Shown here in pieces: positions 1 through 64,000 of a DNA stretch of 64,000 nt. Source of the stretch: Armatimonadota bacterium (GTDB lineage Bacteria > Bacillota > Desulfotomaculia > Desulfotomaculales > Nap2-2B); the NCBI GenBank assembly GCA_023511535.1, contig JAIMBK010000008.1:1-64000 (forward strand), in the 5' to 3' direction. Each line of letters opens with the position of its first letter. The first letter of the stretch is position 1. Under the pieces are notes generated by a model. The model saw only the letters and a list, made by a program, of their open reading frames with translations, was not told where the DNA came from and searched no databases. The translations under genes were made by a program, and so were the position numbers.

Positions 1-2
1 AG

Positions 3-101
3 GCGCGGGAGGAAGGGGTGAGCCTGAACCAGTACATAATCTACCAGCTTTCCCGTAGCCTGGGCAGGCAGGTTGCGGAAACAAAGACGAATTCTCTGTA
101 A
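3..101 (+). CDS. 3' end of HicB-like / ribbon-helix-helix antitoxin-type protein (partial, 5' truncated)
   Basis: Frame 3 reads AREEGVSLNQYIIYQLSRSLGRQVAETKTNSL*; the 'A.EEGVSLNQYI.Y.LSR' pattern resembles HicB-family C-termini. Confidence 0.55.
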   Translation, partial: AREEGVSLNQYIIYQLSRSLGRQVAETKTNSL

Positions 102-249
102 ACCTTCGGATAATGCGGCCTTTCCGCCGTGTTCAGCTTGCTTCCGCTGTGGTGGGCTGGGATCCCTCGGTTACTACTTAAAATTAAGTAAAAATTTTTT
201 AAATGGTAGACCGCTATCGGGAGGATTTTGTCATCGGGGCGGCGAATAC

Positions 250-316
250 CTTCTAGGAGAACGGACTGAAGGTAGACAAAGCTTTCATTAAAAGGGGTAG
301 TCCGTTGTCCTAGAAG
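250..316. repeat. Inverted repeat, 17/18 match, 31-nt spacer
   Basis: cttctaggagaacggact (250-267) versus agtccgttgtcctagaag (299-316). Confidence 0.8.
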
Positions 317-359
317 AGGTTTTTTAGAGGTCTTGGTGGTAAAAACCCAGTAATATCAA

Positions 360-435
360 GGCGGCATACCCAAGTGGCTAAGGGGACGGTCTGCAAAACC
401 GTTATTCTCCGGTTCGAATCCGGATGCCGCCTCCA
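360..435 (+). tRNA. tRNA-Cys (GCA), CCA encoded
   Basis: GGCGGCA...TGCCGCC acceptor stem, ggttcgaatcc T-arm, anticodon loop ctGCAaa, 3' CCA. Confidence 0.95.
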
Positions 436-512
436 TTATTTTTTATTTGCAAAAATAACCCCTCCGGCATAATCCCAGATCAGCTTCGTTTTTCCCCGCC
501 CTCCTGAATTAA

Positions 513-1229
513 TTATTTATTCCGTCGTTTTTTTAAAATCAACCAGGCCAGGGCCAGCGCCGCCGCGCCCCCCATTGCGGGAATGCCTGCAGATCTGCCA
601 ATAGATCCGTAGGAAACGGACTTCCCGGTTTCAGGAGGGGAGGAAGCAGGATCGGCGAATTCAGTAGAACATTGCGAATCAGTTTCGGACAGCGGGTAGA
701 TCTGTTTGCTTGCTCCCGACCTATCTTTTACAAAAACTGCCCCCTCTTTGAAGTAAAATTCGTTTTCCTTCCCGTTGCTGTTGATGTACCACTGCAGGGC
801 CGCCATGTCTCCCGGCCATTTGTCCGGGGCCACAATTTTTAAAGTTTTATAATCCAGGGAAGAAACTTTATAGATGCCCCACTTAATTGCATATCTCTCG
901 CCGTTTTGAACCAGGGAAAGAACAAGTTTGTCGCCCTGGTTGATTTCCTGCCCGAGCCACGCCAGGTCGGATTCTTTAACTTCAACTTCGATCAATGGTT
1001 TTGTTGGCTTGCCGGAAATCACCTTCGCTACGCTTACCTCAAGGGTATTTTTCCCGGTCTTTTCCACCTTTCCAAGAACAAGGCTATCCTGGTCACCGTG
1101 GGTAATCCTCCACAGCATGTCGGCGGCAAAGGCCGGCCAGGCTGTTGCTATGGATACTACCAACAAAAAGAGAATTAACAACATGTAGGCTTTGTGCACA
1201 GGGTTCATCCTCCCCTGAAAATTTTTCAT
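513..1229 (-). CDS. Hypothetical exported/membrane-anchored protein
   Basis: 238 aa ORF with N-terminal signal-like segment and C-terminal TM followed by KKRRNK. Confidence 0.75.
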   Translation of the reverse strand: MKNFQGRMNPVHKAYMLLILFLLVVSIATAWPAFAADMLWRITHGDQDSLVLGKVEKTGKNTLEVSVAKVISGKPTKPLIEVEVKESDLAWLGQEINQGDKLVLSLVQNGERYAIKWGIYKVSSLDYKTLKIVAPDKWPGDMAALQWYINSNGKENEFYFKEGAVFVKDRSGASKQIYPLSETDSQCSTEFADPASSPPETGKSVSYGSIGRSAGIPAMGGAAALALAWLILKKRRNK

Positions 1230-1452
1230 AATAAATAGAGGGACCGGAGGTTCGTCAGAGAAACTCTCTTAAGAATAGACGTAATTGAAAATTGTGTGGT
1301 TCCCTTTGTTAACCAGCTTTTTTAATTTTTTCAACGGCGTCAGTTCATTAAGGCAGAACATACAAATATATCCCGGCCGGGATAGGGCCGTTGACGGCTT
1401 TTTTGTGATATACTTTGTGGTATAATACTGCCCGAAAGCAAGGGAGAGCGGC

Positions 1453-2235
1453 TTGTTGAAAATCTATGAAACAACCTGCCAGAGCGCTCTGAACCGTTCG
1501 AAGATCCCCGGGATGGACTACTGCTTGAATCCTTACCACGGCTGCAGTCACGGCTGCATCTACTGTTACGCCGGTTGCATGACGAGGTTTAGCGGCCTGA
1601 AGGAGGAGTGGGGCTCCTTCGTTCAGGTCAAGAGCAACTTTCCGGAGCGCCTGGCCGCCCAACTAAAAAGGCCCAGGCGGGGTACGGTGATGCTCTCCAG
1701 TGTCACCGACGCCTACCAGGCTGTCGAAAGGAAATACGGCCTGACGCGTGCGTGCCTGAAATTGCTGTCCCGGACCGGGTTGAGGGTGTCTATTCTAACC
1801 AAGTCCGACCTGGTGTTGCGGGACCTGGATATTTTAAAGGAGCTTGACAATGTCCGGGTGGGTTTTACCATTACTACTGCTGACGAAATCCTGGCCAGGC
1901 GGTTGGAGCCGGGCGCGCCCCCTTCTTCCAGGCGTTTGAAAGCGATCGAAAAGCTGGCCGGGGCGGGGATAAAAACCTGGGTTTTTGTGGCTCCCATTAT
2001 CCCTGGTTTGACCGATGCGCCCGGGGACATAAAAACTTTAGTCCAGGCGGCAAAACAGGCCGGGGCCCGCGAAATACACTATGACCCGTTTAATTTTTAT
2101 CCTTCAGCGGCGGCCAGGGTTAAAGAATTGATCAGCAAAAGTTACCCGCGCTCAAGGACAGTTTTTGAAAGGGCCTGCCGCGATCCTGACGGCTATGCAC
2201 GGCAGGTGAAGGCTGTCTGGAACGCTACTTTATAA
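1453..2235 (+). CDS. SPL-family radical SAM protein
   Basis: CLNPYHGCSHGCIYCYAGCM contains the CxxxCxxC radical SAM motif in SplB-like context; TTG start. Confidence 0.88.
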   Translation: MLKIYETTCQSALNRSKIPGMDYCLNPYHGCSHGCIYCYAGCMTRFSGLKEEWGSFVQVKSNFPERLAAQLKRPRRGTVMLSSVTDAYQAVERKYGLTRACLKLLSRTGLRVSILTKSDLVLRDLDILKELDNVRVGFTITTADEILARRLEPGAPPSSRRLKAIEKLAGAGIKTWVFVAPIIPGLTDAPGDIKTLVQAAKQAGAREIHYDPFNFYPSAAARVKELISKSYPRSRTVFERACRDPDGYARQVKAVWNATL

Positions 2236-2251
2236 TCCCCGGGGTGGTTGG

Positions 2252-2827
2252 TTGGAGAATTTGCTTGCCGCGCTGATTGAAGAACCGTTAAGGTTGATCA
2301 AAAAATACTACGATCCGGAGTCAGAACTATACTACATCCTGGTCGAGCACGGGAAAGCCGTCGCCCAAAAAGCGCTGGCGGCGGCGGAGAAGGCCCGGCG
2401 CTTTCATCCCGACCGGAAGTTTCTCGTCGAAGCCGCCATGTTGCATGACATCGGCATCTTTTTAACGGATCTGCCGGAGATCGGATGCAAAGGGAACAAG
2501 CCATATATCTGCCACGGTTGCCTGGGTCGCGAGATTTTGGAAAAAGAGGGATTGCCCGCCCACGCCCTCGTTTGCGAGCGGCACGTAGGCGCCGGGATAA
2601 ACAGAGAAGAAATTATCGCGCGGAATCTTCCTTTGCCGCCCCGGGAAATGGTCCCGGTTACCCTGGAAGAGCAGATTATTTGCTTTGCCGACAAGTTTTT
2701 TTCGAAAAACAGGAGATCGCTTCATCGGGAAAAGACAATCGCTGAAGTCAGGCGGGAACTGTCCCGTTACGGTTCCGGGCAATTGCTGCGGTTTCAGGAA
2801 TGGGCTAAACTTTTTGCCGACGTTTAA
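2252..2827 (+). CDS. HD-domain protein
   Basis: HDIGIF...RHVGAG...DKFFSKN fits HD phosphohydrolase family; TTG start. Confidence 0.82.
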   Translation: MENLLAALIEEPLRLIKKYYDPESELYYILVEHGKAVAQKALAAAEKARRFHPDRKFLVEAAMLHDIGIFLTDLPEIGCKGNKPYICHGCLGREILEKEGLPAHALVCERHVGAGINREEIIARNLPLPPREMVPVTLEEQIICFADKFFSKNRRSLHREKTIAEVRRELSRYGSGQLLRFQEWAKLFADV

Positions 2828-2915
2828 CTTTATTTTTAATGTTCGAGAAGTATTTCCTTGTCCTTGTAAGCAAGGACCTCGAAAAAATCAAAAACCTGAG
2901 GAAGAACGGTTGCCC

Positions 2916-3587
2916 ATGAACATTGTTAAGGTCATTGCCGACCTGCACGAGCGGGAGTCCGGAGTAATTGAACACTTAGAAGCAAGGGGAGCAGAAATAA
3001 CCGTCGAGGCGCTGCCTGTCGGCGACTATATTTTGAGTGAGCGGGTGGCGGTGGAAAGGAAGACTGTTCCCGACTTCCTTGCTTCGCTGACGAAAAAGCG
3101 CCTTTATCGCCAGCTCGATGCTTTAAAAGAAAACTTTGCCCTTCCGGTAATCCTGATTGAAGGAAGGGAATTGTACGGTATCCGCAAGATCCACCCTGAC
3201 GTAATCAGGAGCACCCTTGCGTTGATTGTGGTTAATTACTGTATCCCGGTAATCTTTACGCAGGATTCCCGGGATACGGCGGGCTTTTTATACGCTGCCG
3301 CCTGCCAGGAGCAAATGGGCAGGAAGCAGAAGATCTCCCTGCGCGGCGAGAAGAAACCCATGCTGCTGGAAGAGCGTCAGCGCTACCTGGTGGAGTCCCT
3401 GCCGCACATCGGGCCGGAACTGGCAGAGAGGTTGCTCAGGCACTTTGGAAGCGTCGACCGGATTGTGCGCGCCACCGAGGAAGAATTAAAGGCCGTGCCG
3501 CGGATCGGGGTGAAGAAGGCCAGGGAAATCAGAAAGGTTTTTACCGGGTTGTTTTCCGGCCCGGATCCCGGCGCGCCCGGCGGGTAG
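2916..3587 (+). CDS. ERCC4-domain nuclease with C-terminal helix-hairpin-helix (XPF/Hef nuclease-like)
   Basis: GDYILSERVAVERKTVPDF matches GDx(n)ERKxxxDF; C-terminal LPHIGPELAERLLRHFGSV...VPRIGVKKA HhH2. Start trimmed from track to ATG 2916. Confidence 0.85.
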   Translation: MNIVKVIADLHERESGVIEHLEARGAEITVEALPVGDYILSERVAVERKTVPDFLASLTKKRLYRQLDALKENFALPVILIEGRELYGIRKIHPDVIRSTLALIVVNYCIPVIFTQDSRDTAGFLYAAACQEQMGRKQKISLRGEKKPMLLEERQRYLVESLPHIGPELAERLLRHFGSVDRIVRATEEELKAVPRIGVKKAREIRKVFTGLFSGPDPGAPGG

Positions 3588-3748
3588 CCGCCGCAACTAA
3601 TCAGCGGTCCCACCAAAAAGCAGGGTGGGATCGAAAACGATGGGTGTTGGAAAGCCGCGCTACTCTAATGACCGAGGCTGAGCAGGAGTGCGTGGTTGCT
3701 ATTGAAATAGAGAAGTTGGAAAATGCGTCAAAGAAAGGTGGTTTTTCC

Positions 3749-4981
3749 TTGCGCGCGGAAATTATTTTCACCGGCACCGAACTTTTGCTGGGCCACACTT
3801 TAAATACAAACGCCCCGTACCTCCAGCAGGTCCTGGCTTCTTTGGGGATCGACCTCTATTACCAGGTGACCGCCGGGGACAACCGGGAGCGCCTGGCCCG
3901 GGCCATTACCCAGGCCCGGGAGCGGGCTAACCTGATCATTATCGGCGGGGGCCTGGGGCCTACCGAGGACGACGTGAGCAGGGAGGCGCTGGCGGACTCC
4001 CTGGGAATTTCTTTACAAATGAGTGAGGAGGCCTTGCAGGTTGTCCGGCGTTTTTTTGATGAACGCGGCCTTTCCATGTCTGAAAACAACTTAAAACAGG
4101 CCCTGGTGCCGGAGGGCGGTATTGTCCTGGACAACCCCATCGGCACCGCTCCCGGGGTTATTTTAGAGCACGAAGGTAAAACCTACCTTCTTCTTCCCGG
4201 TCCCCCCTCCGAGTTCCGCTTAATGGTCGATCGTCAGGTAACTCCGTATTTATTACAAAAACTGGGCGCGCAGCGCCAGGTGATTCGGTCAAGGGTTGTA
4301 AAACTTTGCGGGATTGGCGAGTCCACGGTCGATCAGCAGCTTGGCGAACTGCTGCACAGCGCCAACCCCACCGTGGCGCCTACCGCCAAATACGCGGAGG
4401 TGCACTTGAGAATCACCGCGAAGGCAGACAGCCCGGAGGAGGCGCGCCGGATAAACGCCGCCATGGAGGAAAAGATCCGCCGGCGGCTGGGCAAGTATAT
4501 TTTCGGGGCGGATGAAGAAACCCTGGCCGGCGCGGCCGGCAGAGTATTTTTGGAGCGCGGGCTGACTCTGGCCACGGTGGAAACCTTCACCGGCGGCCTG
4601 CTGGCGCACCGGTTAACCGGAGCGCCCGGAGCGGGGAGCTTTTTTAAATTCGGCTATGTCCTGGGCGAAAACCGCCGCAACTGGCCGGTTGCGCCTTCCG
4701 CCGGCAGCGGGAAAGAAACGGCTGAACAGCTGGCCGCCTGGGGAAGGTCCGCGGCCGGGGCGGACGTCTGCGTGGCTATTACAAAGCAGGCGGAAGACGG
4801 GAAACAGGAAAAGAGCCTGCCGGGGGCTACGGTTTATCTTGCCACCCGTCTGGACGAGCGGGCAGGGGGCCGCCAAAGCAGGTCCGGCGAGTTCTATATC
4901 TGGGGCGGACCCCTGGACGTCCAGGAGCGCGCCGTCCAGGTCGCCCTTGCCCTGTTGTGGCGGATGAAAGACGCGAAATAA
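3749..4981 (+). CDS. cinA: CinA family competence/damage-inducible protein
   Basis: AEIIFTGTELLLG, GGLGPTEDD, LLPGPPSE motifs; TTG start. Confidence 0.9.
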   Translation: MRAEIIFTGTELLLGHTLNTNAPYLQQVLASLGIDLYYQVTAGDNRERLARAITQARERANLIIIGGGLGPTEDDVSREALADSLGISLQMSEEALQVVRRFFDERGLSMSENNLKQALVPEGGIVLDNPIGTAPGVILEHEGKTYLLLPGPPSEFRLMVDRQVTPYLLQKLGAQRQVIRSRVVKLCGIGESTVDQQLGELLHSANPTVAPTAKYAEVHLRITAKADSPEEARRINAAMEEKIRRRLGKYIFGADEETLAGAAGRVFLERGLTLATVETFTGGLLAHRLTGAPGAGSFFKFGYVLGENRRNWPVAPSAGSGKETAEQLAAWGRSAAGADVCVAITKQAEDGKQEKSLPGATVYLATRLDERAGGRQSRSGEFYIWGGPLDVQERAVQVALALLWRMKDAK

Positions 4982-5133
4982 GCGCTCGCCGGCACTCCTA
5001 CCGGATAATTGTCAATTGATCAAAACCCTCCTCGCAGGTTGGCATTTCTAACTGCACATACTTTGCTTTGATCACTTTTTCGCCCAAATTTCTATGGAAT
5101 TTATTTATTGATTTATTATAAGCAATTTGCTTG

Positions 5134-5162
5134 TTGACAATACCCTAGTAACATGCTATGAT
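5134..5162 (+). promoter_or_regulatory. SigA-type promoter upstream of iscR-like gene
   Basis: TTGACA (5134-5139), 17 nt, TATGAT (5157-5162). Confidence 0.8.
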
Positions 5163-5238
5163 ATCGTTAAGTCATATCCGAGTAATTTACTATAGTATCA
5201 AAACCTGAGATTTTAAAATTTAAAAGGCGGGGGATGTC

Positions 5239-5676
5239 ATGCGGTTCTCGACGAGGGGTCATTACGGTCTGAAAGCCATGTTCGACCTGGCTCAGCATTA
5301 CGGAACCGCTCCTGTTCCTTTAAAAAGCGTTGCCGAAAGACAAAATCTGTCCGTGCAGTATCTGGAGCAGCTCATCGCCATGCTTAAAAAGGCCGGGCTG
5401 GTAAAGAGCGTGCGTGGCGCCCAGGGCGGCTACATGCTGGCGTACAGTCCGGAGGAAATCAAGGTTGGGGAAGTCATCCGCGCCCTGGAAGGGCCGGTGG
5501 CGCCCGTGGACTGTGTGAACGAATTTGATCCGAAGGAGTGTGATCAGGCCGATTTTTGTATTACGCGGATAGTTTGGGAAAAGATAAGAAATAGCATTGC
5601 GCAGGTAATGGATTCGATTACCCTGGCCGACCTGTGCCGGGAGGCAAAAAGAAAGAAAAAATTGGAAAAGAGTTAA
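5239..5676 (+). CDS. Rrf2-family transcriptional regulator (IscR/CymR-like)
   Basis: MRFSTRGHYGLKAMFDLA...SVQYLEQLIAMLKKAGLVKSVRGAQGGY. Confidence 0.92.
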   Translation: MRFSTRGHYGLKAMFDLAQHYGTAPVPLKSVAERQNLSVQYLEQLIAMLKKAGLVKSVRGAQGGYMLAYSPEEIKVGEVIRALEGPVAPVDCVNEFDPKECDQADFCITRIVWEKIRNSIAQVMDSITLADLCREAKRKKKLEKS

Positions 5677-5701
5677 AATCTAAAGAGGGGGTTTTAAGTC
5701 A

Positions 5702-6925
5702 GTGCGGAGAGTTTACTTCGACCACAGCGCCACCACGCCCGTTCATCCCCGGGTGGCCGAAGAAATGTACCGCTTCCTGACCGACAGCAATTACGGCAAT
5801 CCCACCAGCCTGCATTATTTCGGCCGGATTGCCCGCCAGGCGGTAGAAGAAGCGCGAGAAAAGGTGGCCCGGGCCATTGGGGCCGATCCCCGGGAAATCG
5901 TTTTTACCAGCGGGGGGACGGAGTCCGACAACATGGCCATCCACGGCATCGCCTACACCAACCGCAACCGGGGAAACCACATTATCACCAGCGCCGTGGA
6001 GCACCACGCCGTGCTGAACACGGTCAAGGCGCTGGGCAAACAGGGCTTCACGGTGACCATCCTCCCCGTCGACCAGTACGGGATGGTGAGCGTCGACGAG
6101 GTGGCCGAGGCCATTACGGATAAAACCATCCTGATTACCATCATGCACGCCAACAACGAAGTGGGCACCATCATGCCCATTGCCGAAATCGGAAAGCTGG
6201 CCAAAGAAAAAGGAATTATTTTCCACACCGACGCCGTCCAGAGCTTTGGCAAAATTCCCGTCAACGTGGACGAGCTGGGGGTGGACCTGCTGTCCATTTC
6301 CGGGCATAAATTTTACGGACCGAAGGGCGTCGGTGCTCTTTATATCCGCAAGGGGACGCGCTGGAAACAAACCCTCTTTCACGGCGGAGCTCAGGAGCGC
6401 CTGCGCCGGGCCGGCACCGAGAACGTTCCGGGGATTATCGGGCTGGGCAAAGCGGCGGAACTGGCCGTGGAAAACATGGCGGCGGAAAACGAAATGCTGC
6501 AAGCCCTGCGCGACAAATTAATCCGGGAGGTTAAAAACCGCTTCAAGCACGTGCGCTTGACCGGGCATCCCGTATTACGCCTGCCCAACCACGCCAGTTT
6601 CTGCTTTGAGTATATCGAGGGCGAGTCGATGCTGCTTAGCCTGGATATGAAGGGCGTCGCTGCTTCCAGCGGTTCGGCCTGCACTTCCGGGTCCCTGGAG
6701 CCCTCGCACGTGCTGCTGGCCATGGGCATCCCGCCGGAGGTGGCCCACGGTTCCATCCGGTTGACGCTGGGCAAGGATAATACGGAAGAAGACGTGGATT
6801 ACTTCCTGGAAGTAATGGAACCAATCGTGGAAAGACTGCGTTCCATGTCGCCGTTGAGCGAGGAAACCGGCTACGATCTGGACAGGTGCAACGGGTGCCG
6901 GATCAGCCACACCTGCCGGGCCTAA
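5702..6925 (+). CDS. Cysteine desulfurase (NifS/IscS)
   Basis: VYFDHSATTPVHP, SGHKFYGPKGVGALYIRKG, SSGSACTSGSLEPSHVL; GTG start. Confidence 0.96.
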   Translation: MRRVYFDHSATTPVHPRVAEEMYRFLTDSNYGNPTSLHYFGRIARQAVEEAREKVARAIGADPREIVFTSGGTESDNMAIHGIAYTNRNRGNHIITSAVEHHAVLNTVKALGKQGFTVTILPVDQYGMVSVDEVAEAITDKTILITIMHANNEVGTIMPIAEIGKLAKEKGIIFHTDAVQSFGKIPVNVDELGVDLLSISGHKFYGPKGVGALYIRKGTRWKQTLFHGGAQERLRRAGTENVPGIIGLGKAAELAVENMAAENEMLQALRDKLIREVKNRFKHVRLTGHPVLRLPNHASFCFEYIEGESMLLSLDMKGVAASSGSACTSGSLEPSHVLLAMGIPPEVAHGSIRLTLGKDNTEEDVDYFLEVMEPIVERLRSMSPLSEETGYDLDRCNGCRISHTCRA

Positions 6926-7008
6926 GCCGGATTAACACAGTACGAATCCACCGGTAACGCCAGGTATAGAGCCGGGTAAACGAGCCGGGTAAGAGCTGAC
7001 AATAAAAA

Positions 7009-7026
7009 CGCCGGTTAGGACCGGCG
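7009..7026. repeat. Short hairpin CGCCGGT-TAGG-ACCGGCG
   Basis: Perfect 7-bp inverted repeat in the iscS-iscU gap. Confidence 0.7.
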
Positions 7027-7182
7027 ATAAAAAGAAACTAACGGAACCTGCGGGATTCAAGCAGCGCTGCTCTTGGTTTACGCGTTTCAAGGCAGGCTGC
7101 TGGACCAGGGAAGAGGGAAGAGGGTCAGGCCCCTAATTCCTGATTCCCAATTCCTATTTTTAGGGGAGGCGGAGAAGTTCAG

Positions 7183-7554
7183 ATGTATTCGGAAAAAGTG
7201 ATGGATCACTTTGCCAATCCGCGCAACGTGGGGGAAATACCGGATGCCGACGGAATCGGGGAAGTGGGCAATCCCGTTTGCGGCGACATTATGAAAATTT
7301 ACATCAAAGTTAAAGACGACGTCATCACGGATATTAAATTTAAAACCTTCGGCTGCGGGGCAGCCATCGCCACCAGCAGCATGGTGACGGAAATGGCCAG
7401 GGGGAAAACTCTGGAAGAAGCAATGAAATTAAGCAACAAGCAGGTGGCCGAAGCCCTGGACGGTCTTCCTCCACAGAAAATGCACTGCTCGAACCTGGCC
7501 GCGGACGCCCTGCACGCGGCAATTGCGGATTACCGGAAAAAGCATTCGGCCTGA
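7183..7554 (+). CDS. Fe-S cluster scaffold protein (IscU/NifU N-terminal)
   Basis: MYSEKVMDHFANPRNVG, NPVCGDIM, FGCGAAIATSSM, HCSNLA. Confidence 0.95.
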   Translation: MYSEKVMDHFANPRNVGEIPDADGIGEVGNPVCGDIMKIYIKVKDDVITDIKFKTFGCGAAIATSSMVTEMARGKTLEEAMKLSNKQVAEALDGLPPQKMHCSNLAADALHAAIADYRKKHSA

Positions 7555-7689
7555 AGAATTACATCTTTAAAGAGCGAGGGGATTTTCTGGGGAAGCGTTC
7601 GCTCCCTCCCCGTTGCAGCCTTATGTTCTCGAGAATCCCGTTCGCCTGTTTTCGTTCCCTGCCGGTGCCGCGAAAAAACTGTTTCCGGG

Positions 7690-8778
7690 GTGACTCTGGT
7701 GAGAGTTGTGGTGGCGATGAGCGGCGGCGTGGACAGTTCGGTTACCGCCGCCCTTTTGGTTGAAAAGGGCTACGAAGTAATCGGGGCGACCATGCAGATC
7801 TGGGACCCGGCAGTTACGGTCGTCGACGGGGAGCACGTCGGTTGCTGTTCGCTGGCGGCGGTGGAAGACGCCCGGAAGGTGGCCGGCCTCCTGGGCATCC
7901 CCCATTACGTCCTGAACCTGCGGCAGCCCTTTGAGGAAAAGGTCGTTGCCTACTTCTGCCGGGAGTACTTGAGCGGACGCACCCCCAACCCCTGCATTGC
8001 CTGCAACCGGTACATTAAATTCGAAACGTTCTTGCAAAAAGCCCTCGCCCTGGAAGCCGATTTTATCGCCACCGGCCACTATGCCCGCCTCTTTTACGAT
8101 CCCGGACGCGGCCGTTACTTGCTGAAGCGGGCCAGGGACCGGAGTAAAGACCAGACCTACGTTCTTTACAGCCTCACCCAGGAGCGGGCTGCCCGTTTGC
8201 TGCTCCCGCTGGGGGAACACACAAAAGAAGAAGTGCGCGCCATCGCCGCCCGGTTAAAACTGCCCGTGGCCAAAAAAGCCGAAAGCCAGGAAATTTGTTT
8301 TATCACCGGCCGCTATCCCGACTTCATCAAAGAAAAGACCGGGGCGGTTTTTGCACCCGGACCGTTTCTCGACCTGCGGGGCAGGGTGGTCGGCCGGCAT
8401 AAAGGTATCCCCTTTTACACCGTCGGGCAACGCCGGGGACTGGGTCTGGCCATGGGCGAAAGAATCTACGTGGTGGCCATCGACCCCCGCCGCAACGCCG
8501 TCGTCGTAGGCCCGGAGGAGGCCCTGCTGGCCGATGAGCTTATTTCCAAAGACAATAACTTTATTTATCTCGAGAAGCTGACCCGGCCAATGGAAGTCCG
8601 GGCCAGGATCCGTTACAAGGCGCCCGCCGCCCCGGCCGTGATTACTCCCCTGGAAGGCAGCCAGGTGCACGTCCGCTTTCGCGAACCCCAGCGGGCGATC
8701 ACCCCCGGCCAGGCGGTGGTTTACTACCGGGACGATTATGTCGTCGGCGGCGGTATAATTTGTAAGCAAGAGCACTAA
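7690..8778 (+). CDS. mnmA: tRNA-specific 2-thiouridylase MnmA
   Basis: VVVAMSGGVDSSVTAALLVEKGYEVIG; GRTPNPCIACNRYIKF; SQEICFI. Confidence 0.97.
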   Translation: MTLVRVVVAMSGGVDSSVTAALLVEKGYEVIGATMQIWDPAVTVVDGEHVGCCSLAAVEDARKVAGLLGIPHYVLNLRQPFEEKVVAYFCREYLSGRTPNPCIACNRYIKFETFLQKALALEADFIATGHYARLFYDPGRGRYLLKRARDRSKDQTYVLYSLTQERAARLLLPLGEHTKEEVRAIAARLKLPVAKKAESQEICFITGRYPDFIKEKTGAVFAPGPFLDLRGRVVGRHKGIPFYTVGQRRGLGLAMGERIYVVAIDPRRNAVVVGPEEALLADELISKDNNFIYLEKLTRPMEVRARIRYKAPAAPAVITPLEGSQVHVRFREPQRAITPGQAVVYYRDDYVVGGGIICKQEH

Positions 8779-8945
8779 GGCACAGAGACTCAGAGGCACA
8801 AAGGCACAGAGGCACAAAAAACAGTCGTCGGTCGTCAGAGGTCAGTCGTCGGGATAGAAGGAATTCGTAAACGCGGATTCCTGGCCTTCAGTTCTGACGA
8901 CTGCTGCCTGACGACTGACGACCGGCTTTGTGCCTTTGTGTCTGT
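8777..8945. repeat. Compound degenerate repeat / imperfect inverted repeat (GGCACAAA/GAG octamers plus GTCGTCAG units)
   Basis: aaggcacag.agactcag.aggcacaa.aggcacag.aggcacaa, then cagtcgtcggtcgtcag; complementary ctgacgactgacgacc...tttgtgcctttgtg at 8894-8945. Confidence 0.75.
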
Positions 8946-9083
8946 TTACTTTGAATGCCTGTTTACTTTATACCTGATCAATTAAAATTACACTCGTATT
9001 TTTTTGTTCCGCACCGGGCATAATCGATCCCAGGGACCTTATTACGGCAAGAACCTTTTTCTTTAAGGGGGCGAAAAGCGGAA

Positions 9084-9260
9084 GTGAGTTGCCCGATTTG
9101 CGGCGGTAGAGCAACCGGGAAAGTAGGAATCGATCAATATTATTGCTGGGACTGCTGCGTAGAATACCGGCTGACCAAAGAGGGGGTCCAGATCTACGAA
9201 ATTGCCGAAGACGGCAGCCTGGTGTCCTTCGATCCGCTTAATGAAACGGCGATCTACTAG
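9084..9260 (+). CDS. Small zinc-ribbon-like protein (58 aa)
   Basis: GTG start; MSCPICGGRATGKVGIDQYYCWDCCVEYRLTKEGVQIYEIAEDGSLVSFDPLNETAIY*. Below the length cut-off of the supplied track. Confidence 0.7.
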   Translation: MSCPICGGRATGKVGIDQYYCWDCCVEYRLTKEGVQIYEIAEDGSLVSFDPLNETAIY

Positions 9261-9303
9261 ATCGAAATTTTGCAAAGCAATCTTAAGGAAAGGGTGAAGG
9301 GGC

Positions 9304-9504
9304 GTGCGTTTTGATTTCTGGCGCGGGATCATCGCGGGGAGTCTGCTTGGTGCCTTGTTCAGCATGCTGGTGGGTAAACCGGTCCGCAAACCGAAGGAAA
9401 AAAAGAGGACCCTCTGGGGGAGAATCAAAAGGCAGCGGCCGGGAACAAGAACGCAGCGGTTTTTAAGGGGGGTAACCAGAACCGTTGGTGGGATGCTCAA
9501 ATAG
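9304..9504 (+). CDS. Small membrane-anchored protein, basic C-terminus
   Basis: 66 aa: MRFDFWRGIIAGSLLGALFSMLVGKP..., followed by a terminator. Confidence 0.7.
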   Translation: MRFDFWRGIIAGSLLGALFSMLVGKPVRKPKEKKRTLWGRIKRQRPGTRTQRFLRGVTRTVGGMLK

Positions 9505-9530
9505 AGGAAAGGCGGCTCTTTCCTCTATTT
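9499..9530 (+). terminator. Rho-independent terminator
   Basis: AAATAGAGGAAAG gcggct CTTTCCTCTATTT, perfect 13-bp stem, then T-rich. Confidence 0.85.
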
Positions 9531-9544
9531 TCTTGTTCTTTTGC

Positions 9545-9574
9545 TTGACGGCGGCGCGGTGTTTTTTGTATAAT
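9545..9574 (+). promoter_or_regulatory. SigA-type promoter of alaS
   Basis: TTGACG, 18 nt, TATAAT. Confidence 0.75.
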
Positions 9575-9680
9575 TACACCAAAAATCAAGTCTTTTAAGG
9601 CAGCTAAAAGACGGGTTTTCAGCAGCCGGCGACGGGTGTTCGGGGGGCCGGTTTTATGTTTGGAGGGTAACGTACAGGTG

Positions 9681-12317
9681 ATGACCGGGAGAGAGATTAG
9701 AGAAAATTTTTTGCAATTTTTTGAGCAGCGGGGCCACCGCCGGTTGCCCAGCGCTTCCTTAATTCCCCGCAACGATCCCAGCATTCTTTGGACGGCGGCG
9801 GGGATGGTGCCCTTTAAACCTTATTTTACGGGGGCCGCCAGGCCCGATTTTTTGCGCGTGACCACCTGTCAAAAGTGCCTGCGTACGCCGGATATCGAGT
9901 CGGTGGGCTTAACCTCTCGACACCACACTTTTTTTGAAATGTTAGGAAATTTTTCCTTCGGAGATTACTTTAAGGAAGAAGCCATTCCCTGGGCCTGGGA
10001 GTTCGTGACCGGCGTTTTAAAAATAGATCCCCAAAAATTATGGGTAAGCATTTACCTGGATGACGACGAGGCTTTCGAGATCTGGCGCCGGAAGGCCGGC
10101 GTGGCCCAAAGCCGCATTGTGCGTATGGGGAAAGATACAAACTTCTGGGAAATCGGGGTGGGCCCCTGCGGACCCTGTTCGGAAATTTACGTCGATCTGG
10201 GCGAAGAGCGCGGCTGCGGGCTGGATACCTGCGGCGTGGGCTGCGATTGCGACCGTTTTCTGGAAATCTGGAACCTGGTTTTCATTCAGTTTTTCCGGGA
10301 CGAAGCCGGCAACTACACCCCGTTGAAACAAAAGGGGATTGACACGGGGATGGGCCTGGAGCGGGTGGCCTCCGTCCTGCAGAACGTGCCGACCAACTTC
10401 GATACCGATCTTTTCCGGGAGATTATGGATTACACCGCCGGTCTGGCCGGCGTCCGGTACGGCGTCGACCAGGGCACGGACCGCGCGTTGAAGGTGATCG
10501 CCGACCACGGCCGGGCCGTTACTTTTGCCGTGGCGGACGGCGCCCTGCCCTCCAACGAGGGGCGGGGGTACGTTTTAAGGCGCATTTTGCGCCGGGCCGT
10601 GCGTTTCGGGCGCAAGCTGGGGATTACGGAGCCTTTCCTGCACCGGGTGGCGGAGGCGATCGTGAGGCAGATGAGCGGCGCTTACCCCGAACTGGCGGCC
10701 AACGCGGAACACGTTTACCGGGTCGTCCGGACCGAAGAAACCCGCTTTTTAGAAACGGTTGCCCAGGGGATGGAGATCCTGGAAAACATTTTCGCCCGGG
10801 CCGGCGAGGCCGGGCGGGCCGTGATCGAAGGCGCCGACGCCTTCCGTTTGTACGACACTTACGGTTTTCCCCTGGAACTGACCAAAGAAATCGCCGCCGA
10901 AAGGGGCTTTACGGTAGACGAAGCGGGGTTTGCCGCGGCCATGGCGGAGCAGCGGGAGCGGGCGCGCAAATCCCGGCAGGAAATCGAATACCTTTCTGAG
11001 GACGCCGCTTTTTACCAGACTATCCGGGAACAGTTTGGCGAGACGAAGTTTGTCGGCTACACTGACCTGGAGGCAAAGGGCCGGATCCTTTTCTTAAGCA
11101 AGGGCGGCCGGCGGGTAAAAGAGGCGGCGGCCGGGGAGAAAGTGGAATTTATCTGTGACGTTACCCCCTGCTACGCCGAGTCCGGCGGGCAGGTGGCCGA
11201 CCGCGCCCACGGGCAAACCCGGGAAGCCGAAGTGACGGTGGAGAACGTCGTCAAGCCCGTGGAAGGGATTTACCTGCATAGCGGCAAAGTGGAAAGCGGC
11301 GCGCTCCGGGAAAATGACGAGGTTTTGCTGCGGGTGGACGCCGGGCGGAGGCGCGCGACCGCCCGCAACCACTCCGCCACGCATCTTCTGCACAAGGCTT
11401 TAAAAGAGGTGCTGGGGGAGCACGTCAACCAGGCCGGTTCACTGGTGGAGCCGGGGCGCCTGCGTTTTGACTTTACCCACCTGGGCGCCGTTTCGCCGGA
11501 AGAATTGCGCCGGGTGGAGCAACTGGTTAACGATGTTGTGTTGGCTAACCTGCCCGTGGAAACATTTTACACCTCGCTGGAAGAGGCCCGGCAAATGGGC
11601 GCCGCCGCCCTGTTTGAAGAAAAATACGCGCAGACGGTGCGCGTGGTCAAAATGGGCGATTTCAGCCTGGAGCTTTGCGGCGGCACCCACGTCCGGTCGA
11701 CGGGTGAGATCGGCCTGTTCAAATTGACAGGCGAGAGCAGCATCGGGACCGGCCTGCGCCGCGTGGAAGCGGTCACCGGTCAGGGGGCGCTGGCCTTTGT
11801 CAACGCCCTGGAGGATCAGCTTACCGAAATCAGCTCCCTGTTCAAAACGAGTCCGGCGGAGCTGATCCCGCGGGCGGAGGGCCTGCTGGGCGAAATCAAG
11901 GAACTGGAGCGGGAAAACGAGAGCCTGCGCGCCCGCCTGAACCGTTACGAAGTGCAATTCCTGCTCAACCAGGTCAGGGATTTAAACGGCATTAAATTTC
12001 TGGCTGCCCGCACGGAAGCTTCCGACATGGACGGCTTAAGGGCAATGGTCGATTTATTGCGGGAGCAGATCCGCTCCGGGGTAATCGTTTTGGGCAGCAG
12101 GGTGAACGACCGGGTCAACCTGGTGGCGGCGGTGACCAGGGACCTGCTTCCGCAGGGGCTGCACGCGGGGAAATTGATCAAAGAGGTTGCCGCCGTGGTA
12201 GGCGGGGGCGGCGGGGGCAGGCCGGAAATGGCCCAGGCCGGGGGAAAAAATCCCGCCCGCCTGCAGGAAGCCCTGGATAAGGCCTATGCGGTGGCGGAAA
12301 AACAATTACACCAGTAA
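9681..12317 (+). CDS. alaS: Alanyl-tRNA synthetase
   Basis: FLQFFEQRGHRRLPSASLIPRNDPSILWTAAGMVPFKPYF; HSATHLLH; CGGTHV. Confidence 0.98.
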   Translation: MTGREIRENFLQFFEQRGHRRLPSASLIPRNDPSILWTAAGMVPFKPYFTGAARPDFLRVTTCQKCLRTPDIESVGLTSRHHTFFEMLGNFSFGDYFKEEAIPWAWEFVTGVLKIDPQKLWVSIYLDDDEAFEIWRRKAGVAQSRIVRMGKDTNFWEIGVGPCGPCSEIYVDLGEERGCGLDTCGVGCDCDRFLEIWNLVFIQFFRDEAGNYTPLKQKGIDTGMGLERVASVLQNVPTNFDTDLFREIMDYTAGLAGVRYGVDQGTDRALKVIADHGRAVTFAVADGALPSNEGRGYVLRRILRRAVRFGRKLGITEPFLHRVAEAIVRQMSGAYPELAANAEHVYRVVRTEETRFLETVAQGMEILENIFARAGEAGRAVIEGADAFRLYDTYGFPLELTKEIAAERGFTVDEAGFAAAMAEQRERARKSRQEIEYLSEDAAFYQTIREQFGETKFVGYTDLEAKGRILFLSKGGRRVKEAAAGEKVEFICDVTPCYAESGGQVADRAHGQTREAEVTVENVVKPVEGIYLHSGKVESGALRENDEVLLRVDAGRRRATARNHSATHLLHKALKEVLGEHVNQAGSLVEPGRLRFDFTHLGAVSPEELRRVEQLVNDVVLANLPVETFYTSLEEARQMGAAALFEEKYAQTVRVVKMGDFSLELCGGTHVRSTGEIGLFKLTGESSIGTGLRRVEAVTGQGALAFVNALEDQLTEISSLFKTSPAELIPRAEGLLGEIKELERENESLRARLNRYEVQFLLNQVRDLNGIKFLAARTEASDMDGLRAMVDLLREQIRSGVIVLGSRVNDRVNLVAAVTRDLLPQGLHAGKLIKEVAAVVGGGGGGRPEMAQAGGKNPARLQEALDKAYAVAEKQLHQ

Positions 12318-12323
12318 TAATAA

Positions 12324-12344
12324 GTTAAGTGCCAGGCACTTAAC
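12324..12344. repeat. Palindrome GTTAAGTGCC-A-GGCACTTAAC
   Basis: Perfect 10-bp arms; related copy at 20796-20811. Confidence 0.85.
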
Positions 12345-12434
12345 ACTTATTGGGATTGGCGAAGGTTTTATTGCTGGATCGCGTGGAGCCAGGGCGTGTC
12401 TCGTGTCCCGGCTTAAGATAGGAGGTTGGGGATC

Positions 12435-12704
12435 GTGGAAAACAGGCCTTTCGACCACACCGTAATGTTTAAAAGGAAGGCTGAGGAAGCAGACAGCGTC
12501 AGGGAAATACTGCTGACCGTATATGCTGCGCTGAGGGAAAGAGGCTATAACCCCATCAATCAGCTTGTCGGCTACCTCCTGTCCGGCGACCCGGCGTACA
12601 TCACCAGCCACAACAACGCCCGCAACCTGATCCGGCGGATCGAGCGCGACGAGATTTTGGAAGAACTGGTGAGGAATTATTTGGAAGGTGCAGAGAAACC
12701 CTGA
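12435..12704 (+). CDS. ireB: IreB family regulatory phosphoprotein (DUF965)
   Basis: [50 protein letters not shown]. Confidence 0.93.
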
Positions 12705-12705
12705 A

Positions 12706-13653
12706 ATGGAATACCGCCTGCTGGGGAAAACGGGCCTCCTGGTTTCCCGCCTTTGTTTCGGCGCTTTAACCATCGGCCCCCTGCAGGCCAACCTGTCCGT
12801 TTCCCGGGGAGCGAAGGTTATCCGGCACGCGTTGGAAGCCGGAATTAATTTTATTGATACGGCGGAACTTTACGGAACCTACGCACACATCCGGGAAGGC
12901 CTCAAAGGGTTCCCCGGGCGGGTCGTGATTGCCTCCCGGTCTTATGCATCTACCCGCGCCGGAATGCGCAACAGTCTTGAACTGGCGCTGGACTCTTTAC
13001 ACAGGGATTACATCGATATTTTTTTGCTCCACGAGCAGGAATCTTTTTTTACCATCAAAGGCCACTGGGAGGCCGTCGAATACCTGCTGGAGGCAAAGGA
13101 GCAGGGACTGGTCCGGGCCGTCGGGATCTCCACCCATTCCGTAGAGGCCGTCCGGGCGGCCGCCCTGATTCCCGAGTTCGACGTCATTCAACCGATCATT
13201 AACGTAGCGGGAATCGGGATTAAGGGCGGGGGCCGGACCGAGATGCTGGCGGCGATCCGGGAAGCGGCTGCTTTGGGCAAGGGTCTTTACGGGATGAAGG
13301 CTTTGGGCGGCGGAAACCTTTTGGAAAGAGTCCCGGAGGCCTTAAATTTTGCGCTGGGGATTGCGGAGTTGGCGGCAATTGCCGTCGGCATGGCCACTTT
13401 GGCGGAAGTGGATTATAACGTAAACTTTTTTTGCCGCCGGCAGGTTCCGGAGGAAATTTGCCGGGAGGTCGGCAGGAAGAAAAGAACCCTGCTGATCGAA
13501 GACTGGTGCGCGGGGTGCGGACGCTGCGTGGAACGCTGCACCGCCGGAGCGCTTGCCCTGGTTGACGGCAAAGCCCGGGTGGACCCCGGGAAATGCCGGT
13601 TATGCGGGTACTGCGGGAGCGTTTGCCCGGAGTTTTGCATAAAGATTATTTGA
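12706..13653 (+). CDS. Aldo/keto reductase with C-terminal 2x[4Fe-4S] ferredoxin domain
   Basis: YRLLGKTGLLVSRLCFG..INFIDTAELYGTY; C-terminal CAGCGRCVERC...CRLCGYCGSVCP. Confidence 0.9.
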   Translation: MEYRLLGKTGLLVSRLCFGALTIGPLQANLSVSRGAKVIRHALEAGINFIDTAELYGTYAHIREGLKGFPGRVVIASRSYASTRAGMRNSLELALDSLHRDYIDIFLLHEQESFFTIKGHWEAVEYLLEAKEQGLVRAVGISTHSVEAVRAAALIPEFDVIQPIINVAGIGIKGGGRTEMLAAIREAAALGKGLYGMKALGGGNLLERVPEALNFALGIAELAAIAVGMATLAEVDYNVNFFCRRQVPEEICREVGRKKRTLLIEDWCAGCGRCVERCTAGALALVDGKARVDPGKCRLCGYCGSVCPEFCIKII

Positions 13654-13676
13654 GGCTGATCTTTCCGGAGCGGGGT

Positions 13677-14117
13677 ATGCGTGTATTAGGACTGGATTTA
13701 GGGGATAAAACTATTGGCGTGGCGGTAAGTGATCCCTCGGGCCTGATCGCCCAGGGGATCGGGGTGATTGACCGCGCAGGTGAGGATCAGGACCTGGAAA
13801 AAATTAAAGCAATCGCCGATCAGTATGCCGTCCGGTTAATCGTGATCGGACTGCCCTGGAACATGAGCGGAACGCTGGGCGAGCAGGGAAAAAAGGTCCT
13901 GGCTTTTGCGAAGAAACTGGAAAGAGCAACCGGTTTGCAGGTGCAGACCTGGGACGAAAGGTTAACGACGGTGGCTGCGGAGAAAGCGTTGTTAAGCGCC
14001 GACCTGACCCGGGCCCGGCGCAAAAAAGTAATCGACAAAGTAGCCGCCGCCCTGATCCTGCAAAATTTCCTGGATGCCAGAAGAAATACCCTGAGCGGTA
14101 ACAACCGGCAAAAATGA
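13677..14117 (+). CDS. ruvX: Holliday junction resolvase-like RuvX (YqgF)
   Basis: MRVLGLDLGDKTIGVAVSDPSG; VIGLPWNMSGT; WDERLTT. Confidence 0.95.
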   Translation: MRVLGLDLGDKTIGVAVSDPSGLIAQGIGVIDRAGEDQDLEKIKAIADQYAVRLIVIGLPWNMSGTLGEQGKKVLAFAKKLERATGLQVQTWDERLTTVAAEKALLSADLTRARRKKVIDKVAAALILQNFLDARRNTLSGNNRQK

Positions 14118-14184
14118 CATTGACAAAGGCGGGGCGGGTAAGATAGAATAGGCACATCCTTTGGAGAAGAGAGGTGATTTGCAC

Positions 14185-14484
14185 ATGTCCAGACACAACC
14201 ACGAGGAAGGCATTGACGAGTCCCCGGAAGTTTTGACCTTGATTGATGAAGACGGAGAAGAACAGGACTTTGCCATTCTCGACATAGTCGAACTGGAAGG
14301 TTCCCGTTACGCCATCCTGCTTCCCCTCGACGAAGAAGGAGAAGAGGAAGACGAGGGCGAGGCCATTATCTTGAAGTACGCTAAAGATGAAGAAGGCAAC
14401 GAAATTCTAACCGATATTGAAGACGATGAGGAATGGGAACGGGTGGCCGACGCGTGGGAGGAAATGATTATCGAGGAAAAGTAA
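14185..14484 (+). CDS. DUF1292 family protein
   Basis: Acidic protein VLTLIDEDGEEQDFAILDIVELEGSRYAILLP in the canonical alaS-ireB-ruvX context. Confidence 0.88.
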   Translation: MSRHNHEEGIDESPEVLTLIDEDGEEQDFAILDIVELEGSRYAILLPLDEEGEEEDEGEAIILKYAKDEEGNEILTDIEDDEEWERVADAWEEMIIEEK

Positions 14485-14557
14485 AACCTTGAAAAGATGG
14501 AAAAGCTGGTGACGGAAGGACCTTAAAACACCGGCTTTTTTATTAAGGGGAAAGACA

Positions 14558-16147
14558 ATGAAGCCGCGGTACTGGATTGCCCTCTTGATTGCCGGAATAT
14601 TGCTCGGGGGTACCGCCGTTTTGGGCGCGACCTTCTGGTGGTCCGGGCGCGACACAGTGATTGAAGGCGTCAAGATCCGGGAAATAGAGTTGCGAGGTTT
14701 AAGCAGGGACGACGGAATAGCGGCGATCAAAGAATTAGAAAGGAAGATCCTGGCCGGGCCGGTAATTTTCAGGTGCCAGGAGAAAACCTGGGAGTTGCCG
14801 CTAAGCGAAGTGGATTTTCATCTGGATGCCGAAGCGATGATGGACGCTGCGCTCCGGTTAGGCAGGGAAGGTTCGTTTTTCCAGCAGTGGCAGCAAAGGA
14901 GCCGGATTAAACAACAGGGTTATGAACTGCCCCTGGTGATCAATTTAAATAAAAAGAAATTTACCCAGAAAATAACGGATTTGACGGCCGGGCTGGGCTA
15001 TCCCGCGGAAGACGCGTCTTTCCGGATTACCGGTGACGATCGCATTGAGGTCGTTCCCGGCAAAGACGGGTTGCAGGTGGATGCGGAGGATGCCTGCCGG
15101 GAACTGCTGGATCAGCTGGGGAAGGGCGGAACCAGGCCGCAAATCCATTTAAAACTGGCGCCGGTCAAACCCCGCCGGACCACCGAAGCTGTTGCCGCCA
15201 TGGGCTTAAAGGGCTTGCTTTCCTCGTATACGACGGCTTTCGACCCCACGAACGGAGGAAGAACTTATAACATCCGCGTCGCCGCCGCCGCTCTGGATGG
15301 ATTGCTGGTGCCGCCGGGGCAGGAGGTTTCTTTCAACGAAGTGGTGGGGCCGCGGAGTTCGGACGCCGGTTATAAGAACGCCAAAGTGATTGTCAACAAT
15401 GAATTTGTCGAAGGGATCGGCGGGGGCGTCTGCCAGGTCAGCAGCACCCTCTATAACGCCATTTTGCTCGCCAACCTGGAAATCCTCGACCGGACCAACC
15501 ATTCCCTGCCGGTTTCCTACGTTCCCATCGGCAGGGACGCCACTGTAGTTTACGGCGCCATCGATTTGAAATTCCGGAACAATACAGAAAGTTATATCTA
15601 CGTCCGGTCGGCGGTCAAGGGGGGGCAGCTGACTTTTAAAGTGTACGGAAATACCGACTATAAAGTACCCGTCACCATCCGGACAAAGATTATTAAGGAA
15701 ATGGAGCCGGAGGTCGTCTATCAAAAAGATCCCCTCCTCGAAAAAGGGGAGCAGGTGGTTAAACAAGAGGGCGCGAAGGGTTACCAGGTTGTTGCCGAGC
15801 GGGTTATTTGGGAAAACGGGAAGGCCCGGGTGGAAATGCTGCCGCAAAGCGTTTACCAGCCGGTAGATAAAATTATTGTCCAGGGCGCCAGGGAAGAAAA
15901 AGAAGTGCCGGTCTTTTTACCCCCCGGAGCAGACGATCAAAAACAACCTCCGGAAGAAAAACAACCTCCGGGCGAAAAACAACCCTCAGGCGAAAAACAG
16001 CCTCCGGACGAAAAACAGCCTCCGGCTGAAACGCTGATCATCCCGCCCGCAGGGGATAAAGAACCGGAACCCAAAGCAGCCGCCGGAGGAAAAAACCCGG
16101 CGGAAAAAGAAACAAACGACAAAAAGACTACTCAACAGCCCTCTTAA
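14558..16147 (+). CDS. VanW family protein with putative peptidoglycan-binding N-terminal part
   Basis: N-terminal TM; NEVVGPRSSDAGYKNAKVIVNNEFVEGIGGGVCQVSSTLYNAILLANLEI is VanW signature. Confidence 0.9.
   Translation: MKPRYWIALLIAGILLGGTAVLGATFWWSGRDTVIEGVKIREIELRGLSRDDGIAAIKELERKILAGPVIFRCQEKTWELPLSEVDFHLDAEAMMDAALRLGREGSFFQQWQQRSRIKQQGYELPLVINLNKKKFTQKITDLTAGLGYPAEDASFRITGDDRIEVVPGKDGLQVDAEDACRELLDQLGKGGTRPQIHLKLAPVKPRRTTEAVAAMGLKGLLSSYTTAFDPTNGGRTYNIRVAAAALDGLLVPPGQEVSFNEVVGPRSSDAGYKNAKVIVNNEFVEGIGGGVCQVSSTLYNAILLANLEILDRTNHSLPVSYVPIGRDATVVYGAIDLKFRNNTESYIYVRSAVKGGQLTFKVYGNTDYKVPVTIRTKIIKEMEPEVVYQKDPLLEKGEQVVKQEGAKGYQVVAERVIWENGKARVEMLPQSVYQPVDKIIVQGAREEKEVPVFLPPGADDQKQPPEEKQPPGEKQPSGEKQPPDEKQPPAETLIIPPAGDKEPEPKAAAGGKNPAEKETNDKKTTQQPS
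15941..16030 (+). repeat. In-frame 18-bp tandem repeat, 5 units (KQPP.E)
   Basis: aaacaacctccggaagaa and four variants. Confidence 0.9.
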
Positions 16148-16338
16148 TTTATTCTCAATTTTTTGCCGGGCGAAAGGTGTCTTAACGTCCATCCCTCGGA
16201 ATTTTTTCTTCTATCTACCTTACAGATATGGAATGTCAGGGTAGTTCTTTAGCCCGGCTTGAAGACCGGCCAGCCTGCTGCCGGTGAATCATCCTTGTGT
16301 ACTTTGAGCTCTTTGTTTTTTGGGGTTAAATTTAACAG

Positions 16339-17343
16339 GTGAGGTCAGTGAAAAAGAAATCCCTGCTTTTCGCGCTGGCGATCTTGCTTTTACTATTCTG
16401 CTTTCACCAGTTTTACTCCCTGTTTAAACCTCCCGATCAAAAAGGAATAATTACTCTGGTTATCCCTGAAAATGCTTCCAGCCGGGAAGTGAGCAAGATT
16501 TTGCAGGAGCATAATTTGATTAAAAGCCCGCTCATTTTCCGCCTTTATACCCGCTACCGGGGGATAGACGCCCGGCTGAAAGCCGGCGAGTATAGTTTCC
16601 TGGCCCCGGTTTCGCTGCCGGAAATTGTTAACCAGTTAGTGAAAGGGCAGCCGGAAATTGTGAAGGTAACCGTTCCGGAAGGGTTTACCCTCGAACAGAT
16701 CGCCCGGCTCCTGGCGGAAAAAGGGATGGTTGACCAGAAAACGTTTTTGGCGGAGGCGGAGGGGGGAAGCTTCGCTTACTCTTTTCTGGCGGATTTGCCC
16801 GCCGGGCCCCAACGTCTGGAAGGGTACCTTTTTCCGGATACTTATCACCTCAGCAAGAAGATGAATGAGCACGAAATAATCGATCTGATGCTGAAGCGCT
16901 TCCAGCAGGAAATGGAGGCTTTAAATTACGGGGAGCGCGCCGGGCGGGCGGGACTCACGCTGCACGAGGCGGTGATCATCGCTTCCCTGGTGGAAAAGGA
17001 GGCCAAAGTGGATGAGGAACGCCCGGTAATTGCCGGGGTCATTTTCAACCGGCTGCGGGCGGGAATGCCTCTGCAGATCGATGCCACGGTTCAGTACGCC
17101 CTGGGCGGAAATTACCGCCCCCGGTTGTCTTACCAGGATTTAGAGGTTGATTCGCCGTATAACACCTATAAAATAAATGGTCTGCCGCCTACTCCCATCG
17201 CTTCCCCGGGCAGGTCGTCCCTGCTGGCCGCGGTCGCTGCGGAGAACACCGATTACCTGTATTACGTGGCCAAGCCGGACGGCACGCACGCTTTTGCCCG
17301 GACCCTGGCCGAGCATAACGCGAACAAGCGCAGGTACCAATAA
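16339..17343 (+). CDS. mltG: Endolytic transglycosylase MltG (YceG-like)
   Basis: LEGYLFPDTY, ASLVEKEA, GVIFNRL...MPLQIDATVQYALG, SPYNTY, GLPPTPIASPG. Confidence 0.95.
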   Translation: MRSVKKKSLLFALAILLLLFCFHQFYSLFKPPDQKGIITLVIPENASSREVSKILQEHNLIKSPLIFRLYTRYRGIDARLKAGEYSFLAPVSLPEIVNQLVKGQPEIVKVTVPEGFTLEQIARLLAEKGMVDQKTFLAEAEGGSFAYSFLADLPAGPQRLEGYLFPDTYHLSKKMNEHEIIDLMLKRFQQEMEALNYGERAGRAGLTLHEAVIIASLVEKEAKVDEERPVIAGVIFNRLRAGMPLQIDATVQYALGGNYRPRLSYQDLEVDSPYNTYKINGLPPTPIASPGRSSLLAAVAAENTDYLYYVAKPDGTHAFARTLAEHNANKRRYQ

Positions 17344-17390
17344 GCCTTCTCAACGTATAAAGACCGGCCTTTTCCGGCAATTCTGATCTT

Positions 17391-19106
17391 ATGGAGTTTT
17401 TGACGAAAAAGCGGCTGGTGCAAATTTTTTACGTTTTTTGCCTGTTTTTGCTCGGCTTGCTGGTCCACCTGGGCTTTATTCAACTGGTTGAAGGGGAGAA
17501 GTACGCGCTCGGCGCGCTCCAGCGGGAGGCCGTCACCGTCCCTCTGGAGGATTTTTCCCGCGGCCGGATTTTAGACCGCCGCCTGCGCCCGCTGACGCAG
17601 GGCTATCTGGCGAACCGCGTGGCGGTGTTTCCCCAGGCCATTACCGAGCCGGAGCGGGTTGCCCGGGGTCTGGCGGAAATTTTGCACTGCGCTCGGGAAG
17701 ATCTCCGCAAAGAGCTGGAAAAGCCGCAGGTTCTGCCCTACCAAATTTCGGCCCGGCAGGCGGAACTCATCCGCGAACGAAACTGGCCCGGCGTGCTGGT
17801 TGTCCCCGTTCATTTCCGCTACGGGCCAGAGCCGCTGGCCGCCCAGGTCGTGGGGTATTTGGGCCGGGCCGGCACAGCGGAGGAAGCAGCTTCGGCGGGG
17901 AGCGGGGGCTGGGTCGGCAAAACAGGCCTGGAGCGTTATTACGAGCAGGAACTCAAAGCCGCCCGGCCGCAAAGCTACGCCCGGCTTTATACGGACGCCC
18001 GGGGGCAGTGGCTGAAAGGTCTGGGCATAGAGGTAAACCTGAAAAGCCCCGATCCCCGTAGGCAGGACGTGGTAACCACTCTGGACGCGGACGTCCAGCA
18101 GATTGTGGAAAGGGTCATGGACGCGCACGTGCAAAATGGTGCCGTCGTGGTGCTGGACGCGCGCAGCGGGGATATTTTAGCCCTGGCCAGTCGCCCGAAG
18201 TACCACCCCGATCCCCGGGAAATCGGGCGGTACCTGGACGGCAAGCCGGAAGCGCTGCTGGACCAGGGGACGGGTTTATTTGCCCCCGGTTCGCTTTTTA
18301 AAGTGGTGGTTGCGGCGGCGGCGCTGGCGGAAGGGGTGGTCACGCCGGAAACCACTTTTTTCTGCCGGGGGGAAGAGGACCGCCCCGTGCGCTGCTGGTC
18401 CGCTTCCGGGCACGGCGTAATCACTTTCGAGCAGGCTTTCGCCCAGTCCTGCAACCCCGTCTTTGCCCGGGTGGCCCTGGAGCTGGGCGCCGAAAAATTG
18501 ATTGCCTACGCCCGCCTTTTCGGCCTGGACAACCAGCAGATCGCCGGCTATCCCGTTCCATTTAATTTCCGGCAAAGCCTGGACCTGATTGCCGCCCCCA
18601 ATAACCTGATCAACAGCAGTTTGGGCCAGGGACCCGTCCTGGCCACGCCGGTGCAAATTGCCGCCATGCTGAACACTATCGTGAATGACGGCCGGTACCT
18701 TCCGCCGCGCCTGGTGAAAGAAGTGCGCACCGGCGACGGAAAGGTGGTGCGCGAAATTGCCCCCGGACCCGCCCGCCGGGCGATTTCCCCGGAAGTGGCG
18801 CGGCAGCTGCAAAAGATGCTGGCCCGGGTGACGACGGAAGGGATCGGCCGCCAGGCTTTCTTGCCGGGCGGCGGCAGTGCCGGCAAAACCGGGTCCGCCC
18901 AGGTGGGGAACGGTTCCGTGAACGCCTGGTTTTGCGGCTACGCCCCCCTGGACAACCCCCGGTACGTGGCGGCAATTTTAGTTAAAAACGGCGCCGGAGG
19001 CAGCCAGACAGCCGCCCCGCTTTTTAAACTCATTCTGGAGCAATTGTTCCAGAATGAGTTTGCTCTGGAGGGCGAGGGAAAGATGGAAAGAAAGATGGAA
19101 AAATAA
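17391..19106 (+). CDS. Penicillin-binding protein (class B transpeptidase)
   Basis: Single N-terminal TM, GSLFKV (SxxK), SCN, GKTGSAQ. Confidence 0.92.
   Translation: MEFLTKKRLVQIFYVFCLFLLGLLVHLGFIQLVEGEKYALGALQREAVTVPLEDFSRGRILDRRLRPLTQGYLANRVAVFPQAITEPERVARGLAEILHCAREDLRKELEKPQVLPYQISARQAELIRERNWPGVLVVPVHFRYGPEPLAAQVVGYLGRAGTAEEAASAGSGGWVGKTGLERYYEQELKAARPQSYARLYTDARGQWLKGLGIEVNLKSPDPRRQDVVTTLDADVQQIVERVMDAHVQNGAVVVLDARSGDILALASRPKYHPDPREIGRYLDGKPEALLDQGTGLFAPGSLFKVVVAAAALAEGVVTPETTFFCRGEEDRPVRCWSASGHGVITFEQAFAQSCNPVFARVALELGAEKLIAYARLFGLDNQQIAGYPVPFNFRQSLDLIAAPNNLINSSLGQGPVLATPVQIAAMLNTIVNDGRYLPPRLVKEVRTGDGKVVREIAPGPARRAISPEVARQLQKMLARVTTEGIGRQAFLPGGGSAGKTGSAQVGNGSVNAWFCGYAPLDNPRYVAAILVKNGAGGSQTAAPLFKLILEQLFQNEFALEGEGKMERKMEK
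19027..19060. repeat. Strong palindrome within 3' end of PBP gene
   Basis: AACTCATTCTGGA gCAATTGt TCCAGAATGAGTT, perfect 13-bp arms. Confidence 0.85.
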
Positions 19107-19244
19107 GTAGCCCGGAAAAAATTTTAGATCAGAGGCCGGTAAAAATTTCGCTGAAGGATATTTACAGCGATAAGGAAGTATAGTATAATAGAATAAAATT
19201 ACCGGCGGGAAGTAAGCCTGTTCAGAAACTGAAGGAGTGAGAAG

Positions 19245-19529
19245 ATGACAAAGGTCCAGGTCAGCGACGAAGCCCGCGACTATATTCTCAAGCAAACGGA
19301 TACCATCACGGTGCGGATGGAAGCCTGCGGCGGCTGAAGGGGCGTTTCTTACGAGCCTGCCGTGTATGCAGGCCGGCCGTCCGAACAAGAATATTACGAA
19401 GAAGTCGAAGCCAACGGGTTGAAAGTTTACCTTCCGAAAAGCGCCGTGATTTCCCCGGACGGGGTGGCCATTTCCATGGGCGGTCTGGGCCCGTGGCGGC
19501 GCTTGCGGATCCAGGGAATTTATGCTTAA
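19245..19529 (+). CDS. HesB/IscA-like selenoprotein; UGA codon 31 (19335-19337) read as Sec
   Basis: MTKVQVSDEARDYILKQTDTITVRMEACGG-U-RGVSYEPAVYAGRPSEQEYYEEVEANGLKVYLPKSAVISPDGVAISMGGLGPWRRLRIQGIYA*. Reading continues 63 codons in frame after UGA with HesB-like features; GGURG aligns with IscA GGCSG; RBS gaaggag. Confidence 0.87.
19352..19375 (+). promoter_or_regulatory. Candidate bacterial SECIS hairpin
   Basis: GCCTGC-CGTGTAT-GCAGGC (19355-19373), perfect 6-bp stem, 17 nt after the UGA; a bulged A allows two further pairs (C19352-G19375, G19353-C19374). Confidence 0.65.
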
Positions 19530-20289
19530 AACAGGAGAAAAGATTCGCGCCTTCCGGGAACAGCGCGGCTATACCCTGCAGGAGCTGTCCCGGCGCGCCA
19601 ATCTTTCCCTTTCCTACTTAAGCGAAATCGAACGCGGCGCCAAAAAACCGTCGCTGAAAACCCTTGAAAAAATCGCCAGGGTTTTCAATGTGGACAAAGC
19701 GCAGCTCGTGGAGGAAACTCCGGCCGGGGCAGGTCTTTTGCCGGGGGAAAAGATCCGCCTGCTCCGCACCGGGAAAAAAATGTCCCTGCAGGAACTGGCG
19801 CAAAAAGCGAAACTGTCTGTTTCCTACTTAAGCGAAATCGAACGCGGCACCGTTTATCCTTCCCTGGCCACCCTCCGGCGGGTGGCCGGCGGTTTGGGCG
19901 TGCCCGCCGGTTCTTTGCTCGGCCGGGAAGCCTGCGTTGGGGAGCGCCTCAAAAAATTGCGGGAGGAGCGCGGCTTGACCCAGAGCCAGCTGGCCCGGCA
20001 GGCGGGCGTAACCCCCGGTTTGATCGGGCAGATCGAGCAGGGGAAGGTGCAGCCCTCCTTGAAAACCCTGGAAAAAGTCGCTGGGGCGATGGGTGTGTCG
20101 CCGTGCTACTTTCTGCTGGAATCCGGTTCCGCCGAACAGATTTTAAGCATGGCCGGTCCCGGGTTGCGCGAGTTGCTTTTGCACCCGAACGTGCAGGCCG
20201 TTTTAAGTTTGATCTGCGACTTAAAGGAAAAAGAGCTGCAATTTATCTTGAATTTTATTCAGCTGTACAAACGTTCCGGTGTAAGCTGA
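19522..20289 (+). CDS. XRE-family regulator with three tandem HTH_3 domains
   Basis: Three units: IRAFREQRGYTLQELSRRA..LSYLSEIERG; IRLLRTGKKMSLQELAQKA..VSYLSEIERG; LKKLREERGLTQSQLARQAGVTPGLIGQIEQG. Confidence 0.9.
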   Translation: MLKTGEKIRAFREQRGYTLQELSRRANLSLSYLSEIERGAKKPSLKTLEKIARVFNVDKAQLVEETPAGAGLLPGEKIRLLRTGKKMSLQELAQKAKLSVSYLSEIERGTVYPSLATLRRVAGGLGVPAGSLLGREACVGERLKKLREERGLTQSQLARQAGVTPGLIGQIEQGKVQPSLKTLEKVAGAMGVSPCYFLLESGSAEQILSMAGPGLRELLLHPNVQAVLSLICDLKEKELQFILNFIQLYKRSGVS

Positions 20290-20320
20290 AAATATTGCCG
20301 TCATCAACAATAATAAAAAG

Positions 20321-20512
20321 GTGATCGTTTTGGCTGCCTTTGTCGTCAAGGACCTCTGCCAGGGGTGCGGCGTCTGCGCGCAGGCGTGCGCTTACCGGGC
20401 CATTACCATTCAGGCGCACCTGGCCACGGTGGACCCGGACAAATGCCGGGATTGCGAAGAATGTATCTTTACCTGCCCGAACGGGGCAATTACGTTGGGG
20501 ACGACAGCTTAA
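20321..20512 (+). CDS. 2[4Fe-4S] ferredoxin-like protein
   Basis: CQGCGVCAQAC and CRDCEECIFTCP; GTG start. Confidence 0.88.
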   Translation: MIVLAAFVVKDLCQGCGVCAQACAYRAITIQAHLATVDPDKCRDCEECIFTCPNGAITLGTTA

Positions 20513-20527
20513 GGGGGGTAGATCAGG

Positions 20528-20740
20528 TTGCCGATTTATGATTTTAAATGCGAAAAGTGCGGACACACCTTCAGTGTGCTGACGTCTTATCAGGAGCGGG
20601 ACCGGGTAGTCTGTCCGCAGTGCCGCAGCAAGGACGTCCGCCAGCTGATCAGCGCCTGTGCGGTGCGCACCAAAGGCGGCGGCTGCTCCACCGGCAGTGC
20701 CGGTGCCGGTTCCGGTTCCGGCGCCTGGCGCGGCGGCTGA
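20528..20740 (+). CDS. FmdB-family zinc ribbon protein
   Basis: MPIYDFKCEKCGHTFSVL...VVCPQCRS; TTG start. Confidence 0.9.
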   Translation: MPIYDFKCEKCGHTFSVLTSYQERDRVVCPQCRSKDVRQLISACAVRTKGGGCSTGSAGAGSGSGAWRGG

Positions 20741-20876
20741 GGCATTTAAATTCCGGGGGTCGGGAACCCCCGCCATTTGCCGCGAACAACTAGTGGTGCC
20801 AGGCACTTAACTTATTAACTTTTGCGAGCGCTCCTCCGGCCCCGGCGCCGGCGGCCGGAAAGTAAGTTTATTGCTG

Positions 20877-20902
20877 AAAAGGCGGGTTCAAACCCGCCTT
20901 TT
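20877..20902 (+). terminator. Rho-independent terminator
   Basis: GGCGGGTT CA AACCCGCC TTTTT. Confidence 0.9.
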
Positions 20903-20941
20903 TCATTAAGTTGCTGATTAATTCCATGCGGCCGGCAGGAA

Positions 20942-22141
20942 ATGGATGTTTATAGAAGAACATTTAATCTTAAGGGAGTTAAATCACCGTTGGGGTGGAA
21001 AAAATTGATTGATCTTTCAGCCTTGGACAAAGTGATTAAAGATACCCTCGCCGCTATGGAAAACGGCAAGAACCAGATTTTTGACATCGCCGAAACCACC
21101 CGCGATGAATGCCGGCGGATTGAACAAGAACTGAATCAAGTTGCAGAAGAACTTCGAAAATTTATCGACCGGGTTGACGACCTGGAAATTAAGGAAAAAA
21201 AGGCACGTAGCCACCTGATCAAAGTTAGTAAAAACTTTCAGCACTACCGGGAAGAAGACATTAAAGACGCTTACGAAAAAGCGCAAAATCTGCAACTTCA
21301 ATTGCGCGATCTGCGGAACCACGAAAAAATGCTGCGCTTCCGCCGCGATCAGCTGGAACTTAATTTGAAACAGGCAAAAGAAAACCTGACCAGGATAGAA
21401 AACACCCTTGCTCACTTAAGCGCGGCAATTAATTACCTGAGCGGAAACCTGCAGCAGGTATCCTTAAAAATAGGCGAACTACATCAACTGCACGACCTGG
21501 GGGTAAATATCATCAGGGCCCAGGAAGAGGAGCGCAAGCGCATTGCCCGGGAGATTCACGACGGGCCCGCGCAAATGCTGGCGAATCTCGTCATCCGGGC
21601 GGAAATTTGCCTCAAACTCCTGGAAGTAGATCCCGCCCGGTTAAAAGAAGAGCTGGATGCTCTTAGGGAGCTTGTCCGGCAGAGTTTGCAGGACATCCGG
21701 AAGATTATTTTCGATTTGCGGCCGATGGCGTTGGATGACCTTGGGCTGGCGGCGGCGTTAAAGCGTTACCTGGCGGATTTTCAGGAGCAGTTCGGGATTG
21801 CTGCCGGGTTTGCTTTCTTCGGGGAGGACCGGCGGCTGCCTGTTTCCACCGAGGCAACGCTTTTCCGGATCGTCCAGGAATGTCTGAACAATGTACGTAA
21901 ACACGCGGCCGCCCGGAGTGTGCAGGTGAAGATGGAGATTGCCCCGGAAAGGGTAAATCTCAGTGTGAAAGACGACGGCAAAGGATTTCACCTTCCGGCG
22001 GTAAGCAGCAACAATCGTCCGGAAGGTTACGGATTGATCAATATCCGCGAAAGGGCGCAGCTTTTAAAAGGTTTCGTCCAGATTCATACGGCCCCGGGCA
22101 AGGGGACCACAGTGGTGATCTCGATTCCGTTACAGGAATAG
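20942..22141 (+). CDS. degS: DegS-like sensor histidine kinase (HisKA_3, cytosolic coiled-coil N-terminus)
   Basis: EEERKRIAREIHDGPAQ; DLRPMALDDLGLAAAL; ECLNNVRKHAAA; DDGKGF. Confidence 0.9.
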   Translation: MDVYRRTFNLKGVKSPLGWKKLIDLSALDKVIKDTLAAMENGKNQIFDIAETTRDECRRIEQELNQVAEELRKFIDRVDDLEIKEKKARSHLIKVSKNFQHYREEDIKDAYEKAQNLQLQLRDLRNHEKMLRFRRDQLELNLKQAKENLTRIENTLAHLSAAINYLSGNLQQVSLKIGELHQLHDLGVNIIRAQEEERKRIAREIHDGPAQMLANLVIRAEICLKLLEVDPARLKEELDALRELVRQSLQDIRKIIFDLRPMALDDLGLAAALKRYLADFQEQFGIAAGFAFFGEDRRLPVSTEATLFRIVQECLNNVRKHAAARSVQVKMEIAPERVNLSVKDDGKGFHLPAVSSNNRPEGYGLINIRERAQLLKGFVQIHTAPGKGTTVVISIPLQE

Positions 22142-22170
22142 CTTTAAAAAGGGGTTTGGTTTCGTTTGTC

Positions 22171-22803
22171 ATGATCAAGGTTATTATTGCGGATGATCAC
22201 TCTCTCATCAGAGAAGGTCTGCGCAGAATTCTTTCCCTGGCCCCGAACATAACGATTGCCGGGGAAGCCGAAAACGGAGAACAGGCCGTGGAACTGGCCC
22301 GTCAAACCGGGGCGGACGTTGTGCTCATGGATGTCAATATGCCGGGCATGAATGGAATTACCGCCTGCAAGTTGATCAGGGAGGAAATGCCCGGCACCAA
22401 AATCATTGCCTTGACCATCCATGACCAGGAAGAATATTTATTTGAACTCATCCGCGCGGGAGTATCGGCCTACCTTTTAAAAGACGTCAGCCCGGACAAA
22501 TTACTGGAAACCATTTTCGGCGTAACCCGGGGGGAGTCCTACCTTTCGCCCCGGTTGACGGCGAGAGTTTTCCAGGAATTCAATCGCCTGGCGGGTGGTC
22601 AGGGCAGTATTTTGACCAGGCGGGAACTGGAAATTCTCCAGTTGCTCGCCGAAGGAGAAAGCAATAAAAGCATTGCCCAAAAACTTTTGATCAGCGAAAA
22701 GACGGTGAAAAATCACCTGACCAGCATTTTTCAAAAACTGAACGTTACCGACCGGACCCAGGCGGTCCTTTACGCAATTAAAAACAAACTGGTCCGGGTT
22801 TAA
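22171..22803 (+). CDS. degU: DegU-like NarL-family response regulator
   Basis: MIKVIIADDHSLIREGL; VLMDVNMPGMNGI; LTRRELEILQLLAEGESNKSIAQKL..SEKTVKNH. Confidence 0.93.
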   Translation: MIKVIIADDHSLIREGLRRILSLAPNITIAGEAENGEQAVELARQTGADVVLMDVNMPGMNGITACKLIREEMPGTKIIALTIHDQEEYLFELIRAGVSAYLLKDVSPDKLLETIFGVTRGESYLSPRLTARVFQEFNRLAGGQGSILTRRELEILQLLAEGESNKSIAQKLLISEKTVKNHLTSIFQKLNVTDRTQAVLYAIKNKLVRV

Positions 22804-22825
22804 AAGAACGGAGTTTCCACCTGGC

Positions 22826-22847
22826 CGCGCCCTTTTGGGCGCGTTTT
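22826..22847 (+). terminator. Rho-independent terminator downstream of degU
   Basis: CGCGCCC TTTT GGGCGCG TTTT. Confidence 0.85.
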
Positions 22848-22856
22848 CGAAAAAGA

Positions 22857-22880
22857 AAGGTTGCCGTCAGTGGCAACCTT
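22857..22880 (-). terminator. Rho-independent terminator of sigK (overlaps stop)
   Basis: AAGGTTGCC/GGCAACCTT stem; on the minus strand followed by TTTCTTTTT. Confidence 0.8.
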
Positions 22881-23574
22881 CCAGCTTGAATTCCCGCGTC
22901 AGTTTGCTCAAAGCCCTTTTTTCAATCCGGGACACGTAAGAACGGGAAATTCCCAGCTTGCGGGCAATTTCCCGCTGGGTGCGGCGTCCTCCGTCCCCTA
23001 AGCCGAAGCGGAGTTCGAGCACCTTTTTTTCTCGCTGCGTGAGCTGGGCCAGTTTATCCAGGATGCGCTTTTGTTCAAAAAGATTTTCCACCGTTTCCGG
23101 AACCACTTCCGGGTGGGTGCCCAGGACGTCGATTAAAGATATTTCGTTTCCTTCTTTATCGGTACCGATGGGATCGTACAGGGATATTTCCGAGCGCACC
23201 TTTTTCATAAACCGCAGATGCATCAATATTTCGTTCTCGATGCACCGCGCCGCGTAAGTGGCCAGGCGGGTGCCTTTGTCCGGGTTGTAAGTGTTAATGG
23301 CTTTAATCAATCCAATCGTGCCGATGGAGATGAGGTCGTCCGGATCTTCCCCGGTGCCGTCAAATTTCTTGACAATGTGCGCGACCAGCCGTAAATTGCG
23401 TTCCGTCAAAATATTTCGTGCTTTTTCATCTCCTCTCGCCAGCAAGTCTAAATATTTGGCTTCTTCTTCCTCGGAAAGGGGCTGCGGAAAAGTATTGCTG
23501 GCAATGTAAGAAACCAGCAGCAGCAGACCGTTGACCAGGGAAACTACCGCCAAAGCCCAAAAGCCGGGCAGCAC
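22867..23574 (-). CDS. sigK: RNA polymerase sporulation sigma factor SigK
   Basis: [70 protein letters not shown]; pro-sequence-like N-terminus; GTG start chosen. Confidence 0.93.
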
Positions 23575-23616
23575 TATGCCATGCCACCTCCCGTAAAAAG
23601 ACCGTTGCAATTCATC

Positions 23617-23652
23617 ATATGGGGGAAGGGAGGAAGGTGTGCCTGTCCGGGG
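23617..23652. repeat. 36-bp direct repeat, copy 1
   Basis: ATATGGGGGAAGGGAGGAAGGTGTGCCTGTCCGGGG. Confidence 0.95.
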
Positions 23653-23875
23653 AAACGGTAAAAAATTACTTATTAAAATAAAGGGAGGATGCCGGAGCCG
23701 GTGGAAAGCGGAGGGTTCTTGGAGAGCGTGGTAAAGGCCGGGTAGAAAAAAGGGGACTAAGGTCCCAGAAAAAATAAGACGATGGTCAGTTGCGAAAAAA
23801 GTCGATAAAATATAACATAAGGAAGAAAATACAATTTTAGAGTAAAAAATCATATACTGTTAGGGCCACCAATAT

Positions 23876-23911
23876 ATATGGGGGAAGGGAGGAAGGTGTG
23901 CCTGTCCGGGG
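23876..23911. repeat. 36-bp direct repeat, copy 2
   Basis: Identical to 23617-23652. Confidence 0.95.
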
Positions 23912-23976
23912 TAGCTGAAAAAAAATTTAATTTTTTTCTCAAAAATTTTCTATCGAAAGAGGAATTTTGAATCATT

Positions 23977-23991
23977 TGTCGAAATGTCGAA
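23977..23991 (+). promoter_or_regulatory. Two tandem Spo0A-type boxes
   Basis: TGTCGAA at 23977-23983 and 23985-23991 (tttgtcgaaatgtcgaaag). Confidence 0.65.
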
Positions 23992-24160
23992 AGGAAAGAC
24001 ATGGCAAGAAAGGAAGGAAACTACCGTCGATTTTAAAATATTTAATCGAATTTTAATAAAAATTTTCCCAAATTATGCAGGATTATCTCGGGTTGTGTCG
24101 TATTCAATTTTATAAGACAGGCCAGAAGAAGAAAATGGATAGGTTTCCATTTATAACATA

Positions 24161-24311
24161 GTTGTCCAGGGGTAAACTTCTCGAAAGGGAAGGGCACAAA
24201 GCTACGGGCCTAAAGCACGGCGCCGGCCAGAAGAAGGGAGGTACGGGATCACCCGCGACACCGGCCGGGTTTCTGGCAGGGGCAGGGCTAAGGCAGCCGG
24301 GCTGCGGCAAC
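24161..24311 (+). ncRNA. Class-I cyclic-di-GMP riboswitch (GEMM-I-like), with enlarged P3 region
   Basis: P1 GTTGTC/GGCAAC; GGGTAAACTTCTC-GAAA-GGGAAGGGCACAAAGC resembles GGGCAAAC..GAAA..GGGACGCAAAGC; 3' GGCAGCCGGGCTGC resembles GGUAGCCGGGUUACC; sits upstream of flgB. Confidence 0.85.
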
Positions 24312-24513
24312 GGGGTTAACCTCCTTTTCCTTTCGGGAAGGAGGTATTTAATTAAAAAGAAGGGGTTGGTATTATTCCAACCCGTTAAAAGCAACCTTAA
24401 ATTATTCAGAGGGTACCTTTCATTACTTATATACGTTTTGCCTCTGGAAAATCAGGGGGTAGAAAGGGAATTTTACAAATGGAATTTAAAGAAAAAGGGA
24501 GTTGCGAGCGACG

Positions 24514-24915
24514 ATGAATCTTTTGGGAAGTCCTGTGTTGCAGGTTTTGGAGAAGCAGCTTGCCGCCGCGGCGCTCACGCAGCGGGTAATCGCCAATAAC
24601 CTGGCCAACGTTAATACTCCCGGGTTTAAAAAGTCGTCGGTGCGTTTTCTGGACGAATTAAAAAAAGCGCTGGATTCCCGAGCGCTGCCTTTGCTTACCA
24701 CGCACCCCCGCCACCTTCCTTCGGCCGTACCTTTAACCCAGGTGGCGCCCATAGTGGTCAAGGAGGAGGAGACCACCATGGGCTACAACCAAAACAACGT
24801 CGACGTGGAGCAGGAAATGGTTAACCTGGTCGCCAACACGCTGGCCTACCAGGCAGCCACCCGGGCCATCGGCGACCGGCTGGCCCTCCTGGGGTACGTA
24901 ATTAAGGGGAGGTAA
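24514..24915 (+). CDS. flgB: Flagellar basal body rod protein FlgB
   Basis: QRVIANNLANVNTPGFKKSSVRF; first gene of fla operon. Confidence 0.95.
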   Translation: MNLLGSPVLQVLEKQLAAAALTQRVIANNLANVNTPGFKKSSVRFLDELKKALDSRALPLLTTHPRHLPSAVPLTQVAPIVVKEEETTMGYNQNNVDVEQEMVNLVANTLAYQAATRAIGDRLALLGYVIKGR

Positions 24916-24921
24916 CCGCCA

Positions 24922-25374
24922 GTGCCTCTATTTGAATCATTCGGCATAAGTGCGTCAGCCTTAACGGCAAATCGGTTATGGCTTGATCTTCTTTCGAACA
25001 ATCTGGCCAACGTTCATACCGCCGGGCGTCCGGGCGACCCCGCCGTTCCCCCTTACCGGCGCAAAGTGCCCGTTTTTGCCGAAAAATTACAACAGGTGCT
25101 TTTTTCCGGGCAAAGTTCCGGGCAAAGGGACCTGCCGGCGCAGGGGGTCAGGGTTCTGGCCGTCATCGAAGACCCCGGCGCCCCCCGGATGGCCTACGAA
25201 CCCGATCACCCGCTGGCCGACCCGGTTACGGGTTACGTGGCCTATCCCAACATTAACCTGACCAACGAAATGATTAACGTCATCGTGGCCACCAGAGCGT
25301 ACGAGGCGAACGTGACGGCCCTGAACGCGGCCAAGGAAATGGCCCTGCGGGCGCTCGAGATCGGGCGCGGTTAA
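24922..25374 (+). CDS. flgC: Flagellar basal body rod protein FlgC
   Basis: FESFGISASALTANRLWLDLLSNNLANVHT; EMINVIVATRAYEANVTALNAAKEM; GTG start. Confidence 0.95.
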   Translation: MPLFESFGISASALTANRLWLDLLSNNLANVHTAGRPGDPAVPPYRRKVPVFAEKLQQVLFSGQSSGQRDLPAQGVRVLAVIEDPGAPRMAYEPDHPLADPVTGYVAYPNINLTNEMINVIVATRAYEANVTALNAAKEMALRALEIGRG

Positions 25375-25391
25375 AAAAGGAGGGAAAAAGC

Positions 25392-25691
25392 GTGCAGTTG
25401 TTGCCGGTTGCTTCTTTGCCCCTACCCGCTGGTCCGGCGGCGGGCGGTGCGGAGCCAAAGGAAGCGCAGTCACCTTCTTTTGGAGAAATGCTCAACAAGG
25501 CTTTAGAAGAAGTAAATACGGCGCAGGTAAGGGCAGATCAGTTACAGATTAAGTTTCTTACCGGGGAAGTACAGGATCTTCACCAGGTAGTGATTGCCAT
25601 GGAAGAAGCGAGATTGTTGACGTCGCTGGCGGTGGAGGTCAGGAACCGGGTCGTGGAGTCTTATCAGGAAATAGCCCGCATGCAAATTTAA
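25392..25691 (+). CDS. fliE: Flagellar hook-basal body protein FliE
   Basis: SFGEMLNKALEEVNTAQVRADQLQIKFLTGEVQDLHQVVIAMEEARLLTSLAVEVRNRVVESYQEI. Confidence 0.95.
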   Translation: MQLLPVASLPLPAGPAAGGAEPKEAQSPSFGEMLNKALEEVNTAQVRADQLQIKFLTGEVQDLHQVVIAMEEARLLTSLAVEVRNRVVESYQEIARMQI

Positions 25692-25819
25692 CCCGGACCA
25701 GGCTTTAAACAGTTTAGGGAGCCTCGGGGTGTGTTTTGCATTCCTGTTTTTGAAGAGTTGTCCATGGGAATCTCTTTTCGTAAAGGATGAAAGTACCTGT
25801 CTACAACAAGAGTATTTAA

Positions 25820-25852
25820 CCCTAATCCCTAATCCCTAACCCCTGATTCCTG
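25820..25852. repeat. Degenerate heptamer repeat (CCCTAAT)
   Basis: ccctaat ccctaat ccctaac ccctgat tcctg, just upstream of fliF. Confidence 0.8.
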
Positions 25853-25878
25853 TATTTATAAGGGAGCATTTTATGTAG

Positions 25879-27420
25879 ATGAATCAGAGTGCACTTTTTG
25901 GGGGACTGCAGGAACGTTGGGGGGCTATGCCCCGGCTGCAAAAAATTTTGGCTGCTTGTGTTGCGGGAGGGCTGTTGCTGACCGTTGCCTGTTTGTTGTT
26001 CGTTCTTTTGAAGCCGGATTTTGCCCCGTTGTTTACCGGGCTGGAGCCCAGGCAGGCCGGGAAGATCGCCGAAGAACTCCAGGCCATGAAGGTCCCCTAC
26101 CGGTTGAGCGAACAGGGCAAAACCATCGAAGTGCCCCGGGAACAGGTTTACGACCTGCGCATCAAGCTGGCCAGCAAAGGAGTTTTATCCGAGGCGGGGC
26201 CCGGATTTGAGCTGTTTGACCAGCAAAAGTTCGGGGTCACCGATTTTGAGCAGCAGGTTGACTACCAGCGGGCCTTGCAGGAGGAACTGCGCCGGACGAT
26301 CGTTCAGGTGGAAGGTGTGGAGCAGGCGAGGGTGCACCTGGTGATGCCGAAAGAAAGCTTATTTTTAGATCAGCAGGTGACCCCCTCCGCTTCCATCGCC
26401 CTGAAGTTAAAGCCGCTGGCCGCGCTGAAACCGGAACAGGTACAGGGGATTGTTGATCTCACCGTGGGCAGCGTGCAGGGTTTGCAGCCGGAAAACGTGC
26501 ACATTATCGATATGCAGGGGAACGTGCTCACCGACCAGCTGGCCCTAAAAGACGAGCGGGCCAGGCTGAACCGCCTGACGATGGACCAGTACGAGATCAA
26601 GAGGGCTTTTGAAAAAGATCTGGAGTTGCGGGTAACCCGCATGCTGACCCAGGTTTTGGGACCCAATAAGGCGGTGGCCATGGTTACGGCCGACCTGGAC
26701 TTCGACAAGCGCAAGTCGACCACCACCACCGCTCTGCCCGGTCAAATTTTAAGCCAGCAAACCATAAACAAACAGGGCACGGGCACCGGCGGGGCGGCCG
26801 GGGTCCCGGGCACGGACACCGGCCTGCCGGGTAGTACGGTTCCCGGGCTGGCCGGCGGGGGCGGCGGGCAGTATTCCGAGGAGCAGACGACGACCAATTA
26901 CCAGCTCGGCAGCCGGCAGGAAACGCTGGAAGGATCACCGGGAGTTTTAAGGCGTTTGTCGGTGGCAGTGGTCTTGGACGGCAACTACGACGCCGTGCAG
27001 CTTCAGCAGATTAACGGAATGGTGAGCGCGGCCGTAGGCGCTCAGGAAGGCCGGGATCAGGTAAACGTTTCCAGCATGCGTTTCGATACGAGCCTGCTGG
27101 AAGAAACCAGGCAGGCCATGGAAGAAGTCCAGAAGCCGCCCCTTTCGGACTTATTGAAGCAGTGGCCGGTGCTGGCGGGCGCCGGGGTCCTCCTCCTGGG
27201 GTTGCTGTTGCTCCTGGTGCTGCTGCTGGTCCGGCGCCGGCGCAGAAAAGAGCCTGCCCTGGAAGAGTTGGCAAGGGCGGAAATTCCCGCTCCGCCGGCG
27301 GTGGAAGCGCCGGCCATCAAAGCGCCGCAGCCGCCGGAGGTGTTGAAACATTTAAGGCAAATGGCCCGGGAGAAGCCTTCGGAGGTGGCCGAAGTGCTCA
27401 AACTCTGGCTGAAGGAGTAG
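25879..27420 (+). CDS. fliF: Flagellar M-ring protein FliF
   Basis: LFTGLEPRQAGKIAEELQAMKVPYRL; two TMs; C-terminal LRQMAREKPSEVAEVLKLWL. Confidence 0.97.
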   Translation: MNQSALFGGLQERWGAMPRLQKILAACVAGGLLLTVACLLFVLLKPDFAPLFTGLEPRQAGKIAEELQAMKVPYRLSEQGKTIEVPREQVYDLRIKLASKGVLSEAGPGFELFDQQKFGVTDFEQQVDYQRALQEELRRTIVQVEGVEQARVHLVMPKESLFLDQQVTPSASIALKLKPLAALKPEQVQGIVDLTVGSVQGLQPENVHIIDMQGNVLTDQLALKDERARLNRLTMDQYEIKRAFEKDLELRVTRMLTQVLGPNKAVAMVTADLDFDKRKSTTTTALPGQILSQQTINKQGTGTGGAAGVPGTDTGLPGSTVPGLAGGGGGQYSEEQTTTNYQLGSRQETLEGSPGVLRRLSVAVVLDGNYDAVQLQQINGMVSAAVGAQEGRDQVNVSSMRFDTSLLEETRQAMEEVQKPPLSDLLKQWPVLAGAGVLLLGLLLLLVLLLVRRRRRKEPALEELARAEIPAPPAVEAPAIKAPQPPEVLKHLRQMAREKPSEVAEVLKLWLKE

Positions 27421-27427
27421 TCGGTCG

Positions 27428-28426
27428 ATGGCCAAGCTGACCGGTTTTCAAAAAGCCGCGATTGTCATGATTGCTTTGGGGGCCGATCTGTCGGCGAAAG
27501 TGTTGAAGCACCTTCCCGACGACGAAATTGAGCAGGTCAGCCAGCAAATTTCCTTGATGGAAAACATTCCGAAGGAAATTCAGGCGACAGTGATTGAAGA
27601 ATTTTTAGAATTGACCCAGGCCCGGGAGTATTTGTTGCACGGCGGGTATAAATACGCCAAGGAAGTGCTGGAAAAGGCCCTGGGCCCCCAGAAAGCGGAG
27701 GAGATCCTGAATAAAGTAGCGGTCACCATCCAGAACATCCCCTTCAGTTCGCTCCGGCGCACCGACGCCAGGCAGCTGCTCAGCTTTATCCGGGACGAGC
27801 ATCCGCAAACCATCGCTTTAATTTTGACTTATTTGATTCCGGAGCAGGCGGCGCTGATCTTATCGTCGCTGCCCAACGAAAAGCAGAGCGACGTGGCCCG
27901 AAGGGTGGCCGTGATGGAGCGCATTTCCCCGGAAGTGGTGCGGGAAGTGGAAAGGGTTCTGGAGCGGAAGCTGTCTATGGTGGCCCAGCAGGATCAGGCC
28001 GTCGGCGGATTGAAGACGCTGGTCAACATCCTGAACCGGGTCGACCGGAGCACGGAGAAAACGATTCTGGAGGAGTTGGAGGTGTCCGACCCCGACCTGG
28101 CCGACGAAATTAGAAAGCAAATGTTCGTCTTCGAGGACATTGTGAAACTTCACGATACAGCCATTCAACGCGTTTTGCGGGAAGTGGACACCAAGGACCT
28201 GGCCCGCGCCATGCGGGGAGCCAACGAAGAAGTCAACGAACGGATTTACAAGAATATGTCCAGGCGGGCCGCCGATATGCTGCGTGACGAAATTCAGTAC
28301 ATGGGCCCCATCCGCTTAAGAGAAGTGGAAGAAGCCCAGCAGAAGATCGTGCAGATTATCCGCCGGCTGGACGAGACCGGGGAAATTATTATTGCCCGGG
28401 GTGGGGAAGATGCCATTCTTATTTAA
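27428..28426 (+). CDS. fliG: Flagellar motor switch protein FliG
   Basis: GFQKAAIVMIALGADLSAKVLKHLPDDEIE; EHPQTIALIL; FVFEDIVKLHD. Confidence 0.98.
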   Translation: MAKLTGFQKAAIVMIALGADLSAKVLKHLPDDEIEQVSQQISLMENIPKEIQATVIEEFLELTQAREYLLHGGYKYAKEVLEKALGPQKAEEILNKVAVTIQNIPFSSLRRTDARQLLSFIRDEHPQTIALILTYLIPEQAALILSSLPNEKQSDVARRVAVMERISPEVVREVERVLERKLSMVAQQDQAVGGLKTLVNILNRVDRSTEKTILEELEVSDPDLADEIRKQMFVFEDIVKLHDTAIQRVLREVDTKDLARAMRGANEEVNERIYKNMSRRAADMLRDEIQYMGPIRLREVEEAQQKIVQIIRRLDETGEIIIARGGEDAILI

Positions 28427-29177
28427 AATTATCCGCGGGGCGGAGATTGGCGGGGATAATGTTTTGCCGCTGAATCTCCGGCGGGATTTTGCCCTGCGGC
28501 CGGGAAAAGGTGCGGGCGGCAACGGCGCCGGGAAAACGGAGGAAGGGGCGGCGGAAGCGGAGAAAGCGCTGGCTCTGGCCCGGTCAAGAGCAGAGGAAAT
28601 CATTGCCCGGGCGCGCGCCGAGGCGGAAAAACTGCTGCACGAAGCACACGAACAGGCCTTGCGCGTGAGCGAGGAACTGGCCGGGCAGGCCGAAGCCGAC
28701 GGGTTCCGCCAGGGGTACGAAAAGGGGCGCCGGGAAGGGCTGGCCCGGGCGGAGGCGGAGGGAGAGGCCATCCGCCGGGAAGCCGGGGAAATTTTGCGGC
28801 AGGCCAGGGAAATCTGGCAAAAAACCGTCGACAACATGGAAAATGAAATTGTTTCCCTGGCCCGGGAAATCGCCGAAAAAATTTTGGCCGCCCAGCTTAC
28901 CTTAGACCCGGCGGTAGTCCTGGCGATCGTCCGGGAAGCGCTGGAACTGGCCCGGAACAGGGAGCACGTGGTCCTTTACGTAAACCCCGCGGAAGTCGAC
29001 CTTGTTGAGCAAAACCGGGAGGAATTGCTGCCGGTGCTTTCCCCCCAGGCCGCCCTGCACATTATTGGCGATGCCGGGGTGGAACGGGGAGGCTGCCGGG
29101 TGGAAACGGAGGACCGGACCATCGAGGCTACTTTAAAGGAGCGGTGGCGGGCGATTCAGGAGGCGTTGCAGGCGTAG
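28410..29177 (+). CDS. fliH: Flagellar assembly protein FliH
   Basis: Position between fliG and fliI; Ala/Glu-rich coiled coil; AREIAEKILAAQLTLDPAVVLAIVREAL. Confidence 0.88.
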   Translation: MPFLFKIIRGAEIGGDNVLPLNLRRDFALRPGKGAGGNGAGKTEEGAAEAEKALALARSRAEEIIARARAEAEKLLHEAHEQALRVSEELAGQAEADGFRQGYEKGRREGLARAEAEGEAIRREAGEILRQAREIWQKTVDNMENEIVSLAREIAEKILAAQLTLDPAVVLAIVREALELARNREHVVLYVNPAEVDLVEQNREELLPVLSPQAALHIIGDAGVERGGCRVETEDRTIEATLKERWRAIQEALQA

Positions 29178-29313
29178 GAGGAAGGCACAGAGGTACAGAG
29201 GACAAAGGCACATAGGCAAAGAGGAACAAAGGCAAAGAGGCACAGAGGGTATAGGGGCACGGGGGCATATAGGGAAAAGGTCGTAAAGATTAAGGGGCAT
29301 AAAGAGGGACAGA
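29178..29313. repeat. Degenerate GGCACAAAG/GGCACAGAG repeat array in fliH-fliI gap
   Basis: gaaggcacagaggtacagaggacaaaggcacataggcaaagaggaacaaaggcaaagaggcacagag... Confidence 0.85.
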
Positions 29314-29340
29314 GGTAAGTTTGGAATTGGGGCGAAAAAA

Positions 29341-30657
29341 ATGGGTTTGCCCGAAGTAAATCTGGAGAACTGGCGGCAGAAAGTGAAAGAGATAAAAATC
29401 CTGCGCCCCATCGGTCGGGTGGTGAGGGTGGTCGGCCTGACCGTAGAGGTAAAAGGGATTGCCGCCCGTCTGGGGGAGGTCTGCGACATCCTCGTCCCCG
29501 GCGAAGGGAACGTGGTGACGGAGGTGGTCGGTTTTCACGAGCGCTCTACGCTCCTGATGCCCCTGGGGGAATTAAAGGGAGTTTACCCCGGCTGCCGCGT
29601 CGTGCCGCGCGGCAAAAGCCTCACCATCCGGGTTGGCAATGCTTTGCTGGGCAGGGTTTTAGACGGTTTGGGGCAACCTCTGGACGGGCGGGAAGGGCTC
29701 AAAAACGGCGTTGATTTTCCCGTGGACAACAGGCCTCCGAACCCGCTTAAAAGGCGCCGGATCAAAGAAGTGCTGGCTACGGGGGTGCGGGCCATCGACG
29801 CTTTTCTCACCTGCGGCCGGGGCCAGCGCATCGGTATCTTTTCCGGGAGCGGCGTGGGTAAAAGCACCCTTTTAGGGATGATTGCCCGCTTCGGGGAAGC
29901 GGACGTGAACATCATTGCCCTGGTAGGCGAGCGGGGCCGGGAGGTGCGCGATTTTATCGAGGGCGACCTGGGTGAGGAGGGTCTCGCCCGCTCGGTGGTG
30001 GTGGCCGCCACCTCCGACCAGCCGGCGCTGGTGAGGTTGAAGGCCGCTTTCGCGGCCAGCGCCATTGCGGAATTTTTCCGGGACCAGGGGAAAGACGTAC
30101 TGTTTCTGATGGATTCGGTCACCCGCTTTGCCATGGCGCAGCGCGAAGTGGGCCTGGCCATCGGCGAGCCGCCTTCCACCAGGGGGTACACGCCGTCGGT
30201 GTTTGCCCTGCTGCCCAGGTTGCTGGAGCGGTCCGGCATGGGGCCGCGGGGTTCGATCACCGCCTTTTACACCGTGCTGGTGGAAGGGGACGACTTGAAC
30301 GAGCCGGTTGCCGACGCCGTCCGCGGCATCCTCGACGGGCACATCGTCCTCTCCCGGGAGCTGGCCGGCCGCAACCACTACCCGGCCATCGATATCCTGA
30401 ACAGCGTCAGCCGGCTGATGCCGGAGATTGTGCCCCCGGAGCACTTCCGGCAGGCGGGACGGCTGCGCGACCTGCTGGCCGCCTACCGCCAGGCGGAGGA
30501 CCTGATTAACATTGGGGCGTATGTTTCCGGATCCAACCCGAAGATTGACGAAGCGATTAAATACAACAACGCAATTACAGATTTTCTCAAACAGGATATG
30601 CTGGAGGTATCCCCGTTTGAGGATACCTTGACCCGGCTCCAGAACCTGGCCGGGTAG
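29341..30657 (+). CDS. fliI: Flagellar export ATPase FliI
   Basis: GIFSGSGVGKSTLLGMIARF; VALVGERGREVRDFIE-like; PPSTRGYTPSVFALLPRLLERSG. Confidence 0.97.
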   Translation: MGLPEVNLENWRQKVKEIKILRPIGRVVRVVGLTVEVKGIAARLGEVCDILVPGEGNVVTEVVGFHERSTLLMPLGELKGVYPGCRVVPRGKSLTIRVGNALLGRVLDGLGQPLDGREGLKNGVDFPVDNRPPNPLKRRRIKEVLATGVRAIDAFLTCGRGQRIGIFSGSGVGKSTLLGMIARFGEADVNIIALVGERGREVRDFIEGDLGEEGLARSVVVAATSDQPALVRLKAAFAASAIAEFFRDQGKDVLFLMDSVTRFAMAQREVGLAIGEPPSTRGYTPSVFALLPRLLERSGMGPRGSITAFYTVLVEGDDLNEPVADAVRGILDGHIVLSRELAGRNHYPAIDILNSVSRLMPEIVPPEHFRQAGRLRDLLAAYRQAEDLINIGAYVSGSNPKIDEAIKYNNAITDFLKQDMLEVSPFEDTLTRLQNLAG

Positions 30658-30732
30658 AAAGGGAAATTTGTATAAAGAATCCAGCCGCCTGAATGGTTAT
30701 AAAGCGCTGCCCTTACCGGCAGGAAGGGGTGA

Positions 30733-31197
30733 TTGACTACGCAGAAATTTAATTTCCGGCTGGAGCCGGCTTTAAAGCACCGGCAGGCATTAGAAGAACA
30801 GGCTGTAACGGCACTGGCGAGCGCGCACCGGGAGTTGATCGCCAGCCGGGAAAATCTCCTGAAAACCACGGCTTTACTGGAGGAAACGTACAGGGAGACG
30901 GCGCCCGGCAGCTTTGACCTGGCGGAAAACCTGCGCCTGAGCTTTTACCGGGAAAGCCTGGCTTCCGCGCGCCGCTGCCAGGAAGAGGAGGTGAGCAGGG
31001 CTGGGGCGAGGGTCGAACAATGCCGGTCGCTTGCCGTGGAGAGAAGGCGGGACAGGCTGGTGCTGGAAAAGCTGCGGGAAAAAAAGTACGCGGCTTACCG
31101 CCAGGAAGCAAATCGGGCGGAGCAAAAGGAGTTCGACGAACAGGGAACGCAGCGGGCCGCGCTCCGGAGCCGTTATTTGCCTGGTTTTGGCCGGTAG
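30733..31197 (+). CDS. fliJ: Flagellar export protein FliJ
   Basis: Coiled-coil 154 aa ORF following fliI (FRLEPALKHRQALEEQAVTALASAHRE). Confidence 0.85.
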   Translation: MTTQKFNFRLEPALKHRQALEEQAVTALASAHRELIASRENLLKTTALLEETYRETAPGSFDLAENLRLSFYRESLASARRCQEEEVSRAGARVEQCRSLAVERRRDRLVLEKLREKKYAAYRQEANRAEQKEFDEQGTQRAALRSRYLPGFGR

Positions 31198-31347
31198 TCC
31201 GGAATCCTTTCCAGGGAGTTGCCCGCAAGAACATTCGTTCCCACCATTAATAATGAAAATGAGGGCCAAGGCAGGCATATTTTCCTTTGTACCTTTATCC
31301 CTGTTGCCTCTGTGCCTCTATTTTCAAGGAAAGGAGGTGAGGAAGAG

Positions 31348-32964
31348 ATCGAAATCAATCTTTCTCTTTTACCGGCAGAATTACCATTTGTTAAGGACGC
31401 CGCCGGTCGTTGCCCCGCCGGACCGCCGGAAAGTATATTTCTTGCTCTTTTTAAACAGTTCCTGGCAATGACAGGGAACGGTGCTGGAGAGCAAGGGGGT
31501 CCGGTTTTGGCGGCAGGCCCGGAGCTTAGCCGTGACTGGAACGGTGACGGGAACTGTGCCTTCCCGCCGGACGGCAGCCTGGTTCCGGAGCTCTTTCCCG
31601 GCCTGTTTTTACCTCCTCCGGATGCCGGCAATCTGCCGGAGGGATTACCGGGAGGCGGCCCGGAAAAAAACAGCGTTCCGGAAATATTTGGGGGCGCCGT
31701 CGACGGGGTTTGGGGCGCTGGCGGGGACCCCGGCCGCCTGGCGGAAGTCCTGCAGCAAGCCGGTTATTTTCCAGCAGATCTGCCGCCGGGTGCAGCGGTA
31801 ACACCCGAGGCCGGCGATTCCCGGAAGGTTTTGCAATCCCTGTTAGCGCTGCTTTGGCCGGCCGAAACAGCTTCTTTGCCGTCCGGGCAGGCGAAAACAG
31901 ACAGCGATTGGGGAGTTTCCTTTGCTTCCGCCGGGGTTCAAGCCAGGCCGGCGCAAGGGTTAAACCAGTTCATTAACTTGCTCAAAGAAATCCTTTTCTT
32001 CTTCCGGCAGCAAGAGGCAACCGGGTTATCGAATCCGGAAGGAAACATCGAAACCGTAAATTCCCTTTTAGCCGCCGGTTTCGAAGATGTGCCGGCTGCC
32101 GCGGAACTGGAAGCGGGAGGGGCCGGTATTCCGGACTCCGCCAAAGCGCTCCTTCGCCAGGTGCAAGCCGCTTTACTTTTGCTCCGGGAGCAAGCCGGAC
32201 CGGAAAACTTCCGGGGATCGGCCGTACCTAAAGGAAGCGGGGAAGGCAGCGATGCGACGAAACTCGCGCCGGAACAACCAGCGGCTGACCAACAGGTCCG
32301 GCTTCCGGTGGAAATCGTCCGGCAGGAAAGCTTCTCCTCAGCCGTTCGAAATTCCGGCGGCGCAAAAGAGCAAATTGCTTCAATTAACCAGCAGGATCTT
32401 CCGGACGGGCTTTTCCGGAACGAAAAAGGGTTAAGTGCCGGAGCCGCCGGGAAAAATTCCGTCCCTTTAGTCCTTAACTACGGGAATGGCGCAGCGGGGG
32501 CTGTTCATTTGGGCGGCGGCCAGGGGAACGTTGCTCCGTCATCAATTCCGGCCCTGGTGATGCAGGTACTGCACCATGCCGCCGGAAAAAGTTTTGCGGG
32601 CGAAACTCGCCTGCGGCTCAAGCTGGAGCCGGAACATCTGGGTGAGCTGGTCATCCGCCTGGTTTACCGGGCGGGGGAAGTCAGCGCTTATTTTCAGGCC
32701 AGCAACACACAGGCCAGGGAAGCAATTGAAAATTCCCTGCCCCAGCTGCGGGAAGCTCTGGCCGGCCAGAACCTGCACCTGCAGAACGCGTCTGTCTCCG
32801 TCGGCCAACAGGAAAGCGAATTCCTGACCCGGGAAAATTACGGGCAGGCGGGTTATAACTACCCCCGCCGGAGCGGCGGCCCCGGGCCGGAAGCGGACCT
32901 TCCCGGCGCCGGGCCGGAAACCGGACCGCTGCCGGGATACGGGAGCGTCAACTTGTTTATTTAA
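31348..32964 (+). CDS. fliK: Flagellar hook-length control protein FliK (start uncertain)
   Basis: C-terminal ETRLRLKLEPEHLGELVIRLVYRAGEVSAYFQASNTQAREAIENSLPQLREALAGQNLHL; SD aaggaggtgagg but no ATG/GTG/TTG in frame near it; track start 31219 lies upstream of repeat sequence. Confidence 0.85.
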   Translation: MEINLSLLPAELPFVKDAAGRCPAGPPESIFLALFKQFLAMTGNGAGEQGGPVLAAGPELSRDWNGDGNCAFPPDGSLVPELFPGLFLPPPDAGNLPEGLPGGGPEKNSVPEIFGGAVDGVWGAGGDPGRLAEVLQQAGYFPADLPPGAAVTPEAGDSRKVLQSLLALLWPAETASLPSGQAKTDSDWGVSFASAGVQARPAQGLNQFINLLKEILFFFRQQEATGLSNPEGNIETVNSLLAAGFEDVPAAAELEAGGAGIPDSAKALLRQVQAALLLLREQAGPENFRGSAVPKGSGEGSDATKLAPEQPAADQQVRLPVEIVRQESFSSAVRNSGGAKEQIASINQQDLPDGLFRNEKGLSAGAAGKNSVPLVLNYGNGAAGAVHLGGGQGNVAPSSIPALVMQVLHHAAGKSFAGETRLRLKLEPEHLGELVIRLVYRAGEVSAYFQASNTQAREAIENSLPQLREALAGQNLHLQNASVSVGQQESEFLTRENYGQAGYNYPRRSGGPGPEADLPGAGPETGPLPGYGSVNLFI

Positions 32965-32989
32965 CATTCGCGAAAAAGGTGGGATACCA

Positions 32990-33400
32990 ATGGAAGTAGG
33001 CGCCGTCGGGAACGTCGGGAATATCTATGCCAGCCCGGAAAAAGTCGAACCGCCGAAACAGGAGCTGGATAAAGATGCCTTTTTGCAAATTCTGGTCGCT
33101 CAGATGCGCTACCAGAACCCGCTGGCTCCGCAGGACAGCAACCAGTTCATCTCCCAGGTAGTGGAGCTGACGACCATGGAACAGTTATTTAACCTGAGCA
33201 AGAGCATGGAAATGCTTCTCAAGGCGCAGGAACTTTCCTTGAGTGCCGGCCTGGTGGGCAAGCAGGTGACGGTGGTCGGGCCGGACGGGCAGGACGTCCG
33301 CGGGGCGGTGGACAAGGTTGTCATCGGCGAGGAAGGCATCCAGCTGGTCATTGACGGCATTTCCTACGACTACGGGTCGGTAAAGGAGATTCTGGGCTGA
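32990..33400 (+). CDS. flgD: Flagellar hook capping protein FlgD
   Basis: DAFLQILVAQMRYQNPLAPQDSNQFISQVVELTTMEQLFNL. Confidence 0.95.
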   Translation: MEVGAVGNVGNIYASPEKVEPPKQELDKDAFLQILVAQMRYQNPLAPQDSNQFISQVVELTTMEQLFNLSKSMEMLLKAQELSLSAGLVGKQVTVVGPDGQDVRGAVDKVVIGEEGIQLVIDGISYDYGSVKEILG

Positions 33401-33792
33401 TGAACGTCAAAATGGAAGGTTTCTTACCGGAAATAGCGCCTGTTCCAGTACCCCGGCCGGCAGCCCCGCAACGCAAAACGGAGGCCGGGCAAACCGGTTC
33501 TTTCCAGGAAACGCTGCGCAAAGAACTGGGAAAGGAAGCGTTAAAACTGTCGGCTCACGCCCAAAAACGCTTGCAGGAGCGCAAGCTCGCCTTGAGTGAC
33601 GCTGATTTGCAAAAAATCGGCCGGGCGGTGGAGCAGGCCGCGGCCAGGGGGGTGAAAGATTCGCTGATCATTTACGGCGACCTGACCCTTGTAACCAGCG
33701 TGAAAAACCGGACGGTGGTTACCGCCTTAGATCTTGATACCGCCGCCGGGCGCCTTTTCACCAATATCGACGGGGCGATCATCATTAGGTAG
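33400..33792 (+). CDS. Flagellar operon protein (TIGR02530-like)
   Basis: LSAHAQKRLQERKLALSDADLQKIGRAVEQAAARGVKDSLIIYGDLTLVTSVKNRTVVTALD between flgD and flgE. Confidence 0.88.
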   Translation: MNVKMEGFLPEIAPVPVPRPAAPQRKTEAGQTGSFQETLRKELGKEALKLSAHAQKRLQERKLALSDADLQKIGRAVEQAAARGVKDSLIIYGDLTLVTSVKNRTVVTALDLDTAAGRLFTNIDGAIIIR

Positions 33793-33961
33793 CGGATTTG
33801 CTTAAGCGGCCGGTCCTGCAAAGGGGGCCGCCAAAACCGCCGAACGACCGAGGCGGTAAATACCGGGATCAGTTTTGGGCGCCAGTTGAACGGCAGCGTT
33901 CAAGCTGCTTGAGATTTTTAAAGCGGATCAACTGGCAGAAAAGTTAAGGAGGCTTGGCGAA

Positions 33962-34777
33962 ATGATTCAGGCGATTTACACCAGCCTGTCCGGCATGCTC
34001 AACCACCGGACGCGGATGGATGTTCTCAGCAATAACATTGCCAATATCAACACAACCGGGTTTAAAGCGGCCCAGGCCAATTTCCAGGATTCCCTGTACC
34101 GGACGATGCGGGCCGGTACCGCCCGGACCAATCCCGCTCAGCTGGGCCTGGGCGTTACCATGGCCGGCGTGATTACCAACTTCGCGCAGGGGCCGCTGCA
34201 GCCCACCGGGCGGCAGCTGGACCTGGCCGTCAGCGGAAACGGTTTCTTCGGCTTGAAAAAAGACGAGGATACCGGCGACGATCGAATTTACTACACCCGG
34301 GAAGGCTCCTTCTATGTGGACAAAGACGGGTATATCGTCAACTCCAACGGAATGCGCCTGGTGGGCGAAGAGGAAGAGCCCATTCAATTCGAGATATCTT
34401 CGGAAGAAGTAATTGATTCAATCAATATCGCCAATACAGGGGAAATCTTTGTCACTTACAGCGATGGGAGTGTAGATAACGAAAACACAATCGAGCTCTA
34501 CAACTTCCCCAACCCGGACGGGCTGCTTAAGCTGGGGAGCAATCTGTATACTGCTAATGAAGATAACGAAGAAAATCCGGCAGGAGAGAAACAATCCGGG
34601 AAACCCGGGGAAAACGGCCTGGGCGTCATCCTTTCCGGCTACCTGGAAATGGCCAACGTCGACCTGGCCAATGAACTGGGCAACCTGATCGTCACCCAGC
34701 GCGGCTACGAAGCGAACGCGAAAGTATTTACCACCTCCGACGAGGTACTCAAAGAAACCATCGACCTGAAGCGTTGA
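33962..34777 (+). CDS. Flagellar hook-basal body protein (FlgE/F/G family)
   Basis: YTSLSGMLNHRTRMDVLSNNIANINTTGFKAAQANFQDSLY; C-terminal ANELGNLIVTQRGYEANAKVFTTSDEVLKETIDLKR. Confidence 0.92.
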   Translation: MIQAIYTSLSGMLNHRTRMDVLSNNIANINTTGFKAAQANFQDSLYRTMRAGTARTNPAQLGLGVTMAGVITNFAQGPLQPTGRQLDLAVSGNGFFGLKKDEDTGDDRIYYTREGSFYVDKDGYIVNSNGMRLVGEEEEPIQFEISSEEVIDSINIANTGEIFVTYSDGSVDNENTIELYNFPNPDGLLKLGSNLYTANEDNEENPAGEKQSGKPGENGLGVILSGYLEMANVDLANELGNLIVTQRGYEANAKVFTTSDEVLKETIDLKR

Positions 34778-34822
34778 CATTTTCTTAAACCTTAGTTTAC
34801 GAAAAACAGGAGGGAAGAAGCG

Positions 34823-35971
34823 ATGATTCGCTCTCTTTTCGCCGGCGTCGCCGGCATGAAAAACCACCAGATCCGCATGGACGTGATCGGCAATAACATT
34901 TCCAACGTTAATACCGTAGGTTTCAAAAGCGGCCGGGCCAACTTTCAAGACACCCTCTACCAGCTTTTGAAAAGCGCCGGCACTTCCACCAACCCGGCGC
35001 AGGTGGGTCTCGGCGTCGGGCTGGCCGGCATCAGCAACAACATGAACCCCGGCGGCCTTATGTCCACCGGCCGCACCCTGGACCTGGGCATCAACGGCGA
35101 CGGGTTCTTTAAGGTGAAGGATCCGGGAAGCGGGAAAGAATACTACACCCGGGACGGAATCTTTTATATCGATCAGAGTGGCTACGTGGTCAATTCGGAC
35201 GGTTACCGGTTGAAAGGAGAATCGTGGAACAAGGCGAAAATTACCGGGGGTGTTGTTCTTCCAGCGAACCTTACAAACAGCGGAAATTTACAACTGAATG
35301 GGACCCTGGCCGACGGCTCGGTAGGTACGCCTACTACTATCCAGTTAACCGCTGGTATGACCCCAGATCAGGTGATCGAAAGGATTAACGAATACAAGAA
35401 CACTACCGGGGTTATCGCTTCCAGGGATCAGGTCGGCCACTTGGTGCTTTCCACAGTTTACAACGATTACACCACCAGCAACACGTTATTTATAATTGGT
35501 GGTGATCCCCCTATCCTTACCGAACTCGGATTAACTGCGGGGAGCACCGCTGCGCCTGTTTACGGCACTAACAACGCAGATATTACTGTGGATAACATTC
35601 CGGTAGCGACCATCAACATCCAGAACGACGGCATTATCACTGGTACCAATACCAATGACGACCCGTTGACTTTTTCAGACGGTTATGACGTCGTTCGGAT
35701 TTCCCTGTACACTTTTAATAACCAGGACGGATTGCAGAGGGTGAACAAAAATCTTTTTGCGGAGAGTGTGAGCAGCGGCACGGCCAACCAGGGCAAACCC
35801 GGAGGAGCGGGATACGGAACAGTTGAATCCGGGTACCTGGAAATGTCCAACGTGGATTTAACTGACGAATTTACCAGCATGATTACCACCCAGCGTGGCT
35901 ACCAGGCCAGTGCGCGCATAATAACGGTTTCCGACACGATGCTCGAGGAACTCATCAACCTGAAGCGGTAA
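34823..35971 (+). CDS. flgE: Flagellar hook protein FlgE
   Basis: SLFAGVAGMKNHQIRMDVIGNNISNVNTVGFKSGRANFQDTLYQ; TDEFTSMITTQRGYQASARIITVSDTMLEELINLKR. Confidence 0.94.
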   Translation: MIRSLFAGVAGMKNHQIRMDVIGNNISNVNTVGFKSGRANFQDTLYQLLKSAGTSTNPAQVGLGVGLAGISNNMNPGGLMSTGRTLDLGINGDGFFKVKDPGSGKEYYTRDGIFYIDQSGYVVNSDGYRLKGESWNKAKITGGVVLPANLTNSGNLQLNGTLADGSVGTPTTIQLTAGMTPDQVIERINEYKNTTGVIASRDQVGHLVLSTVYNDYTTSNTLFIIGGDPPILTELGLTAGSTAAPVYGTNNADITVDNIPVATINIQNDGIITGTNTNDDPLTFSDGYDVVRISLYTFNNQDGLQRVNKNLFAESVSSGTANQGKPGGAGYGTVESGYLEMSNVDLTDEFTSMITTQRGYQASARIITVSDTMLEELINLKR

Positions 35972-35986
35972 AAACCATCGATCCTG

Positions 35987-36077
35987 TTTTGCGGGCGGCA
36001 CCCGTCTTTCCGAAACCTGACTTGTTGGGAATTCCGAAACTGTATTGGCTGCTGTTGACCGGTGCCGCTCCGCAAAA
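35987..36077. repeat. Inverted repeat downstream of flgE
   Basis: TTTTGCGGGCGGCACC (35987-36002) versus GGTGCCGCTCCGCAAAA (36061-36077), one-base indel. Confidence 0.75.
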
Positions 36078-36221
36078 TAAACCAAAAAATTGTTAGGTTA
36101 ATATTTCTCTATAATAACTAACCTGGAAGTGGAAAGCATGGTAAGCCGGGCAGTTAATTTAAACAAATTAATCTCACTGCCAACTTCTCACTTCCCACTT
36201 CTCAAACGGTAGGGTGAAAAA

Positions 36222-36707
36222 ATGCCTGCAATTACAAAGAAACCAAACCAGAACAAGGAGAAGCCGCAAAAAACCGGGGGCGGGATGCGCCTGCTCGGGT
36301 TTTTGCTCCTGGCGGTTGTCCTGGGGGGCGGGCTGGCTTACGGGGCCCTGCGCTTTTTCAATCACCCCGCGGCCGTGCAGGCCGCTCCTTCCCGCCCGGA
36401 GCGGATAGAAACCCTGGATCTCGGGGACAAGGTGGTGAACCTGGCCAACGGTGAATCCGGCCGCTATTTAAGAGTGCGGGTTGTGCTGGAATATCCCGGT
36501 GAAAAGAAGCTGGCGGAAGAAATTAAAGCCAGACAGCCGGCCTTTACCGAAAAGGTGCTCAATATTTTCCGCAGCAAAAAGGCCGAGGAGATCTTGCCCG
36601 TCAAGAACCAGGAGAAAGTCAAGGAAGAAATCCTCAGTGCCATCAACGAAGAGCTTCACTACGGAAAAGTAAGCCAGGTATATTTTACCGATTTTCTCGT
36701 CCAGTAG
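36222..36707 (+). CDS. fliL: Flagellar basal body-associated protein FliL
   Basis: N-terminal TM; DLGDKVVNLANGESGRYLRVRVVLEYP; VKEEILSAINEELHYGKVSQVYFTDFLVQ. Confidence 0.92.
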   Translation: MPAITKKPNQNKEKPQKTGGGMRLLGFLLLAVVLGGGLAYGALRFFNHPAAVQAAPSRPERIETLDLGDKVVNLANGESGRYLRVRVVLEYPGEKKLAEEIKARQPAFTEKVLNIFRSKKAEEILPVKNQEKVKEEILSAINEELHYGKVSQVYFTDFLVQ

Positions 36708-36795
36708 CAGGCAAGCCGGATTCGTGAGGCGGTATCCCGGCCGGGGACGAAAGAAAGGCCGGGGACGAAAGAAAAGCAGGACAGGAGTTCCGGAG

Positions 36796-37152
36796 ATGAC
36801 CGAAGACGAAATTCGCGAGTTTTTGAGCCGCCTGGAAGTTAAAAAAGCAGAAGTGAAAAAGGTGCAGTTTCCCGAACTTGTTCCCCCGCCGGGCCTGGAG
36901 CGGTTGAAAATCGGCTTTGACTACCTTGCAGAAATAGCGGTGCTGGTGGAAGCGCAGCTCGGCCAGGCCACGCTGAAGATCAAAGATATTCTCGGTCTCC
37001 AGGAAGGCTCGGTGATTGAGCTGGAGAAGGCGGCCGGGGAATCGGCGGACGTGCTGGTCAACCACCAGCCCTTTGCCCGGGGGGAAGTCATTGTGATCGG
37101 CAATAACTACGGGGTCCGGATTGACAGCATTTACGAAGCGGAAAAGACGTAG
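36796..37152 (+). CDS. fliN: FliN/SpoA-domain flagellar switch protein
   Basis: VLVEAQLGQATLKIKDILGLQEGSVIELEKAAGESADVLVNHQPFARGEVIVIGNNYGVRI. Confidence 0.9.
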   Translation: MTEDEIREFLSRLEVKKAEVKKVQFPELVPPPGLERLKIGFDYLAEIAVLVEAQLGQATLKIKDILGLQEGSVIELEKAAGESADVLVNHQPFARGEVIVIGNNYGVRIDSIYEAEKT

Positions 37153-37162
37153 GAGGCCGGAA

Positions 37163-37546
37163 ATGGACCGGGAAATGCTCTGGGCAATTGTTCAGCTGGT
37201 GATCTTTCTGCCGGTGGTGGCCGCGCTGGCCTATTTCACCGTTAAATACGGACTGGGCCGGCGCCAGGGGTGGCTTGGAACGCGCCGGTACATGCGGGTT
37301 GTCGAACAATTGCCGTTCGGGCCCCGGGCGGGGATCGCCCTGGTGCAGGTGGGCCGGGAATATTTGCTGATTGGTTTTTACGACGGCAAGATCACCCTGC
37401 TGAAAGAATTTGCGCAACTGCCGGAAGAATTGCCGGCAGCGGCCCGACCGATGGAAATTTTCCGGGAAAGAGCCGGCCGATCCGGATCTGCGCCTTTTCA
37501 AAAATTCCTCCAGGAGAAAATAAATTTCTTAAAACAAAAGAAGTAA
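37163..37546 (+). CDS. fliO: Flagellar biosynthetic protein FliO
   Basis: N-terminal TM; RRYMRVVEQLPFGPRAGIALVQVGREYLLIGFYDGKITLLKEF. Confidence 0.88.
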   Translation: MDREMLWAIVQLVIFLPVVAALAYFTVKYGLGRRQGWLGTRRYMRVVEQLPFGPRAGIALVQVGREYLLIGFYDGKITLLKEFAQLPEELPAAARPMEIFRERAGRSGSAPFQKFLQEKINFLKQKK

Positions 37547-37569
37547 GACAAAAAGTAAAGAGGCCCCAG

Positions 37570-38361
37570 GTGAAAGTGCGAAACAAAGTTTTCTTCGGTC
37601 AGCGCCGGAAAAAAAGAATACTGGTTTTAAGCGGGTGCCTCACCGCCGCGCTTTTCCTTTGGCCTGCCGGGATAACCTGGGCGCAGCCGTTGCCGGGGAT
37701 TGATTTACGCATTACCCCTACGGATAACCCGGCGCAGGTGGTGGATACGGTCAAACTATTGGTGCTCCTCACCATTCTGGCCCTGGCGCCGGCCTTTTTG
37801 GTGATGGTGACCAGCTTCACCCGGATCATCGTCGTTTTATCTATTCTGCGCAGCGCCCTGGGAATCCAGCAAACGCCGCCCAACCAGGTTTTGATCGGCC
37901 TGGCCCTGTTTTTGACGTTTTTCGTCATGGCGCCGGTTTTCCGCCAGATCAATGAACAGGCCCTGCAGCCTTATTTAAACAATCAGTTGACCCAGGAGCA
38001 GGCCTGGGAGGCGGCTTCCCGGCCCCTGCGCGATTTTATGTTCAAGCAGACCAGGGAAAAGGATCTGGCCCTTTTTGTGGAGCTTTCCGGGGCGCCCAGG
38101 CCGCGCAACCCCGACGACGTGCCTTTTACCGCGGTGGTGCCGGCTTACGTCATCAGTGAGCTGAAAACAGCTTTCCAGATGGGGTTTTTATTGTACGTGC
38201 CGTTTTTAATCATCGATATGGTGGTGGCCAGCGCGCTCATGTCCATGGGGATGTTCATGCTGCCGCCGGTGATGATCTCGCTGCCCTTTAAGATCTTGCT
38301 CTTTGTCATGGTCGACGGCTGGTACCTGGTGGTCAAATCGCTGGTGGAAAGCTTTCGTTAG
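37570..38361 (+). CDS. fliP: Flagellar biosynthetic protein FliP
   Basis: FLVMVTSFTRIIVVLSILRSALGIQQTPPNQVLIGLALFLTFFVMAPVF; SALMSMGMFMLPPVMISLPFKILLFVMVDGW. Confidence 0.96.
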   Translation: MKVRNKVFFGQRRKKRILVLSGCLTAALFLWPAGITWAQPLPGIDLRITPTDNPAQVVDTVKLLVLLTILALAPAFLVMVTSFTRIIVVLSILRSALGIQQTPPNQVLIGLALFLTFFVMAPVFRQINEQALQPYLNNQLTQEQAWEAASRPLRDFMFKQTREKDLALFVELSGAPRPRNPDDVPFTAVVPAYVISELKTAFQMGFLLYVPFLIIDMVVASALMSMGMFMLPPVMISLPFKILLFVMVDGWYLVVKSLVESFR

Positions 38362-38423
38362 AGGAGCAAAGCGGAAGCCTTAAGAACGGGAGCGATCAAA
38401 AGCGTAAAAAGGGGGAGGCTGCC

Positions 38424-38693
38424 ATTACCGACACGCAAATCATTCAAATTGCCCGGGACGCGATCTGGCACGTGCTCATTCTTTCCCTGCCCGTCCTGGG
38501 GGTGTCCCTGCTCGTCGGCCTGGTGATCAGCGTTTTGCAGGCGACCACCCAGGTGCAGGAGCAGTCCCTGACCTTTGTGCCCAAAATTATCGCCGTTTTT
38601 GTGACCCTGGCGGTGCTTGCCCCCTGGTTAATCAAAATTATGCTGAACTTTACCACCCGGCTTTATGCCCGGCTGCCCTCGATTATGCAATAA
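38424..38693 (+). CDS. fliQ: Flagellar biosynthetic protein FliQ (apparent ATT start)
   Basis: ATT ACC GAC ACG CAA... = (M)TDTQIIQIARDAIWHVLILSLPVLGVSLLVGLVISVLQATTQVQEQSLTFVPKI; 89 aa typical; SD gggggagg. Confidence 0.88.
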   Translation: MTDTQIIQIARDAIWHVLILSLPVLGVSLLVGLVISVLQATTQVQEQSLTFVPKIIAVFVTLAVLAPWLIKIMLNFTTRLYARLPSIMQ

Positions 38694-38798
38694 GCAGGTA
38701 ATGGTCTGTGGAATGGTCTGTTTATGTTTTTTATCATTTTACTTCTCTGTTTCTTCTGTGGGTTAAATTGTTAAATCTTCACCGGGAGAGCGGCGCCC

Positions 38799-39566
38799 TT
38801 GCTGAACTACGAACAGATGGCGGCTTTTTTGCTCGTTTTTACGCGGGTAAGCACCTTTTTAGCGGCCGGCCCCCTTTTCTGGCTGCCCAACTTGCCCCGG
38901 CCGGCCAAGGCCGGACTGGCCTTTATGCTTGCCGTCGTGCTTTTTCCGGTGGTGAAGGTTCCGGCCCTGGATTTTCCGGGAGGCTTATTGGCTTTAGGCC
39001 TGGCTGCCGCCCGGGAAGCCTGCGTGGGCCTGCTGCTCGGGTTCGTGTGCAGTCTGGTTATGCACAGCCTGACCATTGCCGGGCAGTTGATGGACATCCA
39101 GATGGGCTTTTTCATGTCCTATATCTTCGATCCCACCACCGGCGCGCAGGCGACCATTGCGTCCAGATTTCTTTACCTGTTGGGCATGGTGCTCTTCTTT
39201 ACCCTGGACGGCCACCACGTCCTGCTGGCGGGGCTGGCCCGCAGCTTTGAGCTGGTGCCGGTGCTCGGCGCCACGCTAAAAGGCGCCGCGGCGCTGTCGC
39301 TGATCCGCATTTTTGCGCAAATGATCGCCCTGGCGGTGCAGATCGCCGCGCCGATTATCGCGGTGATGCTGATCATCGATCTCTGCCTGGGCATCCTGGG
39401 CCGCACGTCGCCGGAAATGAATATTTTCATGCTGGGTTTTCCGGTCAAGGTGGGGATCGGGATTCTGCTCTTAAGTGTGCTGGTGCCCTTGATGGGGGTG
39501 GTGTTCCGATCCCTGGTGAATCTTCTGGAGCGCAACTTGCTGGTGATCATGAAGGGGTTGGCTTGA
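38799..39566 (+). CDS. fliR: Flagellar biosynthetic protein FliR
   Basis: FLLVFTRVSTFLAAGPLFWLPNLPRPAKAGLAFMLAVVLFP; GQLMDIQMGFFMSYIFDPTTGAQ; TTG start. Confidence 0.95.
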   Translation: MLNYEQMAAFLLVFTRVSTFLAAGPLFWLPNLPRPAKAGLAFMLAVVLFPVVKVPALDFPGGLLALGLAAAREACVGLLLGFVCSLVMHSLTIAGQLMDIQMGFFMSYIFDPTTGAQATIASRFLYLLGMVLFFTLDGHHVLLAGLARSFELVPVLGATLKGAAALSLIRIFAQMIALAVQIAAPIIAVMLIIDLCLGILGRTSPEMNIFMLGFPVKVGIGILLLSVLVPLMGVVFRSLVNLLERNLLVIMKGLA

Positions 39567-39570
39567 ACTG

Positions 39571-40644
39571 ATGGCTTTTTCCGACCAGGCACAGCAAAAA
39601 ACGGAAGCGCCGACACCAAGGCGTTTGCAGGAAGCCAGGCGGAAAGGGCAGGTGGCGAAAAGCCGCGATTTCTCGGCGGCGGTTGTGTTCATGGCGGCCG
39701 TGCTTTTCAGTTACCTGCTGCTGCCCAACGCCCTGGCCGGCTGGGAGCGCCAGCTGAACTGGTATTTCACCAATTGCCTGCACTTTCCGGTAAACGAGGA
39801 AGGCCTGATCGGGATCATTTTTGTTTCCCTGCGGTTAATAAGCTGGATGTTTTTGCCTTTTCTTTTGCTTCTGGTGGGGGTGTCCCTGGCCGTGCACCTG
39901 TTTCAGACGGGTTTTATCTTTGCCCCGGACATTATTAACCCTTCCCTCGAAAGGCTTAACCCCATCAACGGCTTAAGGCGCATTTTCAGTCTGCGCAGCC
40001 TGGTGGAACTGGTGAAAAGCATTTTTAAGGTGGCCGTGGTAGCCGCGGTAAGTTTTTATGTCGTGAAAGCGCATTTGCCGGTGCTGCTGCTGGTTTTCAC
40101 CCGGGCGCCGGGCGCGGCCTTCGGGACGGTGGCCAAGGCCCTTTTGGACGTGGCGGCGGCGGCCGGCGGCGCCTACCTGGCCCTTTCCCTGGGGGATCTT
40201 CTTTACCAGCGCTGGGAGCATATCCGGGGCCTGCGGATGACCAAACAGGAGGTTAAGGAAGAGCTGAAGCACACGGAAGGCGACCCGCTGGTGAAATCCT
40301 GGCAGCGCCGCCGGCAGCGGCAGATTGCCCTGAACCTCATCCGCGCCGAAGTGCCGCGGGCGACGGTGGTGGTGACCAACCCCGTCCGCCTGGCCGTGGC
40401 CCTCCGTTACGAAGAAAAGGAAACGGAAGCCCCCGTGGTCACCGCCAAGGGGGCGGGCGACCTGGCCCGGCAAATCAGAACAATTGCGCTGGAAAACAAC
40501 GTCCCGGTGGTGACCAACCCGGAAGTGGCCCGCATCCTTTACCACCAGGTGGAAATCGGCCAGCAGATCCCGGTGGCGCTGTACCAGGCCGTAGCAGAGA
40601 TCCTTGCCTTTGTATATAAGTTGAGGGGCAGAAGGGTTATTTGA
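39571..40644 (+). CDS. flhB: Flagellar biosynthetic protein FlhB
   Basis: QKTEAPTPRRLQEARRKGQVAKSRDF; TKQEVKEELKHTEGDPLVKSWQRRRQR; VVVTNPVRLAVALRYEE (NPxx autocleavage site). Confidence 0.96.
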   Translation: MAFSDQAQQKTEAPTPRRLQEARRKGQVAKSRDFSAAVVFMAAVLFSYLLLPNALAGWERQLNWYFTNCLHFPVNEEGLIGIIFVSLRLISWMFLPFLLLLVGVSLAVHLFQTGFIFAPDIINPSLERLNPINGLRRIFSLRSLVELVKSIFKVAVVAAVSFYVVKAHLPVLLLVFTRAPGAAFGTVAKALLDVAAAAGGAYLALSLGDLLYQRWEHIRGLRMTKQEVKEELKHTEGDPLVKSWQRRRQRQIALNLIRAEVPRATVVVTNPVRLAVALRYEEKETEAPVVTAKGAGDLARQIRTIALENNVPVVTNPEVARILYHQVEIGQQIPVALYQAVAEILAFVYKLRGRRVI

Positions 40645-40723
40645 GCTCAAACAGTCTAACCTGGAGCGAGCTATAGCGCCCTCTTCCGCTTAAAGCAATA
40701 CGAGTATGCGAAGTGGCAGGATG

Positions 40724-41008
40724 AATCGGATAAAAAAGAGGGCTGGAATTAGTCCGGGCGAGCGACATATGCGGAGGGTCGGGAACCGGACACAGCGCAG
40801 CCGCGGCCAGCGAACCGGCAGCGCGAATCGCGCAGGTAACAGTATCGTGAGCAGGAAACCACTAAACGCCTGAAAACTATAGGTGAGCAAGAAAACAAAG
40901 GTTCCGCGCGCATTATGCAGCGCTGCCTGGTTCGCTCCGCGGCAAGCTGATGTCTGGTCGACCCGGAGCATCGGAGCGAGCCGGACTAATTCCAGCCCGA
41001 TTACCGAT
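40724..41008. repeat. Long imperfect inverted repeat / candidate structured element between flhB and flhA
   Basis: GGGCTGGAATTAGTCCGG (40740-40757) with CCGGACTAATTCCAGCCC (40981-40998), 18/18; CCGCGGCCAGCGAACCGGCAGCGC (40801-40824) with GCGCTGCCTGGTTCGCTCCGCGG (40920-40942), small indels only. Confidence 0.85.
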
Positions 41009-41035
41009 CGCTTTTTAAGGAGGCACTTGCTGACA

Positions 41036-43117
41036 ATGCCGTTCCCAATCCAGGCGCAACTCCGCAAACGCTTGCGCACGAATACCGACCTGGCCATCGC
41101 CGGCCTGATCGTGGGGATTATCCTCATGATCATCATCCCCATGCCCCCGCAGGCGCTGGACGTCCTGCTTTCCGTCAGCATCACCCTGGGTCTGGTGATC
41201 CTTTTGATCACCATGTTTACCACCGAACCGCTGCAGTTTTCCGTGTTTCCGGCCCTTTTGCTGGTGACCACCCTTTACCGGCTGGCCCTGAATATCTCCT
41301 CCACCCGCCTGATCCTCGGCCAGGCCTACGCCGGCAAGGTGATCGACGCCTTCGGACACGTCGTGGTCGGCGGCAATTACATTGTCGGTTTCATTGTCTT
41401 CATCATCATCACCGTCATCCAGTTCGTGGTCATCACCAGCGGCGCCGGCCGGGTGGCCGAAGTGGCGGCCCGTTTTACCCTGGACGCCATGCCCGGAAAG
41501 CAGATGAGCATCGACGCCGAGTTTAACGCCGGGCTGATCAGCGAACCGGAGGCCCGGGAAAAAAGGCGCCGCCTGCAGCGGGAAGCGGACTTCTTCGGCG
41601 CCATGGACGGCGCCAGCAAGTTCGTGCGGGGCGACGCCATCGCCGGGGTGATCATCACGCTGGTCAACATCATCGGCGGCCTGGCCATCGGTGTCTTGCA
41701 AAAGGGGATGCCGGTGGCGGAAGCCGTGCAGACCTATACCGTTTTGACCATCGGCGACGGGCTGGTGGCGCAAGTTCCCGCCGTGCTGATTTCCACCGCC
41801 GCCGGCATCCTGGTCACGCGGGCTACCTCCGACGCCAATTTCGGCACGGAGCTGTCCCGCCAGTTTACCGCCTTTCCCAAAATCCTTTACCTGGTGGCGG
41901 GGATTTTATTCCTGCTGGCTTTGATTCCGGCCATGCCCCACTTCGTTCTTTTCCTGCTGGCGGCGGGGACGGGCCTGGTTGCCTACCAGTTGAGCCGGGC
42001 CAGGCAGCGCTCCGAATTTTCCCGCCAGGAAGCCCTGGTCAAGCAGCAAATGCAGGAAAAAAGCAAGCAGCCGGAAAACGTAACCACGTATTTCCAGGTG
42101 GATCCCCTCCAGATCGAGATCGGCTACAACCTGATCCCTCTTACCGACGAGAGCCAGGGCGGGGACCTGCTGGGCCGCCTGGCGGCGGTGCGCCGGCAGT
42201 GCGCGCTGGAACTGGGCATTTACGTGCGGCCCATCCGGATCAGGGACAACCTCGGCCTGCCCCCCAATGGTTACGTTTTCAAATTGCGCGGGGAGCAGAG
42301 CGCTTCCGGCGAACTTCTGACCGGTTATTACCTGGCCATGGATCCCACCGGAGAGGCGCGGGACGTGCCGGGAATTCCCACCAGAGAGCCCACTTTCGGC
42401 CTGCCGGCCTGGTGGGTGCCGGCCGGCGAAAAGGAAAGGCTGGAAAGGTCCGGCCTGACGGTGGTCGACCTCTCCACCGTGCTGGTTACGCACCTGACCG
42501 AATTTATTAAGGCCAATGCCCACGTGCTTTTGGGACGCCAGGAGGTCAAGGAACTGCTGGAGGCCGTCAAGGAAAAGGACCCGGCAGTGGTGGAGGAGCT
42601 GACCCCCGACCTGTTGTCCCTGGGGGAGATTCAAAAGGTACTGCAAAATTTGTTAAAGGAAGGCATTCCTTTGCGCGATCTGGTCACCATTGGTGAAGCC
42701 CTGGCCGACGGCGCCCGGATGTCCAAAGACCCCGATTTTCTCACCGAACACGTGCGGGCCGCCCTGGCCCGGACAATCAGCCGGCTTTACTTAAGCCCCC
42801 AAAATAAACTGGAGGTGATTACCCTGCATCCGAAACTGGAGCAATTAATCGTAGACTCCCTCCAGCAGACTCAGCTGGGAACTTACCCGGTGCTGGAGCC
42901 CGGGCTGGCGCGGAAAATCCTGGAAAAGATCAAGGCGGCCGCCGAGAAAATGATCCAGCGCACCGGAAAAGCGGTTATTTTATGTTCCCCGCGGGTGCGG
43001 CTGCCCCTGAAAAGATTTACGGAACGTTCCCTTCCGGGCCTGGGGATCTTATCTTTGAACGAGATTGTGCCGAATATTGAAGTTGAGGTGGTGGGGACGG
43101 TGAATGAGCAGACATGA
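41036..43117 (+). CDS. flhA: Flagellar biosynthesis protein FlhA
   Basis: FPALLLVTTLYRLALNISSTRLIL; DAMPGKQMSIDAEFNAGLI; start trimmed to ATG 41036. Confidence 0.97.
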   Translation: MPFPIQAQLRKRLRTNTDLAIAGLIVGIILMIIIPMPPQALDVLLSVSITLGLVILLITMFTTEPLQFSVFPALLLVTTLYRLALNISSTRLILGQAYAGKVIDAFGHVVVGGNYIVGFIVFIIITVIQFVVITSGAGRVAEVAARFTLDAMPGKQMSIDAEFNAGLISEPEAREKRRRLQREADFFGAMDGASKFVRGDAIAGVIITLVNIIGGLAIGVLQKGMPVAEAVQTYTVLTIGDGLVAQVPAVLISTAAGILVTRATSDANFGTELSRQFTAFPKILYLVAGILFLLALIPAMPHFVLFLLAAGTGLVAYQLSRARQRSEFSRQEALVKQQMQEKSKQPENVTTYFQVDPLQIEIGYNLIPLTDESQGGDLLGRLAAVRRQCALELGIYVRPIRIRDNLGLPPNGYVFKLRGEQSASGELLTGYYLAMDPTGEARDVPGIPTREPTFGLPAWWVPAGEKERLERSGLTVVDLSTVLVTHLTEFIKANAHVLLGRQEVKELLEAVKEKDPAVVEELTPDLLSLGEIQKVLQNLLKEGIPLRDLVTIGEALADGARMSKDPDFLTEHVRAALARTISRLYLSPQNKLEVITLHPKLEQLIVDSLQQTQLGTYPVLEPGLARKILEKIKAAAEKMIQRTGKAVILCSPRVRLPLKRFTERSLPGLGILSLNEIVPNIEVEVVGTVNEQT

Positions 43118-44238
43118 AAATTAAAAAGTACATTGTCCGGGAAATGCAGGAGGCAATGCAGTTGATCCGGGAGGATTTGGGCCCGGACGCGGTGATTATC
43201 AGCAGTTATCCGCTGCCGCGCAGAGGCCTGCGGGATTTTTTCAACCCGCGCCAGCTGGAGGTTACCGCGGCTCTGGACGATACCGGGAGCCCCCTGTTCA
43301 AAGCGCCTTCCCCGGAACAAAAACAATTCGGTTCTTTTTCCGGCCGATTTTTGCCGGCCGGAGCGGAAAAATATCCCGGGAAGTTCAGGAATCTTTTAAA
43401 ACAGAGGGAGTTTGGAATGAATTATCTGGAAAACTGGGAAAAACGCCTGCGGCTGATGGAGGTGGAGGAACAGGTGATTAACCTGCTCCTCCGGGACCTG
43501 CCCGCCGAAGCGCCGGATACCGGCGCCTGCGACCCCGACGAATACGTGGGCCTCCTGCTTAAAACCAGAATCGTCGCCTGGCTTACGCCCGTTTATCGAA
43601 GAGAACAAAAGCCCAACCTCTGCTTTTTCACCGGACCCACCGGGGCAGGGAAAACGTACACGGTGGCCAAACTGGCCACCAGAATGGCCGCCCTGGAACA
43701 AAAGCGGGTGGCCCTGATCAGCGTGGTTACCGGCGGGCGTTTGCAGGCGGTGGAAGAGCTGAAAATGCTCGCCCGGCCGGCCAACGTATCCGTGGAAGCG
43801 GTGACGGCGCCGGAGGAGCTGGCGGCGGCCGTGCGCGGCCAGGCGGGCAAAGACGCGATTTTAATCGACACGGAAGGCCTCCCCTCGCCAAATGCCTCCC
43901 GGATGCTGGAGTTAAAAGGGTTTTTAGACGTCCTGGAGCAGCCCAAAGAGGTTTTCCTGGTCTTGAGCTGTCTGACCAGAAACAGGGATCTTTACAAGGT
44001 AATTGACGATTTTAACCGGCTGAATTTTACCGGCCTGATTCTGACCAGGCTGGACGAAACCCAAACTTACGGTTCGCTGCTGAACGCAGTTTGTTACGCC
44101 GCCCGGCCCGTTGTTTACGCCGGCTGCGGGCTGGCCGTTCCGGACGATCTCCGGCCGGTTGACCCGCAGAAACTGGCGGAGATTCTCCTTCAGGGAGCCC
44201 GGGAAGTTCATGAGCAGGGTTTTGAAATTAACCTCTGA
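43114..44238 (+). CDS. flhF: Flagellar biosynthesis GTPase FlhF
   Basis: MKIKKYIVREMQEAMQLIREDLGPDAVIIS; FFTGPTGAGKTYTVAKLATRMA; FTGLILTRLDETQTYGSLLNA. Confidence 0.95.
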   Translation: MKIKKYIVREMQEAMQLIREDLGPDAVIISSYPLPRRGLRDFFNPRQLEVTAALDDTGSPLFKAPSPEQKQFGSFSGRFLPAGAEKYPGKFRNLLKQREFGMNYLENWEKRLRLMEVEEQVINLLLRDLPAEAPDTGACDPDEYVGLLLKTRIVAWLTPVYRREQKPNLCFFTGPTGAGKTYTVAKLATRMAALEQKRVALISVVTGGRLQAVEELKMLARPANVSVEAVTAPEELAAAVRGQAGKDAILIDTEGLPSPNASRMLELKGFLDVLEQPKEVFLVLSCLTRNRDLYKVIDDFNRLNFTGLILTRLDETQTYGSLLNAVCYAARPVVYAGCGLAVPDDLRPVDPQKLAEILLQGAREVHEQGFEINL

Positions 44239-45058
44239 TCGGCAGATCCGGCCGGGAGCCAGAGTAATTGCCGTCACCAGCGGTAAAGGAGGCGTCGGCA
44301 AAACCAACCTGGTGGTCAACCTTTCCCTGGCGCTGGCGCGCCTGGGCCGGCGCGTGATCATTCTGGACGCCGACCTGGGGCTGGCCAACGTGGAAGTGTT
44401 AATGGGGGTTACTCCGCCTTATACCCTGTTCGATTGCGTCTGCGGAACGAAAGAAATCGGTGAAATTCTAACGCCCGCGCCCCTGGGAGTGCAAATTATT
44501 TCCGGCGGTTCGGGGTTTTTGGAGCTGGCCAACCTGGATGCCCGGCAGCAGCAAAAAATTATTGCCGCGCTGGATTTGCTGGACGGTGCCGATTTTATCC
44601 TGATTGACACCGGGGCGGGAATTTCCCGGAACGTCCTGGGGTTTGTCGCGGCGGCGGAGGAAGTGATTGTCGTCCTGACCCCGGAACCGACCTCCCTGAC
44701 GGACGCGTACAGCTTGATTAAAATCCTGGCCAAATTTAAAGTTCACCGGCAGGTGATGCTGGTGGTGAACCGTGCCGCCGACGAACGGGAAGCGGCGGCC
44801 GCCGCGAAAAGAATGGCGGCGGTGGCGGAGCGCTTTTTGGAGATCGAACTGGTTTACCTGGGCTCGATCTGTGAGGACCGCGCCGTTTCCCGGGCGGTGC
44901 GCCGGCAGCAGCCGTTTGTCCTTTTTGAGCCGAACAGCGGGCCGGCCGTCCGGATCAAAGAGCTGGCGCAGCGCCTGGTCGACGGAAAGGAGACCGTACT
45001 TCCGGCGGGGGGAGCTTTTCGCGGCTTTCTGCAGAAAATAATCCATTTATTCCGGTAG
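44210..45058 (+). CDS. flhG: MinD/ParA-type ATPase FlhG
   Basis: VIAVTSGKGGVGKTNLVVNLSLALARLGRRVIILDADLGLANVEVLMG; overlaps flhF 3' end. Confidence 0.94.
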   Translation: MSRVLKLTSDRQIRPGARVIAVTSGKGGVGKTNLVVNLSLALARLGRRVIILDADLGLANVEVLMGVTPPYTLFDCVCGTKEIGEILTPAPLGVQIISGGSGFLELANLDARQQQKIIAALDLLDGADFILIDTGAGISRNVLGFVAAAEEVIVVLTPEPTSLTDAYSLIKILAKFKVHRQVMLVVNRAADEREAAAAAKRMAAVAERFLEIELVYLGSICEDRAVSRAVRRQQPFVLFEPNSGPAVRIKELAQRLVDGKETVLPAGGAFRGFLQKIIHLFR

Positions 45059-45069
45059 GGGGTTTTTCC

Positions 45070-45729
45070 TTGCCTTTACAGCCCGAACTGAAAATCAGGC
45101 AGAAAATTATGGTCACCCGCAAAGGGGAAAAGCAGTGGTTTTTTTCCACCGTTCAGGACATCCGGGAGAATGGCGAATTGTTTATTGAGATGCCGCGCCA
45201 GGGGGAAAGCGCGCTGGTGCTCTACCCGGGCGAGGCGGTGGACGTGCGATTTTCGGCGGAAGGGGCGAGCTACGTTTTCTCTTCCCCGGTTTTAGGCAAA
45301 ACGGTGGACAGGATTCCGCTGTTTCACCTGGGGCCGCCGGAGAACGTCCAGCGCATTCAGCAGCGCAATTTCGTCCGCTTTCCGGTGGCGCTGGAAGTCT
45401 TCTACGCCCTGCCGCCGGAAAAAAACCGCCGGCCGCGGTATAAAAAAGCCTTGAGTGTTGACTTGAGCGGGGGCGGAATCCGCCTGGCGGTGGACGAACT
45501 TCTGCCGGAAGGGGTTGTGCTGAATTTAAAGTTCTCTTTGCCCCTGAAAAAAGGAATGAAGGAGATTGCTACCGCCGGGAAAGTGGTCCGCCGGTGGGCT
45601 TACGAAACGGAAGGCGTGGTGACCTATCAGGTGGCGGTTGAATTTCAGGGAATCACCCGCACCCAGCAGGATTACATTGTTAATTTTATTTTCAGCCGGA
45701 TGGCCGAGCAGGGCCGCCTGCGGCCTTAA
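45070..45729 (+). CDS. YcgR/YpfA-like flagellar brake protein with PilZ domain
   Basis: QQRNFVRFPV (RxxxR) and DLSGGGIRLAVD ([D/N]xSxxG) PilZ motifs; TTG start. Confidence 0.9.
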   Translation: MPLQPELKIRQKIMVTRKGEKQWFFSTVQDIRENGELFIEMPRQGESALVLYPGEAVDVRFSAEGASYVFSSPVLGKTVDRIPLFHLGPPENVQRIQQRNFVRFPVALEVFYALPPEKNRRPRYKKALSVDLSGGGIRLAVDELLPEGVVLNLKFSLPLKKGMKEIATAGKVVRRWAYETEGVVTYQVAVEFQGITRTQQDYIVNFIFSRMAEQGRLRP

Positions 45730-45751
45730 ACCGCCCGGGAAGTGATGACGC

Positions 45752-46510
45752 GTGGCCGGCGCGCAACTCTGGAGTGAGTTCCAAAAGTCCAAAAGCGAAG
45801 AGCTAAGACAGCAGCTGGTCCTTTCCTACCTCTGGCTGGTCAGGTACCTGGCGGGACGGCTGGCTGTCCGGCTGCCCGCTGCAATCAATCAGGAAGATTT
45901 AGAAAGCTGCGGCATTCTGGGCCTTTTAGAAGCCATCGACAAGTTTGACCCGGCGCTGGGGAAGGATTTTGAAAGCTACGCCTACGTGCGCATCCGGGGG
46001 GCCATGCTGGACGAACTGCGCCGGGTAAACTGGATCCCGCGGACGATCTGGCAAAAACTGCAGGCGCTCCGGGCGGCGCGGGAGAAACTGGAAAACCACG
46101 GCGAAGGGGTGGTGACTGAGGAGGCCGTGGCCCGGGAAGTGGGCTGGGAGGCGGCGGAAGTGCGCCGGCTGGAAGCCCACTCCCGGCGGATCTACGCCGT
46201 TTCCCTGGACGAAATGGCGGCGACGGCCGGCGGCGAAACGGTTCGCCTGGGGGACGTCATCCCGGATGAAGGCAGTCCGGACCCCCTGGAGCTGGTAGTC
46301 GAAGAGGACGACCGGCAACTGCTGGTGAAGGCAATTGAAAGTTTAAACGAGAAGGACAGGCTTGTTTTATCCCTGTATTACCAGGAGGGCCTGACCCTGA
46401 AAGAAATAGGGAAAATCCTGGAAGTATCCGAATCGCGCGTTTGCCAGCTGCACGGCCGGGCGTTGAGCAGATTGCGGAAAAAGCTGAAAGAGCTGTACCG
46501 GGAAGAGTGA
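45752..46510 (+). CDS. sigD: FliA/WhiG family sigma factor (SigD)
   Basis: LVRYLAGRLAVRLPAAINQEDLESCGILGLLEAIDKFDPALGKDFESYAYVRIRGAMLDELR; GTG start. Confidence 0.95.
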   Translation: MAGAQLWSEFQKSKSEELRQQLVLSYLWLVRYLAGRLAVRLPAAINQEDLESCGILGLLEAIDKFDPALGKDFESYAYVRIRGAMLDELRRVNWIPRTIWQKLQALRAAREKLENHGEGVVTEEAVAREVGWEAAEVRRLEAHSRRIYAVSLDEMAATAGGETVRLGDVIPDEGSPDPLELVVEEDDRQLLVKAIESLNEKDRLVLSLYYQEGLTLKEIGKILEVSESRVCQLHGRALSRLRKKLKELYREE

Positions 46511-46546
46511 AAAAGCAGGAATTAGGGAAAAGGGGGTTTTGGAATT

Positions 46547-47335
46547 ATGCTGAGGGGGATTTATACCGCCGGGGCGGGGATGGGCGTGGAACAGGCCCAG
46601 ATGGACACCCTGGCCAATAACTTAATTAATGTCGCCACCAACGGGTATAAAAAGGACCGGGTGGTCCAAATGCCGTTTCCCCAGCTCTTGTTGGTGCAAA
46701 GACAACAGGAAACGGTACCCGGCGTAAGCGCCGGGTGGGAATACACCGGCCGCACCAACCAGGGAGCGGCAGTGCGCCGGGTAGAAACCAATTTTGCGCC
46801 CGGCCTGGTTCAGGAAACCAAAGAACCCACCCACCTGGCTTTACTCAACCAGAATTGTTTTTTCGCGATCAATGCCCCCGCGCCCGATGACCCCGCCCGG
46901 GAATTGTACACCCGGGACGGCGAATTTTCGCTGGATGGAGAAGGGTACCTGGTGACCGCCCGGGGGGAAAGGGTGCTGGGAGAGAATGGGCCCATCTTCC
47001 TCGGGGAGGAGAGGGATTTCTTCATCAGCGAAGAGGGGATTGTCTCGACCCCCCGCCAGGGCGAAATAGACCGGCTTCGCCTGGTGGAGTTTGCCGACCT
47101 GACTGTTTTGAGTAAAACGGGCGACAACTGTTTTGCCGCCCCGCCCGGCGCTGCCGTTCCGGCGCCAAACCCCCGGGTGCGGCAGGGCTTTCTGGAGCGC
47201 TCAAACGTAAACGTGACCGCCGAAATGGTCAACGTGATTACCGCCCTGCGCGCCTACGAAGCCAATTCCCGGGTTCTCCAGGCGCACAACGACCTCCTCG
47301 GCCTGGCGGTAAACCAGGTCGGGGCCCTGAAGTAA
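46547..47335 (+). CDS. Flagellar hook-basal body protein (FlgF/FlgG family)
   Basis: MLRGIYTAGAGMGVEQAQMDTLANNLINVATNGYKKDR; RSNVNVTAEMVNVITALRAYEANSRVLQAHNDLL. Confidence 0.92.
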   Translation: MLRGIYTAGAGMGVEQAQMDTLANNLINVATNGYKKDRVVQMPFPQLLLVQRQQETVPGVSAGWEYTGRTNQGAAVRRVETNFAPGLVQETKEPTHLALLNQNCFFAINAPAPDDPARELYTRDGEFSLDGEGYLVTARGERVLGENGPIFLGEERDFFISEEGIVSTPRQGEIDRLRLVEFADLTVLSKTGDNCFAAPPGAAVPAPNPRVRQGFLERSNVNVTAEMVNVITALRAYEANSRVLQAHNDLLGLAVNQVGALK

Positions 47336-47353
47336 AATTAAGCATGAAAATAG

Positions 47354-47380
47354 ATGCACAAAGGCACAAAGGCAAGAGAG
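47354..47380. repeat. GGCACAAA repeat patch
   Basis: tgcacaaaggcacaaaggcaagagag in the gap between two FlgF/G genes. Confidence 0.65.
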
Positions 47381-47394
47381 GATGAAAATCCACG

Positions 47395-47448
47395 GCCTGC
47401 CGTTCGATTTGCCCGGAGCATCGGAGCGACGGCAAACGAACGGCGGGC
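47395..47448. repeat. Hairpin with 17-nt loop CGGAGCATCGGAGCGAC upstream of flgG-like gene
   Basis: GCCTGCCGTTCG-a-TTTGCC ... GGCAAA-CGAACGGCGGGC, 18 bp with one bulge; loop motif shared with 40962-40979. Confidence 0.85.
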
Positions 47449-47477
47449 AAAAGGATTTCCAGAGGAGGACGATTACG

Positions 47478-48263
47478 ATGCTTAGAACGATCGACACCGG
47501 CCGCGCGGGAATCATCGCCCAGCAAACCCGCCTGGATACGGTCGCCAACAACCTGGCCAACGTAAACACCCCGGCCTTCAAAAGGCAGGAAGTTTCTTTT
47601 GCCGACCTGCTCTACCAGGAAATGAACGCCGCCGGGCGCCCGGTGGAAAAGGAGAACCCGGCCGGCGCCGATCCCGTTCACGGGACGGGCGCAAGAGCGG
47701 CTGCGGTGACCAAAAATTTTTCCGGCGGAGCGCTCATCACGACGGGCCGCCCGCTGGATCTCGCCATCGCGGGAGAAGGATTTCTCCAGGTCGAACTGCC
47801 CGACGGCCGGTACGCCTACACCCGCAGCGGCGCCTTGAACATAGCCCCTGACGGCACGCTGGTCGTTGATCGCGGCTATCCGCTTGCCCCGGGGATTACC
47901 TTGCCCGGGAATTACCGGGAAATCACCATTAGCTTCGACGGAACCGTCCTGGTTGGCGGGGAAGACGGCGCGCCGGAAGAAGCGGGGCGGCTGTCCCTTT
48001 ATCGCTTTGTCAACCCCGCCGGCCTGGACGCTTTGGGAAATAATCTTTACGTTCCTACCCCGGCCAGCGGCGAGCCCGTCGAAGGGACACCGGGCCAGGG
48101 CGGATTCGGCGTTTTCCGGCCGGGCTGCCTGGAATCTTCCAACGTTGACCTGACCCGGGAGATGGTCAGCCTCGTCGAAACCCAGCGGGCCGCCCAGATT
48201 GCCCTGCGGATGGTTCAAAATGCCGAGGAAATGTGGAATATCGCCAATAATTTGCGAAAGTAG
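47478..48263 (+). CDS. Flagellar hook-basal body protein (FlgF/FlgG family)
   Basis: MLRTIDTGRAGIIAQQTRLDTVANNLANVNTPAFKRQEVSFADLLYQ; SSNVDLTREMVSLVETQRAAQIALRMVQNAEEMWNIANNLRK. Confidence 0.93.
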   Translation: MLRTIDTGRAGIIAQQTRLDTVANNLANVNTPAFKRQEVSFADLLYQEMNAAGRPVEKENPAGADPVHGTGARAAAVTKNFSGGALITTGRPLDLAIAGEGFLQVELPDGRYAYTRSGALNIAPDGTLVVDRGYPLAPGITLPGNYREITISFDGTVLVGGEDGAPEEAGRLSLYRFVNPAGLDALGNNLYVPTPASGEPVEGTPGQGGFGVFRPGCLESSNVDLTREMVSLVETQRAAQIALRMVQNAEEMWNIANNLRK

Positions 48264-48291
48264 GACGTGAATTAACCTGTCTGGAAATGAT

Positions 48292-48771
48292 TTGGAGCTG
48301 CAAGTAGGAATTGCCGATTACAAAATCACCAGAGATCCCGGGCGCCTGATCACCCTCGGGCTGGGTTCGTGCGTGGGGGTCAGCCTTTACGACCCGCTGA
48401 CGAAAATCGGCGGCTTGCTTCACGTCATGTTGCCCGACAGCACCCAATTCAACAACGTCAACAGGCCGGCCAAGTTCGCCGACCTGGGGATTCCCCTGCT
48501 GGTGCAGGAATTGCAGAAGAAAGGGGCCGGCGGCAGGCGCCTGCAGGCCAAGCTGGTGGGTGGGGCGCAAATGTTTTCCGGGCTGGACGATTCCCTGGTT
48601 TTAAACATCGGGCAGCGGAATGTGGAAAAAGCGCGCGCCGTCTTAAAGGAACTGGGAATTAAAATTCTTGCCGAGGAAGTGGGCGGAAACCGGGGCCGGA
48701 CGATGATTCTGGATACGGCCGACGGGAAGGTAATCGTCCGGATGCTGGGCAATGTGCAAAAGGTGATTTGA
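48292..48771 (+). CDS. cheD: Chemoreceptor glutamine deamidase CheD
   Basis: [43 protein letters not shown] start. Confidence 0.95.
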
Positions 48772-48773
48772 GG

Positions 48774-49568
48774 ATGGAGTTCGCGCAGTTTAAAGAGCAA
48801 ATGCGGCAGACCTTCGGCCTTGATTTAAACAGCTACAAGGAAAATCAGTTGCGCCGGCGGTTGACCGGCTACCTGGCCAGGCTGAATTTGCCCGGTTTCC
48901 AGGCGCTGTACGCCAGACTCCAAAGCGACCGCAATGCTTACGAGGCCTTTTTGGATTTTTTAACCATCAACGTTTCGGAATTTTTCCGGGACCCGGCCAG
49001 GTGGACGGAACTGGAAAAGGAAATCCTGCCCCAATTGCTGGCCGGCAAACAAGGCGGCTTAAAAATCTGGAGCGCAGCCTGCGCCAACGGGGCCGAACCC
49101 TATTCTCTGGCCATTATTTTAAAGGAACTGAGCCCCTTTCGCCCGCATCGGCTGCTGGCCACCGACATTGATAAAAACGTTTTGGAGCAGGCCCGCCAGG
49201 GGCGTTACCATCCCGACGCGGTCCGCCACGTGAGTAAAGAGCGTTTAAAGAAATTTTTTGAACCGGCCGGAAACGCTTTTGTCCTGAAGGACGAAATCAA
49301 AAAAATGGTCACCTTTCGCCAGCACGATCTCTTGACCCAGCCTTTTGAAGAAGGGTGGAATCTCATCGTCTGCCGGAACGTCAGTATTTATTTCACGCGC
49401 GAGGCCCAGAATCAGCTGAACAGTAAATTAGCCAAAAGCCTGGCCAGGGGAGGATTTTTATTTATCGGGGGGAGTGAAATGATTTTTAATTATAAAGAAC
49501 TGGGTCTGGAAAGGGCTCGCACCAGCTTTTACCAAAAGGTTGCCGGCCTTCAGGAGGTGAAGAGGTGA
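48774..49568 (+). CDS. cheR: Chemotaxis protein methyltransferase CheR
   Basis: TINVSEFFRDPARWTELEKEILPQLL; KIWSAACANGAEPYSLAIIL; NLIVCRNVSIYF. Confidence 0.96.
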   Translation: MEFAQFKEQMRQTFGLDLNSYKENQLRRRLTGYLARLNLPGFQALYARLQSDRNAYEAFLDFLTINVSEFFRDPARWTELEKEILPQLLAGKQGGLKIWSAACANGAEPYSLAIILKELSPFRPHRLLATDIDKNVLEQARQGRYHPDAVRHVSKERLKKFFEPAGNAFVLKDEIKKMVTFRQHDLLTQPFEEGWNLIVCRNVSIYFTREAQNQLNSKLAKSLARGGFLFIGGSEMIFNYKELGLERARTSFYQKVAGLQEVKR

Positions 49569-50176
49569 ACGACCGGGAGTTATCCGCAGGCGAACTGGAT
49601 GCCCTGCAAGAGATCAGCAATATCGGCATGGGCAACGCCGTTACCTCCCTGGCTCAGCTGATCAATCGAAGGGTAGAGATGCGGGTTCCCCGCGCCCGCT
49701 TTCTTTCCTTTGAAGAGGTTATTGCGCTGGTGGGCGGGTACGAAGAGCTGGTGGCCTGCGTAAGTCTGCGTTTGCTTGGGGATGTGCCCGGGATCATTCT
49801 CTACCTGTTTGACGGGCGAAGCGCTTACCGTCTGGTGGATTTATTGCTGGGGCTGCCCGCCGGGACGACGGACGCCCTGGACGAAATGGCGGAATCGGCG
49901 GTGAAAGAAGTGGGCAACGTCTTGACCGGTTCTTTTGTCAGCGCGATCAGCCAGATGACGGGCCTGCGCATGATCACGGCAGTGCCTTTATTCGCCTTTG
50001 ACATGCTGGGGGCTGTCCTGTCGTCTTTGCTGGTGGCTGCCGGACGCATCGAAGACGCCGTGCTGGTCATTGAAACGGAGCTTTTTCCCGATCAAAGCGG
50101 GCAGATAAAGGGCCATTTTTTCCTGCTCACAGAACCCGGTGTGATCACCAGGTTGATGTCTGCTTTGGGTTTTTGA
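49565..50176 (+). CDS. cheC: CheY-P phosphatase CheC
   Basis: LDALQEISNIGMGNAVTSLAQLINRRVEM; DEMAESAVKEVGNVLTGSFVSAI; GTG start. Confidence 0.94.
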   Translation: MNDRELSAGELDALQEISNIGMGNAVTSLAQLINRRVEMRVPRARFLSFEEVIALVGGYEELVACVSLRLLGDVPGIILYLFDGRSAYRLVDLLLGLPAGTTDALDEMAESAVKEVGNVLTGSFVSAISQMTGLRMITAVPLFAFDMLGAVLSSLLVAAGRIEDAVLVIETELFPDQSGQIKGHFFLLTEPGVITRLMSALGF

Positions 50177-50212
50177 GTGGAAGGCAACGAAAACGGCAAG
50201 GAGGAGTTTATC

Positions 50213-50596
50213 TTGGGCAAAAAAGTACTGATTGTTGATGATGCCGCCTTCATGCGCATGATGATTAAAAACATCATCACCAAACATGGGTACGAGGTGG
50301 CCGGCGAAGCGGAAAACGGCAAACAGGCGGTGGCCCTCTATTCCGAATTAAAGCCCGATCTGGTCACCATGGACATTACCATGCCGGAGATGGACGGGAT
50401 TGAAAGCGTGAAGGCAATCCGCTCCCTGGATCAAAACGCGAACATCATTATGATCAGCGCGATGGGGCAGCAGGCCATGGTCATGGATGCCATTCAGGCC
50501 GGGGCAAAGGATTTTATCGTCAAGCCCTTTCAGCAGGAACGCGTCCTGCAGGCCATCGAGCGGGTTCTGAACCGGCCCCGGGCAGCAGGTAAATAG
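50213..50596 (+). CDS. cheY: Chemotaxis response regulator CheY
   Basis: GKKVLIVDDAAFMRMMIKNII; VTMDITMPEMDGIE; GAKDFIVKPFQ; TTG start after aaggaggag. Confidence 0.95.
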   Translation: MGKKVLIVDDAAFMRMMIKNIITKHGYEVAGEAENGKQAVALYSELKPDLVTMDITMPEMDGIESVKAIRSLDQNANIIMISAMGQQAMVMDAIQAGAKDFIVKPFQQERVLQAIERVLNRPRAAGK

Positions 50597-50607
50597 GGGG
50601 TGGCACC

Positions 50608-51600
50608 TTGCAGGAGGTTTTATCCCAGCAGGAAATAGACTCTCTCCTGGCCGCACTGACCAGCGGGGAGCTGCCGGTGGAGGAAGCAAAACGCGAGCGC
50701 GCTCCCGCCGTGCGGGCTTATGATTTTCGCCGGCCCAATAAATTTTCCAAGGAGCACCTGCGCACCCTGGAAATGCTTCACCAGCAGTTTGCCCGGTTGC
50801 TTTCCAGCTTTTTATCCGGCTACCTGCACGTTTCCGTAAACGTGGAAGTTGCTTCCGTCGGACAGATGATTTTTGAAGAGTTCATTCGTTCGCTCCCCAG
50901 TCCGAGCATCATGATCATCTTTGGCTTAAAACCCTTAGAGGGCCCGGCAATCTTCGAAATCAACGCGCAGGTCATTTATCCCATGATCGATCTCCTCTTC
51001 GGCGGCCCGGGAACGAGCGCCGTCGAAAACCGGGAGCCCACCGATATCGAAATGACGGTAATCCGCCGTCTGGGCGCGCGCATCCTGGAAAACCTGAGTG
51101 CTTCCTGGCAGGATTTTTACCCCGTGGCGCCGGAAATCCAGGCCATTGAAACGAATCCCCGGATGCAGCAGTTTTATGCGCCGAACGAAGTGGTGGCGCT
51201 GGTTACTTTTTCAATTAGTTTAAACGACGAAGAAAAGGGACTGATCAACCTTTGCCTGCCGTATTTATTGCTGGAACCTTTGATCTCGCAGCTTTCCGTC
51301 CGGCAGCAATTTGTGCGGCGGGCGGGGGCCTCCCGGCCGGAGGACGTGCGCCGGCTGGAACGCTGGCTGGGTTTGGCGCACCTTGAGTTGAAGGTTATCC
51401 TGGGTGAATCGGAAATCACCGTGAAAGAACTGCTGGGCCTGCAGGTGGGCGATGTCCTGGCGCTGGATGACCGTTACGATCAAGACCTCCGGTTGTACGT
51501 GGAAGATGAATTTAAGTTTTACGTCCAGGCAGGAAGAGTGGGGGAGAACATCGCCGTTCAAATCACTTCATTGGTGGAGGGGGAGAAGGGGGATGACTGA
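50608..51600 (+). CDS. fliM: Flagellar motor switch protein FliM
   Basis: VLSQQEIDSLLAALTSGE; YDFRRPNKFSKEHLRTLEMLHQQFARLLSSFLSGYL; TTG start. Confidence 0.97.
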   Translation: MQEVLSQQEIDSLLAALTSGELPVEEAKRERAPAVRAYDFRRPNKFSKEHLRTLEMLHQQFARLLSSFLSGYLHVSVNVEVASVGQMIFEEFIRSLPSPSIMIIFGLKPLEGPAIFEINAQVIYPMIDLLFGGPGTSAVENREPTDIEMTVIRRLGARILENLSASWQDFYPVAPEIQAIETNPRMQQFYAPNEVVALVTFSISLNDEEKGLINLCLPYLLLEPLISQLSVRQQFVRRAGASRPEDVRRLERWLGLAHLELKVILGESEITVKELLGLQVGDVLALDDRYDQDLRLYVEDEFKFYVQAGRVGENIAVQITSLVEGEKGDD

Positions 51601-52894
51601 GCGCAGCATGTTGAGCCAGGAAGAAATCGATGCCCTCTTAAAGGCAACGGAAGGAAGTCCTGAACAGGAGGACGGGCGCGGGCCGGGTGAGGCGGCGGCC
51701 GAATCCGGGGCAATCCCCGGGCCGGAGGCGGACGGCCGGGTACTGGATCTCGACCAGGCGGAAAAAGACGCCCTCGGAGAAATTGGAAACATTTCCATGG
51801 GTTCGGCGGCGACCGCGCTTTCGGAGCTGCTGCGCCAGAGGGTGACCATCACCAGCCCGAAAGTAACCACCTGCTGGCAGGAGAAGCTTTTTGCCGCTTT
51901 CCAGGTTCCTTACATTCTGATCCAGGTGGATTTTAAGACGGGCCTGAGGGGGTTCAACGTATTAATTATTCAGGCCAAGGACGCCGCCGTGATCGCCGAC
52001 CTGATGATGGGCGGGGACGGCAAAAACCCTCCCGGACAGATTTCGGAAATCGAACTGAGCGCCGCTTCGGAAGCAATGAATCAAATGATCGGCACGGCGT
52101 CGACGTCTTTATCCACCATCTTCGGGCGCACGATCAGCATTTCGCCGCCGCAGACCACCGTTTTGGAAGTGGCCGACGGAGTAAAAGATTACCGGCTGCC
52201 TACCGACGATCCCATCGTGGTGGTATCCTTTAGGATGAAGGTCGGGGAACTGGTGGATACCGAGCTGATGCAGATCATGAGCATCCATACGGCCAGGGAG
52301 GAGGCCGGTTTGTTGCTGGCGCAGGTGGCCGGATCCGCACCAGCTTCGGAGACCGGTGAAACGACCGGGGCGGGAGAGATTACGGCAGGTCATCCAGGGG
52401 CGCCTGGCGAGGTACCGGCGGACGGGTCCGCCGCGGAACCGGTTCCGGATGACCGCCCGGAAGCGTTCGGGGAGGTTCCCGGGAAAGAGTCCGGGTACGC
52501 GGTCCGGGAAGGCGCCCGCCCGGTCCCGGAAGAGGCGGCCGCCCTGGCGTTGGAGCAGGAAGAAACTCCCTTTGCCGCCCCCGTCTCCCCGGTTCCGGCG
52601 GCCCCCGGCCTTACGGAAGCCGAGCAGCGCAGGCTGGAATTGTTAATGGATATTCCTTTGAAGGTGAGCGTAATCTTAGGAAGGACCAGACGTCCCATTA
52701 AAGAAGTGCTTAGTTTAACGCCGGGGGCGATTGTTGAGCTTTCTTCCCAGGTCAACGAACCCGTCGAAATCCTGGTGAACGGAACCCTGATTGCCCGGGG
52801 CGAGGTGGTGGCCGTAAATGAAAACTTTGGCGTGCGGATTACCAGCATCATCACCCCGCAGGAAAGAATCCAGCAGCTGGGCGGCGGTCGGTAA
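51593..52894 (+). CDS. fliY: Flagellar motor switch phosphatase FliY (FliM/CheC-like plus C-terminal FliN)
   Basis: MLSQEEIDALLKATEG; KDALGEIGNISMGSAATALSELL; C-terminal SpoA: LEILMDIPLKVSVILGRTRRPIKEVLSLTPGAIVEL-type sequence. Confidence 0.95.
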   Translation: MTERSMLSQEEIDALLKATEGSPEQEDGRGPGEAAAESGAIPGPEADGRVLDLDQAEKDALGEIGNISMGSAATALSELLRQRVTITSPKVTTCWQEKLFAAFQVPYILIQVDFKTGLRGFNVLIIQAKDAAVIADLMMGGDGKNPPGQISEIELSAASEAMNQMIGTASTSLSTIFGRTISISPPQTTVLEVADGVKDYRLPTDDPIVVVSFRMKVGELVDTELMQIMSIHTAREEAGLLLAQVAGSAPASETGETTGAGEITAGHPGAPGEVPADGSAAEPVPDDRPEAFGEVPGKESGYAVREGARPVPEEAAALALEQEETPFAAPVSPVPAAPGLTEAEQRRLELLMDIPLKVSVILGRTRRPIKEVLSLTPGAIVELSSQVNEPVEILVNGTLIARGEVVAVNENFGVRITSIITPQERIQQLGGGR

Positions 52895-53001
52895 TTTTAT
52901 TTCGACGCGGCTGTTTTCTTTTTTGTTCTGGATGTGTTAAAATGTAATAAATATTCAGCGGGAGCGGAGAAGAGGAATTAGGGGTTAAGGAAGAAATAGG
53001 G

Positions 53002-53652
53002 ATGGAGAAGTTTCAGGGAAAAGGGGCTTTCCGGGAGATAGAAAACTTTTTTGGGGCGGGAATCAGGGCCGGCGCGGCGGTGCTGGTTGGCGGCCAAAGC
53101 CGGCGGATGGGCTTAAATAAAGCTTTACTGAAAATCGGGCCGGGCCGTCTGATTGAAAACATTACCGCGAAGCTGAAAACGCTCTTCCCGGAAGTTTTGC
53201 TGGCCGGCAGCGATCCGGAACCGTATGTTTCATTGGGCCTGCCGGTGGTCGGCGACGTTTACCGGGGGTGCGGCCCCCTGGCCGGGATTCACGCTGCTTT
53301 GAAGGCGGCGGCCAACCCCTACGTGTTTATCATGGCCTGCGATTTGCCGTTTGTGGATTTAGACCTGGTCGCGTTCCTGGTCAAAAACGCGCCGGGGTAC
53401 GACGCGGTGGTGCCGCGCCTCGGCGCCTACCTGGAGCCCTTGTGCGCTGTTTACGGGAAAGGTTGCCTGCCCGCCATCGAAGCCAGTTTAAATAAGGGCC
53501 GATGCAAGGTCACTGCCTTTTTTCCGGAGGTTGCCGTGAAATATCTTGACCGGGAGGAATTGAGCGGTTTTAACCTTGACCGGATTTTTTTTAATCTCAA
53601 CTCGCCGAAGGAACTAAAAAAGGCAATCGAGCTGGGCAAGTCGTTATCTTAA
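53002..53652 (+). CDS. mobA: Molybdenum cofactor guanylyltransferase (MobA)
   Basis: AAVLVGGQSRRMGLNKALL; GPLAGIHAALKAA; FIMACDLPFVD. Confidence 0.92.
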   Translation: MEKFQGKGAFREIENFFGAGIRAGAAVLVGGQSRRMGLNKALLKIGPGRLIENITAKLKTLFPEVLLAGSDPEPYVSLGLPVVGDVYRGCGPLAGIHAALKAAANPYVFIMACDLPFVDLDLVAFLVKNAPGYDAVVPRLGAYLEPLCAVYGKGCLPAIEASLNKGRCKVTAFFPEVAVKYLDREELSGFNLDRIFFNLNSPKELKKAIELGKSLS

Positions 53653-53672
53653 GTTTTGAAGAGGGTTGGCCA

Positions 53673-54236
53673 TTGAGCAGGAATAATCTTTTTCGTTGCC
53701 TGGTTCCCCGCCTTTACGTGCCTTCGCTTTTCGCGGTGGACCTCGATTTTCTGCGCCAGCAAGGAATTTGCGGGATTATGCTGGATCTGGACAATACAAT
53801 TATCTACAGGGACGCGGGACATTTTTCAGCCGAAATTATTTCCTGGATCGAAAAAGTAAAAGAAAAGAATTTTAAAATCTGTATCATTTCCAATAACCGG
53901 CCCCAAAGGGTGCTCGGATTGGCCCGCAAGTTAGGCCTGCCGGCCGTCTGCCGGGGCGTCAAACCCCTGCCGGCGCCCTTTCGCCGGGCCCTGGCGTTGC
54001 TGGGAACAGTCCCGGAGGAGACGGCGGTGGTCGGCGATCAGATTTTCACCGACATTCTCGGCGGAAACCGTCTGGGTCTTTATACCATTCTGGTAGCCCC
54101 CCTGCCTGGAAAAGAATTTTGGGCCACCCGCCTGATCAACCGGCAGCTGGAAAGGCCTGTGTTGTGGTGGATCAAGAGGGGGAATAAAGGAAAACAGGCA
54201 CAGAGACACAGAGGCGCGGAGGACTGGGGGCAATAG
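53673..54236 (+). CDS. YqeG family HAD-type phosphatase
   Basis: YVPSLFAVDLDFLRQQGICGIMLDLDNTII; VVGDQIFTDILGGNRLGLYTILVAPL; TTG start. Confidence 0.93.
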   Translation: MSRNNLFRCLVPRLYVPSLFAVDLDFLRQQGICGIMLDLDNTIIYRDAGHFSAEIISWIEKVKEKNFKICIISNNRPQRVLGLARKLGLPAVCRGVKPLPAPFRRALALLGTVPEETAVVGDQIFTDILGGNRLGLYTILVAPLPGKEFWATRLINRQLERPVLWWIKRGNKGKQAQRHRGAEDWGQ

Positions 54237-54261
54237 GGGCACAAAGGGATAGGGGCACAAT
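54191..54261. repeat. GGCACAGAG/GGGGCACAA degenerate repeat spanning end of yqeG and gap to aroE
   Basis: aaacaggcacagagacacagaggcgcggaggactgggggcaataggggcacaaagggataggggcacaa. Confidence 0.8.
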
Positions 54262-55150
54262 GAGCTTCGTAAGTAAAATCAGCGGAACAACAAAAGTTTG
54301 CGGCCTGATCGGCAATCCCGTGGAACATTCCTTTTCGCCCGCCATGCAGAACGCGGCTTTTTCTTCTTTAGGGCTGGATTACATATACGTACCTTTTTTG
54401 GTGGCGCCGGCCGACCTGGGGCAGGCCCTGGCGGCGGTCCGGGCTTTGAACCTGGTGGGCGTGAACGTAACCGTCCCCCACAAAGAAAAAGTTCTTCCCT
54501 TTCTGGACGAGCTGGCGCCGGAAGCCGAAATTGCCGGGGCGGTGAATACAATTGTCCGCCAGGGAGGAAGGCTAAGCGGGCACAATACGGACGGGGCGGG
54601 CTTTTTGCGCGCCCTGGCGGCTGACGCCGGCTTTGCGCCGGAAGGAAAAAATGTTCTCGTTTTAGGTGCGGGCGGTGCGGCAAGGGCGGTGTCCGCCGCC
54701 CTTGCCCGGGCGGGCGCCCGGGAGATCAGGATTGCCGGCCGGACGGCGCAAAAGGCCGCCGCCCTGGCCCGGGAGATAAATGAGCGCGTGCACGGCCGGG
54801 CGCGGGCGATCCCTTGGGGGGAGGAAGACCTGCTGGAAGTCCTGCCGGACGTTCAGCTGGTCGTTCAGGCCACGCCGGTGGGCATGCACCCCCGCCCGGA
54901 AGACTGCCCGCCCTTTCCTTTCCAGGGTTTGCGGTCCGGCCACCTGGTGTGCGATTTAATTTATCACCCCCCCTTGACGAAATTTTTAGCGCGGGCGAAG
55001 GCCGCCGGCGCCAGGATCATGAACGGGCTGGGCATGCTCCTGTACCAGGGGGTGCTCGCTTTTGAACTCTGGACGGGGGTAAGCGCTCCCGTGGAGGTAA
55101 TGCGCCGGGCCCTTGCGGAGGAGTTGTGCCGGCGGAGCTCCTCTGAATAA
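54260..55150 (+). CDS. aroE: Shikimate dehydrogenase
   Basis: VCGLIGNPVEHSFSPAMQNAAF; VNVTVPHKEKVLPFLDE; LVLGAGGAARAVSAAL. Confidence 0.96.
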   Translation: MSFVSKISGTTKVCGLIGNPVEHSFSPAMQNAAFSSLGLDYIYVPFLVAPADLGQALAAVRALNLVGVNVTVPHKEKVLPFLDELAPEAEIAGAVNTIVRQGGRLSGHNTDGAGFLRALAADAGFAPEGKNVLVLGAGGAARAVSAALARAGAREIRIAGRTAQKAAALAREINERVHGRARAIPWGEEDLLEVLPDVQLVVQATPVGMHPRPEDCPPFPFQGLRSGHLVCDLIYHPPLTKFLARAKAAGARIMNGLGMLLYQGVLAFELWTGVSAPVEVMRRALAEELCRRSSSE

Positions 55151-55245
55151 CAACCATTTTAAGGAAACCCTGCATGCCGGTTGACCCGGGGGCAAATAAG
55201 ACTTGCCCATGAAGAATTTTTATGCCACTGAAAGGATGACGGGGA

Positions 55246-56595
55246 ATGCGCTATCTTACCGCCGGCGAATCGCACGGACCGGCGTTGACGGCCATTATTG
55301 AAGGTTTGCCGGCCGGCCTCCCCCTGACGGCGGATTATGTAAACGAGCAGCTGAAGCGCCGGCAGGGCGGGTACGGACGCGGCGGCCGGATGAAAATTGA
55401 AAGTGACCGGGTCCGTTTTCTGGCCGGCGTGCGCGGAGGCTTCACTCTGGGCAGCCCGGTAGCCGTGCAAATCGAAAACAAAGACTGGGTCAACTGGCAG
55501 GAAGTGATGGATCCGGGCGAGGGTGCCCGTCTTGAAGAGAAGGCAGTCACCCGCCCCCGGCCCGGGCACGCGGACCTGGCGGGGGCGTTGAAGTACGGCC
55601 ACCGGGACATCAGGAACGTTTTGGAGCGGGCCAGCGCGCGGGAAACGGCGGCCAGGGTGGCGGTGGGCGCCGTGGCCAGGCGTCTTTTGGAAGAACTGGG
55701 GATTGAAATAATTGGTCACGTGGTGCGGATTGGGCCGGCGGCGGCCAAAACGCCAGCTGATTTGCTTAATGCTTCGGGGGAATTGCTGACGGCGGACTGT
55801 CCGGGGGGCGGTCCGGGGGGCGGGCGGCAGGAGGAAAAAGGGGCAACCGTTTTTCAGGGCGGCGGCCGGGAAAAAAATGACCTTGCCGGACTGGCGGGAA
55901 GGTTCGGCCCGCGGGAGGCGTTCCGGAAATACGCCGCTGCAGTGCTTCCCCGGCTCAGGGAAACGGCCGCCCGCTCGCCCGTTTACTGCCTCGATCCCGC
56001 CGCGGAAAAAGCCATGGTGGAGGCGATTGACGAGGCCGGGGAAAAGGGCGATACCCTGGGGGGTGTTTTTGAGGTGCGGGTTTACGGCCTGCCCCCCGGC
56101 CTGGGCAGTTATGTGCATTGGGACCGCCGCCTGGACGGCCGCCTGGCGCGCGCATTGATGAGCATTCCCGCCATTAAAGGGGTGGAAATCGGCCTCGGCC
56201 TGGCGGGCGCCGGGTTATCCGGGTCAGAGACACACGATGAAATTTTTTTCGCGCCCGGGTTCGGCTTTTACCGCCGGACCAACCGGGCGGGCGGCCTGGA
56301 AGGAGGCGTGACCAACGGGGAACCCCTGATCCTGCGGGCGGCCATGAAACCCATCCCTACGCTGGCCAGGCCGCTGGCGAGCGTTGACCTGCTGACCGGC
56401 CGGTCCGTCCGGGCCGCCGTGGAGCGTTCCGATATTTGCGCCGTTCCCGCCGCCTGCGTAATCGGCGAAGCTGTGGTCGCCTGGGAACTGGCCGCCGCCT
56501 GCCGGGAAAAATTCGGCGGGGACAGCCTGGCGGAAATCCGCCGGGCGATAGAAAATTACCTCCTTTCCGGAAGAGGTGGCCCGCCGTGCGAATGA
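55246..56595 (+). CDS. aroC: Chorismate synthase
   Basis: [76 protein letters not shown]. Confidence 0.95.
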
Positions 56596-57890
56596 CCGAA
56601 ATAATTCTGAAAAAACGTCAGGGACAGGAACTTTCCGGCGCGGAAATAAATTATTTTGTCCAGGGCTATGCCGGTGGAGAAATCCCCGACTACCAGGCCG
56701 CCGCGCTGTTGATGGCCGTCTTTTTTCAAGGTCTTTCCGGGGCGGAGACGGCGGAGCTGACCCTGGCCATGGCCGGGTCCGGCCGGACAATCGATTTATC
56801 GGCCATTCCCGGGGTGAAGGTAGATAAACACAGCACGGGCGGCGTGGGCGATAAAACCACCCTGGTGCTGGCCCCGCTGGCGGCAGCGGCCGGGGTGCCC
56901 GTGGCGAAGCTGGCCGGCCGCGGCCTGGGCCATACGGGCGGCACCATCGACAAACTGGCGGCCATCCCCGGCCTGCAAACGGAACTGTCCATTCCGGCCT
57001 TCATCCGGCAGGTCAAAGAGATCGGCGTGGCGATCGCGACCCAAACCAGGGAGCTTGTTCCGGCCGATAAAAAATTGTACGCCTTAAGGGACGTTACCGC
57101 TACCGTCGACTGCCTGCCGTTGATTGCTTCCAGCATCATGAGCAAAAAGCTGGCCGCCGGCGCCGACGCCATCGTTTTAGACGTGAAGGCGGGCCGCGGA
57201 GCCTTTTTGCCCGACCGGGAGGACGCCCGCGCCCTGGCCCGCACAATGGTGGCGATCGGGCGGCGGCTGGGGAAGGCGACCGTAGCTTTGCTGACGAATA
57301 TGGAGCAGCCGTTGGGCCGGGCGGTAGGCAACGCTCTGGAGGTGCGGGAGGCCATCGCCGCCCTGCGGGGCGAGGGCCCGGCGGACCTGGAGGAGCTCTG
57401 CCTGGCCCTGGGCGCTGTCATGCTGGTGCTGGCGAAAAAAGCCGCCGATCCCGGCGAGGCCGAAGAAAAGCTCGCCGGCCTTTTGAAGAACGGTCAGGCC
57501 TGGCGAAAATTAAAGGAAATGGTTGTGGCCCAGGGCGGTAATCCGGAGGTGATTGAAAATCCGGACCTGTTAAAAGTTGCCGAAAGACAGGAAGAAATCA
57601 CGGCCCGCACGGCCGGTTACGTGCAGGCCGTGGATGCGAAAATGATCGGGCAGGCAGCCATGCTTCTGGGGGCGGGGAGGCAGACCAGGGAAGACCAAAT
57701 CGACCTGGCGGCCGGCCTCGTTCTGCACAAAAAAACCGGGGAGCGGGTGGAAGCCGGGGAACCGCTGGCGACCTTATTCGTCAACCGGGCGCGTTACCTG
57801 GAAGATGCAAAAAAACTGGTTCAGGACGCCTATCGCATCGGGGCGGACGAACCCGCCCCCCAGCCCATGATTTTGGAAGTGATCAGCTAA
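56592..57890 (+). CDS. pdp: Pyrimidine-nucleoside phosphorylase
   Basis: [68 protein letters not shown]. Confidence 0.95.
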
Positions 57891-57921
57891 CCCTTTTGCC
57901 GGCTTGAAAAGATTTTTACCA

Positions 57922-57955
57922 TCATTCCCCAATTCCCATTCCCTAATCCCTGTTC
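57922..57955. repeat. Degenerate ATTCCC/CCCTAAT repeat
   Basis: attccccaattcccattccctaatccctg upstream of DUF2179 gene. Confidence 0.75.
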
Positions 57956-57972
57956 TTAAGGGGGGTTCCGGT

Positions 57973-58515
57973 ATTCTGGCTGATTATCCAGTTATTTATG
58001 CCTATCTTTTTATTTTCTTTGCCCGGGTCACCGATATGTCCCTGGATGTGATCAGAATATTGATGCTGACGCGGGGCAAAAAATTAATTGCCGCTCTGAT
58101 CGGGTTTGGCGAAGTTTCGATATTTATCCTGGCTTTGGGGCAGGTGATCGCCGGCGGGCTGGATGATCCCTGGAAGGTGGTTGCCTACGCCGGGGGATTT
58201 GCCACCGGTAATTTTGTCGGCAGTATTCTCGAGGAAAAAATGGCGATCGGGTATTTATCCTTGCAAATTTTTCCGGCTGCGGATTGCCTCCCGGACTTTG
58301 TGCACAGATTTCGCGAGGCAGGTTTTGGCGTGACTTGCGTAACGGGGGAGGGTCGCAGCGGTGAGCGCACCATTTTATTTATCCTCCTTAAGCGCAAGGA
58401 TCTCAAGCGGGCCATGGACCTGTTGAACGAAATCGATCCCGGAACTTTCTTTAACGTTACGGACGCCCGGCGAATTCACGGGGGAACATTTCCAGGAAAA
58501 AGAAAGGGGAAATGA
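57973..58515 (+). CDS. UPF0316/DUF2179 membrane protein (start uncertain, possibly ATT)
   Basis: YLFIFFARVTDMSLDVIRILMLTRGKKLIAALIGFGEVSIFILALGQVI; soluble C-terminal domain ILFILLKRKDLKRAMDLLNEIDPGTFFNVTDARRI. Confidence 0.88.
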   Translation: MLADYPVIYAYLFIFFARVTDMSLDVIRILMLTRGKKLIAALIGFGEVSIFILALGQVIAGGLDDPWKVVAYAGGFATGNFVGSILEEKMAIGYLSLQIFPAADCLPDFVHRFREAGFGVTCVTGEGRSGERTILFILLKRKDLKRAMDLLNEIDPGTFFNVTDARRIHGGTFPGKRKGK

Positions 58516-58696
58516 GTTGTACAGGTTCTCCAATTTCAACAACTCCAGCAGTTGAACAGCCACCTGGGGACGCTTCTCGACCAGGTACAGGGGCAGCTGG
58601 ACCCGCCCCGCTAATCGCCCCGCTAATTCAGCCGGGCCAAGCGAAGATATTCTATCCTCCGCCAACAGGCACGGGGGCGGCACCCGAACGGCCGCG

Positions 58697-58969
58697 TTAA
58701 TTCAGCGGTTTATCCGGGCCGTTTTCGAAAGAAAACCGGTTCACCCGTGTAACGGTACCATCCGGATTTTCTTCCAGCAAAATGGTAATAAAATTAATTG
58801 TCAGGGGTAAGCCAGACGCCGCCGGTTCTTCTTTTTTACTCTGTCCGGCCTGACCGGCATCCGTTTTCCCCTTTTCCGCCGGATGGGCTCCGAATTTAAA
58901 CAAAAGAACCAGCGTGCCAAGATAAAACAAAATAGCCATTCCGAGCAAAAGAACAGATTCCAATCGCAT
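58697..58969 (-). CDS. Hypothetical small single-TM protein
   Basis: 90 aa, MRLESVLLLGMAILFYLGTLVLLFKFG..., only plausible gene in this gap. Confidence 0.55.
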   Translation of the reverse strand: MRLESVLLLGMAILFYLGTLVLLFKFGAHPAEKGKTDAGQAGQSKKEEPAASGLPLTINFITILLEENPDGTVTRVNRFSFENGPDKPLN

Positions 58970-59243
58970 TCGCTCCTTATTTCCTGGAATTTATTCCAGT
59001 ATTCCCATTTTAAAGGGCTTTAATTATACATAATTCTTAATTCTTGCTCCCCCTTGCTATTTGGTTTCAAAAAGACTATAATAAGATGACTGTCGAACTG
59101 GTTAAAGAGAAATCAGGCGACTCAAAAGTAAAAGCAAAAGATGTAAAGACCCCGGAAATGCCGGCAGGCATGAGACCGGCATGCGCTTTTTGCCCGGGGG
59201 AAAAGGTTCCCGGGGGGAACCTGGAAAGGATGGAACAGCTATC

Positions 59244-59987
59244 GTGTTTACCACAGAGAGCAAGTTTAACTTTAATTGCCACCACGACCTTTCCTGTTTT
59301 ACTCAATGCTGCCGGGAAATTAATATCTTCTTGACCCCGTACGACGTGCTGCGGATGAAAAATCACCTGCAAATGACTTCCGGGGAATTTTTGCAAAAAT
59401 ATACCGCGGCCTTAATTGCCGAAAATACGGGGCTGCCGGTTGTCTTATTGAAAATGGACGAAAAAACCGGCCGGTGCCCATTTGTCACGGAAAAGGGGTG
59501 TCAAATCTACCCCGACCGGCCCTGGTCCTGCCGGATGTACCCGCTGAATCAGGACGAAAACGGAAATTACGGCCTGGCGGCCGACCATACCCGTTGTTTC
59601 GGTCTGAACGAGAACCGGGAGTGGAGAATCGGGGAATGGCTTGCCGATCAGGGCCTGGACGTTTATAATGAGGTCGAGGCCTTGTTTGGCAAAATAGGAG
59701 AGCAGTTAAAGTCTTCCGGACACAAGATCCGGAACCCGAAAATCCAGGATATGTATTATACGGCCTGCTACGACCTGGATAAGTTCAAACGGTTTATTTT
59801 CGAAAGCAGTTTTTTAAAGGTTTTTGAGGTTGACCGGGAAACGATTGAAAAGATCAAGGCGGACGAGCTGGAACTGCTCAAGTTCGCTTTCCGGTGGGTC
59901 TTGTTCGGGGTGGCCGATAACAAGAGTTTCAAAATAAAAGACGAGGTATTGGAGGCAAAGCGAAGGGCCCTCGGCAAAAAGGCGTAG
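59244..59987 (+). CDS. YkgJ family cysteine-cluster protein
   Basis: CHHDLSCFTQCCREINIFLTPYDVLRMKNHL...RCPFVTEKGCQIYPDRPWSCRMYPL; GTG start chosen. Confidence 0.88.
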   Translation: MFTTESKFNFNCHHDLSCFTQCCREINIFLTPYDVLRMKNHLQMTSGEFLQKYTAALIAENTGLPVVLLKMDEKTGRCPFVTEKGCQIYPDRPWSCRMYPLNQDENGNYGLAADHTRCFGLNENREWRIGEWLADQGLDVYNEVEALFGKIGEQLKSSGHKIRNPKIQDMYYTACYDLDKFKRFIFESSFLKVFEVDRETIEKIKADELELLKFAFRWVLFGVADNKSFKIKDEVLEAKRRALGKKA

Positions 59988-60268
59988 AGAGAGGGAAGAA
60001 AACCGGAAAAGGGCGATTCTTTACGTTATTAACCGCTTTCAATGGACGCCGCTCCAGACTGGCGAGCGGCTTTTTTGTTCAGCCGCCGGAAGAAGCCGGG
60101 AAAAACACCCCTTTTCATGTGCTTTAAGCGGGGTTTCCATTCCGTATTTTTTCATCGGGGGAGCAGGAGCAGCTTTTTTTCGCGTAGAAAAACCAGTATA
60201 TTAAGGGTAGGCCTCATGCCGCTTTTGACCAGAACCGCCAGAGTGCGAAAACAGGCAAAGGCTATTTA

Positions 60269-60306
60269 CCCCTAATTCCTGACTCCCAATTCCTAATTCC
60301 TATTTT
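60269..60306. repeat. Degenerate CCTAATT repeat
   Basis: cccctaattcctgactcccaattcctaattcctatt directly upstream of hisD RBS. Confidence 0.8.
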
Positions 60307-60322
60307 TTGAGGAGGGGAGCCC

Positions 60323-61579
60323 GTGATTATTCTTAAGGACGCCCAAAAAGAGGCTGAAAAGAACGGCCGCACCGCCGAAACAGTGGCCGGCATTCTGGAA
60401 GCGGTGCGCCGGAACGGTGATCGGGCGCTGGTTGAATTGACCAGCCGTTACGACGGGGTGGAGCTAAAAACGATAAAAGTGCCGAAGGGCGAAATAGAAA
60501 AAGCTTATGCGCAAACGGCCGGGGAAACCGTTGCCGGCATCCGGTTCGCGGCCGAACGAATCAGGGATTTCGCCGCCCGGCAGCTGGCCTGTTTGCAACC
60601 TTTAGAGTACGCAAGCATTCCCGGAGTTACCCTCGGCCACCGGCTGATCCCGGTATCTTCCTGCGGGGTTTACGTTCCCGGGGGGCGTTACCCCCTGCCT
60701 TCCTCGGCGTTGATGGCCATTATCCCGGCCAGGGTGGCCGGAGTGAAGCGGGTGGCCGCCTGTTCACCGCCGGCCGGAGCTTTGGGCGGTATCCACCCGG
60801 TAGTGCTGGTGGCCATGGATCTTGCCGGGGCGGACGAAATTTACTGCATGGGCGGGGCGCAGGCGGTTGCCGCCTATGCCTTCGGCACGGAAAGTGTACC
60901 CCCGGTGGATCTCATTGTGGGGCCCGGGAATAAATTCGTTACGGAAGCGAAAAGACAATTAAGCGGCCTGGTGGGGATTGATCTGCTGGCCGGGCCCAGC
61001 GAGGTCTTGATTATCGCCGACGAATCCGCCTCCCCGCGCCTGGTGGCGGTGGAGCTGCTGGCCCAGTGCGAGCATGATCCGGCTTCCGCAGCCGTTCTGG
61101 TTACCACCAGCCGGGAGCTGGCCGAACAGGTGCTCCGGGCGATGGAAGAAGAACTGCCCACCCTGGAAACCGCCTGGCTTGCTTCTCGGGCATGGGCAGA
61201 AAATGGTAAAATTATCCTGGTAAGCGACCTGGAAGAAGCTGTTGAGGTGGCCGATCGCATTGCGCCCGAGCACCTGCAGTTGCAAACGCGCCGGAACGAG
61301 GAACTGGCCGCCAGGGTGCGTAACTATGGTTCCCTTTTTATTGGTGACTGCGCCACAGTGGCCTTCGGTGATTACGTTTCCGGCCCGAACCACATTTTGC
61401 CCACCATGGGCAGCGCCCGCTTTGCCAGCGGCGTTTGGGCGGGAACTTTCATTAAGGTGGCTCCTTTCCAAAAGGTAACTCCCGCCGGTGCCGCCGCGCT
61501 GGCGGGACCCTGCGTCCACCTGGCGGGCGTGGAAGGGCTGGCTGCTCACCGGCGGGCTGCCGAGTTAAGAAAGGGGTAA
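60323..61579 (+). CDS. hisD: Histidinol dehydrogenase
   Basis: VPVSSCGVYVPGGRYPLPSSALM-type motif; GPGNKFVTEAKRQL; LLAQCEHDPASAAVLVT; SGPNHILPTMGSARFASGV; GTG start. Confidence 0.96.
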   Translation: MIILKDAQKEAEKNGRTAETVAGILEAVRRNGDRALVELTSRYDGVELKTIKVPKGEIEKAYAQTAGETVAGIRFAAERIRDFAARQLACLQPLEYASIPGVTLGHRLIPVSSCGVYVPGGRYPLPSSALMAIIPARVAGVKRVAACSPPAGALGGIHPVVLVAMDLAGADEIYCMGGAQAVAAYAFGTESVPPVDLIVGPGNKFVTEAKRQLSGLVGIDLLAGPSEVLIIADESASPRLVAVELLAQCEHDPASAAVLVTTSRELAEQVLRAMEEELPTLETAWLASRAWAENGKIILVSDLEEAVEVADRIAPEHLQLQTRRNEELAARVRNYGSLFIGDCATVAFGDYVSGPNHILPTMGSARFASGVWAGTFIKVAPFQKVTPAGAAALAGPCVHLAGVEGLAAHRRAAELRKG

Positions 61580-61587
61580 GCAACGAA

Positions 61588-62847
61588 TTGGGCCGGGCGC
61601 AAACCAAATCGCTGGTACGAATTCTGGTGGCAACTTTTTTGCCTCATTTTTCCGTTTCCCTGGGCCTGAGCTCCATCGGTCCCCTTGCTCCCTTTTTGCA
61701 GGAGGCTTTTCAGATCAGCCGCGCCCAGATTGGGGTGCTTTCCTCGGTCCAGTCTGTAGGCTCCATCGCCATGGCCACGGTATCAGGGAGTATCGTGGAA
61801 CGCTTTGGAATCAGGTCCTGGATTTTTTTAAGCCAGGCCGCGGCCGGGATCTGCGCCTTTTTTATCGCCTGCACTTCCTCGTTTACCCTCGGGATGGTTT
61901 TCTTTCTGGTCATGGGCTTTGCCTTTTCTTTCGTGAACCCGGCGACGACTAAAGCCATTATTATCTTTTTTCCCCACGTGCGCAGGGGGACGGCAATTGC
62001 CATCAAACAGTGCGGCGTACCGGCGGGGGTCCTTTTAGCGGCGGCCTTGCTGCCCGCGCTGGCGATTTTTGCCGGCTGGGAAAAAAGTATGCTGGCCGTT
62101 GCGTTGATTGCCGTTTTGGGAGCGGTAGGCGGCTGGCTCCTTTATCCGGACCGCGATGACCATCTGTTTGCCGTCAAAGCCGGCAAAAACGAGCCCTCCG
62201 GACGGCATGATTTGCGAAAGGATTTCGGCCGGTTGCTCCGGAATAAAGATTTTCTTTTGACCAGCGTCCTGCAAGGAGTCTTCAACCTGGGGCAGTTCGT
62301 GATCAGGGCGTATCTGGTTCTTTACCTGGTCGAAGCCGTTGGCTGTCCGGTATTGTTTGCCGGATTTACCATGGCCGTCATGCAGTTCAGCGGGGTGGTC
62401 AGCCGGATAATCTGGGGATTGATTGCAGATTATCTTTTTGCCGGCAGGCGGATTCCCGTCCTGCAAATTATCGGTTTGGTAACGGTTGCCGGACTGGTGG
62501 GCCTGGCCTTTTTGGATCCGGCAATGCCTGCCTGGGTGATCTGGTTAATCGTGGCGACGGCCGGGGCCGGCTCGGAAGGCTTTCCGGGCACCGCCATTCT
62601 CTTGCGGGCGGAACTGGCGGGCAAAGATCTGGCGGCCACTTCCACCGGGTTGGGAATGGCCATCGCGTTTTGGGGGGTTCTTTTCGGCCCGCCCTTCTTT
62701 GGATTCGTGGTAGATACGATTCATTCCTACCAGTTTGCCTGGCTGACGCTGGCCGTGATTACTTTAGCAGCAACTGTCCTCTTGCGGTTTGTCCATGAAC
62801 CGGGGCACGGGGTAACATTAGAACGGCAAGCATTACCGGGCGGTTAA
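61588..62847 (+). CDS. Major facilitator superfamily transporter
   Basis: About 12 hydrophobic segments; IGPLAPFLQEAFQISRAQIGVLSSVQSVGSIAMATVSGSIVERFG. Confidence 0.92.
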   Translation: MGRAQTKSLVRILVATFLPHFSVSLGLSSIGPLAPFLQEAFQISRAQIGVLSSVQSVGSIAMATVSGSIVERFGIRSWIFLSQAAAGICAFFIACTSSFTLGMVFFLVMGFAFSFVNPATTKAIIIFFPHVRRGTAIAIKQCGVPAGVLLAAALLPALAIFAGWEKSMLAVALIAVLGAVGGWLLYPDRDDHLFAVKAGKNEPSGRHDLRKDFGRLLRNKDFLLTSVLQGVFNLGQFVIRAYLVLYLVEAVGCPVLFAGFTMAVMQFSGVVSRIIWGLIADYLFAGRRIPVLQIIGLVTVAGLVGLAFLDPAMPAWVIWLIVATAGAGSEGFPGTAILLRAELAGKDLAATSTGLGMAIAFWGVLFGPPFFGFVVDTIHSYQFAWLTLAVITLAATVLLRFVHEPGHGVTLERQALPGG

Positions 62848-62892
62848 ATCCACAAGGGGGCTACGCCCGGTCTTCCCGGAAAGGAGGAAAAC

Positions 62893-63657
62893 GTGCGCAC
62901 AAAAGAAATCACCATTTATTTGCCGGGCTTAACCTTGCCGCTCCTGGTGCCCGGAGATGTGGAAGAACTGATTATCGATCCCGCCGACGAAGAAAATATT
63001 CCGCTCTGGGCGGAGGTGTGGCCTGCTGCCAGGGGTTTGGCTCAATATATCTGGACGAGCCTCGATTTTACCGGGATGAGCGTCCTGGAGCTGGGGGCCG
63101 GCGCCGGTTTGCCGGGAATTGTATGCGGGCTGAAAGGAGCCAGCGTCACCTTTTCCGACTATAAACCCGAAGCCCTGGAACTGGCGGAAACCAATGCCCG
63201 GTTAAGCGGGGTGAAAAATATCGCTTGCTTTCTGGCCGACTGGCGGAATTTTCACCTCAACCGGCGATTCGACTGGATTATCGGTTCGGACATTCTCTAC
63301 GATCCAAAGTTTCACTCCTTCCTGGCTGAAATTTTCCAGGCGCATTTAAAACCCGGGGGGCACCTCCTGATCTCCCACCCGGGGCGACCGGCTACTTTTC
63401 GTTTCGCGAAAGACTGGCAGAGCAAAACAGGGTGTTTGGTTTTTGAAACGATCATTCCGGTGACCGTTGAGGATCCTTATTTTCCTTATTACAGTATTCA
63501 TGTTCATCATTTCTTTAGTTACAGAGATTTTTCCCGGCAGAGAATTTCAGAGCGCGTGAGAAGTGCTGTAGAGGGGGCGATTCGAAAAGCAGGAAAGTCG
63601 CCCGGTGAAAACAATGAAACTTCTAAGGCCAAAAGGAACGGAGCTACGTCGAAATGA
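62893..63657 (+). CDS. Class I SAM-dependent methyltransferase
   Basis: SVLELGAGAGLPGIVCGLKGASVTFSDYKPEALELAETNARLSG; FDWIIGSDILYDPKFH; GTG start. Confidence 0.88.
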   Translation: MRTKEITIYLPGLTLPLLVPGDVEELIIDPADEENIPLWAEVWPAARGLAQYIWTSLDFTGMSVLELGAGAGLPGIVCGLKGASVTFSDYKPEALELAETNARLSGVKNIACFLADWRNFHLNRRFDWIIGSDILYDPKFHSFLAEIFQAHLKPGGHLLISHPGRPATFRFAKDWQSKTGCLVFETIIPVTVEDPYFPYYSIHVHHFFSYRDFSRQRISERVRSAVEGAIRKAGKSPGENNETSKAKRNGATSK

Positions 63658-64000
63658 CCAAAGCGGCGATAAGCCCAACATACTGCAAAACAGCCCTCAA
63701 TAAGACCGGCATTCCGGGCTACCGCTACTGCCTGAACCCTTATGTCGGCTGCTCCCACGGGTGCCTTTACTGCTATGTGGACACGGTGCTTCGTTTCTCC
63801 GGTCGCGCCGGGAAGTGGGGCGAGGTCGTGGTTGCCAAAGTCAACTTCCCGGAGGTCCTGAGGCGGGAATTGCGCCGGAAAAGGGCGCCTTTGGGCAGGG
63901 TTATCTTCGGTACCGTCACAGACGCCTACCAGCCTGCGGAGGCTGAATTCGGCCTTACCAGAAGCTCCCTGGAAGTTTTTGCGGAGGAACGGCCGGATGA
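63654..64000 (+). CDS. SPL-family radical SAM protein (3' truncated by window)
   Basis: ATGA overlap with previous gene; MTKAAISPTYCKTALNKTGIPGYRYCLNPYVGCSHGCLYCYVDTVLRFSG...TVTDAYQPAEAEFGLTR; paralogous to 1453-2235. Confidence 0.87.
   Translation, partial: MTKAAISPTYCKTALNKTGIPGYRYCLNPYVGCSHGCLYCYVDTVLRFSGRAGKWGEVVVAKVNFPEVLRRELRRKRAPLGRVIFGTVTDAYQPAEAEFGLTRSSLEVFAEERPD

Follow-up and report, generated by a model that had tools for sequence, protein, structure and literature searches.

The bcr1 repeats are mobile intergenic repeats of Bacillota, present in the Bacillus cereus group, with a predicted conserved secondary structure, and are not known outside one species group. The REP/BIME/REPIN sequences, associated with the RAYT transposase, are intergenic palindromes present in many copies. 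The ERIC sequences are found in both orientations, with some copies carrying other sequence inserted at defined positions of the stem. In Enterobacteria, these ERIC (or IRU) sequences form imperfect, non-coding and MITE-like palindromes located between the genes of many operons; ERIC regions are transcribed, and orientation-dependent effects on mRNA have been reported (PMC2229807). Finally, MITEs moved by a DDE insertion sequence (reviewed in PMC10969869) lack ORFs, share terminal inverted repeats with the insertion sequence, and are flanked by duplications of 3–4 bp.

The locus described here lies in the 64,000-nucleotide stretch analysed (the window), between flhB (39,571–40,644, + strand; TIGR00328, E = 6.9e-110) and flhA (41,027–43,117, + strand; TIGR01398, E = 4.3e-257; starting at TTG 41,027 or ATG 41,036), two assignments of the original prediction that these models confirmed. 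The gap between both genes, previously given as about 390 bp, is real and measured 382 bp (40,645–41,026), most of it occupied by a large imperfect palindrome. The interval first assigned to the repeat (40,724–41,008) does contain it, but begins some 10–15 bp outside, and the alignment of the family places the approximate ends of the whole element at 40,735 and 41,002 (+, in the family-consensus orientation). The outer arms GGGCTGGAATTAGTCCGG (40,740–40,757, +) and CCGGACTAATTCCAGCCC (40,981–40,998, +) form, as had been claimed, an exact 18/18 inverted repeat, the left arm being of a type restricted to one subfamily of the genome. With arms of 16 bp or longer and a distance limit of 400 bp, no other exact inverted repeat was found in the 64-kb window, in which 0.0005 repeats of the 18/18 kind would be expected from a simple composition estimate. 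Enclosed by these arms is a core of ~215–220 nt (40,760–40,979, +), within which the inner arms, also as anticipated, pair with small internal loops (40,800–40,823, + strand, GCCGCGGCCAGCGAACCGGCAGCGC region; 40,919–40,943, + strand, GCGCTGCCTGGTTCGCTCCGCGGC region) around an apical variable loop of ~95 nt (40,824–40,918, +) that holds part of the local palindrome GCGCGAATCGCGC.

The RNA folding that had been proposed as a check gave −165 kcal/mol for the palindrome (z = −8.3), with none of 100 shuffled sequences equally stable. In agreement with the first reading of the sequence, no supported ORF was found in the palindrome, the frames there being short or spurious, and no promoter-like site was detected at it. 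The two related direct repeats announced for the loop are present (40,847–40,859 and 40,883–40,896), but they are probably incidental, as other copies of the element, with different loops, do not conserve them.

Other copies had been one of the points to verify, their complete absence counting towards refutation, and the search of the own and related genomes revealed many of them. In the genome of the window (G000), the element gave 41 matches at E ≤ 1e-3, distributed over more than 30 places, with two copies 84% identical across the full length (e.g., G000:C71, over 275 bp). These included near-complete copies, internally replaced ones, and many 60-bp hairpins made of the outer arms. Some copies share the core and have a different, yet equally complementary, outer stem; several show the loop swapped for another palindrome or an extra hairpin inserted in the stem. 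The loop of L031, L033, L034, and L037 is replaced by a palindrome of the type CAATTGAGAAGTGGGATG...CTCTCAATTG, with related sequence also at L047. A nested hairpin with ends CCCRGCACTCAC and GTGAGTGCYGGG was found inside the core of L033, L034, and L037 in this genome and of L113, L117, L118, and L120–L122 in Desulfofundulus, where two families have it at the same point of the stem, directly following GAGCGAC, and L117 has it elsewhere. A second abundant repeat of ~57 bp (CTATTTTC...GAGAACGTTCGTTCTC...GAAAAT) appears in about 50 places of the same genome (e.g., the right flank of L028, G000:C92:19728-19850), in some cases as tandem units and frequently at the ends of contigs, and the palindrome is often located at the junction between two of its units.

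The core, with other outer arms, was also detected in MAGs of Desulfofundulus, Desulfovirgula, and Desulfotomaculum. A covariance model (R1) built from 22 cores, the window copy among them, recruited the core in 37 of the order's 113 genomes, a single genome having as many as 22 copies, and in 18 of the 399 genomes of a phylum sample, six of these 18 belonging to the order itself. Most matches were 186–196 nt long, even in diverged sequence, and that of the window copy, part of the training set, spans 40,774–40,965 (+; 178 bits) and delimits the segment conserved across the phylum sample. A mechanical ORF caller placed none of the 100 copies whose flanks were usable inside an ORF; 78 were between co-directional genes (49 in sense and 29 in antisense), 13 between convergent genes, and 9 between divergent ones. 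In the own genome, 14 copies run in the same direction as their flanking genes and 2 run against them (15 and 2 once the window copy is counted), a bias much weaker elsewhere (35 vs. 27). The neighbouring genes are unrelated between copies, and an RNA tied to one adjacent gene or protein was rejected, as the neighbours change from copy to copy. No match to the element was found in the plasmid, phage, and viral collections searched, and no description of this palindrome family appeared in Rfam 15 or in the literature searched, ISfinder and subscription journals falling outside that search. The palindrome is one member of a dispersed, intergenic, non-coding family with a conserved core, found in many thermophilic and sulfate-reducing Bacillota.

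In order to locate empty sites, the joined flanks of twelve copies from the Desulfofundulus genome G058, a single contig of 3,601,386 bp, and those of the window copy were queried against sister genomes. Five sites had contiguous empty orthologues, with duplications of 3–4 bp (AAC(A), ATC(A), TTT(A), CAGT, and CCA), whereas others in Desulfofundulus (L145, L142, and L139) showed no clean duplication, and for the window copy neither an empty site nor a target duplication could be shown. At the L143 site, a stretch of ~55 bp, GGTTATGGTGAACTACCGGGTTACGGTG (query positions 2269–2323), belongs to a sequence of which every Desulfofundulus genome has many copies. Analysis of the ends of the Desulfofundulus elements (GATACTGTCGCAAAACC) revealed 16 of 17 bases identical to the left end (GATACAGTCGCAAAACC) of an IS1182-type transposon in G089, from a sister species. 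The G089 end lies upstream of a transposase ORF that matches the NCBIfam IS1182 model with 1.4e-67, a score below the cut-off of that model, and only the left end of the transposon is visible, as the ORF runs into the contig end; for both reasons, the assignment of the transposase to the IS1182 type is probable and not certain. Partial copies of this transposon were found in G090, G018, and G032, and only stop-bearing fragments in G058; in that genome, short elements and transposase fragments were all that turned up when an autonomous transposon bearing both ends was sought. No autonomous transposon with ends of the G000 type was identified, nor any partner in the genome of the window. In the family of the window, where they adjoin GAAAAT/ATTTTC repeats, and in several others, the ends are of the GAAAAT/ATTTTC type, while in further families they are of the TTCAGTAAAACC/GGTTCACTGAA type. 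Different kinds of ends have thus carried the core, which is found on at least three terminal types.

The element is, as expected of a MITE, short, non-coding, and multi-copy, and target duplications accompany it at several Desulfofundulus sites. Mobility of the MITE type is the best reading because, in Desulfofundulus, the ends match those of an IS1182-type transposon and the insertions are clean, with duplications of 3–4 bp; this candidate of the original prediction thus gained support from the dispersed copies, the empty sites, and the target duplications. The feature between flhB and flhA is, quite probably, a copy, inserted there long ago, of a MITE-like mobile palindrome that is not autonomous. 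A DDE transposase acting in trans would have moved the copies, the mobilising enzyme in Desulfofundulus probably being of the IS1182 type, whose transposon shares the terminal sequence, and the core would have passed among elements whose ends are of three kinds or more. The complementarity of the arms would have been kept mainly by DNA template switching of one arm onto the other, and the conserved non-complementary internal loops by an additional selection, in the simplest case because they are recognised during mobilisation. The conservation of interior loops instead of ends is, however, contrary to the prediction for a plain MITE, and the concerted change of the two arms is likewise unusual for one.

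Comparison among families showed that the best-conserved positions are not in the stems but in internal-loop segments (GGTAAC, GGCGAAG, GAGG; CCGAAGC-AGCCG), while the stems vary and remain paired. Within single genomes, the outer arms are copy-specific and yet complementary, two-sided changes are abundant, and one-sided changes give G.U about as often as A.C. Compensatory change in RNA commonly passes via G.U, and thus G.U would be expected above A.C among isolated mismatches if RNA pairing were being maintained. A neutral symmetric self-alignment of the arms counted 86 G.U against 77 A.C isolated mismatches, numbers that are not independent as the copies are related, and the R1 model columns gave 61 against 58; in the acceptor and T stems of 32 tRNAs from the same genome, a control that superseded one of only four, the figures were 23 and 0. 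An earlier count of 47 G.U against 24 A.C, derived from an RNA-energy-based fold, was discarded because such a fold favours G.U, and the self-alignment was used instead. The equal frequency of G.U and A.C, in large contrast to the tRNAs, makes correction of the arms at the DNA level, with one arm copied onto the other by template switching and not through a strand-specific RNA, the simplest reading of these alignments. Template switching is a known process (PMC7202029, PMC8794818). In the window subfamily, the conserved loop GAGG/CCGA has even been lost to full pairing, as GCGG/CCGC. Template switching does not, however, account for the other internal loops staying mismatched over such distances, and these remaining loops are likely under selection for a putative recogniser.

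A further possibility, which we consider rather doubtful, is that the core would be an independent module recognised by its structure, with non-Watson-Crick internal loops conserved across the phylum sample, that hops between different mobile palindromes or into pre-existing hairpins, its own arms being continually rewritten by template switching. If real, such a module would amount to a selfish hairpin with its identity in the loops and not in the ends.

The same alignments bear on the large structured RNA among the original candidates, that is, a conserved sRNA or cis-acting RNA as the functional unit of a mobile RNA gene, with tandem G-A internal loops for protein binding or processing. Covariation on the R1 alignment is strong (8 of the 36 pairs changed on both sides; score 0.180 vs. 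0.088 when shuffled, equalled in 0 of 500), and the conservation of non-Watson-Crick loops (GGTAAC, GGCGAAG, GAGG/CCGA) across the phylum sample, the constant core length in most copies, and the sense bias in the own genome would all suit an RNA. Nevertheless, the balance of G.U and A.C in the arms is unlike that of tRNA stems, the element takes both orientations relative to genes overall, several copies have the loop replaced by unrelated palindromes, and the window subfamily lacks one of the conserved loops. Moreover, no family of Rfam 15 matched the element at the gathering score, and scans of the window and of 22 related loci yielded only miRNA-like chance matches to long palindromes plus one genuine tRNA-Sec. 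A structured RNA is therefore disfavoured, and we regard it as improbable. The family resembles textbook RNA covariation, but the balance of mismatches argues for an origin at the DNA level, and the family is therefore well placed to show how template switching may mimic the conservation of an RNA fold; a related idea is found in PMC8794818.

A transposon mobilised as single-stranded DNA, or a derivative of it (IS200/IS605 or RAYT/REPIN type), whose folded top strand would be recognised and inserted without duplication, could be suggested by the subterminal hairpins, the intergenic sites, and the location of the element beside a fixed ATTTTC in some genomes; it is very unlikely given the duplications at the Desulfofundulus empty sites, the match of the ends to a DDE transposon, and the lack of G.T bias in the top strand. 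The proposed intra-operon attenuator or terminator, isolating flhA from the upstream flagellar genes, would draw on the great stability of the hairpin in the direction of transcription, but no terminator-like site (a hairpin followed by a T run) was found at the palindrome, the core also occurs in unrelated operons and in antisense, and the same-genus genome G001 lacks the full element, so this role is scarcely credible. The retro-type remnant (a retron or an ORF-less group II intron), though compatible with a large, structured, non-coding, multi-copy repeat, can practically be dismissed in view of the lack of any Rfam intron or retron match, the DDE-like duplications, and the absence of copies within ORFs.

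Regarding the MITE-like copy in the window, the flhB-flhA gap of G001 is of only 97 bp and contains a short sequence that, judged by eye, resembles the 3′ arm. Because of this resemblance, the insertion probably predates the split from G001, where it would have decayed. At its present site, the element is probably a tolerated spacer, with a predicted hairpin in the transcript, and not a regulator.

Among the systems described above, ERIC would be the nearest functional analogy, as the element shares with it the imperfect non-coding palindrome, the intergenic location in many operons, the MITE-like nature, the presence in both orientations, and the copies with sequence inserted in the stem. They differ in taxon, which is unrelated, and in size (127 bp for ERIC vs. 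about 285 bp), and unlike ERIC, the element has a core found across the phylum sample, conserved internal loops, and copy-specific outer arms. The bcr1 repeats are similar by their description and differ in their restriction to one species group. The REP/BIME/REPIN sequences share the many intergenic palindromic copies, but the element is much larger and has target duplications. With the MITEs mobilised by DDE insertion sequences (PMC10969869), it has in common the absence of ORFs, the duplications of 3–4 bp, and, in Desulfofundulus and as seen at the left end, terminal inverted repeats shared with an insertion sequence; in contrast to them, it conserves an interior core and not its ends, which are of at least three types. 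A core common to families with different ends raises the question of how non-autonomous elements switch their mobilising transposase. In conclusion, the element belongs to a kind already known, the MITE-like palindromes, of which it is an unusual variant, with a conserved interior instead of conserved ends.
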